A stretch of DNA of 42,173 bases from a virus: positions 1 through 42,173 of the IMG/VR virus record IMGVR_UViG_3300021432_000019. One strand, given 5' to 3'. Both the position numbers and the translations under genes were made by a program. Within the stretch, counting starts at the first letter, position 1. Every line of letters begins with the position of its first letter. Under the pieces are notes generated by a model that ran no database searches, had not been told where the DNA came from, and saw only the letters and a program-made list of their open reading frames with translations. Positions 1 through 42,173 of this stretch are shown here, piece by piece.

Positions 1-46
1 TTGTCAAGCTTTATTTTATAATAAATTATGAATTTTAAGAAATAGC

Positions 47-74
47 TTGCTAATTACATTTTTTATGGTACAAT
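47..74 (+). promoter_or_regulatory. Extended -10 promoter for the first rightward genes
   Basis: The -35 is TTGCTA (47-52), followed by a 16-bp spacer and the extended -10 TGG-TACAAT (-10 at 69-74). It closely matches the promoter at 6693-6720, including the flanks TTTATGGTA and ACTT. It lies just upstream of the first small gene at 108. Confidence 0.6.
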
Positions 75-107
75 AAACTTAAATTATTAAAGAAAGGAGA
101 AACCCTT

Positions 108-227
108 ATGAAATGGATCAAATATTATCTTATTGTTATGCAATCAATAGTATCTAACAAAACAGTTGTAAATTTCTTTGGAAGTAGTTATATTATATCC
201 GGTAATATTGTAAAACGAATTAAATAA
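108..227 (+). CDS. Small hypothetical protein (39 aa)
   Basis: The start ATG follows AAGGAG by nine bases and lies about 30 bp after a promoter. The peptide is hydrophobic and basic, with a hydrophobic stretch near residues 6-16 and a KRIK tail, so it may associate with membrane. It is not recognised. It is the first gene of the rightward set ending at 2875. Confidence 0.55.
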   Translation: MKWIKYYLIVMQSIVSNKTVVNFFGSSYIISGNIVKRIK

Positions 228-235
228 GGGGGTAT

Positions 236-415
236 ATGAAATTTAATGTGTATTATAGAAGTAAAACACAAAAAGGGTTGCATAAAATACAGGCCACTAC
301 GGATAGTCACATATTAGCTATAGCTGATGTAGAAGAATATATTTCTCAAAACAACATTGATGTATCTTCTCCTGTGTTAGTTGTTATTGAAGGAGGTGTT
401 AATGGAGAAATTTAA
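236..415 (+). CDS. Hypothetical protein (59 aa)
   Basis: The ATG follows the strong ribosome site AAGGGGGTAT. The product is a soluble 59-residue protein starting MKFNVYYRSK, with a pattern of beta strand, helix (DVEEYI) and beta strand (PVLVVIE). The family is not recognised. It overlaps the next gene by 14 bp, which suggests translational coupling. Confidence 0.65.
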   Translation: MKFNVYYRSKTQKGLHKIQATTDSHILAIADVEEYISQNNIDVSSPVLVVIEGGVNGEI

Positions 416-545
416 TATTGAAAAGTTTGTTGATGAGATAGAACTTAAAGAAACTGCTGAAGATATGCACCTATCAGTGTACTATGACCCAGAAGCACAT
501 GACTATGACAATTATTTAGAAAGGAATAAATATGAAACAGACTAA
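402..545 (+). CDS. Acidic hypothetical protein (47 aa)
   Basis: The ATG follows AGGAGGTGTTA inside the end of the preceding gene. The product is short and strongly acidic, rich in Glu, Asp and Tyr. Small acidic early phage proteins often bind host proteins or mimic DNA, but nothing here identifies a target. It overlaps the next gene by 14 bp. Confidence 0.6.
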   Translation: MEKFNIEKFVDEIELKETAEDMHLSVYYDPEAHDYDNYLERNKYETD

Positions 546-789
546 GACTATCCTTACCCCTTCTCTTGCAACCTTCGGATTTGAATTTCAGGAAGCTGTC
601 CAAGATGGGTGGGAGATTGAAGAAGATAAGTATGTAAACATGTTTGGGCCATACTATGAAGTGATTATGTGTAAGCGTGATTCCTCAGTAGCAGCCTTAT
701 TGTCAGATGTAGTTATACAGGAAGAAACAAAACAACTTACTCCAGCACAACAGCGTATGGCTAACGCTAGGGCATCTAAAGGTAAATAA
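532..789 (+). CDS. Hypothetical protein (85 aa)
   Basis: The start follows AAAGGAATAAAT. The central part reads EAVQDGWEI, then a short acidic turn and a hydrophobic strand (YYEVIMCKR). Small phage proteins with a GWEI-type segment are common, but none has a clear function known to me. The C-terminus is rich in Gln and Ala and basic. It abuts the next gene with no gap. Confidence 0.7.
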   Translation: MKQTKTILTPSLATFGFEFQEAVQDGWEIEEDKYVNMFGPYYEVIMCKRDSSVAALLSDVVIQEETKQLTPAQQRMANARASKGK

Positions 790-993
790 ATGCCAGATGA
801 TGAAACGCTTAAAAAGCGTCTAGCAAACGCACATATGAAAGCTAACTACTATGAAAGGTTAGTAGAAGCCTTAGTTACAGGAAATGTTCCGAGACATCCT
901 GATCTTAACCTAATTCAATTTGCGAGATATGGAAGGGTCTTGCACGAATACTACCAATCAAAATATAGTTTTGATGAGCCTGATGCTGACTAG
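790..993 (+). CDS. Hypothetical helical protein (67 aa)
   Basis: It begins directly after the preceding stop codon, with AAGGTAAATAA as a weak ribosome site. The protein looks fully helical (residues 3-30 and 42-58) and ends in an acidic tail. It is not recognised. Its position just before the PhoH gene suggests the same transcript. Confidence 0.65.
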   Translation: MPDDETLKKRLANAHMKANYYERLVEALVTGNVPRHPDLNLIQFARYGRVLHEYYQSKYSFDEPDAD

Positions 994-1031
994 CATTGTA
1001 ATATTGATATTAAAGAAATGAGGTGCTTTAC

Positions 1032-1826
1032 ATGAGTAACAACGCTCGTAGGAATAAGAAAAAAGAAGTATTGGAAACTAAACCTCAACCTAAGTCTAAA
1101 TTTTTACAAACTGAAACAACTCCTGAAGGAGAGATTGTACAACCTAACCTCCCTAAATTTGAAGCTAAAACTAATTCTCAAAAGAAAGCCTTAGCTGCTC
1201 TACGTAGTGGTGCTAGTGTAGTGTTTATGATTGGTAGCGCTGGCAGTGGCAAATCTATGTTAGCTTCTTACGAAGCGGCATCATCTCTTAAGCAAAAGAA
1301 AGTAGATAAAATCTATCTAGCCCGTCCGAATGTGGCTACAGGTAAAACTATAGGAATGTTACCAGGGACTCTAGAAGAAAAGCTAGAACCATTCTTCGCA
1401 CAAACAATAGAACATTTGCGTAAATTTATGGGTAGTGGATTTACTAACTATTGTCTTCGCACTAAGACAATCGAAATGAAAGCTATTGAATATCTTCGTG
1501 GAACATCTTTTGAAAACTGTATTGTTATTCTCGAAGAATCTCAAAACTTTACAGCCGATGACCTTGAGATGGTGCTAACTCGTATAGGTAATAACTGTAG
1601 GCTAATCTTAACTGGAGATACAAGACAGAATGATCTTAAAGGGAATAGCGGCTTGGCTAAGACACTTAAGCTCCTAGAGGATATGATAGAACTAGCTCCA
1701 GATTACTTAGATGATGAGGACATGAAAGAACTAGACGATAACGTAGCTATTATCGAATTTAAACCTGAGGATGTTGTAAGAAGCGGTATTACAAAGTCTT
1801 TTGTCAAAATTTATTACAACAACTAG
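1032..1826 (+). CDS. phoH: PhoH-like P-loop ATPase
   Basis: This is a 264-residue PhoH-family ATPase. Walker A is GSAGSGKS (residues 68-75). It is followed by the family segment ARPNVATGKTIGMLPG (97-112), an EKLEPF motif, a Walker B strand ending LEESQN (167-172) and TGDTRQND (194-201). The family is common in phages and is thought to act in RNA or phosphate metabolism; its phage role is unsettled. The first 45 residues are a basic, Lys-rich tail. I chose ATG 1032, eight bases after GAGG, over the in-frame GTG at 1023. The acidic Walker B is LEES rather than the usual DEAQ. Confidence 0.93.
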   Translation: MSNNARRNKKKEVLETKPQPKSKFLQTETTPEGEIVQPNLPKFEAKTNSQKKALAALRSGASVVFMIGSAGSGKSMLASYEAASSLKQKKVDKIYLARPNVATGKTIGMLPGTLEEKLEPFFAQTIEHLRKFMGSGFTNYCLRTKTIEMKAIEYLRGTSFENCIVILEESQNFTADDLEMVLTRIGNNCRLILTGDTRQNDLKGNSGLAKTLKLLEDMIELAPDYLDDEDMKELDDNVAIIEFKPEDVVRSGITKSFVKIYYNN

Positions 1827-1837
1827 CAGGAGGGAAT

Positions 1838-2560
1838 ATGCAACAAATTAAACGAGAGATACTGAATCAAGAAAAATATAAGAGCTACTACGGCTATAGT
1901 GAACCTAAAGAATATAATGTAGGCTTTATTCCTCATAAAAGTGGTAAGTATATTATTGAAATAGATAGTGAAATTGAAACTGTCTCACAATTTTCTACAG
2001 CAATACAATGTCTTAACGTTGCTAAAGAAGAAGACGAGATTGAAATTCATTTGCAATGTAATGGCGGTAACGTTGATGCAGGAGGGGCTTTTATTCATGC
2101 TATTAGGAAGTGTCCAGCTAATATCCATATTATAGCAACAGGAGGGAACCACAGCTATGCTACGCACATCCTCCTAGAGGCAGATACTTTTGAATTATCC
2201 GAGAATTTTAATAGTCTGATTCACAACGGGGGTAGTGGAGCAATTGGGAATATAAACGAATATCATGCTAAGTCGGATTTTGATAAGAAATTTATACGTG
2301 ACGGATTTTTTAGCTGTTATGAAGGATTTCTCAGCAATGATGAGATTGAAGGAGTGTTGCGTGGTGACAACATTTGGCTAGATGCAGAAGCTTGGGTGCA
2401 ACGTCATGATGCCAGGAATGAATATTTCAAAGCCAAGGCTGAAGTATATATGAAGGCTAACATGCTTGTTAATGAGAATACCACTCCTGAACAGGAATTG
2501 ATGTTTATAGAGGAAGTGGCTCCAACTCCTAAACGGAAGCCTAGAGCTATTAAAAAATAA
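1838..2560 (+). CDS. ClpP/SppA-like serine peptidase
   Basis: The 240-residue protein has the ClpP fold signature. A strand ending HLQCNGGNVDAGG (residues 71-83) matches the oxyanion loop of ClpP. Ser106 sits in TGGNHSYAT, where ClpP has GQAASMGA. His129 sits in SLIHNGG, where ClpP has MIHQP. RGDNIWLDAEAW (175-186) matches the ERDrfmsAeEA region, making Asp177 the likely third residue of the triad. Phage relatives usually act as prohead proteases or unknown early peptidases. Here it lies next to phoH among early genes and no head genes are near, so a role on host or early phage proteins is possible. The ribosome site is AGGAGGGAAT. Confidence 0.85.
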   Translation: MQQIKREILNQEKYKSYYGYSEPKEYNVGFIPHKSGKYIIEIDSEIETVSQFSTAIQCLNVAKEEDEIEIHLQCNGGNVDAGGAFIHAIRKCPANIHIIATGGNHSYATHILLEADTFELSENFNSLIHNGGSGAIGNINEYHAKSDFDKKFIRDGFFSCYEGFLSNDEIEGVLRGDNIWLDAEAWVQRHDARNEYFKAKAEVYMKANMLVNENTTPEQELMFIEEVAPTPKRKPRAIKK

Positions 2561-2775
2561 TGAATACTCTCTTGTTGACTTTATATATTATTCCATGTAT
2601 TATTCTTCTTATCGTTGTTGCTAGTAGCTATAATTCTAGTAAGCTAAGAGCTAACACAGATAATTTATTCATGGGAACATTTATTATATTTGCTTTTATA
2701 CCAATATTAAATTTATATATTGTAATGAGAGCCTTGGAAGAGATTTATACAAGGAGAAATAGGAATGGCACGTAA
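2560..2775 (+). CDS. Small membrane protein with two transmembrane segments (71 aa)
   Basis: The start overlaps the peptidase stop (TAATG). Two hydrophobic segments, residues 3-23 and 38-57, flank a short polar loop. The C-terminus is basic (YTRRNRNG) and so likely faces the cytoplasm. Function is unknown; it could be a small inner-membrane modulator or a superinfection protein, with no direct evidence for either. Confidence 0.65.
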   Translation: MNTLLLTLYIIPCIILLIVVASSYNSSKLRANTDNLFMGTFIIFAFIPILNLYIVMRALEEIYTRRNRNGT

Positions 2776-2875
2776 ACGTCAACAAGGGTTTGAATTGACA
2801 GACTCGCAAAAAGCTTGCGGGATAATCTGGTTTATTATATTTGTAATAATTGGTATATTTGGTGGACTACATTAA
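2765..2875 (+). CDS. Small single-pass membrane peptide (36 aa)
   Basis: It starts 11 bp inside the preceding gene behind AAGGAGAAATAGGA. The N-terminus is basic (MARKRQQG) and one hydrophobic helix (IIWFIIFVIIGIFGG) fills the C-terminal half. It is the last gene before the terminator at 2892. No family is recognised. Confidence 0.6.
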   Translation: MARKRQQGFELTDSQKACGIIWFIIFVIIGIFGGLH

Positions 2876-2891
2876 GCAACAACATTTAGAC

Positions 2892-2925
2892 AGCCTCCTC
2901 TATTAATTTAGCAGGAGGCTTTTTA
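2892..2925 (+). terminator. Rho-independent terminator
   Basis: An eight-base perfect stem, AGCCTCCT (2892-2899) with AGGAGGCT (2913-2920), is followed by TTTTT. It ends the rightward set that starts at 108. Confidence 0.9.
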
Positions 2926-3355
2926 ATATGCCCTTCAGTATAATTGTTAAATTTTATAAAAATATTATTTTACAATTAGGTATTTACCATCATTTTGTAA
3001 TTTTGGTGCAGTAAATATCTAGTTTAGCTTATGGTTGCTAGGTATGACCTATTTTGGTGCAAGGGCTAATTCGTGATTTAACGCCCCGCCGCCTAGCCCA
3101 CCATACCCCTATAGCTTGCCCAAAATATCCCTACCCGGCGATCTACAAGCGGCTGGTACAACTCGCCCACCCATCGTTAGAACGTCTTGTATCGCCTCTA
3201 ATGGCTTCCTATAGCCTATTCATATGTGTATACTTGATGGTAGTAAGCCTATGCATGGCTAGCAATGGGATATCAATAGTGATGGACGACCGACCACGAT
3301 GGTGTTATGCTAGGTGTACATCAATGACGATGGCACACAACAAGGAGAATGCAGC
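2926..3355. other. Non-coding upstream part of the recombinase island
   Basis: No convincing gene is seen here. From about 3060 the base composition rises sharply: 34 of the 60 bases in 3061-3120 are G or C, against 18 of 60 in 1861-1920. It holds the direct repeats listed separately. Near 2980-3018 a near-inverted pair, GTATTTAC and GTAAATAT, flanks a T-rich centre. These could be binding sites for the recombinase encoded just downstream. Confidence 0.5.
3000..3061. repeat. Direct repeat ATTTTGGTGCA, two copies
   Basis: The 11-base sequence ATTTTGGTGCA occurs at 3000-3010 and 3051-3061, 51 bp apart, upstream of the serine recombinase gene. Resolvase-type enzymes bind repeated subsites near their own gene, so a res or crossover site is possible but not shown. 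Confidence 0.45.
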
Positions 3356-4039
3356 ATGAAAGCTATTGGCTATTGCAGGGTATCAACAAGGGAGCAAGGA
3401 TTGAGCCGCAATGGGTTAGACGGTCAACGCATGGATATGGAACTGTTTGCAGTATCAAACGATATTGAGCTACTGGATATCGTGTATGAGGTTGCCAGTG
3501 CCAAACTAGACCACACTGACAGACCTGTCCTGGCATCAGTCTTGCAACGTGCTAAGCAACTGAAGTGTGCTGTCATCGTGTCTAAGCTAGACAGGTTCAG
3601 CCGCTCTGTACGCTACATCAGTACAATGATGGAAGTATTGAAGGCTGACCGTATAGGCTTCATCGTTGCCAGTATGGGGTTAGATGTCGATCCTCTTGTC
3701 ATGCACATGTTCGCCTCTATAGCAGAGAATGAAAGGCGTATGATAGGTGTACGTACTAAGGTTGCATTAGCCGCAGTCAAAGCAAAGGGAAAGCAACTAG
3801 GTGCATCAGGTGACAGACTATCGGCAGTGCAGGCAAATGGGCATGCATCGCAACGTCAGCAAGCCATAGCATTCGCTGAGAAAATTAGAATTCCAATTCA
3901 GAAAATGCGAGCCAGGGGAATGACGCAAGCACAGATTGCAGACGAACTAAACGAATACAACACCCCTACAAGCCGTGGTGGCAAGTGGTCAGCCACTCAG
4001 GTATCACGTACGGAAAGACTGCTGAAAATGGCCTTGTAA
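3356..4039 (+). CDS. Serine recombinase (resolvase/invertase type)
   Basis: The 227-residue protein starts with the resolvase N-terminal domain. GYCRVST supplies Arg8 and the nucleophile Ser10. SKLDRFSRS (76-84) holds Asp79, Arg80 and Arg83. AENERRMIGVRT is the long helix E region. The C-terminal 60 residues (MRARGMTQAQIADELNEYN, then TSRGGKWSATQVSR) form a helix-turn-helix DNA-binding part. It catalyses site-specific strand exchange through a Ser-DNA link. The start is ATG 3356 behind AAGGAG. G+C is clearly above the neighbours (29 of 60 bases in 3361-3420), consistent with recent acquisition. The size fits a small resolvase rather than a large serine integrase. Confidence 0.92.
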   Translation: MKAIGYCRVSTREQGLSRNGLDGQRMDMELFAVSNDIELLDIVYEVASAKLDHTDRPVLASVLQRAKQLKCAVIVSKLDRFSRSVRYISTMMEVLKADRIGFIVASMGLDVDPLVMHMFASIAENERRMIGVRTKVALAAVKAKGKQLGASGDRLSAVQANGHASQRQQAIAFAEKIRIPIQKMRARGMTQAQIADELNEYNTPTSRGGKWSATQVSRTERLLKMAL

Positions 4040-4063
4040 GCCTTCTGTATAGAACTATCCTTT

Positions 4064-4086
4064 AAGGGCGCTATATGCGCCTTTTA
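4064..4086 (+). terminator. Rho-independent terminator after the recombinase
   Basis: GGCGC (4067-4071) pairs with GCGCC (4077-4081), extended by a G-T pair and A-T pairs, with a five-base loop, followed by TTTTATTT. It lies 25 bp after the recombinase stop. Confidence 0.75.
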
Positions 4087-4523
4087 TTTCGTCCAATGGT
4101 TTTATATTATCAATTGGTTAACTTATGACGCCCATACATGTATTGTTACTGTATTACAACATCTGGAGGATTAGGCAAGAATTCGCTAGCGCCTATGCAC
4201 ATCTTTTGGCCTATGCAGATTTCCAAAGATTTTTAGGCAAGCTTTACGGATGAAAAGTGGATTTAACCATTTCATACCGAAAAGTGTTTAAAATTAACAT
4301 TATACAATATTGTAAAGTAAACTCATTAGTATACTTTTAATGCAATTCAGTTGCAATTCTATAATTATGCAATCAAATACTTGCGTATGTCATTTTAACA
4401 ACTTACTTTAAGGGAATTAGCAGTCTCGGATAGCCCGTCATAGCAAAATCAATTTGTAGCCATTACAAGGCCATTTATAGACGTTATTTTGAGAGTTTGA
4501 TAGCAACCCAGCCAGAAAGCAGA
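4087..4523. other. Non-coding gap downstream of the recombinase
   Basis: No gene is supported on either strand. It holds short direct repeats at 4171-4241, a repeated GCAATTC pair near 4341-4358, and AT-rich sequence between 4260 and 4380. It separates the rightward recombinase from the leftward genes that end at 4566. Confidence 0.5.
4171..4241. repeat. Two interleaved direct repeats
   Basis: TTAGGCAAG occurs at 4171-4179 and 4233-4241. GCCTATGCA occurs between them at 4191-4199 and 4209-4217, exactly 18 bp apart. The paired and nested layout next to a serine recombinase suggests protein-binding subsites, but this is inference. Confidence 0.45.
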
Positions 4524-4542
4524 AAAGGGCTGAAAAGCCCTT
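4524..4542 (-). terminator. Terminator of the leftward set 4566-5775
   Basis: On the minus strand a perfect seven-base stem, AAGGGCT with AGCCCTT and a four-base loop (4525-4542), is followed by TTCTGC. It lies 24 bp beyond the stop of the last leftward gene. Confidence 0.75.
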
Positions 4543-4565
4543 AGAATTGATGTTAGGAATGTAAT

Positions 4566-4730
4566 TTAGTTAATTCTTTCAGGGTTGACACATATAATTT
4601 TATCCCCTGAAAATTCAATTGTCGATTCATCCTCAAAGATATAAACAACTGTCTGCCAGCCCACTACCCAATCGATACATTTGACTACAGCTTGCAAGCG
4701 GCTTGTAATTGTGTCTGCAATTGTTTTCAT
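4566..4730 (-). CDS. Hypothetical protein (54 aa)
   Basis: The ATG at 4730 has AAGGAAATATC in front and lies downstream of a strong promoter. A longer frame to 4799 would run through that promoter and is rejected. The protein has an amphipathic N-terminal helix and two short beta strands (QTVVYIFED, IEFSGDKIICV). It is not recognised. Confidence 0.65.
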   Translation of the reverse strand: MKTIADTITSRLQAVVKCIDWVVGWQTVVYIFEDESTIEFSGDKIICVNPERIN

Positions 4731-4770
4731 GATATTTCCTTGTTTAAGTGTTTGCCTACCTGATGTCTCA

Positions 4771-4799
4771 AGTATAGGTAACAATAACCTAGCTGTCAA
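4771..4799 (-). promoter_or_regulatory. Sigma70-type promoter, leftward
   Basis: On the minus strand TTGACA (4794-4799), a 17-bp spacer and TATACT (4771-4776) make a near-consensus promoter. It drives the single gene 4566-4730. It also fixes that gene's start at 4730. Confidence 0.85.
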
Positions 4800-4823
4800 G
4801 ACTTTTATGCAGATAATTTAAAC

Positions 4824-5072
4824 TTATTGCTTAGTGATAGTAAAAACCACACTACAGCCATTAGCTTGATTAGTCCACGTCCTGCTACCCTTCACATGAC
4901 AGAAGCCTAAATCGTCTTTAGTAGACTCGCTGGCAGTAAGCTTGTAACTAAAACAATGAGCATCAGCCAATACCCTAGCAGCGCCTTCAATAGCACGTAT
5001 AGCGGCATTCCATGTGCTTTTAGTGTCTGTCCAGCCTATTGTGGACGTTATTAAGAATTGTTCTCGTTTCAT
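4824..5072 (-). CDS. Hypothetical protein (82 aa)
   Basis: The start follows AAGGAATAAATC. A helix rich in Ala (NAAIRAIEGAARVLADAH) lies between polar segments. The C-terminal half looks like beta sheet (CSVVFTITK). Two or three Cys residues are present but no metal motif. No family is recognised. It lies three bases after the preceding gene. Confidence 0.65.
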   Translation of the reverse strand: MKREQFLITSTIGWTDTKSTWNAAIRAIEGAARVLADAHCFSYKLTASESTKDDLGFCHVKGSRTWTNQANGCSVVFTITKQ

Positions 5073-5075
5073 GAT

Positions 5076-5222
5076 TTATTCCTTATTCTTTGCTTGTATC
5101 TTAAATTCCCTATCAGCGCATTTATAACACATTCTAACCCCCTTCATGCTCCACCAAACATAAGAGATAGGAGAATTGTTAAAACGCCTTTTATTGCACT
5201 GCAAACATAATTGTATTTTCAT
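5076..5222 (-). CDS. Small zinc-finger-like protein (48 aa)
   Basis: The protein begins MKIQLCLQCNKRRF and later has MCYKCADREF. The two CxxC pairs, 24 residues apart, are the usual layout of a treble-clef or zinc-ribbon knuckle. A basic Arg/Lys background fits nucleic-acid binding. It starts three bases past the preceding stop and ends three bases before the next start, so coupling is likely. Its ribosome site is weak. Confidence 0.65.
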   Translation of the reverse strand: MKIQLCLQCNKRRFNNSPISYVWWSMKGVRMCYKCADREFKIQAKNKE

Positions 5223-5224
5223 AA

Positions 5225-5611
5225 TTAAAACTTCCAAACATCAATTCCCCACTTAGCAGCTATTTCACGCTTTTTAGCTTCTGCCAGCACTGTAAATTCA
5301 TGATGATAATCTGAAAAGGGTTTGCCTGGACGAATACCAAGTTTATGCGCTTCTTTGATCATATTCTGAGATTTGCAATATTCCATGCTTGATTCGTACT
5401 CACATTTAGCACGATAAACAGCTAATTTCAAAGCATCATCAATTTCTTTCTTAATTTCTTTAGAAGTCTTTCCAGTGTGACGAGTAGCACACACAGAGCC
5501 GTAATGCAGGATATCCCCATCAACATCTACGATGACGGTTGACTTCAGATTAGTTTTACCACAACAATCGCATGTATTCACACTGTCGTCATAACCAAGT
5601 ATTTTATGCAT
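5225..5611 (-). CDS. Zinc-binding hypothetical protein (128 aa)
   Basis: The N-terminal 45 residues hold CDCCGKTNLKSTV, then ILHYGSVCATRHTG. A CxxC knuckle followed by a strand pair and a further Cys-x-x-Arg is a layout I know from short phage and bacterial proteins of unknown role. The rest is helical and Lys-rich (residues 48-95), ending AAKWGIDVWKF. The start follows AAGAGAATATC. Confidence 0.7.
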   Translation of the reverse strand: MHKILGYDDSVNTCDCCGKTNLKSTVIVDVDGDILHYGSVCATRHTGKTSKEIKKEIDDALKLAVYRAKCEYESSMEYCKSQNMIKEAHKLGIRPGKPFSDYHHEFTVLAEAKKREIAAKWGIDVWKF

Positions 5612-5667
5612 GATATTCTCTTTTAGTTAATGTCTAACTCCGATAAACAAATAATAGCTTACTAAAT

Positions 5668-5775
5668 TCAATACCTATGAGAGGTTATAACAGCTAATGC
5701 AGGTAATCCGAATGCAACAGCTAGAACACCTATAATCATCACAGCAATGATTAATTTATCTTTAAATGATTGCAT
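5668..5775 (-). CDS. Small membrane peptide (35 aa)
   Basis: A basic N-terminus (MQSFKDK) precedes one hydrophobic helix (LIIAVMIIGVLAVAFGLPALAV). The ribosome site is CGGAGAT. It is the first gene after the leftward promoter at 5799-5827. Single-pass peptides of this size can be holin-like or regulate membrane enzymes; there is no evidence which. Confidence 0.55.
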   Translation of the reverse strand: MQSFKDKLIIAVMIIGVLAVAFGLPALAVITSHRY

Positions 5776-5798
5776 AATTATCTCCGGTTAGTAATTAC

Positions 5799-5827
5799 AT
5801 CTTATATTAATAAATCCGATAATACAA
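5799..5827 (-). promoter_or_regulatory. Promoter of the leftward set ending at 4542
   Basis: On the minus strand TTGTAT (5822-5827), 17 bp, TAAGAT (5799-5804). The -35 context GCTTGTATTATC is shared with the promoter at 14463-14490, which suggests common control. Confidence 0.6.
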
Positions 5828-5883
5828 GCTCTATCTTCAATATAAATCAGCTATGGCGTCCCAGACGCGGACATACAACATAA

Positions 5884-5915
5884 TTATACTACATTTGTGT
5901 ATATTTGTAGTATAA
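5884..5915. repeat. 10-bp perfect inverted repeat, operator-like
   Basis: TTATACTACA (5884-5893) and TGTAGTATAA (5906-5915) are perfect complements separated by 12 bp. On the minus strand the left arm contains TATAAT (5883-5888), a possible -10. A dimeric repressor or activator could bind here to control leftward transcription. Confidence 0.55.
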
Positions 5916-5987
5916 ACACAACAACAGTAACAATTCCCGTCATAAAACGTCGGTTATATACTGTAAGCGGCTATCTATGATTGTTTG

Positions 5988-6274
5988 CACAAATACAACA
6001 AACAATAGTTCCAATTAGTTAACCAATGAAACATTGCTAATAATTCATTCTAGCACAAACAAATAAGCAGCGCAAGCTGCTATTGTGAAGACATTGCACA
6101 AATAATTAGCTTCGCTAAAGGTAACGTGCAAGCTACTCACAAACAATGTAATTCTCTTATTATTAAGCACGGTACAAACGCATGGCGATAGCCAAGACAT
6201 TGTACACAAACAATAATACCGTACGGTTTAGTAGTCCACAAAGGTAGCGCCTTCGGCTTGTAGCACACAAACAA
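5988..6274 (+). repeat. Iteron-like CACAAACAA repeats
   Basis: Exact CACAAACAA occurs at 6054-6062, 6138-6146, 6205-6213 and 6266-6274. Weaker forms begin at 5988, 6097 and 6237. The first lies inside an inverted pair ATTGTTTG (5980-5987) / CAAACAAT (5999-6006). Two copies share the longer context AAGACATTG-ACAAA (6088-6102 and 6194-6210). All exact copies have the same orientation. Confidence 0.6.
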
Positions 6275-6692
6275 GGATAAGCGAGTAAGGCGAGCACTAA
6301 AGATATTTGTTTCTTTGTATACAAGATTTATATTCTTCTAATAAGAGGAGAGCGAAGCGAACAATTATTAATTATAGCTGATGTGTATAAATAAGCTTAA
6401 GCCGTGCTCTAATAGCCGTTGTGAAAGACACTAGCGAAGCTAAGCAACTTCACATTTCTTATTAGTAGCGTAACAGGAGTTATTTAGTTGAGAATTATTC
6501 TTATTTAAGATTATCTCAGTTAAGAGCAATCGCTACGCTCATAAAGTCAAAAACAACAGCAGGGGTTTTTCTTCGATTAATAGACTATATGTAAGGGTTA
6601 GCTCGCTGCGCTCGCTTTCTAAGATTGCTATACCGTAATTAAGTTAATCGTTATACTCATATTTATATTTTTAAGTTGTGTGCAATATATTG

Positions 6693-6720
6693 TTGCTTTA
6701 CAAGTTATTTATGGTATAAT
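6693..6720 (+). promoter_or_regulatory. Extended -10 promoter for gene 6739
   Basis: TTGCTT (6693-6698), 16 bp, then TGG-TATAAT (-10 at 6715-6720). It matches the promoter at 47-74 over the -35 and the block TTTATGGTA. The mRNA leader would be very short, about 12 bases before the ATG. Confidence 0.75.
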
Positions 6721-6738
6721 ATACTTTTAAGGGATATT

Positions 6739-7398
6739 ATGATAGATAAAGTTAAAGCAATACAACTAAGACAAGAAGGTAACACTTATGAAGCAATCGC
6801 TAACATTTTAAACTGTTCAGTAGCTTGGTGCAAGAAAAACTTAACAGGCATTGAAAAGAACTCTATAAAGCCTGTTGAAACTAAGCCTAAGCGCTTTATA
6901 AGAACTTGTATTACAAATGAAGATGGAACCATTACAGCCGCTAGGCTAAATATAGCTACAGGTGAAATTAAGCCATTTCGGTATGATAAACCAGAATTAA
7001 TAATTATACCGAAAGGTGTAATGAACACAACTAAAGACCCTTTTTGGATGTCAACGCCTATAGCTGGCGAAAGAGAATCTATTACTGAAAGGCAACTCAG
7101 AATTAGTCAGGAAAATAAAAGTTGCTATAAGTTAACTAATTATGTCTCTTTGGAAGATGCCAAAGAAGATTTTACTTTCTTAGATAACCTACTGGTCGGT
7201 GTAAGTAATTTAGGAAGCTCTAATGAGGTTAGCCACAATTTGATGTTCGGTATGCTTAGGGATTTATCCTATATCAATTTTGAAAGTATAAAAACTTATA
7301 CAGGATTTAGTGACACGTTCTGCCATAAGCTTGCAACTCAATTAAGGGTACTTGACAATGCTTTTAGTTCAGCTATCACGAAAAATAATATACTATAA
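6739..7398 (+). CDS. Helix-turn-helix protein of unknown function (219 aa)
   Basis: Residues 2-35 (KAIQLRQEGNTYEAIANILN, then CSVAWCKKNL) form a homeodomain-like helix-turn-helix, as in small phage regulators and terminase N-termini. A Lys/Pro-rich linker (residues 40-55) follows. The remaining 160 residues are not recognised and look mixed alpha/beta, ending in a helical part. The start is ATG 6739, with AAGGGATATT in front. Being alone behind the promoter at 6693 and beside the control region, it could regulate that region or act in replication initiation; this is inference. Confidence 0.7.
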   Translation: MIDKVKAIQLRQEGNTYEAIANILNCSVAWCKKNLTGIEKNSIKPVETKPKRFIRTCITNEDGTITAARLNIATGEIKPFRYDKPELIIIPKGVMNTTKDPFWMSTPIAGERESITERQLRISQENKSCYKLTNYVSLEDAKEDFTFLDNLLVGVSNLGSSNEVSHNLMFGMLRDLSYINFESIKTYTGFSDTFCHKLATQLRVLDNAFSSAITKNNIL

Positions 7399-7460
7399 TC
7401 TCTTTATATAGGCGGTTAGGAATTGATTTCTTGGAGATTGGCTTTAGGTAACACTCTCCT

Positions 7461-7484
7461 TGTTAGCGAACACTAACATTTTAC
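7461..7484 (+). terminator. Weak terminator-like hairpin after gene 6739
   Basis: TGTTAG (7461-7466) pairs with CTAACA (7473-7478) across six bases, followed by TTTTAC. The stem is short and AT-rich, so efficiency is doubtful. The right arm overlaps a possible -35 of the next promoter. Confidence 0.3.
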
Positions 7485-7500
7485 AAATACATGGTATATT
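7473..7500 (+). promoter_or_regulatory. Possible extended -10 promoter for the GIY-YIG gene
   Basis: ATGG-TATATT (-10 at 7495-7500) shares the TATGGTA-like core of the promoters at 69 and 6715. The -35 (CTAACA, 7473-7478) is weak with a 16-bp spacer. It lies about 45 bp before the gene at 7545. Confidence 0.4.
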
Positions 7501-7544
7501 TTATGCTTAGCATTACTAGGCTATTTTTGTTTGAAAGGTAATAA

Positions 7545-8024
7545 ATGTTGTCACAGTCTATGTACGATCAAGAACAATTTCAAGATTTACATTTCTGGTT
7601 CAGAAGATGTGGGTATGTAGTTCCCAGGGAAGGTAACGGGGAGTATTACGTATATATAGCTACTGATGAAGCTAATACTATTATTTACATAGGTAGTGGT
7701 AAGGGTGAGAGATATAAACATGTTACGTCAGGAATTTCTCACAATAAAATGTTAAATAAACTTTATTTTAGCGGAGAAACTCTTTCTGTGAATGCTTACA
7801 GGGTAGATTTAACTAAAAATGAGGCTATGGAGTTAGAAAGACAACTTACAGAGTTTACAAATCCAGCCGCAAATCTTAAAAATAAAACCGTTCAAGGTGC
7901 AAGCCGTTACAATAAGTCTCCAATGATGTTGTTCATAGAATTTGGCGAAACAGTTTATAATAGGTACAAAAACAAGGATGCCCCACAACTACCTGTAAAT
8001 ATGGATTGGACACTTAAACACTGA
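7545..8024 (+). CDS. GIY-YIG endonuclease
   Basis: The 159-residue protein carries a GIY-YIG nuclease core: EYYVYIATDE (residues 33-42, YVY for GIY), IIYIGSGKG (46-54, YIG), Arg56 in GERYKHV, and the Glu cluster NEAMELERQL (92-101) expected to bind the metal, then NPAANLKN. Such proteins nick or cut DNA and are often free-standing homing enzymes in phages. The start follows AAAGGTAATAA. It converges with and overlaps by 11 bp a truncated P-loop gene (8014-8103), suggesting it replaced part of another gene. Confidence 0.82.
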   Translation: MLSQSMYDQEQFQDLHFWFRRCGYVVPREGNGEYYVYIATDEANTIIYIGSGKGERYKHVTSGISHNKMLNKLYFSGETLSVNAYRVDLTKNEAMELERQLTEFTNPAANLKNKTVQGASRYNKSPMMLFIEFGETVYNRYKNKDAPQLPVNMDWTLKH

Positions 8025-8103
8025 GTGCTAAGCTTTCAATATAGCGTAACGCTGCATAGCTCTTACCATTTCCCATAAGAGAATCAATCACTTCTATCTG
8101 CAT
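8014..8103 (-). pseudogene. Truncated P-loop ATPase (29-aa stub)
   Basis: The frame begins MQIEVIDSLMGNGKSYAALR and stops after 29 residues. MGNGKS is a Walker A motif, and the start looks like phage helicases and other P-loop ATPases whose N-termini read IDxxMGxGKT. It has a good ribosome site (AAGGAATTAC) and a near-consensus promoter, so the 5' end is intact while the rest of the ATPase is missing. The loss point lies at the end of the converging GIY-YIG gene. It may be a leftover, though a functional short peptide cannot be excluded. Confidence 0.6.
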
Positions 8104-8132
8104 GTAATTCCTTTATTGTGTACAAATAGAGT

Positions 8133-8160
8133 ATTTTAACATGTAAATGATGATTGTCAA
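8133..8160 (-). promoter_or_regulatory. Sigma70-type promoter before the P-loop stub
   Basis: On the minus strand TTGACA (8155-8160), 16 bp, TAAAAT (8133-8138). The only leftward gene downstream before the converging nuclease is the 29-residue stub. Confidence 0.8.
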
Positions 8161-8163
8161 GTT

Positions 8164-8221
8164 ATAATGCAACGTATTTTATACATAACTAATCATATAT
8201 GTGCAAAATAGACTGCATTAT
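8164..8221. repeat. 58-bp imperfect palindrome
   Basis: ATAATGCA (8164-8171) pairs with TGCATTAT (8214-8221). Inside it TATTTT pairs with AAAATA and TACATA with a TATGT segment, so most of the 58 bases can fold into one long hairpin on either strand. It lies between the end of the leftward operon (8228) and the next promoter. It could be a two-way terminator or an operator. Confidence 0.5.
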
Positions 8222-8227
8222 TAGGTT

Positions 8228-8497
8228 TTACTTGTTTGCACAACTTAGATAATATTTTATACTCCTGCGCATAGCAATACGACGTTTCAGAGAACAATTG
8301 TAATCTACCCTAGTCATAAATTTGAAATGATGACCGCTATAATACCCCTCCCGCTTATTCCTTGACAAATTACATTTATTCAATTGTCGCCCTTTCCGAG
8401 TGATGCCTATTCCATAGGCTTTCATTTCTTGGTAAAGCTCGTCTTTAGTCTTGTCATTTATTATTAGGATAGCCCTCTGTAGGAATACGTTATTCAT
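8228..8497 (-). CDS. Basic hypothetical protein (89 aa)
   Basis: I chose ATG 8497, preceded by GAGGGG, over an upstream start at 8515. The N-terminal helix (NVFLQRAILIINDKTKDELYQEM) is followed by a strongly basic half (ITRKGRQLNKCNLSRNKREG, then SLKRRIAMRRSIKYY), which suggests nucleic-acid binding. No family is recognised. It is the last gene of the leftward operon starting near 10919. Confidence 0.6.
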   Translation of the reverse strand: MNNVFLQRAILIINDKTKDELYQEMKAYGIGITRKGRQLNKCNLSRNKREGYYSGHHFKFMTRVDYNCSLKRRIAMRRSIKYYLSCANK

Positions 8498-8669
8498 GCC
8501 AATCCCCTCTCCCATCCCTCATAAATCCATTCTCAATCAAGAATGCTTGCAATGTGTCGTCATCGTACATGTTATTCAATGTACTAAACAAATCATCACA
8601 TAGGGCCTCATGGTAACAATCTTGTATGTAAAAGCTGGCGAGTATTTGTGCGATGTGCTTATTCATCAT
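8490..8669 (-). CDS. Acidic hypothetical protein (59 aa)
   Basis: It overlaps the end of the preceding gene at its start and the next gene at its end, so translation is probably coupled. The protein is acidic and helical, with YDDDTLQAFLIENGF near residues 35-49. It is not recognised. ATG 8669 and 8666 are equally possible starts. Confidence 0.55.
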   Translation of the reverse strand: MMNKHIAQILASFYIQDCYHEALCDDLFSTLNNMYDDDTLQAFLIENGFMRDGRGDWHE

Positions 8670-9129
8670 CAATCACCATATATTGAATATTAGTTCGTTC
8701 ATAAGGTTTTGCATAGAATCCCCAGCCATACACGTTAGGATATCTTATAGATTGTTGGCCTTCAACTTCACAAATTGCCAATGTTTTAGTTATTCTTGTA
8801 ATAACATCAATTCTAAATGGATTACTTTTTATGCCATAACTAACAGCAATCCTATCCCCTATCTCCAGTTTATACCCTTCAGGTTTGTATTTCATGATAT
8901 CACCACCTCTGTACACAATAAATGCCCAAACATCTCCATAGCATGCTTCTTTATCAATTACTGTATCTACAATTGTGCGCTTAATAATCCTACTTTCCCA
9001 CTTGCCATTATAAATGTTAGAGGATAATTCTGCTATAGCTTCGTCAAGTGTTTCCAAAGTGATGTAATCTCTAAAATCAGGATATCCGTAACGGCTCTGT
9101 ATTTGTATAATGTAGTATGTTTTGTTCAT
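8659..9129 (-). CDS. Hypothetical protein (156 aa)
   Basis: The first 50 residues (YYIIQIQSRYGYPDFRDYIT, then LETLDEAIAEL) resemble small phage proteins that pair a beta strand with a DEAI helix. The middle looks like an all-beta domain (YKPEGYKLEIGDRIAVSYG), where LEIGDRIAV could be an SH3-like barrel. No catalytic motif is visible. The start overlaps the preceding stop as ATGA. Confidence 0.65.
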   Translation of the reverse strand: MNKTYYIIQIQSRYGYPDFRDYITLETLDEAIAELSSNIYNGKWESRIIKRTIVDTVIDKEACYGDVWAFIVYRGGDIMKYKPEGYKLEIGDRIAVSYGIKSNPFRIDVITRITKTLAICEVEGQQSIRYPNVYGWGFYAKPYERTNIQYMVIDDE

Positions 9130-9347
9130 ACAAGCGTCGTCCTTCTATTTTCAGATTTAGGAAAGAATATTAAAGAGAATACAGGGAAATCTATTTCCTC
9201 GTCAATTGTAAATCTCTCTGTGTTGATAATAATAGCGCCAGATGTTATCCAGCGCCTAATTTCAGAATTACTAGCCAATGTCCCCGGCTTCTCTGTAGAA
9301 TAGGGAATAGCTGGCTTAAGCTGTAAAATGTAATCTAAGGCTTTCAT
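9126..9347 (-). CDS. Possible S4-like RNA-binding protein (73 aa)
   Basis: Residues 26-46 include SNSEIRRWITSGAIIINTER, which resembles the S4 motif of RNA-binding proteins (S-x-SEARRxIxxGxVxING). The rest is short and hydrophobic near the C-terminus. The match is by eye over about 20 residues only. Both ends overlap neighbours as ATGA, so it is part of a coupled operon. Confidence 0.6.
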   Translation of the reverse strand: MKALDYILQLKPAIPYSTEKPGTLASNSEIRRWITSGAIIINTERFTIDEEIDFPVFSLIFFPKSENRRTTLV

Positions 9348-9544
9348 ACAGTTCTAGTATAGCTGTGAATCTTCCCGTTAAGATGGTTAAGCTCAGCCAT
9401 ACGCTTTTCAGCATCTTCAGGACTCAATCCAAGCTGAATCATATATTGTTTACGTTCAGCCCAAGTGTCTCTAAATTCCTGCATAGCGGCACATAAATCT
9501 AATATTTCTTTATCCGTGAACTCAAGACGTTTTAATATAGGCAT
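9344..9544 (-). CDS. Hypothetical helical protein (66 aa)
   Basis: The start follows a run of Gs on the coding strand (GAGGGGGGGAA). The protein is a charged helical chain (residues 8-55) with GLSPEDAEKRMAEL, likely a helical hairpin. It is not recognised. It overlaps the next gene by four bases. Confidence 0.65.
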   Translation of the reverse strand: MPILKRLEFTDKEILDLCAAMQEFRDTWAERKQYMIQLGLSPEDAEKRMAELNHLNGKIHSYTRTV

Positions 9545-9553
9545 TTCCCCCCC

Positions 9554-9919
9554 TCAATTCAGCACAATCCAGCCACGCCCTTGCAAGCAGCGCCTTGTTA
9601 TAGCTTGCTTATCCCCTATAGCAGCATTTCCTTGCTCAGCAGCCCCACCTAATGCCCCTATAGCTGCAAACCTTCCCCTATTCCCTCCGCCATTAGCTGC
9701 ATTCAATAACAAGCCTCCAATAGCGCCAGCAATGGCCCCGAATGCTGCCTTATCCGCTATTCCTGCCACTTGCATGGAATATTGCATACATTCTGATAAA
9801 TCATCGGCATAATTTCTCCCGGCTGGCATGATGGAAGTGTCTACGATTGGCCGATATTGTGGAGTAGCGCAGCCTGACAGGCTTAGAATGATGCAAGAAG
9901 CTAGAATTAATTTGTTCAT
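9554..9919 (-). CDS. Glycine-zipper lipoprotein
   Basis: The N-terminus MNKLILASCIILSLSGCATP is a signal peptide with the lipobox LSGC, so Cys17 should be lipidated. YADDLSECMQYSMQVA follows, then a glycine-zipper segment (AFGAIAGAIGGLLLNAANGG and GRFAAIGALGGAA, about residues 60-95), and a conserved-looking end ITRRCLQGRGW. Bacterial envelope lipoproteins of this type sit at the outer or inner membrane. In a phage such a protein could block superinfection or alter the envelope. A Gram-negative host is implied. Confidence 0.8.
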   Translation of the reverse strand: MNKLILASCIILSLSGCATPQYRPIVDTSIMPAGRNYADDLSECMQYSMQVAGIADKAAFGAIAGAIGGLLLNAANGGGNRGRFAAIGALGGAAEQGNAAIGDKQAITRRCLQGRGWIVLN

Positions 9920-9930
9920 TTTGTTATCCC

Positions 9931-10143
9931 TTAGTCTAATTTCATCATAAAGTCAATAGATAGATTCTCTGTTGTGTTATATCGAATGATGCTCCGCATC
10001 CTATCTGATGATTCTATTTGAGACAAGATAGCGTAATCCTCAAGCCCTCCTAAATTCTCTAACTCCTGTGTGAAAGTTTCTTTTTTCCTGATTAATGGTT
10101 GTTTTTCGTCAACATAGCTTACAGTAATTAGATATTTAGACAT
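9931..10143 (-). CDS. Hypothetical protein (70 aa)
   Basis: A strong ribosome site (AAGGAGGAACT) precedes the ATG. The protein starts with a beta strand (KYLITVSYVDE) and continues with a polar helix. No family is recognised. It lies 11 bp before the lipoprotein gene, in the same operon. Confidence 0.65.
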   Translation of the reverse strand: MSKYLITVSYVDEKQPLIRKKETFTQELENLGGLEDYAILSQIESSDRMRSIIRYNTTENLSIDFMMKLD

Positions 10144-10164
10144 AGTTCCTCCTTGTTAATATTG

Positions 10165-10365
10165 TCAATGCTCCGAAGCCTCAATACAGAATATTATAAA
10201 TCTTTCCTCTGTACAATCCTCTAGTTGCTTATATGTAACAGATTGCACATAGTACAACAGTTCATCATTTATTGCCTGAAACACATTATGTTGCTTTGAT
10301 TCAAAATTTGAGACTATTTCCAGATGGTATTTATGTGCTATTAGCTTAGCTTGCTCTATGTTCAT
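10165..10365 (-). CDS. Hypothetical protein (66 aa)
   Basis: An N-terminal helix (NIEQAKLIAHKYHLEIV) leads into a likely beta-rich centre and a C-terminal segment RFIIFCIEAS. The ribosome site is weak. It is not recognised. It belongs to the leftward operon 10919-8228. Confidence 0.6.
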   Translation of the reverse strand: MNIEQAKLIAHKYHLEIVSNFESKQHNVFQAINDELLYYVQSVTYKQLEDCTEERFIIFCIEASEH

Positions 10366-10419
10366 TATATACTTTCAGAAGGGCAAAGACATAATGTTAT
10401 GACATGTAAGCAAATTTGT

Positions 10420-10611
10420 CTAGTATTTCACATTCTTGAAAGTTTCAGTGTTTGAGTTATATTCAAATGTGGCATCACCCGACGTAATTGTTATGCTATC
10501 TGCGTCATCATTAGGATAATTTCTAAAATGATTAGCTATACAAATAGCTTGGTCAAGTGTAATGTCAAAAGCCATTATGTGCCCATTACGTTTAAGTGTG
10601 TAAGTTTTCAT
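10420..10611 (-). CDS. Hypothetical protein (63 aa)
   Basis: The protein reads MKTYTLKRNGHIMAFDITLD, then a helix (QAICIANHFRNYP), then beta strands (SITITSG and ATFEYN). The beta-helix-beta pattern suggests a small compact fold. No family is recognised. It starts two bases after the preceding stop. Confidence 0.65.
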   Translation of the reverse strand: MKTYTLKRNGHIMAFDITLDQAICIANHFRNYPNDDADSITITSGDATFEYNSNTETFKNVKY

Positions 10612-10613
10612 GA

Positions 10614-10919
10614 TTATTTCTCGAAATGTTTTAAATTAACTAGGCATTTTCCATCAGATGTTACAACAGCACCTATGAAAAGATTTTGATCAGGGCGCAT
10701 TAATGTTCTGGTCACATATTTTTTATCTTCCAATGTAAATTTCAACATTTTAAAGTTGGCTTGGTAAACTTCAAAACTATCCGCTTGAACATAGACAATT
10801 TTTGTTTGTTTTTGTTTAGGCGCTACCTTTTTAATGCATGTGTAACCATAAGCAAGACCATTGTAAAATTGCGGCATTGTGACATCTGCTCCACAACATG
10901 CACATTGAATAACTTTCAT
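10614..10919 (-). CDS. Hypothetical protein with CxxC knuckle (101 aa)
   Basis: The chosen ATG at 10919 is downstream of the promoter at 10964-10991; a longer frame to 10973 runs into the -10 and is rejected. The N-terminus MKVIQCACCGADVTM has a CACC pair and a further Cys in YTCIKK, a likely zinc knuckle. The second half is beta-rich (KIVYVQADSFEVYQ, LFIGAVV). It is the first gene of its operon. Confidence 0.65.
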   Translation of the reverse strand: MKVIQCACCGADVTMPQFYNGLAYGYTCIKKVAPKQKQTKIVYVQADSFEVYQANFKMLKFTLEDKKYVTRTLMRPDQNLFIGAVVTSDGKCLVNLKHFEK

Positions 10920-10963
10920 GATAACCGCCCTGTTAAGAATTAATATTGCCCTGCCATGAACAC

Positions 10964-10991
10964 AGAATAGCACATACAGAATTTATGTCAA
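10964..10991 (-). promoter_or_regulatory. Sigma70-type promoter, leftward operon 10919-8228
   Basis: On the minus strand TTGACA (10986-10991), 16 bp, TATTCT (10964-10969), about 45 bp before the ATG at 10919. Confidence 0.85.
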
Positions 10992-11033
10992 GCTGTTTTA
11001 TAAAATAAATTTAAAATGTTTAGACAAAATAAA

Positions 11034-11062
11034 AGGAGCTATACAAATTAATGTATGCTCCT
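11034..11062 (-). terminator. Terminator of the leftward operon ending at 11144
   Basis: On the minus strand AGGAGC-ATAC pairs with GTAT-(A)-GCTCCT with an eight-base loop and one bulge, followed by TTTATTTTG. It separates the operon starting at 12201 from the promoter at 10964. Confidence 0.8.
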
Positions 11063-11143
11063 AATCTTTAAAACCTATTTAGAACGCAGTAAATAGGAAT
11101 ACTAATACACAGAAATATAAGTATACAATAACCAATCATATAC

Positions 11144-11482
11144 TTACTCATTAATTGCTTTCAAACTAGCTAGCCGCTCCGCTACAGCAGCCTTGTCATA
11201 TTCCTTGCCATCAATTGTAATTGTTTCTGGCTTAGGCTGTATTTCCTTAACAATAACTTCTGTTGTGAATGTATGTTCTGTATGCGAATGTCCTTTATAA
11301 TAATCATCTGGTACACAATAGATATTACCATCTGCATATGTAGAGATATTTGGAAAGTTGTCACTATAGTTTTCAATGCTTCGTCCTGTACTCCGCCACT
11401 GATAACCCAGACTGAACAAATACTTCTGCAAAGCTTCGCTATCTTGAGCGTTATTTACACGAAATTTCATAGCTTTGAACAT
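11144..11482 (-). CDS. Hypothetical protein (112 aa)
   Basis: ATG 11482 (MFKAMKFRVN) has AAGGAAACTAGA in front; an upstream ATG at 11497 lacks a site. The first 65 residues have the pattern KFRVNNAQDSEALQKYLFSL, GYQW, then ADGNIYCV. I know this pattern from small phage proteins of unknown function: a strand, a helix ending in GYxW, then strands. The C-terminal TITIDGKEYDKAAVAERLAS is a separate short motif. Confidence 0.7.
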   Translation of the reverse strand: MFKAMKFRVNNAQDSEALQKYLFSLGYQWRSTGRSIENYSDNFPNISTYADGNIYCVPDDYYKGHSHTEHTFTTEVIVKEIQPKPETITIDGKEYDKAAVAERLASLKAINE

Positions 11483-11483
11483 T

Positions 11484-11612
11484 CTAGTTTCCTTCATTCA
11501 ATTTACGTTTGTCATTTGTACGCTGCCAAGTTTTCCCTTTATATTGCTCTGTAATGGATTTGCTAGGCTTTGTCTTGGTCGTCTTTTCAAAACTACTATT
11601 TGATTGGCTCAT
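11484..11612 (-). CDS. Small polar protein (42 aa)
   Basis: The peptide is Ser/Thr/Lys-rich with no hydrophobic core (MSQSNSSFEKTTKTKPSKS), so it is probably disordered alone. It ends two bases before the next start and overlaps the preceding gene as ATGA. The site AAAGGCATAAA precedes the ATG. Confidence 0.55.
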   Translation of the reverse strand: MSQSNSSFEKTTKTKPSKSITEQYKGKTWQRTNDKRKLNEGN

Positions 11613-11761
11613 TTTATGCCTTTCAAACTAACAGCATACCGGCTACCCGTAAGCACATTAACAGATTGCCCCTTATCTTGCGTAGTGGCTGGCAACCCTT
11701 GCATCTTACGGTTAGCTGCGAATGTACGTGCATCTTGACGTTTTGTGAAGAAGATTTTCAT
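11609..11761 (-). CDS. Small basic protein (50 aa)
   Basis: It starts MKIFFTKRQDARTFAANRKM and continues with a Gln/Asp segment and a C-terminal beta-like stretch SRYAVSLKGIK. The basic helix suggests binding to nucleic acid or an acidic partner. It is coupled to the next gene by ATGA. No family is certain. Confidence 0.6.
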   Translation of the reverse strand: MKIFFTKRQDARTFAANRKMQGLPATTQDKGQSVNVLTGSRYAVSLKGIK

Positions 11762-11764
11762 AAT

Positions 11765-11842
11765 TTAGCTTTCAATTTTGTTTGTAGGAGTTACAGGAAT
11801 TGGGTAGGGGCCAAGTTTTCGCCTAATTTCTTCGTTCGACAT
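11765..11842 (-). CDS. Very small hypothetical protein (25 aa)
   Basis: A good ribosome site (GAGG, about seven bases from the ATG) and tight spacing to both neighbours support this 25-codon gene. The peptide is MSNEEIRRKLGPYPIPVTPT plus five residues. Confidence 0.45.
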   Translation of the reverse strand: MSNEEIRRKLGPYPIPVTPTNKIES

Positions 11843-11849
11843 AGCAGCC

Positions 11850-11948
11850 TCACATCCAAATAACGTAAGTGTTAATAAATTCTGCCATCAGGTATAGCGT
11901 CAAGATAGCAAAGAGAATGAGTAAGATTGTTGGGAAGTGTTTGTACAT
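11850..11948 (-). CDS. Small single-pass membrane peptide (32 aa)
   Basis: AAGGGGCTAAC precedes the ATG. One hydrophobic helix spans FPTILLILFAILTLYLMA. It sits in the operon 12125-11144. Confidence 0.55.
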   Translation of the reverse strand: MYKHFPTILLILFAILTLYLMAEFINTYVIWM

Positions 11949-11957
11949 GTTAGCCCC

Positions 11958-12125
11958 TTAAAAGACTTCGCATTGCATCGGGTACACTGCGCGGACACTA
12001 TAACGATATCCGCCATATTCGTTGTCAAGCTTGTCTACACGGCGATTAGCACGACTACGGCTAGAATAGTCTTTGCCAATTTGCAAGCCTGTTTTAGTGT
12101 CTATGATTTTGTAGATGATGTTCAT
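11958..12125 (-). CDS. Small basic protein (55 aa)
   Basis: The sequence is MNIIYKIIDTKTGLQIGKDY, then SSRSRANRRVDKLDNEYGGY. The pattern of strand, GKxYSSRSRANRRVDKLDxEYGxYRY recurs in small phage proteins of unknown function as I remember them. It is the first gene after the promoter at 12174 and has a modest ribosome site (AGAGAATATATC). Confidence 0.65.
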   Translation of the reverse strand: MNIIYKIIDTKTGLQIGKDYSSRSRANRRVDKLDNEYGGYRYSVRAVYPMQCEVF

Positions 12126-12173
12126 GATATATTCTCTATTTGTCGTTAAGGCTTTCCGTCAGCCTATAAATAC

Positions 12174-12201
12174 ATAATAGCATAGTTAGGAATTAATGCA
12201 A
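12174..12201 (-). promoter_or_regulatory. Promoter of the operon 12125-11144
   Basis: On the minus strand TTGCAT (12196-12201), 16 bp, TATTAT (12174-12179). Confidence 0.75.
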
Positions 12202-12218
12202 GCTAATTTTAAATTATT

Positions 12219-12296
12219 TTATATTCCGCTCCAAATATATCCCATACGTTCAACATATTCAATTGCTATATCTCTTGAGGAACTTGCACAAATCAT
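12219..12296 (-). CDS. Very small hypothetical protein (25 aa)
   Basis: A strong site (AAGGGGCTTAA) precedes an ATG 12 bp after the preceding stop. The peptide MICASSSRDIAIEYVERMGY plus WSGI looks like one helix ending in a GYxW turn. That resembles the helix and GY turn of its upstream neighbour. Confidence 0.45.
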   Translation of the reverse strand: MICASSSRDIAIEYVERMGYIWSGI

Positions 12297-12307
12297 TTTA
12301 AGCCCCT

Positions 12308-12484
12308 TTACAGCCGCTCAGCCGTTGTCGTGTATTCATTAACATATGTATAGCCAAGCTCCTCCGCTATGGCCATACAATCGCTTTTAAAGCCTTCTGT
12401 GATGAGTTTACAGTCTCTTACGTCGATTGCTTGGTATAGGATGCTATTAGGTTTTCTTTGTAGGATGTAGAACATGTTACTCAT
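12308..12484 (-). CDS. Hypothetical protein (58 aa)
   Basis: ATG 12484 follows GAGGATA inside the end of the preceding gene. The protein begins with a strand (MFYILQRKPNS), then DVRDCKLITEGFKSDCMAIA and an EELGY turn. A strand-strand-helix pattern ending in ELGY is common in short phage proteins of unknown role. Confidence 0.6.
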   Translation of the reverse strand: MSNMFYILQRKPNSILYQAIDVRDCKLITEGFKSDCMAIAEELGYTYVNEYTTTAERL

Positions 12485-12728
12485 TATCCTCTTCAATAAA
12501 TTGACTAACAAAACTGTCCACTTGCCCCTTGAGACATTTATATGCCCCTTCTATTTCGCTTAAACGCTTCTGATAATACGTCAAAGCTTCAACAAAAGCA
12601 GCTTCGGATGTCTTTGCACGCTTTGAAATATTCATTCCCCTTGTTTTGTCATACAGCCAATAGCCGTCATTACACAGGGAAATGGTAAGCGTTTCGCTTA
12701 GTTTTGTGGATGAAATAGCTTTTTGCAT
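12477..12728 (-). CDS. Hypothetical protein (83 aa)
   Basis: ATG 12728 is chosen (AAGGAT in front). The N-terminal half looks like small beta strands (TLTISLCNDGYWLYDKTRG). The C-terminal half is a long charged helix (EAAFVEALTYYQKRLSEIEG) that could form a coiled coil. No family is recognised. Confidence 0.65.
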   Translation of the reverse strand: MQKAISSTKLSETLTISLCNDGYWLYDKTRGMNISKRAKTSEAAFVEALTYYQKRLSEIEGAYKCLKGQVDSFVSQFIEEDNE

Positions 12729-12730
12729 GA

Positions 12731-13030
12731 TCACAAATCCTTCTTACGTTGAACATCAACAATAGTGTAAACACAATGAAGTGTTTCACGTAAGAAAATT
12801 GTTGTATTGTAACTTTTCATTCCGTTGCTGTATGGCGCTGGAAGATCAGCATAACCATTCTCACCAAGCCACTCTACAGCACATTGCAAGCCATGATCAC
12901 CATAGCCATATTCAAACTTGATTGCTTTTTCTTCTGTGCCGTCATCAAATGTGACAGTAGCAGAAAAATATGTATTGCCGTATGTAGCTTGGAACCAACG
13001 TTTTACAAGAATGTGTACAGGCTTTTTCAT
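12731..13030 (-). CDS. Hypothetical protein (99 aa)
   Basis: It starts MKKPVHILVKRWFQATYGNT, then YFSATVTFDDG, a GYGDHGLQCAVEWLGENGY segment and a C-terminal beta hairpin. A compact alpha/beta protein of about 100 residues is likely. No motif points to a function. It is the first gene after the promoter at 13065. Confidence 0.65.
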   Translation of the reverse strand: MKKPVHILVKRWFQATYGNTYFSATVTFDDGTEEKAIKFEYGYGDHGLQCAVEWLGENGYADLPAPYSNGMKSYNTTIFLRETLHCVYTIVDVQRKKDL

Positions 13031-13064
13031 AATGTTTTCTTTGTGTTGTTGAACGAATGATTCT

Positions 13065-13092
13065 ATTTTACAGCTATTACAGATAATGTCAA
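13065..13092 (-). promoter_or_regulatory. Sigma70-type promoter for genes 13030-12219
   Basis: On the minus strand TTGACA (13087-13092), 16 bp, TAAAAT (13065-13070). It lies just after the tRNA gene. Confidence 0.85.
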
Positions 13093-13114
13093 GACTATTT
13101 TAAATTTATTTATT

Positions 13115-13191
13115 TGGCATGTCTAACAGGACTCGAACCTGTGACCCTTAGCTTAGAAGGCTAATGCTCTATCCACCTGAGCTATAGACAT
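13115..13191 (-). tRNA. tRNA-Arg (anticodon UCU) with encoded CCA
   Basis: On the minus strand all arms fit. The acceptor is ATGTCTA/TAGACAT (7 bp). The D arm is GCTC/GAGC with loop AGGTGGATA. The anticodon arm is TTAGC/GCTAA with loop CTTCTAA, giving anticodon TCT. The variable loop is GGGTC. The T arm is ACAGG/CCTGT with loop TTCGAGT. The discriminator G is followed by an encoded CCA (13115-13117). It reads AGA codons, which are frequent in AT-rich phage genes. Confidence 0.95.
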
Positions 13192-13197
13192 ATTATT

Positions 13198-13323
13198 TTA
13201 AAACAATCCCAAAAAACTTTCAAACAAATTTGCAATGTTGTCAAGATTAGGCAAGACAACAAGCAATGTTACAAGAATTATAACAATTTCTTGCCGGGCT
13301 TCTAGTGATGTGTATTTTAGCAT
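13198..13323 (-). CDS. Small membrane peptide (41 aa)
   Basis: A hydrophobic helix (IVIILVTLLVVLPNL) follows a polar N-terminus (MLKYTSLEARQE). The ribosome site is weak, but the start lies within three bases of the preceding stop. The stop is seven bases before the tRNA 5' end. Confidence 0.5.
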   Translation of the reverse strand: MLKYTSLEARQEIVIILVTLLVVLPNLDNIANLFESFLGLF

Positions 13324-13324
13324 A

Positions 13325-13507
13325 TTAGATTGTTTTGACTTCTTGAATTAAGTTAATATTATATCCGCGCGCTTTAATATGTGCCAGGGCTACCTTAGTG
13401 ATATTTTCTGTACCTGCTATGGCTGCGAATTGCTCCGCTACCTTGCAAGCTGGCATGATTGTATCGAAACCGTGAACACGTTTCAATGTTACGTTAATTG
13501 TTTGCAT
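13325..13507 (-). CDS. Hypothetical protein (60 aa)
   Basis: ATG 13507 (MQTINVTLKRVHG) follows GGAGGAATA. The pattern is beta strand, then helix (ACKVAEQFAAIAG), then helix (TKVALAHIKARGYNI). The family is not recognised. Confidence 0.65.
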   Translation of the reverse strand: MQTINVTLKRVHGFDTIMPACKVAEQFAAIAGTENITKVALAHIKARGYNINLIQEVKTI

Positions 13508-13551
13508 TATTCCTCCGGGCAAATAGAAATAAAATCATCCTTGAAATGTTG

Positions 13552-14307
13552 TTAATAATTCTCGGCTTCAATGCGAGTGATGAAAAAATGGATTCCACCG
13601 GAACATTCTATTGTCCAATCTTCACCCCATTTATCACAATGTACAGTTTCACCAACTACATATGTAGTTTTACCATCATGTTGACTAATTCCCTCAGCAA
13701 CAATATTTCCTTGAATGTCGCAGACAGATAATACTTTAGCATACTCAGCACGGCATTTTCTCCCCATTGCATGACAACGTTTCGCAGAGGAGGGAATCAA
13801 AAGTTTTACAATAATATTGTCTCTACATTTTTTAAAACCTATAACGTCACCCTCATCAGGTAAGATACGTGTTTGTGCGATTAAAAGCGTTGCATTGATA
13901 GCACCGGACAAATTAGTACCGGACAAATTAGCACCGGACAAATTAGTACCGGACAAATCAGCACCGTACAAATTAGTACGGGACAAATTAGCACCGGACA
14001 AATTAGTACCGGACAAATCAGCACCGGACAAATTAGCACCGTACAAATTAGTACCGGACAAATCAGCACCGTACAAATTAGCACCGTACAAATTAGTACG
14101 GGACAAATCAGCACCGTACAAATTAGTACGGGACAAATTAGCACCGGACAAATTAGTACCGGACAAATCAGCACCGGACAAATTAGCACCGGACAAATTA
14201 GCACCGGCTGCTATAGCTGCAATTAATGTAAGAGCTACAGTATTTTTGCTAACATTGTGAGAGAAAATTACACTAGCATTAAAACGATGTTTGATTTCGA
14301 TCAGCAT
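13552..14307 (-). CDS. Pentapeptide-repeat protein with DUF5758-like C-terminus
   Basis: A 35-residue N-terminal part is followed by about 20 uninterrupted pentapeptides of the form A(N/D)LSG, with variants TNLSG, TNLYG and ADLSR. This makes a right-handed square beta-helix about 100 residues long. The C-terminal 95 residues (KCRAEYAKVLSVCDIQGNIV, then GGIHFFITRIEAENY) match my memory of the DUF5758 domain that follows pentapeptides in phage proteins. Some pentapeptide proteins mimic DNA and bind gyrase; whether this one does is unknown. The start is ATG 14307 (GGAT in front) rather than TTG 14319. Confidence 0.85.
   Translation of the reverse strand: MLIEIKHRFNASVIFSHNVSKNTVALTLIAAIAAGANLSGANLSGADLSGTNLSGANLSRTNLYGADLSRTNLYGANLYGADLSGTNLYGANLSGADLSGTNLSGANLSRTNLYGADLSGTNLSGANLSGTNLSGAINATLLIAQTRILPDEGDVIGFKKCRDNIIVKLLIPSSAKRCHAMGRKCRAEYAKVLSVCDIQGNIVAEGISQHDGKTTYVVGETVHCDKWGEDWTIECSGGIHFFITRIEAENY
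13901..14207. repeat. Twenty tandem 15-bp repeats coding the pentapeptides
   Basis: The 15-base unit GCACCGGACAAATTA, with a few recurrent variants (gtacc, gtacg, gtaca), repeats about 20 times. The near-identity at DNA level shows recent expansion or repeated conversion. Copy number could vary between isolates by slippage. It is a coding repeat, not a CRISPR. Confidence 0.9.
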
Positions 14308-14346
14308 TTTATTATCCAATAAGAATGTTATAAATAATTATGGACA

Positions 14347-14427
14347 AACAAGAAAGCTTTCAGATTAGCCCGTAACGTGAATTAAAAATCGGCATCCATG
14401 ATTTATAACCCTATTCGCTTTCTTGTT
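14347..14427 (-). promoter_or_regulatory. Structured leader of the pentapeptide gene
   Basis: AACAAGAAAGC (14347-14357) and GCTTTCTTGTT (14417-14427) are perfect 11-base complements 59 bp apart. They lie between the promoter (14463-14490) and the pentapeptide start, so the mRNA leader can close into a long stem. The enclosed region has further partial pairing. It might control translation or be a small RNA. No long gene fits here; the short frames lack ribosome sites. Confidence 0.45.
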
Positions 14428-14462
14428 CAACGCTTGCCGTAGTAAACGCCTTCCATGTACAC

Positions 14463-14490
14463 ATATTATCACATCCAAAAGATAATACAA
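14463..14490 (-). promoter_or_regulatory. Promoter for the pentapeptide gene
   Basis: On the minus strand TTGTAT (14485-14490), 16 bp, TAATAT (14463-14468), with GATAAT one step upstream as an alternative -10. The -35 context matches the promoter at 5799-5827. Confidence 0.6.
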
Positions 14491-14526
14491 GCTTTATTTC
14501 TACTAAGTGTAGAAATATTTTATACA

Positions 14527-14901
14527 TCAAGTTTTCAATGTCGCTTGCATAATCTCTTGCAACTCCTTCGCAATTTTCGTCTGTTCTGCCATCAACTCTT
14601 TGACTCGCTTGATTGTATCCTTGCCAGCCTTTGCTTTAGGCTTGATAGGTGTTACACTATTACGTGGCAGACGTTGGCGCAATACAATCTCCTTGCCTCC
14701 AAATGTCTCCTTGTAATCTGTTACCATACTTTCAATTTGCTTAGCTGTAGGAGTCTTGGTTGATTGGTAGTATTCCAGGCTTACCATAACTGGCTCTGAG
14801 CCTTTGCCATTCCATACCATCAGTTTATTACCCTTGAAGCTATCAGACAAGAAGATTGCAGGCTTACCCATCAGATCAGTGCGGCAAATAATGTTTTCCA
14901 T
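14527..14901 (-). CDS. Hypothetical protein (124 aa)
   Basis: A strong site (AAGGGGGACAATC) precedes the ATG. The N-terminal half may be a small beta domain (AIFLSDSFKGNKLMVWNGKG). A Lys/Pro linker (TPIKPKAKAGKD) leads to a C-terminal helix of about 30 residues (TIKRVKELMAEQTKIAKELQ) likely to form a coiled coil. The protein is basic. The family is not recognised. It is the only gene between the promoter at 14990 and the next promoter. Confidence 0.7.
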   Translation of the reverse strand: MENIICRTDLMGKPAIFLSDSFKGNKLMVWNGKGSEPVMVSLEYYQSTKTPTAKQIESMVTDYKETFGGKEIVLRQRLPRNSVTPIKPKAKAGKDTIKRVKELMAEQTKIAKELQEIMQATLKT

Positions 14902-14989
14902 GATTGTCCCCCTTAAAAAGAATTATAAATAAGTGTTTTAAAATAAATCATTTTGTGTTAGAGAAAATTAGGCTTGTCGCCTGATTCGT

Positions 14990-15018
14990 AATGTAGAACA
15001 AGTCATTAGCATAGTCAA
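14990..15018 (-). promoter_or_regulatory. Promoter for gene 14527-14901
   Basis: On the minus strand TTGACT (15013-15018), 17 bp, TACATT (14990-14995). Confidence 0.7.
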
Positions 15019-15120
15019 GGAAAAATTAAAAGGGCAAACGTAAAACAATGTAACAATTAATTTGTTATATAGGGAATTGAAATAAAGGTATTGTGCATAT
15101 ACAACAAATTTAAAATAAAT

Positions 15121-15148
15121 TTGACAGATGATTAAATATGTCTTATAG
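15121..15148 (+). promoter_or_regulatory. Orphan rightward promoter-like sequence
   Basis: TTGACA (15121-15126), 16 bp, TTATAG (15143-15148) on the plus strand, with a hairpin shortly after (15161-15173). No rightward gene follows, so it is either chance or makes a short or antisense RNA. Confidence 0.3.
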
Positions 15149-15215
15149 TGGATTCATTAGCGCTGCTTCAGCGGTTAATTAAGTAGAGGTATTGTCTATC
15201 GCTTATGCTCAAAAC

Positions 15216-15241
15216 AATAAATAAAAGCCGCTTTCGCGGCT
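15216..15241 (-). terminator. Terminator after gene 15247
   Basis: On the minus strand AGCCGC-GAAA-GCGGCT (15226-15241), a six-base stem with a GNRA loop, is followed by TTTATTTATT. It lies six bases after the last stop of the operon 16070-15247. Confidence 0.88.
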
Positions 15242-15246
15242 CTATA

Positions 15247-15453
15247 TTAGTATTGCTTTCTTAAGAATTTATCCGTATCATATCCAAAAATAGTTAATGG
15301 TTTTCCGGTAGCATAGTTTATTCCATTGTTGTATTTAGGATGATTAGGGTCACCGTCATCAAATATACCGGCTTTATGATGAGTACAAATTAACATATTT
15401 GATTCACGCATAGCTTGCTGGGCATACTTGTTTGGCAGATCGTAGGTTTTCAT
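15247..15453 (-). CDS. Hypothetical protein (68 aa)
   Basis: It begins MKTYDLPNKYAQQAMRESNM and has a His/Asp/Pro-rich centre (HHKAGIFDDGDPNHPKYNNG) typical of loops, then GKPLTIFGYDTDKFL. Two His and several Asp could bind metal, but the pattern is not a known site. It is coupled to the preceding gene and is the last gene before the terminator. Confidence 0.6.
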   Translation of the reverse strand: MKTYDLPNKYAQQAMRESNMLICTHHKAGIFDDGDPNHPKYNNGINYATGKPLTIFGYDTDKFLRKQY

Positions 15454-15695
15454 TTAACATACCCCTTCAATTGTTCATTAGTCAAACTGCGAGCAATGGT
15501 AGTGTCACACATCAACTCAGTTAAACTACCCTGGCCCATGAAAGAATGACTAACTAGATATTGCAAGTCTACAACTTCGCCAGCGTTATTTCGTGTAGTG
15601 TAAATGTCCAGGATAATATAATCTGTCAACTCTTTAGCCTTTGCATACCGCTTGCGTGAGAATGTCAGGCCGATTGGGAAACGTGGTGTATTCAT
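15450..15695 (-). CDS. Hypothetical protein (81 aa)
   Basis: The start follows AAGGATTTCAAA. The sequence FPIGLTFSRKRYAKAKELTD then DYIILDIYTTRNNAGEVVDL suggests a beta-rich small domain with a GEVVDLQYLV hairpin. A similar pattern (a charged strand with a turn reading NNAGEVV) is known to me in phage proteins without assigned function. It overlaps the next gene by four bases. Confidence 0.65.
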   Translation of the reverse strand: MNTPRFPIGLTFSRKRYAKAKELTDYIILDIYTTRNNAGEVVDLQYLVSHSFMGQGSLTELMCDTTIARSLTNEQLKGYVK

Positions 15696-15859
15696 TTTGA
15701 AATCCTTGGTTTATTTACAGATAGTTTAAATTCTATGTGCGGCTCATCTTTACTGAATACATCTAGCCATTGTTTAGCAGTCTCAGAACAGCATTCCCGT
15801 TCTATGTGCCAGCGCCAGCCATATGCACTATCAAAACGTTTTGACCATAGTTTAATCAT
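15692..15859 (-). CDS. Hypothetical protein (55 aa)
   Basis: ATG 15859 (MIKLWSKRFDSAYGWRWHIE) follows GAGGAGC, which itself overlaps the stop of the preceding gene. Longer frames through the neighbour are rejected. The protein is Trp-rich with one helix (SETAKQWLDVFSKD). No family is recognised. Confidence 0.55.
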   Translation of the reverse strand: MIKLWSKRFDSAYGWRWHIERECCSETAKQWLDVFSKDEPHIEFKLSVNKPRISK

Positions 15860-15872
15860 TTTTGAAAGCTCC

Positions 15873-16070
15873 TCAATTACGCGGTAGGATTGTATGAAGT
15901 TTTCCAGATGCATCATATATAGCGGTGAAATTATATTTGTCTTGAATAATCTTGCCCCATTTAACGGCATCTACAATACTATAGAATCCACCAGCGCAAG
16001 GATTTAGAGTAGTGTTGATATCCTGAATTATGCCAGATGTACGGTGTACAAAGAATTGAAAATTATGCAT
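15873..16070 (-). CDS. Hypothetical protein (65 aa)
   Basis: AGGGAATCAAG precedes the ATG. The protein has a beta start (NFQFFVHRTSG), a turn with NPCAGGFYS, a helix (IVDAVKWGKIIQDKY) and a terminal hairpin (FTAIYDASGKLHTIL). This beta-alpha-beta outline suits a small soluble fold. It is the first gene after the promoter at 16098. Confidence 0.6.
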   Translation of the reverse strand: MHNFQFFVHRTSGIIQDINTTLNPCAGGFYSIVDAVKWGKIIQDKYNFTAIYDASGKLHTILPRN

Positions 16071-16097
16071 CTTGATTCCCCTATGTAAGAGCCTCCA

Positions 16098-16125
16098 TTA
16101 TTACACTTAATACCCATATTTGCAA
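16098..16125 (-). promoter_or_regulatory. Promoter of the operon 16070-15247
   Basis: On the minus strand TTGCAA (16120-16125), 16 bp, TAATAA (16098-16103); a shift by one base gives AATAAT with 17 bp. Confidence 0.65.
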
Positions 16126-16160
16126 GCCTATCTTGTAAAAATATATTTTCTTAATCTTAT

Positions 16161-16275
16161 TGCTCACCATCCGGCATTATGCTAGTCTGAAAGATGGAAG
16201 CAATCCGCTTTGGCATTGCTGCATCTGTTCGCCTGAGACATTCTCAGAGCGGATAAGGAGACTTATTGCTTGAAC
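16161..16275. ncRNA. Possible structured RNA
   Basis: Several arms can pair: CCATC (16167-16171) with GATGG (16193-16197); AAGCAAT (16198-16204) with ATTGCTT (16265-16271); ATCCGCT (16203-16209) with AGCGGAT (16248-16254); CTGAG-ACATT-CTCAG (16233-16247); and ATAAG-GAGA-CTTAT (16253-16266). The nesting resembles a multi-branch RNA. Base pairing reads equally on both strands, and no clear promoter or terminator settles the strand. It is not a tRNA. Confidence 0.35.
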
Positions 16276-16282
16276 ATTTATT

Positions 16283-16363
16283 CTATATACCTATCAGTAA
16301 TAAAGGAGTGTAAATTAAATACATAATTATATGTAGGATGCCCCACATCAAATTTCTATTCAT
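16283..16363 (-). CDS. Doubtful small membrane peptide (26 aa)
   Basis: MNRNLMWGILHIIMYLIYTP plus LLLIGI would be one hydrophobic helix. The start overlaps the stop of a 13-codon frame (16360-16401) as ATGA, and that frame has AGGGAG upstream. There is no direct ribosome site, so support comes only from the coupled layout. Confidence 0.25.
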   Translation of the reverse strand: MNRNLMWGILHIIMYLIYTPLLLIGI

Positions 16364-16417
16364 AATCGGATAGAGAGTAGGTATTCTATTGTCAGACACA
16401 TATATGTTAGCACTCCC

Positions 16418-16510
16418 TTACAGACAAATGGATACATTTCTATGCAAATGCGTATAGTGTATCTGTGTAGCAACATTCTGAGAGGGGATGAGAAATTGAC
16501 CTCTTGGCAT
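16418..16510 (-). CDS. Very small hypothetical protein (30 aa)
   Basis: The frame is short, but the ribosome site is excellent (GGGAGGGGC about eight bases before the ATG). The peptide starts MPRGQFLIPSQNVATQIHYT. No family is recognised. Confidence 0.4.
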   Translation of the reverse strand: MPRGQFLIPSQNVATQIHYTHLHRNVSICL

Positions 16511-16600
16511 TCCAAGCCCCTCCCTAGTGATTCAACAGGAATTGAAAAGTGATTGGGGAATTTTCATAAATATGTTACAGCTTTCTTTGGGACTTTTAGT

Positions 16601-16918
16601 TTAGAATTTAATCCGCAATCCTCCGTTAACAAAATCTATCTGTTTTGCATTAGGATATTTTAAAGCAGCCTCACCAATAATTTTAGAGTGACCAAATTTT
16701 AACTCACCTTCTACTTTCAGACGCATGGCATATTCTTCATCAGATTCATAATCTTGCCAACAAACATCAAATTCTCCAACTGTGTCAGTATCAAAATTCA
16801 TATACGCTTGAGGATACTTATCATAAAGCATCTGTAATGTTTCTAGTGCCTCTTTAAGAGTCATATTCGATATATCGTGATAGCCTTCAGACCATTTAGT
16901 AATAATTTTCTTTGTCAT
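16601..16918 (-). CDS. Acidic hypothetical protein (105 aa)
   Basis: AAGGAGAAAAGAA precedes the ATG. The N-terminal third (ISNMTLKEALETLQMLYDKY) is a helix with a conserved-looking LKEAL pattern. An acidic middle follows (NFDTDTVGEFDVCWQDYESDEEY), then a KIIGEAALKYPNAKQ helix. The DYESDEEY segment resembles small phage proteins whose role is unknown. Confidence 0.65.
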   Translation of the reverse strand: MTKKIITKWSEGYHDISNMTLKEALETLQMLYDKYPQAYMNFDTDTVGEFDVCWQDYESDEEYAMRLKVEGELKFGHSKIIGEAALKYPNAKQIDFVNGGLRIKF

Positions 16919-17046
16919 TTCTTTTCTCCTTTAGGGTAGCATTCTGCGAACACTACAAAATCATTACCATTGAATTGTTTTCTATAATTATCTCTAGCAC
17001 TAAGACAAGAATTCCTATCATCAAAGTATATAGTAGTAGTTGTCAT
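16915..17046 (-). CDS. Small hypothetical protein (43 aa)
   Basis: The protein-like part starts MTTTTIYFDDRNSCLSARDN and ends with a FVVFAEC strand, an alpha/beta outline. Alternative starts are 17094 and 17127, but none has a good ribosome site and the added residues look like an accidental hydrophobic stretch. It overlaps the next gene by four bases. Confidence 0.5.
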   Translation of the reverse strand: MTTTTIYFDDRNSCLSARDNYRKQFNGNDFVVFAECYPKGEKK

Positions 17047-17098
17047 ATGACTAGAGTGCCGTACATATATTGTTAGAATAAGAATATATGGCATACGT

Positions 17099-17341
17099 TT
17101 ACGTATGATACCAGTTTGGCACAACAAACGAAGGCTTAGACGGCTGCAACATCATGCAGAAGCCTTTTAGGTCAGCTTTATAAGTTTCATAGTCATCTGA
17201 ATATTCTACATACCTCTGAAGCTTTCCACATAAATCAGCCCAAGTACAAATACCTTTAATTAGTATAATACTACCATCCCTACGAGTAAGCATCTTGTTT
17301 GATCTGTAAGCCTCACAAACAAACTCATATTTATCTTGCAT
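17099..17341 (-). CDS. Hypothetical protein (80 aa)
   Basis: AAGGAAATAAAT precedes the ATG. A beta start (KYEFVCEAYRSN) is followed by GSIILIKGICTWADLCGKLQ, a strand then a helix, and an aromatic acidic helix (YVEYSDDYETYKADLKGF). Several Cys residues are scattered without a motif. It is not recognised. Confidence 0.65.
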   Translation of the reverse strand: MQDKYEFVCEAYRSNKMLTRRDGSIILIKGICTWADLCGKLQRYVEYSDDYETYKADLKGFCMMLQPSKPSFVVPNWYHT

Positions 17342-17360
17342 ATTTATTTCCTTCCCTTTA

Positions 17361-17397
17361 AAAATCGGATGACTTGAAAATTATGGATAAAGTCATC
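17361..17397 (-). terminator. Terminator or attenuator between genes 17435 and 17341
   Basis: On the minus strand GATGACTT (complement of 17390-17397) pairs with AAGTCATC (complement of 17368-17375) over a 14-base loop, then CGATTTTT. Genes on both sides point the same way, so it may reduce rather than end transcription. Confidence 0.6.
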
Positions 17398-17434
17398 TGA
17401 AAAACCAAAGTATATAAAATCCCTAAAATATCTC

Positions 17435-17614
17435 CTACAAGTATTGTACTAAAGTATCTTTTCTCTCGTAGCGTTTCATTATTTCAATAGCCTCTTTAGC
17501 ATATTCTGCACTTATACACCTTATATTCATAACACTCCAGAAAAAGAAGAACCTACGTTCCCATATATAATAGACATTATTCCTTTTAGTGATTTTATAT
17601 TTTGGTGTAAACAT
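17435..17614 (-). CDS. Basic hypothetical protein (59 aa)
   Basis: AGGAGATAACTAGT precedes the ATG. The protein is basic with an aromatic patch (VYYIWERRFFFFWSVMNIRC) and a C-terminal helix (AEYAKEAIEIMKRYER). It ends at the hairpin near 17361-17397. No family is recognised. Confidence 0.55.
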   Translation of the reverse strand: MFTPKYKITKRNNVYYIWERRFFFFWSVMNIRCISAEYAKEAIEIMKRYERKDTLVQYL

Positions 17615-17615
17615 A

Positions 17616-17789
17616 CTAGTTATCTCCTACAATAATTACATCAGCCCAAGCAGCAAAATGTACAACATCTCCTGCTTCATTTTTACAATAGCTATACATG
17701 CCGTCTATATGACAGAATTTATAAGGCTGCTTAGACTCGTCAGAGGATAAGTATATCATCGTATTTCTTGGTACATCGTATAATTTCAT
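17616..17789 (-). CDS. Hypothetical protein (57 aa)
   Basis: TAAGGAGATGTG precedes the ATG. The protein starts MKLYDVPRNTMIYLSSDESK and has a HIDGMYSYC turn and a terminal strand (DVIIV). The pattern, a small beta domain ending AAWADVIIV, is reminiscent of short phage beta proteins. It is not assigned. Confidence 0.6.
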   Translation of the reverse strand: MKLYDVPRNTMIYLSSDESKQPYKFCHIDGMYSYCKNEAGDVVHFAAWADVIIVGDN

Positions 17790-17798
17790 CACATCTCC

Positions 17799-17960
17799 TT
17801 AATATAAATATTCAGTACAAACTTCTTCATTCATCATAACCATCACTAGCAATGCAAATATGCTAAAGAATATTCCTCCTCCAATATCTCCTAATCCGAA
17901 TAGATACATAGAAGAGAATAGTAGAGCATGTGATGATAGCAGTAGGTAAAAGTCTTTCAT
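17799..17960 (-). CDS. Small membrane protein (53 aa)
   Basis: Two hydrophobic helices (FYLLLSSHALLFSSMYLFGL and GIFFSIFALLVMVMM) are separated by a Gly/Asp turn. The C-terminus is acidic (NEEVCTEY). The ribosome site is AGGAAATCAA, and the start overlaps the preceding stop as ATGA. Confidence 0.6.
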   Translation of the reverse strand: MKDFYLLLSSHALLFSSMYLFGLGDIGGGIFFSIFALLVMVMMNEEVCTEYLY

Positions 17961-18277
17961 TTGATTTCCTTACATAGAGCGCAAGCTTGTGTTAGACAAT
18001 CTGCACAGACATTCGCTGTCATACTTTCGTAATCAGGTTCTTGGCCTAGCTGAACAACTACATCACAATCTTCACAGCATTCGTGACATAACAAAGATGT
18101 CCATGAGTTATTTCCAATAATATCATTAACGTCTTCCTTTGCGCATGTCTCAGGATCAAGAGTGGATAATTTATTTGCTACATCTAGCCACTTATTTTGA
18201 TATTTGCTCGATGAATAATTTTTTATAAATGACCTTATACCATTCCTTATGACATCTCTTCGCGTAATTAGTACCAT
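17957..18277 (-). CDS. Cys-rich zinc-binding protein (106 aa)
   Basis: ATG 18277 (MVLITRRDVIRNG) follows AGGAGAGAATTTG. The first half is helical (SFIKNYSSSKYQNKWLDVAN). The second half has CHECCEDCDVVVQLGQEPDY, then CADCLTQACALCK. Paired CxxC motifs around a VVVQLG strand suggest a zinc ribbon; I recall similar ends in phage proteins, with no known role. It is the first gene of the leftward run after the promoter at 18311. Confidence 0.75.
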   Translation of the reverse strand: MVLITRRDVIRNGIRSFIKNYSSSKYQNKWLDVANKLSTLDPETCAKEDVNDIIGNNSWTSLLCHECCEDCDVVVQLGQEPDYESMTANVCADCLTQACALCKEIK

Positions 18278-18310
18278 CAAATTCTCTCCTAAATTATTAA
18301 CGACAACAGG

Positions 18311-18338
18311 ATGATAACACAAATTTAAAATCGTGCAA
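18311..18338 (-). promoter_or_regulatory. Leftward promoter at the 18.3-kb divide
   Basis: On the minus strand TTGCAC (18333-18338), 16 bp, TATCAT (18311-18316). It is back to back with the rightward promoter at 18362. Confidence 0.7.
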
Positions 18339-18361
18339 GAGAAATGTTTAAAAATATTTTA

Positions 18362-18389
18362 TTGACTTTTATTTTAATCAGAGTAGTAT
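18362..18389 (+). promoter_or_regulatory. Rightward promoter at the 18.3-kb divide
   Basis: TTGACT (18362-18367), 16 bp, TAGTAT (18384-18389). It is about 45 bp before the start at 18433 and opens the large rightward set. Confidence 0.65.
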
Positions 18390-18432
18390 AGGTAATACAG
18401 CTATGTGGCTGACTAACGTTTAGGAGAATAAC

Positions 18433-18642
18433 ATGGATATTTTTGTACTTGTACTATATTTAGGACTTGCAGCGGTGACTACGCCACCTAGCCATTCCTT
18501 TGCCTTTGTGTCTGAACATAAAACATTAGTTAGCTGTGCAACGGCTATAGAGAAAGTTAAAGCTGACCCAGATGTGAGTGATAAAATCAAAGCTAATATT
18601 GGGTGTTTTAGGCTTCATATCGAAGCTACGAAAGATGCTTAA
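18433..18642 (+). CDS. Small exported or membrane-anchored protein (69 aa)
   Basis: AGGAGAATAAC precedes the ATG. The N-terminus (MDIFVLVLYLGLAAVTTPPS) is hydrophobic and could be a signal anchor, although the positive charge normally before it is missing. The remainder (SEHKTLVSCATAIEKVKADP) is a soluble helix with two Cys. No family is recognised. Confidence 0.65.
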   Translation: MDIFVLVLYLGLAAVTTPPSHSFAFVSEHKTLVSCATAIEKVKADPDVSDKIKANIGCFRLHIEATKDA

Positions 18643-18648
18643 TTGTGC

Positions 18649-18677
18649 TTGACAAATCAAAATAATCTGTATATGAT
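18649..18677 (+). promoter_or_regulatory. Sigma70-type promoter, rightward
   Basis: TTGACA (18649-18654), 17 bp, TATGAT (18672-18677), about 30 bp before the ATG at 18709. Confidence 0.75.
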
Positions 18678-18708
18678 GATTACAAACTAAATTTTAAAGG
18701 AATTTTAA

Positions 18709-19362
18709 ATGAAAATCATTGGAAAACATAAAGATTATTTTGATCATCTTGTTTATCAATATGGCGTTGATGAGAAACTTATTCTTGATAGAAGAGGTAT
18801 AGGTGAGTTTAAAGAAGATTATATTAATAAAGTTGTAGGTTATTATACAGGTACAACAATAAAACGAGACAATGCTCATGAATTTCCAAGGTCAGGTTTG
18901 TACACTGAAGGAATTACATCTAGAGAAGTTACAGAATATCTTGTTGTGAATGGAAGAGGGTATCCTCTCATTAGCAAATATTTTGGACTAAATGCGTTTG
19001 GTGGATATTTACTAGCTACTGAGTTTAATTGTGTTGTCCACAAAAAGTATGTTTATCGTACTATCTATCAACATGGAACATTGTTGGAAGAGTTTATTAA
19101 TATTTCTAAACAGCTAAACAGGCATGCGTTTATTATAGGGTACAGGCATGGAGATTATTGGGCTGTAGTGGGGGATTATAAAAACCTTGCAGAAATTGGA
19201 TTGTCTTCTATAATAAGTCCACAAGAAATGTATCTACAAACTGTGGACTTCGTTTCTGAACATCTGACAAAGAAGGTTGAAGTGGAAGTGATACAGGATA
19301 ATAAGCAGAAAATAGTGAGTCATGGGTTTGACTTGAAAACATCTTTTAGGGGAAGTAAATGA
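18709..19362 (+). CDS. Conserved hypothetical protein (217 aa)
   Basis: The start MKIIGKHKDYFDHLVYQYGV, then DEKLILDRR, matches a conserved phage and bacterial protein I remember only as hypothetical (MKI-x-x-KxKDYYDyl...YGxDEkvvydR). Later segments (VNGRGYPLISKYFG and FIIGYRHGDYWAVVGDYKNL) look like an alpha/beta domain. No catalytic motif is clear. AAAGGAATTTTAA precedes the ATG. It overlaps the next gene by four bases. Confidence 0.75.
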   Translation: MKIIGKHKDYFDHLVYQYGVDEKLILDRRGIGEFKEDYINKVVGYYTGTTIKRDNAHEFPRSGLYTEGITSREVTEYLVVNGRGYPLISKYFGLNAFGGYLLATEFNCVVHKKYVYRTIYQHGTLLEEFINISKQLNRHAFIIGYRHGDYWAVVGDYKNLAEIGLSSIISPQEMYLQTVDFVSEHLTKKVEVEVIQDNKQKIVSHGFDLKTSFRGSK

Positions 19363-20597
19363 CACCAGACCAACAAGCCAAGCATGATGAAATATTGAGA
19401 TTAATTAGGCGGTATGGAGAATACAGGCATTCACAGAGTGACAAAAATGCAGCATCAGCGTATCTAGAATTGCGAGATTATCTCTCAGCCGCCATCGTCC
19501 AGCTATGCGCAAAGCCTGATAGCGCTCTCGACAAAATTTCAATCCAGAATATCGAAACGGCGAAGATGAAATTCTTCCGAGACTTGTCAGAGGCAGACCG
19601 AAAGCACATGTTTAGTATTTTCGGTATTGCCGATAATGTCCTGATGGAAGCGCGAAACCGTTCTGATGAAAGACGATTATTCGATCATCTTTTTGTAAAG
19701 CCTGATAGCGCGGAGCAGGTACGCAATACGGCTTTAGAAGATGCAGCTACAATTTGTAATAGGCATGCTCAAAATCAACAAAGAATGCACCAGCATGCCG
19801 AAATGTATGTTGCTGATTTTCTTGCTAGAGAAATTAGAGGTCATAAAACTATTATGGATTCTGAGAAAAATATATCAAATAACCCAGTCTTAACCGATCA
19901 AGATATACGTGCTATTGCTGAAAAATATGATACGAGCATGGATGCTACAAAACGCTGGGTTTTAAAGGATGTAATTCCATTTGCTAGGGAATTGATTGCT
20001 CAGTATAGCCGCCCTGCTGATGATGAGTTATGGGATAAGACTTTGAAAGATCGAGATGACGCAGAGGAAATGGCTGACAATCTTGCTGATTTAATTTCAC
20101 GTATGACTGATGTTGAAATAGGGGAACATAGTAATTTAAATTGTCCGTGGTTAAACGCTATTTCAGCGGCAGACCAATTTATTCGCTCCGCCCCTCTCAA
20201 TATCGCGCAGCAAGCGCCTGAAGCATCTCCAGAAATCGAATCGCAGTTATATGATGCAATCGCCGAGCAATTAGCAGACCTATACGCATGTATTCGCGTT
20301 TGGTCAGCATGGTCATATGGGACAATGACAGAATATGATTTTCATATTGCCGGTGAAGATGAAGACTGCGTTACTAATGTTCTCAATGCTGTGTTGCCAT
20401 TTGTCGCCGCCCTCCAAACCCAGCTAACCCAGGCGCAAGAAGAGAATGCAAGGCTGAAGAAGGATAGTGTACGTTTGTCATGGGTTATCGACTGTGGCTA
20501 TCTTGATGATTTTAAAATAGATGAAGGTGGAGAAAATGAACAAGAAAATATTCGTGAATCTATAGATGATTCTATTTCTCAAGGAGATTACGAATGA
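19359..20597 (+). CDS. Mosaic Ead/Ea22-like protein (412 aa)
   Basis: Several blocks look joined. A helical start (residues 1-55) is followed by a pair of segments each led by KPDSA (CAKPDSALDK and FVKPDSAEQV). NTALEDAATICNRHAQNQQR and a central ADDELWDKTLKDRDDAEEMA segment ending DVEIGEHSNLNCPW recall the variable Ead/Ea22 early proteins of lambdoid and other phages. A helical part with a coiled coil (LQTQLTQAQEENARLKKDSV) comes last. Such proteins are highly mosaic and of unknown function. The first third has a higher G+C than its neighbours, suggesting recombination. The start follows GGGGAAGTAA. Confidence 0.7.
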   Translation: MTPDQQAKHDEILRLIRRYGEYRHSQSDKNAASAYLELRDYLSAAIVQLCAKPDSALDKISIQNIETAKMKFFRDLSEADRKHMFSIFGIADNVLMEARNRSDERRLFDHLFVKPDSAEQVRNTALEDAATICNRHAQNQQRMHQHAEMYVADFLAREIRGHKTIMDSEKNISNNPVLTDQDIRAIAEKYDTSMDATKRWVLKDVIPFARELIAQYSRPADDELWDKTLKDRDDAEEMADNLADLISRMTDVEIGEHSNLNCPWLNAISAADQFIRSAPLNIAQQAPEASPEIESQLYDAIAEQLADLYACIRVWSAWSYGTMTEYDFHIAGEDEDCVTNVLNAVLPFVAALQTQLTQAQEENARLKKDSVRLSWVIDCGYLDDFKIDEGGENEQENIRESIDDSISQGDYE

Positions 20598-20917
20598 AAA
20601 CATCAGAAATCCTTAAAGCTGGAAAAGCTCTGATAGAAAAGCCTGAGAATTGGATGAAATCAACGATGGCTAGAAACTCTAACGGAGAGCCTGTGTATTC
20701 AGCAAATTGTGAAACTGCTGTTAGTTGGTGTTCTGCTGGAGCGCTACGAAAAGCCAGTCCTTACGATACCTGCACACAAGAGTACAAAAAAGCTGTGAGT
20801 AAATTGCAGTATGCTTGTGAGGGCGGGATTATAACTTTTAATGATACTTATAACCATAGTGAAATAATGGAAGCATGGGATAAAGCTATTCAATTAGCGG
20901 AGGCGGAGAATGACTAA
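20594..20917 (+). CDS. DUF6197-like protein (107 aa)
   Basis: The order ILKAGKALIEKPENWMKS, then a WCSAGALRKA block, then GIITFNDTYNHSEIMEAWDK fits the DUF6197 pattern as I recall it (an N-terminal helix, WCxxGAL, a helix, then FND and a helix with AI). The family has no known function. The start follows AAGGAGATTACGA and overlaps the previous gene by four bases. Confidence 0.7.
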   Translation: MKTSEILKAGKALIEKPENWMKSTMARNSNGEPVYSANCETAVSWCSAGALRKASPYDTCTQEYKKAVSKLQYACEGGIITFNDTYNHSEIMEAWDKAIQLAEAEND

Positions 20918-21185
20918 CCCAAGAATAGTATGTGCAGCAAATAGAACTAGGTTTACTGGTGAAGTTATTATAGGAGTTAGGCATTGGGATGCATTCATGC
21001 ACATACAATACAATTCAAGGCCGTTCCATGGTGATCCAGTCGATGAAGGTTTTATTGACCAATTTGGTAAATTCTATAATAGGCAAGAGGCTTGGATTAT
21101 AGCTAAACAAGAGAATCAGATACTAAGACGTTGTGGAGGTGATACTACTGATGGTGGAACACTCTACAGTGAAAATTTATATTAA
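20910..21185 (+). CDS. Conserved phage hypothetical protein (91 aa)
   Basis: The segments PRIVCAANR, then VIIGVRHWDAFM, EGFIDQFGKFYNRQEAW and GGTLYSENLY match a family I know from many phage genomes (ICAANR ... ARHWD ... QGFIDQFG ... GGDT ... LYSENLY). Its function is unknown. The ends are conserved, so the gene looks full length. GGAGGCGGAGA precedes the ATG. Confidence 0.8.
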   Translation: MTNPRIVCAANRTRFTGEVIIGVRHWDAFMHIQYNSRPFHGDPVDEGFIDQFGKFYNRQEAWIIAKQENQILRRCGGDTTDGGTLYSENLY

Positions 21186-21194
21186 GGACAAACG

Positions 21195-21494
21195 ATGAGC
21201 ACACTAGATATGAGCCAGGAAGAACTAAACGAATGGAAGGAAATCGGATTCGATGTTGTCAACATTGGTAAATTTGATTATGAGAAAGCTTTAGAGGAAA
21301 TTGCTTATGAGGATTTCTATCCATTGGAAGTTAACGATAGTAACGATGATGTAATGGAAATTGGGGAATTTATTAACCGAGCAGATAACCATGGATTGCT
21401 TGCAGAATGTATTTACACATTGTTGACAAATACGTCTAATAGTGATAGTATTTGTGCTAGGCTTAATGAAGCACTATACGAATGGGATATTTAA
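21195..21494 (+). CDS. Acidic hypothetical protein (99 aa)
   Basis: The protein is acidic and helical. SQEELNEWKEIGFDVVNIGK leads into EKALEEIAYEDFYPLEVNDS, ending with NEALYEWDI. No motif is recognised. The start is ATG behind AAGGACAAACG, nine bases after the preceding stop. Confidence 0.65.
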   Translation: MSTLDMSQEELNEWKEIGFDVVNIGKFDYEKALEEIAYEDFYPLEVNDSNDDVMEIGEFINRADNHGLLAECIYTLLTNTSNSDSICARLNEALYEWDI

Positions 21495-21495
21495 T

Positions 21496-21759
21496 ATGAC
21501 TGATCTTTCTAAACTGGTGTGGACACCTATTGAAGATATTACAGATATGAGCACGGCATCAAATTTAATTACTGAGCATTCTTGTCAAGATATTCATATG
21601 TGGCCCTATATGTGCTCTAACAGACATCAGTGTTTTGAGCCTTGTGGAGAGCTTGGACATGATGCTAAACACGCTGTAAGGGCTTCTAAAGAGGTTGAAA
21701 AGGTTATTAATAAAACACTGGAAGGTAACATGATTCAATATAAGGAGCAATTATGCTAA
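21496..21759 (+). CDS. Hypothetical protein with His/Cys cluster (87 aa)
   Basis: ATG 21496 is used rather than the longer frame to 21442, which lies inside the preceding gene. Residues 31-57 read HSCQDIHMWPYMCSNRHQCF plus EPCGELG. They hold four Cys and three His that could bind zinc. The C-terminal part is a helix. The family is not known. Confidence 0.6.
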   Translation: MTDLSKLVWTPIEDITDMSTASNLITEHSCQDIHMWPYMCSNRHQCFEPCGELGHDAKHAVRASKEVEKVINKTLEGNMIQYKEQLC

Positions 21760-21878
21760 AATGTTTTATATTTCATAAATGGTCTGAGTGGTCTGTTGCT
21801 AATAAAGACGCTAGACTTTACGAGTATCAATATAAACATTGCATACACTGTAATAAGATAATTAGAAGGTATTTGTAA
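21753..21878 (+). CDS. Small zinc-knuckle-like protein (41 aa)
   Basis: MLKCFIFHKWSEWSVANKDA is followed by YQYKHCIHCNKIIRRY, with a CxxC pair near the end and a basic tail. The pattern is common in small phage-encoded proteins without known function. AAGGAGCAATT precedes the ATG, and the stop overlaps the next start. Confidence 0.65.
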   Translation: MLKCFIFHKWSEWSVANKDARLYEYQYKHCIHCNKIIRRYL

Positions 21879-22066
21879 TGCTAGGATTAACAATATACAG
21901 CATCTTCGGAGAACCTGAAGAGGAGGATGATGAGCAAATTATCATTCATTCTCCTAAGCCACGTAACGTTGTCCCTATTCCGCATAAGGATAATTTTAAA
22001 GAAATTAGTAGACAAATGGGCAGAACATTGATTGAGAGTGCTCGTAAATTAACTAGGAGGAAATAA
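21878..22066 (+). CDS. Hypothetical protein (62 aa)
   Basis: An acidic stretch (GEPEEEDDEQ) follows a short hydrophobic N-terminus, and a basic helix (RQMGRTLIESARKLTRRK) ends the protein. The start overlaps the preceding stop (TAATG), with GAAGG upstream. It is not recognised. Confidence 0.6.
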   Translation: MLGLTIYSIFGEPEEEDDEQIIIHSPKPRNVVPIPHKDNFKEISRQMGRTLIESARKLTRRK

Positions 22067-22067
22067 G

Positions 22068-22223
22068 ATGATACTTATAAAATTATTGCTGCTAATATCA
22101 CTAATAGCTTCATCATTTCAAATTTATAAGACTAAAGACCACACTGAAGTTCCACTAACAGAAATATTCACATTCTTTCCGTTGGTTTTCATATTTATTT
22201 ACATACTCTCTACAGGACAATAA
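22068..22223 (+). CDS. Small membrane protein (51 aa)
   Basis: Two hydrophobic helices (ILIKLLLLISLIASSF and IFTFFPLVFIFIYILS) flank a polar loop. AGGAGGAAATAAG precedes the ATG, and the stop overlaps the next start. Confidence 0.6.
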   Translation: MILIKLLLLISLIASSFQIYKTKDHTEVPLTEIFTFFPLVFIFIYILSTGQ

Positions 22224-22474
22224 TGACATCAAACACAAAACATAATATATTTCAATTTATCTGCTGGATAGGATTTGCAATAGCTAATAGGGTGTTTGAT
22301 ACCCCTCTAGAATACGTAGTTATTCTCACTATCCTTATGTTTGGTATGCAAATTAGTAGTTATAAGCAGGGGATTGACTTTGGCGAGGAAGAGGCTAATA
22401 AGAGATATAATAAGTTTCTAGAACGATGGACTGAAAGATTTCAAACAGAGTATGCAAAGTCTGTTGAGGATTAA
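22223..22474 (+). CDS. Membrane protein with acidic tail (83 aa)
   Basis: Two hydrophobic helices (FQFICWIGFAIANRVF and YVVILTILMFGMQISS) are followed by a charged helix (EEANKRYNKFLERWTERFQT). This resembles a small holin-like layout but also many other phage membrane proteins. The start is TAATG-coupled. Confidence 0.55.
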   Translation: MTSNTKHNIFQFICWIGFAIANRVFDTPLEYVVILTILMFGMQISSYKQGIDFGEEEANKRYNKFLERWTERFQTEYAKSVED

Positions 22475-22520
22475 ACTAAAGAATTTACAATATTTGGATT
22501 AAAAGTGAAGGAAGTTAAAG

Positions 22521-22694
22521 ATGGATCATAAGATAACTTTTAGTAGGAATATGGACGGCAATCCTTTAGTGTTAGTAAATGGACTAGTAGCCGCTATAGC
22601 TCAGGACTGCAAAGGATGGGAATATCTTAAAGCGTATTGTCAAAACTTACCAGCTAGTGAATTTGTAGAGCGGCGAGGAAAGGATAGTAAATGA
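22521..22694 (+). CDS. Hypothetical protein (57 aa)
   Basis: AAGGAAGTTAAAG precedes the ATG. The protein reads MDHKITFSRNMDGNPLVLVN, then a helix (AIAQDCKGWEYLKAYCQNL) and a basic tail. It is not recognised. It overlaps the next gene by four bases. Confidence 0.6.
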   Translation: MDHKITFSRNMDGNPLVLVNGLVAAIAQDCKGWEYLKAYCQNLPASEFVERRGKDSK

Positions 22695-22990
22695 TTAATT
22701 TTATTAAGAGGTTATTTTATAATAAACCTACAGCGCCAACTGTAAATAAAAAGGCTGTATTTACTGTAGAATACTACCCATTATCCAAAAAATATTTCCC
22801 CTTAATTAATAATCATTATTTACAAGAGTGTGATTTAACTGGAAATGTTACTTTTACAGTATTTAATAATATAATATATGCATGGTCAACAAAATGTAAC
22901 ACAGAAAGGGAAGCTTGGAATATAGTAAATAGGTACAAAGAACAGCACTATAAAACAAATGTTGTAGTAATACAAGAGGACAACAGTTGA
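22691..22990 (+). CDS. Hypothetical protein (99 aa)
   Basis: A basic N-terminus (INFIKRLFYNKP) is followed by a beta-rich middle (AVFTVEYYPLSKKYFPLINN, NVTFTVFNNIIYAW) and a helix (REAWNIVNRYKEQHY). It is not recognised. AAAGGATAGTAA precedes the ATG. It overlaps the hydrolase gene by four bases. Confidence 0.6.
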   Translation: MINFIKRLFYNKPTAPTVNKKAVFTVEYYPLSKKYFPLINNHYLQECDLTGNVTFTVFNNIIYAWSTKCNTEREAWNIVNRYKEQHYKTNVVVIQEDNS

Positions 22991-23388
22991 AGTGGTTAGT
23001 AAGTTTTCTACTGATATTATCTTTTAATTGTTATGCTACTTCTGACTCTACTTGTCTTTCAGCTATGCTTAAGCATGAAGCTCAGACCGAATCTAAGGTA
23101 GCTACAAGAGCCGTTCTCGATGTAACCCTTAATAGAGTAGCCAAAAGTCGTAAAACAGCTTGTAGAGTTATTAAAGAGCCTGGAGCATATTCTTGGCACC
23201 ATAAGAATTATAAGTTCAAAGTTATTGAAAAAGACTTGACAAGGCTATCAGAGATAGGTAATATGTCCCCTGTTCTGGATGAAGATTATTTGTGGTTCTT
23301 TAATAAGAGGTTACATCCAATATGGGCTAAGAAATTAAAGTGTGATAGAATAATAGGAATGCATAAGTTCTGTAAGGAGAAGAAATGA
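22987..23388 (+). CDS. Exported cell-wall hydrolase, SleB family
   Basis: The start codon is TTG behind AGAGGACAACAG. Residues 1-18 (MKWLVSFLLILSFNCYAT) form a Sec signal peptide. CLSAMLKHEAQTESKVATRA, then VLDVTLNRVAKS and ACRVIKEPGAYSW match the SleB/cell-hydrolase-2 domain (EARGE...AVAxVVLNRV...CxVIxxPxxFSW). Glu31 is the likely catalytic residue. The family cleaves peptidoglycan. A phage copy with a signal peptide would act in the periplasm without a classical holin. It lies among small unknown genes, not in a lysis cassette. Confidence 0.85.
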   Translation: MKWLVSFLLILSFNCYATSDSTCLSAMLKHEAQTESKVATRAVLDVTLNRVAKSRKTACRVIKEPGAYSWHHKNYKFKVIEKDLTRLSEIGNMSPVLDEDYLWFFNKRLHPIWAKKLKCDRIIGMHKFCKEKK

Positions 23389-23636
23389 TACTATGTAAAT
23401 CAGATAAAGAAAAGAGTGAAGAATACCAAACTTATCTTTCAGAACTTAAAGATAAGAAAGTTAAAGTATTTACTTGGTTTCCTACCAGAATTAATAATGG
23501 GAAACACACAGGCAAAGTTGTATGGCTTGAATATGTCTGGAAAGAGTGGTATGTAGGTGAAAAGTATAGAAATCTTAGTACGCTAGAACTCCGAGATATT
23601 TACTATTCGTTGATAGAGGATGAAGATGAAATTTAA
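23385..23636 (+). CDS. Hypothetical protein (83 aa)
   Basis: TAAGGAGAAGAA precedes the ATG, and the start overlaps the hydrolase stop. The protein has a basic N-terminal helix and an aromatic beta middle (VKVFTWFPTRINNGKHTGKV, then VWLEYVWKEWYV), ending with an acidic stretch. It is not recognised. Confidence 0.6.
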   Translation: MILCKSDKEKSEEYQTYLSELKDKKVKVFTWFPTRINNGKHTGKVVWLEYVWKEWYVGEKYRNLSTLELRDIYYSLIEDEDEI

Positions 23637-23877
23637 TATGAACAACACTGTATCTGTCGTTCTTACAGACTCAGGAGCTAAAGTTTGGAATGCTCGCTGG
23701 AGTGATACCAAGCTTCTATACAGATATCTTCCAAGGTACTTCCAAGCTGGAGATACACTTACAGAACAATTCTGGGTTATTATGCAAGTATTTGGCCCAC
23801 ATATACATATGGGGATGCAGCCACTCTTTGAGGGAATGGATATAGAATTTGATATTAAACATTTTAGGGAGGGTTGA
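23626..23877 (+). CDS. Hypothetical protein (83 aa)
   Basis: The ATG at 23626 follows GAGG by six bases; ATG 23620 is less likely. Sequence NTVSVVLTDSGAKVWNARWS, then RYFQAGDTLTEQFWVIMQVF and HMGMQPLFEGMDIEF is a pattern I know from phage proteins of unknown function (VxLTDxGxxxxN ... LWxLMxIFG). It may relate to small regulators, but that is not shown. Confidence 0.65.
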   Translation: MKFNMNNTVSVVLTDSGAKVWNARWSDTKLLYRYLPRYFQAGDTLTEQFWVIMQVFGPHIHMGMQPLFEGMDIEFDIKHFREG

Positions 23878-24224
23878 TGAGTAAATTTAAAACAGGAGAT
23901 ATTGTTATTTGTGTAAATGCTCTAGATACAGCGGGTGACTTAACTGTAGGGCAGCTTTATAAAATAAATAGTGTTACAGATGGTTATGTCATACTTGAAA
24001 ACAGCCCGTATGATGGCTGTTGGCGAATGGCCTCTAGGTTTGAACTGTACAACCGTGCAAAAATTTCTGTAGGAGTGGAAGGCATACCAAAAGAACGTAT
24101 AATCATTTTTACACAAACAGATGGTAGTATTAGCCAGACAATCAAAATAGAGGGCCAGAATGTTATACCACTGTTGTCCAAGAAATTTTGCAAGGAGTTC
24201 CAGAAACTATGGCCACACATTTGA
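23877..24224 (+). CDS. SH3-like beta-barrel hypothetical protein (115 aa)
   Basis: FKTGDIVICVNALDTAGDLT, then VGQLYKINSVTDGYVILENS and CWRMASRFELY fit a small SH3-like barrel used by many phage proteins (GDxVxCxxxxxxxxLtxGkxYxv). The C-terminal part is a helix. The start overlaps the preceding stop (TGATG) behind GGAGGGTTG. Confidence 0.65.
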   Translation: MSKFKTGDIVICVNALDTAGDLTVGQLYKINSVTDGYVILENSPYDGCWRMASRFELYNRAKISVGVEGIPKERIIIFTQTDGSISQTIKIEGQNVIPLLSKKFCKEFQKLWPHI

Positions 24225-24307
24225 AGATGGGAGAGTCTGTAGATAAAACTGTCTGGGATAGTAAACATTTGATTATCAGTGAAGTACCAACTTCTAAAAA
24301 GGATTAA
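24209..24307 (+). CDS. Very small hypothetical protein (32 aa)
   Basis: The ATG lies 16 bp inside the preceding gene behind AAGGAG. The peptide MATHLKMGESVDKTVWDSKH plus LIISEVPTS has a beta-like end. Only the ribosome site and coupling support it. Confidence 0.4.
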   Translation: MATHLKMGESVDKTVWDSKHLIISEVPTSKKD

Positions 24308-24309
24308 GA

Positions 24310-24495
24310 ATGAACAAACAACAAGCAAACGAAGCTATCGCTAATTATATTAACGAAGCATATAAACTCGTTAACGAAGCCCAGAAAATTGCCAGAGATT
24401 TTGAATTATCATTTGATTGGGATTTGGCGTATGGTATGGGCGGTTATTACGATGGACGTGATGAGTCTTGGAATCCGTCTAGTGAAAGCTGCTAA
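24310..24495 (+). CDS. Paralogue A of a small WxxSSxxC-tail family (61 aa)
   Basis: A helical N-terminal half (ANEAIANYINEAYKLVNEAQ) leads to LSFDWDLAYGMGG and ends SWNPSSESC. The two following genes share the helical pattern and the W..SS..C end, so these are tandem paralogues. Function is unknown. AAGGATTAAGA precedes the ATG. Confidence 0.65.
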   Translation: MNKQQANEAIANYINEAYKLVNEAQKIARDFELSFDWDLAYGMGGYYDGRDESWNPSSESC

Positions 24496-24514
24496 TTAAT
24501 TTAAGGGGAATAAA

Positions 24515-24691
24515 ATGAGCCAACAAGATACAATAGAGGCAATTGCAACAATGATTAGTACAGCTAAAGATATTCTTAAGTCTGCAAAGAAAATGTCAGA
24601 TGATAATGGGTTATGTTTTAATATACAAGATTTGTATGAATCTGTTACTAATGAATACGTTGATTGGTATAGCTCATCAATGGATTGCTAA
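24515..24691 (+). CDS. Paralogue B of the WxxSSxxC-tail family (58 aa)
   Basis: TIEAIATMISTAKDILKSAK matches the helix of paralogue A, and the protein ends DWYSSSMDC. The bases after both stops are alike (GCTAATTAATTT), supporting duplication of a whole unit. AAGGGGAATAAA precedes the ATG. Confidence 0.65.
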   Translation: MSQQDTIEAIATMISTAKDILKSAKKMSDDNGLCFNIQDLYESVTNEYVDWYSSSMDC

Positions 24692-24723
24692 TTAATTTGA
24701 TAATTTAAATGAAAGGAAGTATA

Positions 24724-25143
24724 ATGGATGATGTAATTATTGAAGGAATCAGTATCAATGAATTGAAAGCCACAAAAGCTAAGATTCAACAAGGAGCTAA
24801 CAAAGTTATTTCAGATAGTATTGAGCAAGCCACTAAAGTGTTTCATGAAATGATGGAAGCTGAGTCTTACGATGAAGCTGAAAAACTAGCACAACAAGCT
24901 TATGATTTGCTAGAGACAGCTAATGTCGTTTCAGGAGTTAGTGGTGTGAAATTCAGCTTGCCATATTACGAAGAATATGGTCAATACGAAAGTGATGAAG
25001 TTATGTCGCATATTCTTGAAAACAACGAAGAAAACGAGAATGTTGAATCTGATTGGCAAAATAAAAATAATATCTATCGCTTGCAATCGTTGTTGGAAAA
25101 TATGGAGAGTCAAGCTTGCAATTGGTATTCGAGTAAATGTTAA
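24724..25143 (+). CDS. Paralogue C of the WxxSSxxC-tail family (139 aa)
   Basis: ATG 24724 (AAAGGAAGTATA in front) is preferred to 24709. An extra N-terminal half (residues 1-55) precedes EKLAQQAYDLLETANVVSGV, then KFSLPYYEEYGQYE. This matches the shorter paralogues, and the protein ends CNWYSSKC. A further insert (residues 80-125) is acidic and Asn-rich. The family is unknown. Confidence 0.65.
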   Translation: MDDVIIEGISINELKATKAKIQQGANKVISDSIEQATKVFHEMMEAESYDEAEKLAQQAYDLLETANVVSGVSGVKFSLPYYEEYGQYESDEVMSHILENNEENENVESDWQNKNNIYRLQSLLENMESQACNWYSSKC

Positions 25144-25160
25144 TATAAGAAAGGGATAAA

Positions 25161-26063
25161 ATGATTGTATTGATTGGAAGCGTAGCTACAAATTACCACA
25201 TTAGAGGGTTTCGTAAAGAACCTGGAGATATGGATATTTTGTGTGATTATGATACAGCAATGAAGTTTAAAGAGGCTCATGATATTAAAATCTGCTATCC
25301 AATCAATTCAGGAAAAACCATTTACATGAAGAATTCTGATGGCTTGATTATAGAGGCTTCAATCACTTGGCCTGATAGTATGGAAGAAAGGCTTTATAAG
25401 TTTATTGAGAGTCAATCTGATAATATTTGGGTGAATGGTTTTACTGTTCCTTCTTTAGATGTTTTGTATTTGCTGAAGATGAGTCACCGCTATAAAAAAG
25501 ACAGTCCTGTGTTTAAAAAGACATTGGATGACATTCTCACTTTGCGCAAGCATGGTGCTAAGATACGTGATGAGCATATGGAATTTTTCAAAGAGCGCGA
25601 GAAAGACACATACAATTACTCTTTGCCAAAACTTAATCAAAGCAAAGCTGATTTCTTTGATAATAGTAATAACATTTACACCCTGGATCACGATTGCATT
25701 CATGAAGCTATTGCTCTAGGAAATAGGCCAGCATATCTTGAATTTAAACCTGATGAAAATGAAGTATATACAAGTAAGGCTTTATTCTTTGCGCAGCCTA
25801 AACAAATACAATTGAATGCGGCTTATGAAGAAATCTGCGTATTGTCTCTAGAAAGATCAATCCATCCATTCCCTGATGTTGATCGTAAGTGGGCATTTGA
25901 TAAAGCTCAGATGAAATTGAGTACAAGTATTAGTTCAGGATGGTTTCGTGAATTCTGTTGGGAACATTATTATGAAATACAAACCATGTATAATGTGGAA
26001 TATGTTGACAGGTTTTACGAGGCTCTATATGATGGGCGTATTAAACCATTTAAAGGATACTAG
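25161..26063 (+). CDS. Nucleotidyltransferase-like protein (300 aa)
   Basis: The N-terminus has the Pol-beta-type nucleotidyltransferase signature. MIVLIGSVATNYHIRGFRKE contains Gly6-Ser7, and GDMDI places Asp23 and Asp25 as a metal-binding pair. The strand LIIEASI (about residues 61-67) may provide the third acid. Helical and mixed parts follow; VPSLDVLYLLKMSHRYKKD (about 99-117) and CIHEAIALGNRPAYLEFKPD (180-199) look conserved. Enzymes of this fold add nucleotides to RNA, proteins or drugs; no target is visible. AAAGGGATAAA precedes the ATG. Confidence 0.7.
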   Translation: MIVLIGSVATNYHIRGFRKEPGDMDILCDYDTAMKFKEAHDIKICYPINSGKTIYMKNSDGLIIEASITWPDSMEERLYKFIESQSDNIWVNGFTVPSLDVLYLLKMSHRYKKDSPVFKKTLDDILTLRKHGAKIRDEHMEFFKEREKDTYNYSLPKLNQSKADFFDNSNNIYTLDHDCIHEAIALGNRPAYLEFKPDENEVYTSKALFFAQPKQIQLNAAYEEICVLSLERSIHPFPDVDRKWAFDKAQMKLSTSISSGWFREFCWEHYYEIQTMYNVEYVDRFYEALYDGRIKPFKGY

Positions 26064-26064
26064 A

Positions 26065-26505
26065 ATGATAGACATAAATGATTATCTCTCAGAAGAGACA
26101 AAAGAACAGCTTGCAAGAGATGTGTTTAAAGATTATGTAAAAGGTCAGCTACAATCTGAGACAGACCTAAAACGTTTCCTTTCAAATGTAGCTTATGAAA
26201 CTGTCTATAAACTTGTAGATGATTGCCTTGATGGGAACATGAAAGAGCATCTTTATGATAAAATTTATAAAAAGCTAAACGACATCTCTTTGCATGAAAT
26301 ATTTAAAAGGCCTGATGCTTGGGATAAAACTTATAATGGGATGTACGATTATTTTCAACAGTGCCTAGAGGAACAAAGGCCCACTATCAAAGCTATTGTA
26401 GCGAATAATATTGAACCTGTTACAATAGCAGGATTGAAGGATAACATCCAAGAGATGATTATTGAGGCTGTGCAGAATATTTATAAGGGAGTTGATGATG
26501 TCTAA
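26065..26505 (+). CDS. Hypothetical helical protein (146 aa)
   Basis: AAAGGATACTAGA precedes ATG 26065; a longer frame inside the preceding gene is rejected. The protein appears fully helical (DYLSEETKEQLARDVFKDYV, ETVYKLVDDCLDG, LYDKIYKKLNDI, then a QEMIIEAVQNIY end). No motif is recognised. Helical phage proteins of this type often bind other proteins. Confidence 0.65.
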   Translation: MIDINDYLSEETKEQLARDVFKDYVKGQLQSETDLKRFLSNVAYETVYKLVDDCLDGNMKEHLYDKIYKKLNDISLHEIFKRPDAWDKTYNGMYDYFQQCLEEQRPTIKAIVANNIEPVTIAGLKDNIQEMIIEAVQNIYKGVDDV

Positions 26506-26734
26506 ACATTATAATGTTGTTGTGAATTTTAAGAAGATTTATGTCGTTGAAGTTCCTGATGAGACACCTATAGATGTTGTCGAAGAGTTTGTTTATGAAG
26601 ATGCTTTGATGGACGGTGACATAGACGAAGTTACAGCTACAATGATTGAAAAAGATTACGTACAACTCCACTTGCATCACGCTAATGAGAGAATTGACCT
26701 TGATGAGTTTATGGGAGTAGGTGTTTATGAGTAA
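26498..26734 (+). CDS. Acidic hypothetical protein (78 aa)
   Basis: Two ATG codons (26495, 26498) follow AGGGAG. The protein reads MSKHYNVVVNFKKIYVVEVP and then long acidic stretches (VVEEFVYEDALMDGDIDE), with an alpha/beta outline. It is not recognised. Confidence 0.6.
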   Translation: MSKHYNVVVNFKKIYVVEVPDETPIDVVEEFVYEDALMDGDIDEVTATMIEKDYVQLHLHHANERIDLDEFMGVGVYE

Positions 26735-27260
26735 TCTAGCATACCAAGCAATGCAATTTGCCATGTCAGAACATGACAGAATAGACCATAAGCGAAAATA
26801 CACAGGAGATAATTATTGGCTACATTTATCTGAAGTTGCAGGTATTGTAAGCACTGTTATACAGCAGCCTGTAGTTATAGCCACTGCGTGGCTTCATGAT
26901 TGGCTTGAGGATGTCTGTGAAGATAAGCAACTTGGTATTGAGCTTCTATATACGAAATTTGGTGGTGCTGTAGCTACTGGTGTTGAAGAATTATCTGATC
27001 TAGAAATAGGCAATAGGGCATATAGAAAAGCAGCCTCTAGAGAGCGGCTTAGCCAAGCTCCTGATTGGATTCAAACTATTAAATGTGCTGATTTGATTTC
27101 TAACACATCGTCTATTGTTACGCATGACAAGAATTTTGCTATTACATATCTGAAAGAGAAACGTCTATTGCTTGATGTGCTGAGTAAAGCTGATAAAAGG
27201 CTTTGGAATGTTGCTGATGAGATGTGTAAGAAATACTGTAAAGAATTGGAGGTACTATGA
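26727..27260 (+). CDS. HD-domain phosphohydrolase, SpoT/MESH1-like
   Basis: The 177-residue protein has the small ppGpp-hydrolase-type HD layout. AYQAMQFAMSEHDRIDHKRK (5-24, AxxfAxxAH-x-gQkRkxtg), His33 in YWLHLSEVA, His57-Asp58 in AWLHDWLEDV with Glu61-Asp62, and a later IKCADLISNTSSI segment. This family hydrolyses (p)ppGpp or related nucleotides. A phage copy could keep the host stringent response low or adjust nucleotide pools. The start is ATG 26727, overlapping the previous gene. Confidence 0.8.
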   Translation: MSNLAYQAMQFAMSEHDRIDHKRKYTGDNYWLHLSEVAGIVSTVIQQPVVIATAWLHDWLEDVCEDKQLGIELLYTKFGGAVATGVEELSDLEIGNRAYRKAASRERLSQAPDWIQTIKCADLISNTSSIVTHDKNFAITYLKEKRLLLDVLSKADKRLWNVADEMCKKYCKELEVL

Positions 27261-27442
27261 GTAATAACATTAAAGATGCCAAACAAGACCTAAAAGAATT
27301 CTTCAAAATCTTAGACATACAAGAAGAGTCAGAAGAAGGGCGTATGTTTCATCCTACATTTATTTCTTGTTGCAGAAGCTTTACATTAGTAAAATTAAAT
27401 GGTATATTATCTCGTCTTAAACAATATTCGGAGGAAGAATGA
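27257..27442 (+). CDS. Hypothetical protein (61 aa)
   Basis: The start is coupled to the HD gene by ATGA with TTGGAGGTACT in front. The protein is helical: DAKQDLKEFFKILDIQEESE, then a CCRSFTLVKLNGILSRLKQY segment. It resembles other short phage proteins with EESEEGRxFHP, but no function is known. Confidence 0.6.
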   Translation: MSNNIKDAKQDLKEFFKILDIQEESEEGRMFHPTFISCCRSFTLVKLNGILSRLKQYSEEE

Positions 27443-27594
27443 CCCTAGATATAACACTAATAACTCTAAACCTATTCTTTGCATGGGCACAATTGCAAGG
27501 AATGCCTAAATTAGACAATAAGCTTCTGGGAAGTTTTAATATGTTTGCTGCTGGAGTTGTGTTTATGAGTATGATTATAGAGGGAGTTAAATAA
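27439..27594 (+). CDS. Small membrane protein (51 aa)
   Basis: Two hydrophobic segments (LITLNLFFAWAQL and FNMFAAGVVFMSMII) surround a polar turn. CGGAGGAAGA precedes the ATG. It is coupled to both neighbours. Confidence 0.55.
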   Translation: MTLDITLITLNLFFAWAQLQGMPKLDNKLLGSFNMFAAGVVFMSMIIEGVK

Positions 27595-27956
27595 TGACTA
27601 GGAAGATTAAAATAAAAGATGCTTCAGAGCTTAATCACATAAGTGATCAAATATCTTTGGAAGTAGTTGACAAACAAATTATAGGTGTTACAATCTATAT
27701 CAGCGGTGAAGAGATTACAATTCAACGTGGTGATCAATACGGTAATAACCTTAGTATCTTGAAAGATGAGCCTCAAAACCTTGGCACAGTTTATTTTGTA
27801 AAAGGTAAGCTACATGGTTACGATATCTGTAGTGAACAGTTTGATGATAAATTTGCTGCTGAAGAACATAAGAAGCAATTGGAATATGAGACAAGTTATT
27901 CTGATTTGTATATTCAAGAAATTGAACATTATAGTCCACAGACTAAATTTGTATAG
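27594..27956 (+). CDS. Hypothetical protein (120 aa)
   Basis: The protein begins with basic residues and a beta domain (LEVVDKQIIGVTIYISGEEI, then TIQRGDQYGNNLSIL). The second part has a GYDICSEQFDDKFAAEEHKK helix. It may be a small two-part protein. No motif is recognised. The start is TAATG-coupled. Confidence 0.65.
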   Translation: MTRKIKIKDASELNHISDQISLEVVDKQIIGVTIYISGEEITIQRGDQYGNNLSILKDEPQNLGTVYFVKGKLHGYDICSEQFDDKFAAEEHKKQLEYETSYSDLYIQEIEHYSPQTKFV

Positions 27957-27964
27957 GAGGTAGA

Positions 27965-28666
27965 TTGAAACTCGCAAATATAGAAGTTAAATATATTGAT
28001 CATATGGGAACGGATTTGTCTGTAGTGAATGCTGCTAGGACATCTTTCGATAAAGCTAGTGAGTGGGATTGGCACGAGGATGCAAAGTTAAGTGATCCAG
28101 AAACTGGTTATATCCATCATGTACCTGTCTTGAGTCATGCGGATACTAAACTTATCAATTACTTAGCAAAATATAAACATAAAAGTCCATTCAATCATAC
28201 TTTTATTTCTTTGCACATTAAAGCACCTATTTATGTAGCTCGCCAACTTGTCAAACATAAATTTATGCCTTGGAATGAGGTAAGTCGTAGATATGTGGAT
28301 AGTGAGCCTGAATTTTATATTCCAGAGATATATCGTCAAGCAGCAGAAAATGTAAAACAAGGAAGTTCATCAGAAGATTCCGGCTATGACAGGCATACTG
28401 CAATAGAACATTCTTGGATGTGTCTTGATGAATATAATGCACGATTGGCTCATGGTGTTTGCGCTGAGCAAGCTCGTGAATGCTTGCCATTAAATACACA
28501 TACGGAATGGTATTGGTCTGGAACTCTCGGGGCATTTGCAGACATGTTGATTCTCCGGCTAGACAATCACACACAATATGAGACACGTCTAGTTGCAGAA
28601 CAAGCAAGAGATATTATTTTACCATTGTTTCCCGTTTCACTAAAAGCATTGCTTGAACATAAATAA
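27965..28666 (+). CDS. thyX: Flavin-dependent thymidylate synthase ThyX
   Basis: The enzyme makes dTMP from dUMP using FAD and folate. Recognised parts: AARTSFDKASEW (23-34), a HKSPFNHTFISLHIKAPIYV block (72-91), ARQLVKHKFMPWNEVSRRYV (92-111), TEWYWSGTLGAFADMLILR and QYETRLVAEQ. The ThyX signature RHR-x7-S is here Lys97-His98-Lys99-x7-Ser107, a KHx variant seen in some phage enzymes. The start is TTG 27965 behind AGGAGGTAGA. At 233 residues it is near normal size. It supplies dTMP for phage DNA, in line with the HD and DUF5664-like genes nearby. Confidence 0.93.
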   Translation: MKLANIEVKYIDHMGTDLSVVNAARTSFDKASEWDWHEDAKLSDPETGYIHHVPVLSHADTKLINYLAKYKHKSPFNHTFISLHIKAPIYVARQLVKHKFMPWNEVSRRYVDSEPEFYIPEIYRQAAENVKQGSSSEDSGYDRHTAIEHSWMCLDEYNARLAHGVCAEQARECLPLNTHTEWYWSGTLGAFADMLILRLDNHTQYETRLVAEQARDIILPLFPVSLKALLEHK

Positions 28667-28757
28667 TACAACACATTTCAACAACAAAATAGCCTTGTAG
28701 CAAATTTCCAACATGAAACAAATATTTCACACAAATAAAGAAAATATGCTACGCTAA

Positions 28758-28784
28758 TTGCTCATTGACAACAACTGGAATAAT
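28758..28784 (+). promoter_or_regulatory. Possible extended -10 promoter after thyX
   Basis: TTGCTC (28758-28763), 15 bp, then TGG-AATAAT (-10 at 28779-28784). It recalls the TTGCT...TGGTATAAT promoters at 47 and 6693. The 140-bp gap 28667-28806 holds no gene. Confidence 0.4.
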
Positions 28785-28806
28785 TACATAACGGAGGAAG
28801 CACAAC

Positions 28807-29136
28807 ATGAAATTTAAAAAAGGTGAAGTAGTAGAGTTTATAGGTATGGTAGAGTGGCCTGAGTTGAATGGTGAAGATGCTGTTATAGAGACTGCGCTAG
28901 GTTTGCAAACATTGAGGTCAATGAGAACTAAGAAAGAGCTTACTGGGATATTTTATTCAGTAGTGACAAAAGATGGAATAGGACATACTGTACTTGAAGC
29001 TAATCTTAAGCCTAAGAAGCCCCCTACACAATTTAAAGGAGAGCAGAGGATAGCTGAATTGTTTCTTCCTAATGGGGATAATTCTCTTGTTAAAAATGAG
29101 AAGCTTGTAGAAGAACGTGACACAGCTAAAGCTTAA
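28807..29136 (+). CDS. Hypothetical protein, SH3/KOW-like start (109 aa)
   Basis: FKKGEVVEFIGMVEWPELNG, then DAVIETALG fits a KOW/SH3-like barrel. A basic spacer and an acidic tail follow (ELFLPNGDNSL, EERDTAKA). CGGAGGAAGC precedes the ATG. It stands alone between two promoters. Confidence 0.6.
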   Translation: MKFKKGEVVEFIGMVEWPELNGEDAVIETALGLQTLRSMRTKKELTGIFYSVVTKDGIGHTVLEANLKPKKPPTQFKGEQRIAELFLPNGDNSLVKNEKLVEERDTAKA

Positions 29137-29142
29137 TAAATC

Positions 29143-29170
29143 TTGACATATTATATTTTATACGTATAAT
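29143..29170 (+). promoter_or_regulatory. Consensus sigma70 promoter
   Basis: TTGACA (29143-29148), 16 bp, TATAAT (29165-29170): both hexamers are perfect. It precedes the gene at 29202. Confidence 0.9.
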
Positions 29171-29201
29171 ATGTCTATTAGTTTTTATAAAGGGGAATTA
29201 G

Positions 29202-29549
29202 ATGAAGAATTACAGTCTGTCTAAGCATATTGACAAGAAGGATGTACGTCAAGCTGAATGGAAGAAACAACGTAAAGAACGTGGATTTGATAACACAGAG
29301 TTATGGAATCTCGATGCAACTATTGCTAATTTCATTATTCCAAGGCTGAAAGCATTTAAGGAAACTAAGGGATGTCACCCAGGCAACTTTAAAAACGAGA
29401 AAGCTTGGGATAAATGCATAGATGAGATGATATTTGCTTTTGAGTTTGCTAGTAATGAAGGGTTTGGAGTTGACTATGCGAGTAATAAGAAACGTGCAGA
29501 TAAAGGGTTGAAATTATTTGCTAAATATTATTTTCATTTGTGGGATTGA
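29202..29549 (+). CDS. Conserved phage hypothetical protein (115 aa)
   Basis: The core GFDNTELWNLDATIANFIIP, then RLKAFKETKGCHPGNF and WDKCIDEMIFAFE matches a family I recall from many phages (FD-x-TExWNLDxTIAxFIxPRLKxF ... HPG ... W-x-xxLdkMIxAFE). No function is known. It follows a consensus promoter, so strong early expression is likely. Confidence 0.75.
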   Translation: MKNYSLSKHIDKKDVRQAEWKKQRKERGFDNTELWNLDATIANFIIPRLKAFKETKGCHPGNFKNEKAWDKCIDEMIFAFEFASNEGFGVDYASNKKRADKGLKLFAKYYFHLWD

Positions 29550-29550
29550 T

Positions 29551-29766
29551 ATGGATAAAGAACTTATAAAATTTTTGGCATCAATGTTTGGCTCAGTAAT
29601 AGCTGCTATATTTATAGTTGGATGTGGAATTGTTCTCTATAAAACCACTGTAGAACGCTCAGCTTGCGCAGCATTTGCACAGCAGAATCCAGACACTAAA
29701 GTATTTTTCAGTGTTGCTACAGGATGTCAATATAAGATGCAGTATTATTGGAATAATTTACGATGA
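29551..29766 (+). CDS. Small single-pass membrane protein (71 aa)
   Basis: ATG 29551 is preferred; a longer frame to 29518 lies inside the preceding gene. One hydrophobic helix (FLASMFGSVIAAIFIVGCGI) and a polar C-terminal half with two Cys (SACAAFAQQNPDTKVFFSVA, TGCQY), probably outside the cytoplasm. It overlaps the next gene by four bases. Confidence 0.6.
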   Translation: MDKELIKFLASMFGSVIAAIFIVGCGIVLYKTTVERSACAAFAQQNPDTKVFFSVATGCQYKMQYYWNNLR

Positions 29767-30065
29767 ATCCACTGGCACAAATACAAGAGCTTGATATTAA
29801 ATGGCATAGTGCCTCTAAGATTTGGATGGATTTTAGTGATTATGTCAAACTTGATTTGCCTACGGGGTTTATACATAACATTATTTATGGCATGCACTGG
29901 AATGATATTCCTCTAGTTTATACAACTAAAAATGCAAGAGAAAACGTTTTAATTATTAGTGCTGCATGCTCTGACAAACAAGATGAACAAGATTTGGTAG
30001 ACTGTATTAAGCGACAATTGAATAATTATTTGAGGAGGGCTTATGGGCTGGAGTACAGGAAGTGA
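29763..30065 (+). CDS. Hypothetical protein (100 aa)
   Basis: The protein is alpha/beta (DIKWHSASKIWMDFSDYVKL, then IIYGMHWNDIPLVYTTKNAR and a RQLNNYLRRAYG helix). No family is recognised. Its end overlaps the next gene by 23 bp, an unusually long overlap here. Confidence 0.6.
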   Translation: MNPLAQIQELDIKWHSASKIWMDFSDYVKLDLPTGFIHNIIYGMHWNDIPLVYTTKNARENVLIISAACSDKQDEQDLVDCIKRQLNNYLRRAYGLEYRK

Positions 30066-30243
30066 AATAATGGACAAAGTGATCAGCCAAGCAGAAGATT
30101 TAGGCTATGAAGAATCTCTAGCATGGTTTTCAATACTAATCAAGATTTTTGAAGATTATGATTGTGATACACTAGGAGAATGTCTTGGACAAGATGTAGC
30201 ATTTGACGACGCTTATTTTTTAGTAAACCCTGGAGAAGCTTGA
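30043..30243 (+). CDS. Conserved phage hypothetical protein (66 aa)
   Basis: MGWSTGSEIMDKVISQAEDL, then WFSILIKIFEDYDCDTLGEC matches small phage proteins I recall that start MGWSxGxxI and end in an acidic helix. An excellent ribosome site (GAGGAGGGCTT) fixes the start inside the preceding gene. Its function is unknown. Confidence 0.7.
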   Translation: MGWSTGSEIMDKVISQAEDLGYEESLAWFSILIKIFEDYDCDTLGECLGQDVAFDDAYFLVNPGEA

Positions 30244-30443
30244 TGAAAATAACTGTTAGAAATAACTCAGGTTATAAAGATGTCTCTTTAGAAGAAGGTA
30301 ACACTAAAATTGACCTAGGAATGCATGATACAGTTGATTCTGAGTACCTTGCTGAAGAATTCCTTCGTGCTGTAGATGATTTGATGTCATCACAGTTTGA
30401 CTCTAGGGATGAATTTATTGAGTGGATTAAGGGGATTGTATGA
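30243..30443 (+). CDS. Acidic hypothetical protein (66 aa)
   Basis: The ATG overlaps the preceding stop (TGATG) behind GGAGAAGCTTG. It starts MKITVRNNSGYKDVSLEEGN and ends with a helix (FDSRDEFIEWIKGI). The protein is acidic and not recognised. Confidence 0.6.
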   Translation: MKITVRNNSGYKDVSLEEGNTKIDLGMHDTVDSEYLAEEFLRAVDDLMSSQFDSRDEFIEWIKGIV

Positions 30444-30646
30444 GCGAATCAAAACAACGTGGGACATATGAACAACGCAAAGCTGAAGGAATTTTAAAAC
30501 GTAAGCAAGCTGAAGAAGATTTGGCGAAGGCTAAGGAGGAGTTTATGAAAGCTGTTGAAGAGAGCTTGCCTAGCTACAAACAGACGCAGAGACATAATAT
30601 TAGAGTGCTGGCTGAGATTGCTAAGGGATTGAGTGAGGAGCTATAA
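30440..30646 (+). CDS. Coiled-coil hypothetical protein (68 aa)
   Basis: A long charged helix (EQRKAEGILKRKQAEEDLAK, AKEEFMKAVEESL) probably forms a coiled coil; the end is also helical. AAGGGGATTGT precedes the ATG, and both ends overlap neighbours. Confidence 0.6.
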   Translation: MSESKQRGTYEQRKAEGILKRKQAEEDLAKAKEEFMKAVEESLPSYKQTQRHNIRVLAEIAKGLSEEL

Positions 30647-31797
30647 TGCAAATTGAATGGGATAAAGAAGATAATATTATAAAAGTTGGAGAGGCTACAT
30701 TCAATCGCTATGTCCAATATAAAGATTCTAAAGCATGGGCTTTATATATCCTCTCTAAGCATCAAATTTATCCAGCACCATATCCTAAGAAAACACAGAA
30801 TAAAGAGATTGCAGATGCTTTGAAAGGCAGTCGTACACAACTATTTGCACACTTTAATGCTTTGCAAAAGAAAGTGTTTATAGCGCCTGTCTATGAGATT
30901 ATTAAGAAGATTGCATATAGTCGTAATATGTGGGCAGCTAATAATATTGCTAGAATTAATCAGAATAAAGATATTCTCTTGCAAGCTTACAAAGATAAGC
31001 AATACAATATCCTTCCTATTCTCAATTATACAGGTGAATCTCCTAAAGATTTGAAAGCAAAATATAAGAATGTTTGGAAGAATGTAACAAGCAATAGTTT
31101 GAGAAAGAATATTGCTATTGCCAAGGTTATTTCTACTAGAAGTGAAGAGGAAACAATTAAAATATTCGCCTCTAATCTTCCTTCTACTTTGCTTAGGATG
31201 AAAGAGATAAATTATCTTAATGTAGATGCCATACAATATTTAGCCAATAATTTCAAGGGTGAATGGAATAATAAACATAAGATGATAACTGAAGGACGTT
31301 ATTTTCAAGAAATGGCTAAGATGGCTAAAGACCAAGGTAAGGATGTCTCTACCAAGTGGAGTGTTAGGCGCGTTAAAGAGGAGCATGATAAACTTGTTGT
31401 GACGGCTAATAAGAAGAAATATTCTACAGTTCCTTTTATTCATCTTAAAGATTTTAAAGTGAAGCAAATTGAGCATGAAGGTTATGTGGCTACGTTGTTA
31501 GAGAGTCCTTATGATATTTATGCTGAAGGAAGTTATATGGGGCATTGTGTAGGTATGTATTCTAGTTATGTTGCATCCGATAATTACTTAGTGTATAGTG
31601 TTACAAAGAATGGTGAACGTAGTAGCACTATTGGAATTAATATCACAAAACATGAAAGAGATGTAGAAACAGTAACAGGAACAGAAGCTATTAAAACTAA
31701 TCACTACACATTGCAACAGCAATATGGTAGGTTTAATAAAACTGTCACAGATGTGCATGAGAAGGAAATTGCGAATTTGTTGGTTAGTCAACTATAG
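30646..31797 (+). CDS. PcfJ-like protein (383 aa)
   Basis: The first 270 residues are mostly helical. The C-terminal 110 residues read SPYDIYAEGSYMGHCVGMYS, then a NYLVYSVTKNGERSSTIGIN strand pair and HYTLQQQYGRFNKTVTD. This matches the PcfJ-like domain as I recall it (EG...LxHCVxxYa...g.s.iy.ir...g...yTiei...g..QvrG..N). PcfJ occurs on conjugative plasmids and in phages, and its role is unknown. It sits nine bases before the primase-helicase, suggesting a replication link. GTGAGGAGCTATA precedes the ATG. Confidence 0.78.
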   Translation: MQIEWDKEDNIIKVGEATFNRYVQYKDSKAWALYILSKHQIYPAPYPKKTQNKEIADALKGSRTQLFAHFNALQKKVFIAPVYEIIKKIAYSRNMWAANNIARINQNKDILLQAYKDKQYNILPILNYTGESPKDLKAKYKNVWKNVTSNSLRKNIAIAKVISTRSEEETIKIFASNLPSTLLRMKEINYLNVDAIQYLANNFKGEWNNKHKMITEGRYFQEMAKMAKDQGKDVSTKWSVRRVKEEHDKLVVTANKKKYSTVPFIHLKDFKVKQIEHEGYVATLLESPYDIYAEGSYMGHCVGMYSSYVASDNYLVYSVTKNGERSSTIGINITKHERDVETVTGTEAIKTNHYTLQQQYGRFNKTVTDVHEKEIANLLVSQL

Positions 31798-31805
31798 GAG
31801 GTAAT

Positions 31806-33590
31806 TTGAATCTAGCTGAGAAATATAATATTGACCTCAGTAAAGACCATAAGACAGGCTGTCCAAGATGTATCAGAAATGGCAGAGATAAGTCTAGGAA
31901 TAATCTTCATGTTTATTCTGATACGCAGTCGGCATATTGTTGGAGTTGTTCTTGGACAATTGCTAGTAAAGAGCACCGAGAGCTAATGGGATGGGATGAT
32001 GAGGAAGATGACTTAGAGGAGGAAGAAGTGACAACTAGAGAAAAGATAACACCGGAAGAGAACGAACGTATTAAGAAAATTACCACACCAGACGGCAAAG
32101 GTTACAGGGGAATTCGTAAAGATATAAATATATTTTTTGGAGTCAGATATGAATGTGATCCTACTAATGGGGAACCAATAAAGCAATATGTACCTACAAC
32201 AATTGGCGGGGAGTTGTGCGGCTACCGGACGAGACTTTTTCCAAAAGACTTCGGAAATCCTATAGGCCAAGTCGGTAAGGAGGTAGATTTCGTAGGGGAG
32301 TTCAGGTTTAAAAATCACACTCGCACATTGCTAATTGTTGGGGGTGAAATTAAGATGTTAGCAGCATATCAGATTTTGCTAGATGACCAAAAAGCTCGTG
32401 ATAAAATGAATTTTGAAACAGTTGCAGTGGTATGCTCTACACTAGGAGAAGCAGGAGCAGCTAAGCAAGCTCAATCAAGGTATGAATTTTGCAATCAATT
32501 TTCTAAAATTATAATCGCAATGGATTCAGACGAAGCTGGAGAGATTGCAGCAGAAAAATTAGCAAAAGTGCTTCCTAGAGGTAAAGTATTTATTATGAAG
32601 ATGCGCTATAAAGACGCAGATACATATATAGATAAAGGCAAGGAAAAAGAATTTGTTCAAGATTATTGGAATTCTAAACCTTGGTCGCCAGCAGGTTTAT
32701 ACACAGCCGATCAACTATATGATGCAGCATTAGCACATGTGAGCATGGAACGGCTACCTATGCCTAGCTTTCTTCCAAAATTAAATTACAAGCTTGGAGG
32801 GGGTATTCCTAAAGGTGGTTGTATTGTATTAATAGCGGCTGCGTCATCTATTGGTAAAACTACAGTGCTAAATCAATGCCTCGTAGAGTGGATTATGAAT
32901 GATAATGAGAGATTCGGTGTAGTCTCTCTCGAAGCCACAGCAGGCGACTATGCAGCTAATTTGATATCTTACTATACTAAGACACGCTATATGGGTATTG
33001 AAAGTAGAGATGAGCGAATTTCCATGATGTCTAGTGAGCAGACTAAAGAGGCCGCTAGAGAGCTTTTTACTCGTGAAGATGGCTCTCCAAGGTTTGTTTT
33101 GTGTGATGACCGTGGAGAAAAATTAGATGTGATGCAGAAGAAAATTGAAGAGATGGTTAAGGCTATGGGCTGTACAGCTATACTTATAGATGTTACAAGT
33201 GATCTTCTAAGTGGCCTTACAATTGCTGAACAAGAATTGCACATGGACTGGCAGAAGAAGTTCACTAAAGAGACAGGTGTAACGTTAATTAACGTAGTGC
33301 ACATTAGAAAGGCTGCAAGCGGACAAAAAGAAGGTAGTAGGGGGGCTGCTGTAAGTGATGAATCTATCATGGGGACTTCCACTTTGTATAAAAGCGCATC
33401 CATAATTATCGGCCTTCAAAGAGATAAAATGGCAACAGAAGACTTTGTAAGAAATACTACAGATGTTATGCTACTTAAAAATCGAGCTAATGCCGATACA
33501 GGCCCAGCAGGCCAATTGTATTATGACAAAGCTACACATAGGTTACATGACATGGACAAATGGCTACAAGATAACCCACAAACTTTTTAA
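31806..33590 (+). CDS. TOPRIM primase-helicase, T7 gp4 type
   Basis: All three gp4 parts are present in 594 residues. The N-terminal zinc site uses Cys19, Cys22, Cys45 and Cys48. The TOPRIM primase core has LIVGGEIKML (Glu181), a VCSTLGEAG block and IAMDSDEAG (Asp240-Ser-Asp242). The hexameric helicase has Walker A AASSIGKTT (345-353), a Walker B-like strand ILIDVTSDLL and the EGSRGAAVSDESIMGTSTLY segment. It unwinds DNA and makes primers at the fork, working with the polymerase at 37337. The start is TTG behind AGGAGGTAAT. Confidence 0.94.
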   Translation: MNLAEKYNIDLSKDHKTGCPRCIRNGRDKSRNNLHVYSDTQSAYCWSCSWTIASKEHRELMGWDDEEDDLEEEEVTTREKITPEENERIKKITTPDGKGYRGIRKDINIFFGVRYECDPTNGEPIKQYVPTTIGGELCGYRTRLFPKDFGNPIGQVGKEVDFVGEFRFKNHTRTLLIVGGEIKMLAAYQILLDDQKARDKMNFETVAVVCSTLGEAGAAKQAQSRYEFCNQFSKIIIAMDSDEAGEIAAEKLAKVLPRGKVFIMKMRYKDADTYIDKGKEKEFVQDYWNSKPWSPAGLYTADQLYDAALAHVSMERLPMPSFLPKLNYKLGGGIPKGGCIVLIAAASSIGKTTVLNQCLVEWIMNDNERFGVVSLEATAGDYAANLISYYTKTRYMGIESRDERISMMSSEQTKEAARELFTREDGSPRFVLCDDRGEKLDVMQKKIEEMVKAMGCTAILIDVTSDLLSGLTIAEQELHMDWQKKFTKETGVTLINVVHIRKAASGQKEGSRGAAVSDESIMGTSTLYKSASIIIGLQRDKMATEDFVRNTTDVMLLKNRANADTGPAGQLYYDKATHRLHDMDKWLQDNPQTF

Positions 33591-33621
33591 TTTACCACTA
33601 ATATAAAAGAGTAAATAACTA

Positions 33622-33650
33622 TTGACAGATAACTTTTATTTCTATAAAAT
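33622..33650 (+). promoter_or_regulatory. Near-consensus sigma70 promoter after the primase gene
   Basis: TTGACA (33622-33627), 17 bp, TAAAAT (33645-33650). Its presence shows that the frame starting at 33622 is not translated from there. Confidence 0.85.
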
Positions 33651-33693
33651 AGGAGTTATCAAATTTACTGATTCAAACATAAGGAGAACTACT

Positions 33694-33984
33694 TTGAAAG
33701 ACCAACATACAAAAATTAAAGGTTATCGTGACTTGTCTCAAGAAGAGATTGACTTGATGAATCTTATTAAAGATACTGCAAATCTTGTTGAGACTGCGCT
33801 ATATCAAATACAACAACATATTATTGAACAGAACAAACGTGCATTCTCAATTACAAACAATGAAGATGAGCAACAACGAATATTTCAAGCAGAAGCCTAC
33901 GAATGGTATGTAGACGCTAAAAAAGAATTACAAACTGGCTTTATGAAGCTTGTACGCTCAGTGGCACAACCTACTACATTTTAA
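33694..33984 (+). CDS. Conserved hypothetical protein (96 aa)
   Basis: A TTG start behind AAGGAGAACTACT gives MKDQHTKIKGYRDLSQEEID. The core GYRDLSQEEIDLMNLIKDTA, then LVETALYQIQ, matches small phage helical proteins I recall with the GYRDLSxxEIxLMNxIK signature. Their function is unknown. The rest is helical with a EAYEWYVDAKKELQTGFMKL end. A promoter lies directly upstream. Confidence 0.75.
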   Translation: MKDQHTKIKGYRDLSQEEIDLMNLIKDTANLVETALYQIQQHIIEQNKRAFSITNNEDEQQRIFQAEAYEWYVDAKKELQTGFMKLVRSVAQPTTF

Positions 33985-33993
33985 GGAGACTCT

Positions 33994-34272
33994 ATGAATT
34001 CCAGCCTAATTCAGTCGCAGCTTTCATTGAACCGCTCAGTAATCAACGAACTGCATAATCATGAAAAGCAGCATACATACGCTATTAAACATTATGCTTC
34101 GTTAAAACAACATGAAGCCAAACTTGAGTATAAAGTTCTTAGAACGCAAGCAAAAGCACGTATCAAAAAGTATGTAAAATTGCAAAAAGAATTGAAGAAA
34201 GCGCTACAAGACGCGTTGTACAGGCAGAATATTGATAATCGTATTACTGAATTGTTTGAGGAGTATGTATGA
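33994..34272 (+). CDS. Basic coiled-coil protein (92 aa)
   Basis: TTAAGGAGACTCT precedes the ATG. The product is a Lys/Gln-rich helical chain (NELHNHEKQHTYAIKHYASL, KLEYKVLRTQAKARIKKYVK) with a probable coiled coil over residues 50-75. It is not recognised. It overlaps the next gene by four bases. Confidence 0.6.
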   Translation: MNSSLIQSQLSLNRSVINELHNHEKQHTYAIKHYASLKQHEAKLEYKVLRTQAKARIKKYVKLQKELKKALQDALYRQNIDNRITELFEEYV

Positions 34273-34691
34273 ATGTAAATCCTAAAGAGGCAATAGGGCT
34301 TACTAATCTACCATTAACTCTTGTAAGCCCTCTTCTAAACGCTTACGCTTGTATTGGGAAACTTAACGGCAAAGAGAAATATGGTATGAGTAACTACAAT
34401 GCATCTCCTGTATTGATGTCTATATATCTAGATGCTATTCGTAGGCATTTTGATAAAATATTGGCAGGACAGATTGTAGATGCATCTGATAATGTTCCTC
34501 ATTGGAGTGCTATATTGGCTAACATTGATATTATTGTCTCTGCTGAAGCTGCTGGTACATTGATTGATGATAGGCCACTTGTTATTGGGTATGAAGGTGT
34601 TCTTGATAAGCTAACACCACTTGTAAAGAGTCTGCAAGAGTTGCACAAAGATAAAACTCCTAGAGACTTTACATTGAAGGATAAGAAATGA
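34269..34691 (+). CDS. DUF5664-like dNTP hydrolase-type protein (140 aa)
   Basis: NLPLTLVSPLLNAYACIGKL, then KEKYGMSNYNASPVLMSIYL, DAIRRHFDKILAGQIVDASD and HWSAILANIDIIV align by eye with the DUF5664 pattern (lxPp..l..iA.v...GaxKYGxxNWr....xYldAlxRHllawxxGexxDxxSGxxHlahixan). This all-helical domain is annotated in databases as a putative dATP/dGTP diphosphohydrolase. It is followed at once by an HD hydrolase, which supports a nucleotide-pool role. The start is ATG-coupled with GAGGAGTATGT in front. Confidence 0.72.
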   Translation: MNVNPKEAIGLTNLPLTLVSPLLNAYACIGKLNGKEKYGMSNYNASPVLMSIYLDAIRRHFDKILAGQIVDASDNVPHWSAILANIDIIVSAEAAGTLIDDRPLVIGYEGVLDKLTPLVKSLQELHKDKTPRDFTLKDKK

Positions 34692-35224
34692 AGCCTACGA
34701 TTTTACTTAGTAATAAAGAGTACTTTGATTTCACAAGTCCTGAAACTTCTGTATTCACTGAAAAAGAAATAGCACATAATCTCAGCCATATTTGTAGATT
34801 TACTGGTGCGGGTAAGTGGTATTCTGTCGCCGAGCACTCTGTTTGGGTAAGTTATCTAGTACCTACTGAGCACCAGTTTGCAGCACTTCTGCATGATGCA
34901 GCAGAGGCTTTCCTTTCAGATATATCTTCGCCCTTGAAGCAACTTCTGCCTGATTATAAAGTAATTGAAGAACGTGTAGAGAGGGAAATATTTGAACGAT
35001 TTGGGTTAAATTACCCTATGCATCCATCTATTAAGATTGCAGATTTACGTATGCTTAAAACTGAATTTAGAGATATTATGTTGACCGAAGACTATCCAGA
35101 ATGTGTAAAGAATGTAGACATCGTAGCAGGTAAGCTATTGCCATTGTCTAGTGCAAAAGCTTATAAACTATTTCTTGATCGCTTCTACGAACTAAACGCT
35201 AAACGTAATAAGAGGGCAGCATAA
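34688..35224 (+). CDS. HD-domain nucleotide phosphohydrolase (178 aa)
   Basis: The sequence shows the YfbR/DatZ-type HD fold: IAHNLSHICRFTGAGKWYSV (28-47, with His34), AEHSVWVSYL (His50), ALLHDAAEAFLSDI (His69-Asp70, Glu73, Asp78) and IKIADLRMLKTE later. Related enzymes split dNTPs or dNMPs; DatZ of some cyanophages removes dATP. No PurZ or MazZ is visible in the window, so base replacement by aminoadenine is not indicated. GAAGGATAAGAA precedes the ATG. Confidence 0.82.
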   Translation: MKPTILLSNKEYFDFTSPETSVFTEKEIAHNLSHICRFTGAGKWYSVAEHSVWVSYLVPTEHQFAALLHDAAEAFLSDISSPLKQLLPDYKVIEERVEREIFERFGLNYPMHPSIKIADLRMLKTEFRDIMLTEDYPECVKNVDIVAGKLLPLSSAKAYKLFLDRFYELNAKRNKRAA

Positions 35225-35598
35225 TGGAAAATATTGTATGGAGTAATGATGGGGAACAATATAATCACGAGTCTAAAGAAGAGTGTATTGAGAGCCTATG
35301 GCATTCTTGTGATGATGGCATTGTAGGCAATAAAATCTATTACGGAACTGCCAGTATTCCTGTTGTTAACAATCTGATAGATATTGAGGATATTCTTGAG
35401 ATGCTTGGAGAACGAGCTTATGATAACTATGGAGAGTGTGCAGAAGATTTTCCTGATGTAAGCGAGAAATCTAAGAAGCTTCTTAATAATTACCTTAAGA
35501 AATGGATTGATAAGTATTGCACTATCACTTTCTGGACTGTTAAGGGTGGCGAAAGTTATACAATCACTGAAGCAGATGTGGAGGGATTAAATGGGTAA
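35224..35598 (+). CDS. Acidic hypothetical protein (124 aa)
   Basis: It starts NIVWSNDGEQYNHESKEECI, then NKIYYGTASIPVVNNLIDIE and DILEMLGERAYDNYGECAED, ending with a TFWTVKGGESYTITEADV hairpin. The pattern (W-x(7)-Y...ExxxxV.YG...DI...M.ERAyd..GE.AeDfp) is one I recall from phages with no function. AGAGGGCAGCATA precedes the ATG. Confidence 0.7.
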   Translation: MENIVWSNDGEQYNHESKEECIESLWHSCDDGIVGNKIYYGTASIPVVNNLIDIEDILEMLGERAYDNYGECAEDFPDVSEKSKKLLNNYLKKWIDKYCTITFWTVKGGESYTITEADVEGLNG

Positions 35599-35794
35599 AA
35601 TGATTATAGAAGCACGAGATGGTATCTCTGATAGTAGTGCACTAGATTATGTACTAGCTGTAACACAAGATGGCAGAATTAGTGGCAATAGCTATTGTTA
35701 CGTAACTGTATTCCATAGCGGAGTTGTAGTATCAGCACGAAGAAACAAATTATCAGATAAGTTTATCGTGTACAAGAGGGGAAATAATGTCTAG
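35591..35794 (+). CDS. Hypothetical protein (67 aa)
   Basis: Beta-rich small protein (MIIEARDGISDSSALDYVLA, then a YVTVFHSGVVVSARRNKLSD hairpin). TGGAGGGATTAA precedes ATG 35591. This resembles phage proteins with VxxGxIS...CYxTxF..g..V.a...k.sD.F.V, function unknown. Confidence 0.65.
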   Translation: MGKMIIEARDGISDSSALDYVLAVTQDGRISGNSYCYVTVFHSGVVVSARRNKLSDKFIVYKRGNNV

Positions 35795-36071
35795 AACATT
35801 ATTCCTAATGCCAAGCTACACATCATCAGGATTATGGCCTACAAATCCTTATAAAGAGTATAGTCAGTCTCTAGATATAACAAAGTTGGGATTATCTGAA
35901 GAATTGATTGACAGGATGATGCGATGGGGATTGTTATATGATATAATGTGGGATACAAGGGAGTATAAGGACTACGATAAATTTATGATTGAAACTGTCA
36001 CCATTTCTTTAAAACTTAAAGAAGAATTGAAAGACACTGAAATTATTATTGTGAATTGGAGGGACGGATGA
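35787..36071 (+). CDS. Hypothetical protein (94 aa)
   Basis: An aromatic, Met-rich N-terminal part (LFLMPSYTSSGLWPTNPYKE) is followed by a helix (ITKLGLSEELIDRMMRWGLL) and a terminal strand (EIIIVNW). GAGGGGAAATA precedes the ATG. It is not recognised. Confidence 0.6.
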   Translation: MSRTLFLMPSYTSSGLWPTNPYKEYSQSLDITKLGLSEELIDRMMRWGLLYDIMWDTREYKDYDKFMIETVTISLKLKEELKDTEIIIVNWRDG

Positions 36072-36241
36072 TTGATCTATATAAATATCGTGCAGCATAT
36101 GTAGAGCTTATATCTTGGCATGAAGATGATAAAACTCTTAAAATAGAATTAACAGATATCAAGGGTAGGCTTTGCACGTTGGCAATATCCCCGACGACAG
36201 GCTATGATATATCAGTTGATGAGATTATTGATCATGGCTAA
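36068..36241 (+). CDS. Hypothetical protein (57 aa)
   Basis: ATG 36068 follows TGGAGGGACGG. The beta-rich sequence (AAYVELISWHEDDKTLKIEL, then LCTLAISPTTGYDISVDE) suggests a small sheet. It is not recognised. It overlaps the next gene by eight bases. Confidence 0.6.
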   Translation: MIDLYKYRAAYVELISWHEDDKTLKIELTDIKGRLCTLAISPTTGYDISVDEIIDHG

Positions 36242-36494
36242 TGTGAATATTAGTAAATGGGATATTGCCCAAGTTATGGGATTGGAGTATGTAGGTGAGT
36301 CTGACCCACCAGAAGATGATTATAATAGTTTTTATTACATATTCCATTACATGGATAAAAAATTTGTTGATATTTACCACGATATCTATAATGATTATGG
36401 TGCCGGTGACTTAGAAGAAGCTAAAGAGCAGGCTGCTGAAAAGCTGTTTGATAGAATTGCCAGTTTGGTGAATAGTGTTCATGTGAATTATTGA
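36234..36494 (+). CDS. Acidic hypothetical protein (86 aa)
   Basis: ATG 36234 (MANVNISKWDIAQVMGLEYV) is chosen; a longer frame runs through the preceding gene. The protein has an acidic loop (SDPPEDDYNS), an aromatic segment (FYYIFHYMDKKFVDIYHD) and a C-terminal helix (LEEAKEQAAEKLFDRI). Function is unknown. Confidence 0.6.
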   Translation: MANVNISKWDIAQVMGLEYVGESDPPEDDYNSFYYIFHYMDKKFVDIYHDIYNDYGAGDLEEAKEQAAEKLFDRIASLVNSVHVNY

Positions 36495-36503
36495 GGAGGG
36501 TTG

Positions 36504-37334
36504 ATGGAAGGTTTATATGTAGGAAAAATTATTGAAACTAAACACTATGGAAGTTATATAATTGAAGAAATAATTTCATCCTCCGTAAAAACTGGAGGAG
36601 TCAGGATAAAATTTATTGATTGCGGTTCTGTGAGAATCACTGATGCTAAATCAGCTAGAAATGGAAATGTTTCACCTAAAAAGAAAACAAAAATAAAGAT
36701 AGGAGATAAATTTTCAAGATTGACAGTTGTAGATAGAATTTCGGATGTTGGAGCTAGAAATACTAAGTGGCTATGTATATGCGAATGTGGAGGAATTGCC
36801 AGACCGACTACAATAGCTCTTACAGCAGGGCACACTACTTCTTGCGGATGTTATGCCATAGAAGCCACTAGAGAGTCCTCTACAACGCACGGCGGTACGG
36901 GAACAAAAGAATATATAGTGTGGGCTTCTATGAAACGAAGATGTTTTGATAAAAATCATGACGCTTATTACAGATACGGAGCAAGAGGAATTACTGTTTG
37001 TGAAGAATGGAAAAATAATTTTTCTAAATTTTTAGAAGATATGGGAAAATGTCCTGACGGATTAGCATTAGAAAGAAAAGACCCGAACAAAAATTATTGT
37101 AAAGAAAATTGCAAATGGGATACTCATAATATGCAAGGATATAATACTAACATACGATCTAATAATACATCTGGAAGGACAGGAATTTATTTTAATAAAA
37201 ATCAAAATAAATGGACAGCAGCTATAGGGGCAGAGTTTAGATTAATACATCTAGGCACTTTTAATACTTTTGAAGATGCCTTAATAGCCAGAGAAGAGGC
37301 TGAAATAAAATACTATGGCTTTAATAAGGAGTAA
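36504..37334 (+). CDS. HNH/AP2 homing-type endonuclease (276 aa)
   Basis: Three parts are visible. Residues 67-118 (KIGDKFSRLTVVDRI, then WLCICECGG, SCGC) form a Cys-rich zinc element often found ahead of phage HNH enzymes. Residues 137-207 (WASMKRRCFDKNHDAYYRYG, ARGITVCEEW, then LERKDPNKNYCKENCKWDT) form the HNH-like nuclease core. Residues 218-272 (NNTSGRTGIYFNKNQNKWTA to the end) form an AP2 DNA-binding domain. Such genes usually spread by cutting an allele that lacks them. It lies two bases before the DNA polymerase gene, a common target. ATG 36504 follows GAGGAGGGTTG. Confidence 0.87.
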   Translation: MEGLYVGKIIETKHYGSYIIEEIISSSVKTGGVRIKFIDCGSVRITDAKSARNGNVSPKKKTKIKIGDKFSRLTVVDRISDVGARNTKWLCICECGGIARPTTIALTAGHTTSCGCYAIEATRESSTTHGGTGTKEYIVWASMKRRCFDKNHDAYYRYGARGITVCEEWKNNFSKFLEDMGKCPDGLALERKDPNKNYCKENCKWDTHNMQGYNTNIRSNNTSGRTGIYFNKNQNKWTAAIGAEFRLIHLGTFNTFEDALIAREEAEIKYYGFNKE

Positions 37335-37336
37335 AT

Positions 37337-39811
37337 ATGCGTGTAGTTTTAGATATAGAAACAACAGGATTTATTGATCATACAAGCATAGACTACACAG
37401 CAAGTCCTTATAAACTATTTGATACTTTTAAAGTTCACTGCATTGCTGTTAAAGATATAGACACAGGTAAAATGTACACTTTCGCAGAGGAAGAATGTTA
37501 TACTGAATTTTTAGAATTCAGCAAACAATTTACAATGTTAGTGGGCCACAACATAATTAACTTCGATTTACTTGTATTAAAAGTAGCTTTAGGACTAAAT
37601 TACACAATTGGAGATATAGATACTTTTGATGAAAGACCTGTAGAGATATGGGACACTATGATTGCCTCAAAAGTGCTCAATCCAGATCGTTATGGAGGCC
37701 ACTCAATTGAAGCTTGGGGTAAAACTTTAGGATTGGAAAAAATTGATTGGAGAGCCAAAGCAATTGAAGTAGGACTGATATCTAAAGATGCTCCTGCGGG
37801 TGCTGAGTTTGCTAAATATAGTCCTGAAATGTTAGAGTATAATATACGAGATGTGGAAGTTAATCATAAGGTGTATAATGCCTTGGTTAAAGAGTGGGGA
37901 GATTGGCCTTGGCAAGATGCTTTCAAATTAGAGCAGAAAGTAGCAGAAATCATCACTAGGCAACAACACAGAGGTTTTTGGTTTGATAAAGATTTTGCTG
38001 AAGAATGCGTAAGAGACTTAGATAGCAAGATGGAAGAAATACGTAACATAGTAGAACCTTTAATTCCGCCTCGTACTTTAGCTAAAACTAAACAAGCTTT
38101 TTATACGCCTGGAAAAGAGCAGTTTTTGAAATCTGGACAACCTAATGTAAACATAGGAAAGTTTGTAGCTAAGCATGGAAGTAAGTTGGAAGAACGGGAT
38201 GGTAATTGGTATACAGTTCTTTACGGTAAAGAATATAAATTACCTCTACCTTGCGAACCTTTAATAACGACAGAGCCAGGAAAATTAAGCAGCAGTGCTA
38301 ATGACTCTTCTCATATAAAAGGTTGGTTGATGCAGGAATATAACTGGAATCCTACTCAGTACAAAGAGAGAGATTTGACAGTTGATTCTAAGAAGAAAAA
38401 GATTTCACAAGAGAGATTTGAAATTGTAGTTGAAAAATATGCAGAACAAACTCTTAACTCTCCTTTCCGTGATGATAGGTGTTATGAGTTAGAAGTGAAG
38501 CCTAACAGATTGCGAGATAAGTTACTAAAGCACGATATTAAAAGACCTTTGAAAGTGTATACTAATCCTACACTAACAGTAGGACAAGAAAAGGAAATTG
38601 ATCCTAATTTGTTGGCAATAGGGGATAAATTTCCTCATGCTAAACTTGTGTCCGATTATTTTACTTACACACACAGACGTAATAGTATTTTAGGAGGCGG
38701 AGTTGATCCAGATGACGACGAGGAAGAGAATGAAGTAGGATTTTTATCTGAGCCACGTTTAAATTTAGATCATAGGATACCTACACCAGCAGGTACTTGC
38801 GACGCCGCAACGAGTCGCATGAAGCACAGAAAAGTTGCAAACATCAGTAGAACATCTAGCCTGTATGGTAAGCAAATGAGGTCATTATTTGGTGCAGACT
38901 TGAAAGATGGCTTCTTGCAGTTGGCTTTCGATTTTGATTCATTAGAGGCAAAGATGGAAACTCACGCAGTTTTTCGTTACCCTGGAGGGCCAGAATACGG
39001 GGTAAGTTTAACAGCAGAAAAACCTAATGATTGCCACAGCGTATTGGCTAGGTCTATTACTAAAATGTTGAATAGAGAATTTCCTCGGCAATCTGCTAAG
39101 CCTGTTAAATACGGTTGTTCATACAATGCACAAGCTAAGCGAGTAGCAAAAACTGTAGGATGTTCGCTGGAAGATGGACAGATTATTTTTAATGCTTTTT
39201 GGATACAAGCGGCACCGTTAAAATTGTTAAAAGAGGCAATGCAAAAATATTGGGAAACTACAGGCCAGAAAAAATTCATTCCGGCTATTGACAAGCGTAA
39301 ATTGCCAATCCGCTCTAAAGGAAATGTTATTAACAGTTATCTTCAAAGTGCCGGTGTTATTTGTGCTAAGCGAGCTATGGTAATGCATGATGCAATGTTA
39401 GAAGAGGAAGGTTTGCTTGTAGACTTTTTTACAGAAGATTGGAAGAGTAAGAATTTCTGTCAGCAAATGATAGCCTATCACGATGAAGCTCAATATGAAG
39501 TAAGACGTTCTGCTGTAGAATTTAAAACATTTCCTGTTAAAGGTGCTTTGGAAATTACAGATAAAGAAGGTAAGTTAGTAGAGTCTGAAGAAGCTAAGGC
39601 TGCTAAAAAAGCTGCTAAGGAGTTTAAAGAGGCCCAGACAGACAGAGTATGGTCAGACGTTATGCATACAGATAAAATGTATTATGTAGCTTATAATCGC
39701 TCTGGAGAGCTTGCAGTTAGAGCTGTTAAGATGTCTGGAGAATATTATAAACTTAACGTGGAGCTTACAGCAGGGTATATGATAGGAACAAACTGGGCCA
39801 CATGTCACTAG
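37337..39811 (+). CDS. DNA polymerase, family A (T7 type)
   Basis: The 824-residue enzyme has a 3'-5' exonuclease: DIE at 6-8, HNIINFD at 71-77 and RDVE with Asp172. The polymerase domain follows. Motif A is FDFDSLEA with Asp532 and Glu537. The O-helix is RQSAKPVKYG with Arg584, Lys588 and Tyr592 (the T7 Tyr526 position). Motif C is HDE at 715-717. The final residues NWATCH match the T7 end (NWAICH). It is longer than T7 polymerase (704). The extra length includes the palm-thumb region (about 240-480) and an insert of roughly 60 residues, Lys/Ala-rich, between motif C and the end. AAGGAGTAAAT precedes the ATG. It works with the primase-helicase. Confidence 0.95.
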   Translation: MRVVLDIETTGFIDHTSIDYTASPYKLFDTFKVHCIAVKDIDTGKMYTFAEEECYTEFLEFSKQFTMLVGHNIINFDLLVLKVALGLNYTIGDIDTFDERPVEIWDTMIASKVLNPDRYGGHSIEAWGKTLGLEKIDWRAKAIEVGLISKDAPAGAEFAKYSPEMLEYNIRDVEVNHKVYNALVKEWGDWPWQDAFKLEQKVAEIITRQQHRGFWFDKDFAEECVRDLDSKMEEIRNIVEPLIPPRTLAKTKQAFYTPGKEQFLKSGQPNVNIGKFVAKHGSKLEERDGNWYTVLYGKEYKLPLPCEPLITTEPGKLSSSANDSSHIKGWLMQEYNWNPTQYKERDLTVDSKKKKISQERFEIVVEKYAEQTLNSPFRDDRCYELEVKPNRLRDKLLKHDIKRPLKVYTNPTLTVGQEKEIDPNLLAIGDKFPHAKLVSDYFTYTHRRNSILGGGVDPDDDEEENEVGFLSEPRLNLDHRIPTPAGTCDAATSRMKHRKVANISRTSSLYGKQMRSLFGADLKDGFLQLAFDFDSLEAKMETHAVFRYPGGPEYGVSLTAEKPNDCHSVLARSITKMLNREFPRQSAKPVKYGCSYNAQAKRVAKTVGCSLEDGQIIFNAFWIQAAPLKLLKEAMQKYWETTGQKKFIPAIDKRKLPIRSKGNVINSYLQSAGVICAKRAMVMHDAMLEEEGLLVDFFTEDWKSKNFCQQMIAYHDEAQYEVRRSAVEFKTFPVKGALEITDKEGKLVESEEAKAAKKAAKEFKEAQTDRVWSDVMHTDKMYYVAYNRSGELAVRAVKMSGEYYKLNVELTAGYMIGTNWATCH

Positions 39812-39819
39812 GAGAAACA

Positions 39820-39987
39820 ATGTTCGATTCACTACAATATCAATTAGTAATAGACGAAGGAAAGAAAGCTTATAACTGCTGGAAACAGCTTTCAGATAAC
39901 CCTCATGTACCAGGGACAGATAGCAGGATATTATGGGAAATAGGTTGGCAGGAGGCTTATGATGAGTACAACAAAATCCCAGCGTAA
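39820..39987 (+). CDS. RMF-like small protein (55 aa)
   Basis: ATG 39820 follows TAGGAGAAACA. The segments GKKAYNCWKQLSDNPH, then DSRILWEIGWQEAYDEY follow the pattern of ribosome-modulation-factor-like phage proteins (G..A.......NPy......RxxWxxGwxxA). The match is by eye. If real, it may bind ribosomes, but this is not shown. Confidence 0.6.
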   Translation: MFDSLQYQLVIDEGKKAYNCWKQLSDNPHVPGTDSRILWEIGWQEAYDEYNKIPA

Positions 39988-40357
39988 GAAACCACTTAGC
40001 TATTATAAAGATCGCTTAATACGCGGTTGTACACAACAAGAAATGCAAGTAGTAGTGGATGGCTGTTATGCAGCCATAATTAATAGGCAAATGGATGTGT
40101 ATATCGCTTTTAGTAGGTTGTTTAGGTGGCCTGAAGGGTTTCCAAAAGGAGTATGTGTAAGTAAGGTTGGAGAAAACACTAATATCCATAAGATTAAGAC
40201 TAAGAAATTAATTGCATGGCTGCATGAAAATAAGTGGACAAATTACACGTATTCTGATATAATGGCTGCTACAAGAATTAGTGAATATACGATTAATGAG
40301 TTAGATAGAATGTTTACAGAAGGAGATGAAGATGAATCAAGAAATTCCCCATCATAG
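39962..40357 (+). CDS. Basic hypothetical protein (131 aa)
   Basis: ATG 39962 follows AGGAGGCTTATG. The N-terminus is basic (KSQRKKPLSYYKDRLIRGCT). A helix and an FRWPEGFPKG turn follow, then a possible winged-helix end (KKLIAWLHENKWTNYTYSDI, AATRISEYTINELDRMF). DNA binding is plausible. It is not recognised. Confidence 0.6.
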   Translation: MSTTKSQRKKPLSYYKDRLIRGCTQQEMQVVVDGCYAAIINRQMDVYIAFSRLFRWPEGFPKGVCVSKVGENTNIHKIKTKKLIAWLHENKWTNYTYSDIMAATRISEYTINELDRMFTEGDEDESRNSPS

Positions 40358-40538
40358 TGTATGGAGAGATACGATAACTGGCTATCAAGCTGTAGTTAGC
40401 ACAGAGATTGACGACAGGAGTAAAGTTGTTTTTGTATTTGAAGATTACAGCGCTGATATTCTGACTGTAGAAAGATTTCTAGAGGAATTTGAGTTTATCT
40501 CTACTAATGCCAGTGATATTAATAAATCTCATGCGTAA
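40332..40538 (+). CDS. Hypothetical protein (68 aa)
   Basis: AAGGAGATGAAG precedes ATG 40332. The beta-rich sequence (SVWRDTITGYQAVVSTEIDD, then KVVFVFEDYSADILTVERFL) has the outline of small phage barrels with a 'V.HV..G..' type pattern. It is not recognised. Confidence 0.6.
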   Translation: MNQEIPHHSVWRDTITGYQAVVSTEIDDRSKVVFVFEDYSADILTVERFLEEFEFISTNASDINKSHA

Positions 40539-40770
40539 ACGTTCCTACATATTAGACTTAGAAATAGACGATGAAATACGTTTCGCAGAGTGTATTTATA
40601 TCTTCACTAGAGGTAAGAAAGCTGATAGGATTAATCCTCCAGAGTATTCTGAAATTGAGTTACTAGATATACGTGTAGATGGTGAAAGTGTTATTCATAA
40701 GTTTGATCGTAATCAATTTAATTGTATAGAAGATCATATATTGGATTTAGAAGAAAGGGGAGTAATTTGA
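40531..40770 (+). CDS. Hypothetical protein (79 aa)
   Basis: ATG 40531 gives MRKRSYILDLEIDDEIRFAE. The core VxLDLEIDDEIRFAECIYIF, then PPEYSEIELLDIRVDGESV resembles small phage proteins I recall with an LxLxFDDEVRFAxC start and a PPExxExxLLdI turn. Function is unknown. A longer frame upstream overlaps the previous gene and is rejected. Confidence 0.65.
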   Translation: MRKRSYILDLEIDDEIRFAECIYIFTRGKKADRINPPEYSEIELLDIRVDGESVIHKFDRNQFNCIEDHILDLEERGVI

Positions 40771-40934
40771 ACATTACAGAGCTTGTAACGGGATGGATTG
40801 CAGAGGCTCAGCTTCAACATAAGTTTTATTGCGCAGAATTTGAAGCATGGGATAATGCTGATGATATGCATGCTATTGCTGAGTGGGAAAGAGTGATTAA
40901 TTTCCTTGAAGAGAAATTGGAACGTATTGGATAA
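40767..40934 (+). CDS. Hypothetical helical protein (55 aa)
   Basis: A TTG start overlaps the preceding stop behind AAGGGGAGTAAT. The protein is helical (TELVTGWIAEAQLQHKFYCA, then AIAEWERVINFLEEKLERI). It is not recognised. Confidence 0.55.
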   Translation: MNITELVTGWIAEAQLQHKFYCAEFEAWDNADDMHAIAEWERVINFLEEKLERIG

Positions 40935-40937
40935 CAT

Positions 40938-40965
40938 AATTTAGTATTAATAATTATGGAATAAT
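40938..40965 (+). promoter_or_regulatory. Extended -10 promoter for the methyltransferase
   Basis: ATTATGG-AATAAT (-10 at 40960-40965) followed by ATAAG is close to the extended -10 elements at 69 and 6715. The -35 (AATTTA, 40938-40943) is poor with a 16-bp spacer. It lies 13 bp before the methyltransferase ATG. Confidence 0.5.
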
Positions 40966-40978
40966 ATAAGGATAATTA

Positions 40979-41968
40979 ATGAATGTACTAAGTTTATTTG
41001 ATGGAATGAGTTGTGGTAGAATAGCTTTAGAACGTGCCAATATTAAAGTGGATAAATATTTTGCTAGTGAGATAGATAAGCATGCTGTTAAAGTTAGTAA
41101 AGCTAATTGGTCAGATATAGTTCATGTTGGTGATGTCACGAAGATTAGTTATAAAAATGGAATACTCTGCACTGAAAATGGTAATTACGAAACAGCTATT
41201 GATTTATTGATCGGTGGAAGTCCTTGCCAGGGATTCTCTTTAGCTGGAAAGCAGATTGCATTTGATGATGAGAGATCAAAACTTTATTTTGAATATGAAC
41301 GTATTCTCAGTGAAATTAAAAGCGATAACCCTAATATTAAATTTTTACTAGAAAATGTGAAAATGAAACAAGAATATAAGGACATTATCTCTAGTCGATT
41401 AAATGTAGAGCCTATTAGTATTAATTCTAACTTAGTATCTGCTCAAAATCGTTTTAGACTTTATTGGACTAATATAGGTGCTATCAAACAACCAGCAGAT
41501 AAAAATATTTTACTTTGTGATGTTCTAGAAGAAAATGTGGACGATAAGTATAGGATTAAAGATGGTAGGTTGTCCTGGTTAAAAACTTACGGAGAATTAA
41601 AGGAAAAAGATGGTTACGTAGCTTTTAATCCCCACAAAGCTAAATGTTTGACGGTTCGCGGTGAACCGTCTTGGAATACCACATACATATTACAATGGCC
41701 TCATGGAAGTAATAAGGGTGGTATAAGAGCTATTGACGGCAAAACTCCTAGTATCACTACTTCATCTTGGGAAGCTAATAATCTTTTACTGCACGAAGGA
41801 TTAGTTAGGAAATTAACTCCAGAAGAATGTGAAGAATTGCAAACAGTACCTAAGAAGTACACTGCTTGTGTTTCTGACACACAAAGATATAAGATGTTAG
41901 GTAATGGCTGGACAGTAGACGTTATATCTCATATATTTAATTATTTAAACAAGGAGGGTAATATTTGA
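40979..41968 (+). CDS. DNA cytosine-5 methyltransferase (329 aa)
   Basis: The C5-methyltransferase motifs are in order. Motif I is LSLFDGMSCG (4-13). Motif IV is GGSPCQGFS (79-87) with catalytic Cys83. Motif VI is LLENVKM (123-129). Motif VIII is QNRFRLYW (156-163). The variable target-recognition part spans about 180-270. Motifs IX and X are RKLTPEECEELQTVP and MLGNGWTVDVISHIF. No restriction enzyme is next to it, so it likely protects phage DNA or alters its expression. The start follows AAGGATAATTA. At 329 residues it is near the lower end for the family. Confidence 0.93.
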   Translation: MNVLSLFDGMSCGRIALERANIKVDKYFASEIDKHAVKVSKANWSDIVHVGDVTKISYKNGILCTENGNYETAIDLLIGGSPCQGFSLAGKQIAFDDERSKLYFEYERILSEIKSDNPNIKFLLENVKMKQEYKDIISSRLNVEPISINSNLVSAQNRFRLYWTNIGAIKQPADKNILLCDVLEENVDDKYRIKDGRLSWLKTYGELKEKDGYVAFNPHKAKCLTVRGEPSWNTTYILQWPHGSNKGGIRAIDGKTPSITTSSWEANNLLLHEGLVRKLTPEECEELQTVPKKYTACVSDTQRYKMLGNGWTVDVISHIFNYLNKEGNI

Positions 41969-42173
41969 ATGACATAGAAAAAGCTCAGACATATGCACAA
42001 GCAATTTGCGACTTGTCTCTAGCAAATGAAATGGATTATAATACTGTGCTTACAGGGCTTACAATGGCTGTAGCTGCTGTGTTGGTAGATTTCTCTGTAG
42101 GATTTGAAACAGGGGAAATTGATAGTGAAGTGTTGAGTGTTAATGCAGATAATTTCTGTGAATACTTAAAAGA
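41965..42173 (+). CDS. Hypothetical protein, cut by the window end
   Basis: A TTG start behind AAGGAGGGTAATAT, overlapping the methyltransferase stop. The visible 69 residues (MNDIEKAQTYAQAICDLSLA, then a TVLTGLTMAVAAVLVDFSVG helix) look helical. The frame is open to the edge, so the length is unknown. Confidence 0.6.
   Translation, partial: MNDIEKAQTYAQAICDLSLANEMDYNTVLTGLTMAVAAVLVDFSVGFETGEIDSEVLSVNADNFCEYLK

Follow-up and report, generated by a model that had tools for sequence, protein, structure and literature searches.

A gene-free, repeat-bearing region of a phage genome as a possible genome terminus

The gene-free region and its setting

The window, by which we mean the whole stretch of DNA that was analysed, is an IMG/VR virus record (IMGVR_UViG_3300021432_000019) of 42,173 bases, a contig that is itself a fragment. 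Its left end carries PhoH and ClpP-like genes with a serine recombinase gene further along; a block of small minus-strand genes includes a tRNA-Arg gene (13115-13191), and from 18.4 kb a plus-strand replication block encodes a primase-helicase of the T7 type and a DNA polymerase of family A. The main strand switches lie near 4.0-4.6 kb, 8.0-8.2 kb and 18.3 kb. The DNA polymerase shares 54% identity with its counterpart in Aeromonas phage PAc, 47% with those of PseuGes_254 and the KPP10-like Pseudomonas phages, and up to 83% with those of uncultured relatives; a polymerase search of genome contigs returned no relative. As judged from their sequences, the DNA polymerase and primase-helicase group the window phage with PAc, PseuGes_254 and the KPP10-like phages. 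The features in and around the largest gene-free gap are as follows.

3314-4039, plus strand: serine recombinase (Resolvase N-terminal domain), marking the strand-switch zone in relatives
4040-4565: 526-nt gene-free gap at a plus-to-minus switch (gene finder), with terminator-like sites on both sides
5668-5775, minus strand: small hydrophobic ORF of 35 codons with a GGAG ribosome site, the left bound of the region (gene finder and sequence reading)
5776-6738: gene-free region (gene finder), proposed genome-terminus or control region, the terminus role suggested by relatives
6052-6216, plus strand: best-folding segment, z -3.47 with 0 of 300 shuffles as low (minus strand z -1.60)
6054-6274, plus strand only: four copies of CACAAACAA, at 6054, 6138, 6205 and 6266 (spacing 84, 67 and 61 nt)
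6088-6206, plus strand: AAGACATTG[C/T]ACA module, copies starting at 6088 and 6194, 77% identical over 22 nt
6382-6390, minus strand: single exact DnaA-box match, TTATACACA
6697-6725, plus strand: predicted sigma-70-like promoter, TTTACA-17-TATACT, matching the consensus at 10 of 12 positions, 13 bp ahead of the next gene's ATG
6739-7398, plus strand: 219-aa protein with an N-terminal helix-turn-helix-like (HTH-like) stretch (Pfam HTH_23 at E 0.015 only)
7545-8024: GIY-YIG nuclease-like ORF (Pfam E 1.6e-4, narrowly missing the curated cut-off)

A gene finder based on codon usage predicts no gene at 5776-6738, and at 963 nt this is the largest (rank 1) gene-free gap in the window. An initial annotation had described 5828-6692, which lies inside this gap, as a gene-free region between diverging gene sets, and both points hold: the genes at 4566-5775 are on the minus strand and those at 6739-8024 on the plus strand, with the qualification that both blocks are short and local. 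Its further remark that the genome has almost no other gaps was overstated, since others of 530, 526 and 480 nt are present in the window. A search for convincing ORFs between 5776 and 6738 found none, the ORFs present being TTG-initiated, 53-54 aa long and confined to the minus strand, and a protein-coding reading was dropped because no ORF is supported. The region had also been called AT-rich, which its composition does not bear out: GC content is 34.1%, against 36.1% for the window, and 40-nt stretches of at least 90% AT number 0 in the region and 26 elsewhere in the window.

The 219-aa protein has distant N-terminal relatives only, and relatives of its HTH-like stretch are found near the strand switch in three related genomes (G003, G007 and G021). 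From its sequence, the GIY-YIG nuclease-like ORF beside the region is plausibly a homing endonuclease. The layout common to the relatives runs from PhoH through ClpP (and an HTH gene), the serine recombinase and a gene-free gap to the small minus-strand genes, and the syntenic switch gaps are recurrent, at 0.4-1.5 kb. Most relatives have the serine recombinase next to the strand switch, but its orientation varies; it is on the plus strand in the window, G002, G006, G019 and G027, and on the minus strand in G001, G003, G007, G017, G021 and G033. In the window, the 4040-4565 gap competes with the region as the possible counterpart of the switch gap in the relatives. Around the recombinase gene's end and the gap after it there are perfect inverted repeats of 14 nt (4026-4039/4463-4476) and 15 nt (4361-4375/5767-5781), which may be recombination sites or may be due to chance. 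The idea of a segment inverted by the serine recombinase was dropped, as these short repeats fail to frame the region convincingly.

No homologue of the region was found by blastn in phages and plasmids, nor in the relatives' genomes, and relatives of the neighbouring gene at 5225-5611 lack the region. Two repeat-based pattern scans of IMG/VR gave 32 loci, essentially coding low-complexity sequence or unrelated tandem repeats, and nine unrelated matches; an exact 22-mer from the region gave 0 matches in IMG/VR. Between 5600 and 6800, no Rfam family matched beyond chance, with nothing convincing even at E 5, nor did the covariance models of GOLLD, ROOL or the other Rfam families for large structured RNAs of phages match there, and the region contains no tRNA. 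Because no homologue was found, novelty at the level of sequence is high, while novelty of mechanism is low on present evidence; missing homologues in the searched databases do not mean absence in nature.

Repeats, hairpins and folding

The spaced repeats reported in the initial annotation are well supported. CACAAACAA occurs four times where 0.01 occurrences are expected, and ACAAACAA, with all copies on the plus strand, five times where 0.06 are expected (1000 dinucleotide shuffles in each case); GCGAAGC/GCTTCGC is found three times against 0.10 expected in shuffles, and AAGACA three times against 0.30. These motifs were picked after inspection of the sequence, but an unselected test gives the same picture, with the commonest 8-mer and 9-mer in the region also beating 300 of 300 shuffles. 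Near 6425 there is in addition GAAAGACACTAGCG, which is related to the AAGACATTG[C/T]ACA module. Conservation of the repeats in relatives had been named beforehand as a check, but neither the relatives searched, nor phage and plasmid records, nor the IMG/VR pattern scans yielded them.

The small GC hairpins that had been noted do not significantly exceed chance, with five perfect hairpins against 3.7 expected. Short-range folding of the region gives z -1.7 on the plus strand and -1.2 on the minus strand; longer-range folding of the plus strand is moderately better than that of shuffles (z about -2.5 to -3.5), and when 908 nt of the region are folded the plus strand reaches z -3.3 (20 shuffles) and the minus strand -0.8. 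The best-folding segment, 6052-6216, contains three hairpins, AGCAGC-gcaa-GCTGCT, TTGCAC..TTAGC-ttc-GCTAA..GTGCAA and GTACAA..TGGC-gata-GCCA..TTGTAC, set apart by A/C-rich linkers. The structure signal is suggestive only, because about 4% of 160-nt windows slid over 3.9-18.7 kb lie beyond z -3 on either strand. The strongest folds of the scan, on both strands, are those of a minus-strand ORF at 13552-14319, whose 15-nt tandem repeats span about 450 nt and suggest that it encodes a pentapeptide-repeat protein. A 345-nt gap at 14902-15246 contains five perfect hairpins against 1.1 expected, a number reached by 0 of 150 shuffles, and these include the terminator-like GCCGCTTTCGCGGC.

A possible terminus and the competing explanations

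The region is real and is probably a functional non-coding element of a known kind. The initial annotation's description of it as a control region is reasonable, and such a role is plausible but fairly ordinary. Judging from its position by analogy with related phages, our leading but tentative interpretation, to which we give somewhat less than an even chance, is that it is the non-coding terminus and control zone of a phage resembling the Vandenendeviridae or Ounavirinae. The linear genome would begin and end here, with a short direct terminal repeat and the packaging start beside a switch in transcription strand. The region would act as DNA: terminase would cut the concatemer within or beside it, genes would be kept clear of the cut, and proteins would bind the short structured and repeated elements during packaging and possibly when replication of the ends is begun or completed. 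We infer both the placement of the terminus in the region and each step of this cutting mechanism.

The region adjoins the recombinase/HTH switch zone that is conserved in relatives, and it fits the relatives' termini in size, rank and neighbourhood, being 963 nt long with a GIY-YIG homing-type nuclease alongside. Several observations count against a terminus. The region has no sequence similarity to any mapped terminus; the plus-to-minus switch proper is the 4040-4565 gap, five minus-strand genes away, so that the counterpart is ambiguous; the terminus of PAK_P3 lies away from the switch; perfect hairpins are not significantly enriched in the region, unlike the arrays at the ends of PaP1, KIL1 and PAK_P3; and the window contig is a fragment. 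The contig ends of relatives had been considered as terminus markers and were set aside as uninformative, since most are overlaps left by the assembler, no longer than 127 nt.

The most probable of the alternatives, though we consider it unlikely, is that this is an ordinary spacer, a mosaic junction of recombined gene blocks that has no one function and contains promoters, terminators and the remains of decayed genes. The lack of sequence conservation agrees with this, as do the mixture of small blocks, the nearby genes for a serine recombinase and a GIY-YIG nuclease, and the occurrence of the neighbouring genes' relatives in other contexts. Against it, a rough gene finder puts about 85% of the phage in coding sequence, and drift would hardly yield a strand-specific 9-mer in four copies within about 220 nt.

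A replication origin, as the initial annotation had proposed, seems to us a little less probable still. An initiator would bind the CACAAACAA repeats, or host DnaA would bind, and the hairpins would form on melted strands. The repeats are indeed far above chance, and the GCGAAGC-type mini-hairpins, of which the region has three against 0.10 expected, occur in single-strand phage origins. The switch gaps of four relatives moreover contain DnaA boxes: those of G001, G007 and G017 have a TTATCCACA-NNN-TTATCCACA pair, exactly 3 nt apart, with further boxes (four of the five genomic TTATCCACA copies of G001 being in its switch gap), and that of G019 has an inverted trio. These clusters, at 6808-6869 of L042 (G001) and, in the oriented sequences, at 6449-6512 of G007, 8079-8119 of G017 and 13148-13196 of G019, are candidate origins on sequence grounds; no DnaA boxes were found in the gaps of G002, G006, G021, G027, G030, G033 and PAc.

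The window itself contains no DnaA-box cluster, exact TTATNCACA occurring only twice and unclustered, and the region has no AT-rich unwinding stretch; plus-strand CACA sites score little above background (2.0 against 1.7, of 4); and the repeats are not seen in relatives. Degenerate DnaA boxes inside the CACAAACAA units were dropped as little above background. The cumulative GC skew, which had been named as a check, peaks at about 4.2 kb and reaches its minimum at about 18.3 kb, before a long rise, with only a small local turn at 5.8-6.7 kb, although this test is weak because skew in the phage follows gene direction. Of the checks named in the initial annotation, skew and repeat conservation thus lean against an origin. 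The skew minimum coincides with a narrow divergent gap at 18278-18433, which corresponds in position to the origin that software predicted for PseuGes_254, next to the primase operon (PMC11512268). With the skew extreme elsewhere, no box cluster and the repeats unseen in relatives, an origin is unsupported for the window's own sequence; it is possible for the neighbourhood or zone, because the corresponding switch gap of several relatives has a DnaA-box cluster.

Least probable of those considered, and in our view doubtful, is a structured non-coding plus-strand RNA of about 0.2-0.6 kb with hairpin modules on unpaired A/C-rich CACAAACAA linkers: the plus strand folds better than the minus (z -3.3 against -0.8 over 908 nt, and -3.5, with 0/300 shuffles, against -1.6 over 6052-6216) and the CACAAACAA repeats and AAGACATTG modules are on the plus strand only, but such an RNA would be known from one sequence, Rfam offers nothing convincing, z of about -3 occurs elsewhere in the window, the palindromes of the relatives' termini fold on both strands, gp113, the gene at the PAK_P3 terminus, shows essentially no transcription (PMC4933390), and the nearest good promoter is downstream, at 6697. 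That it is specifically an undescribed RNA of the terminus zone of a Felix O1/PaP1-like phage, with AAGACATTG-motif internal-loop hairpins and CACAAACAA linkers, we regard as slightly more remote again.

Comparison with phages of known or predicted ends

Returning to the terminus interpretation, isolates with mapped or predicted ends point, by analogy, to a terminus at least as strongly as to an origin, and the related phages suggest that the region marks the genome end and packaging site, with a replication start nearby also possible. The ends of PseuGes_254 and, in the 78 kb viewed, of PAK_P3 lie in the largest annotated gene-free stretch, and the region is likewise the largest in the window, a pattern that is drawn from the relatives here and is not a published one. 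PaP1 has a 1190-bp terminal repeat by run-off sequencing, and its authors also used skew to place a putative origin at the end of the genome (PMC3652863); its sequenced ends lie in a comparable gene-poor zone with an HNH endonuclease. Adele has a terminal redundancy of 1165 bp (PMC12846349), and the KIL1 record opens in a gap of this kind. In PAK_P3, no gap in the annotated 1-78 kb is larger than that of 921 nt at 62818-63738, which corresponds to gp113, described as the 'predicted genome terminus' (PMC4933390).

The genome-end regions of PaP1 (NC_019913, 90068-91715), KIL1 (NC_030934, 89383-90552) and PAK_P3 (NC_022970, 62818-63738) contain arrays of perfect palindromic hairpins, with z of about 4 to 11; the KIL1 end has 19 against 4.7 expected and that of PAK_P3 14 against 2.3 at a stricter threshold. 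The PaP1 paper reported no complicated secondary structure (PMC3652863), despite the hairpin array found here. Coding controls are mildly raised in PaP1 (12 against 5.7) and not raised in KIL1 and PAK_P3. The gaps of M1 and G027 are likewise dense in small perfect palindromic hairpins; in G027 (oriented, L100) the gap after the recombinase, at 10601-11297, has 18 in 697 nt against 6.2 expected, with GGCGCC-type palindromes recurring about 270 nt apart. The region in the window resembles these hairpin-dense ends by eye but not by count (5 against 3.7), a dense array being, again, not a published criterion for a terminus. Palindrome-packed termini in cultured phages and DnaA-box pairs at the same switch gap in several uncultured ones would, if the region is the terminus, make a link between packaging end and replication start directly testable.

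The window phage shares with G001, G007 and G017 a gene-free stretch at a recombinase-marked strand switch, but the paired TTATCCACA boxes are theirs and there are none in the window. Among the Pakpunavirus phages with known terminal redundancy, PaP1 and Adele, PaP1 shares with it a gene-poor zone of similar length, accompanied by a homing-type endonuclease; the window lacks the dense perfect palindromic hairpins of the PaP1 end (23 against 5.6 expected). The Nankokuvirus PAK_P3 likewise has its gene-free gap of 921 nt, the largest in the 78 kb viewed, but this gap is hairpin-dense and lies inside a plus-strand block rather than at a switch. Because of this, the rule suggested by the comparison is 'largest gene-free stretch' and not strictly 'switch'; if the terminus interpretation is true, genome ends in uncultured members would be sought in the largest gene-free stretch near a strand switch.

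In PseuGes_254 (vB_PseuGesM_254), PhageTerm identified a terminal repeat of 628 bp (PMC11512268), and we verified an exact end repeat of that length in its record. This repeat lies in the largest annotated gene-free stretch, of about 1.1 kb, at a plus-to-minus switch between a ClpP/ligase gene set and a small-gene set. There is no sequence similarity between this stretch and the region, PseuGes_254 lacks the CACAAACAA array, and its terminus is mapped whereas that of the window is inferred; the two phages are nonetheless alike in their related DNA polymerases (47% identity), their similar gene order and their possession of a largest gene-free stretch.
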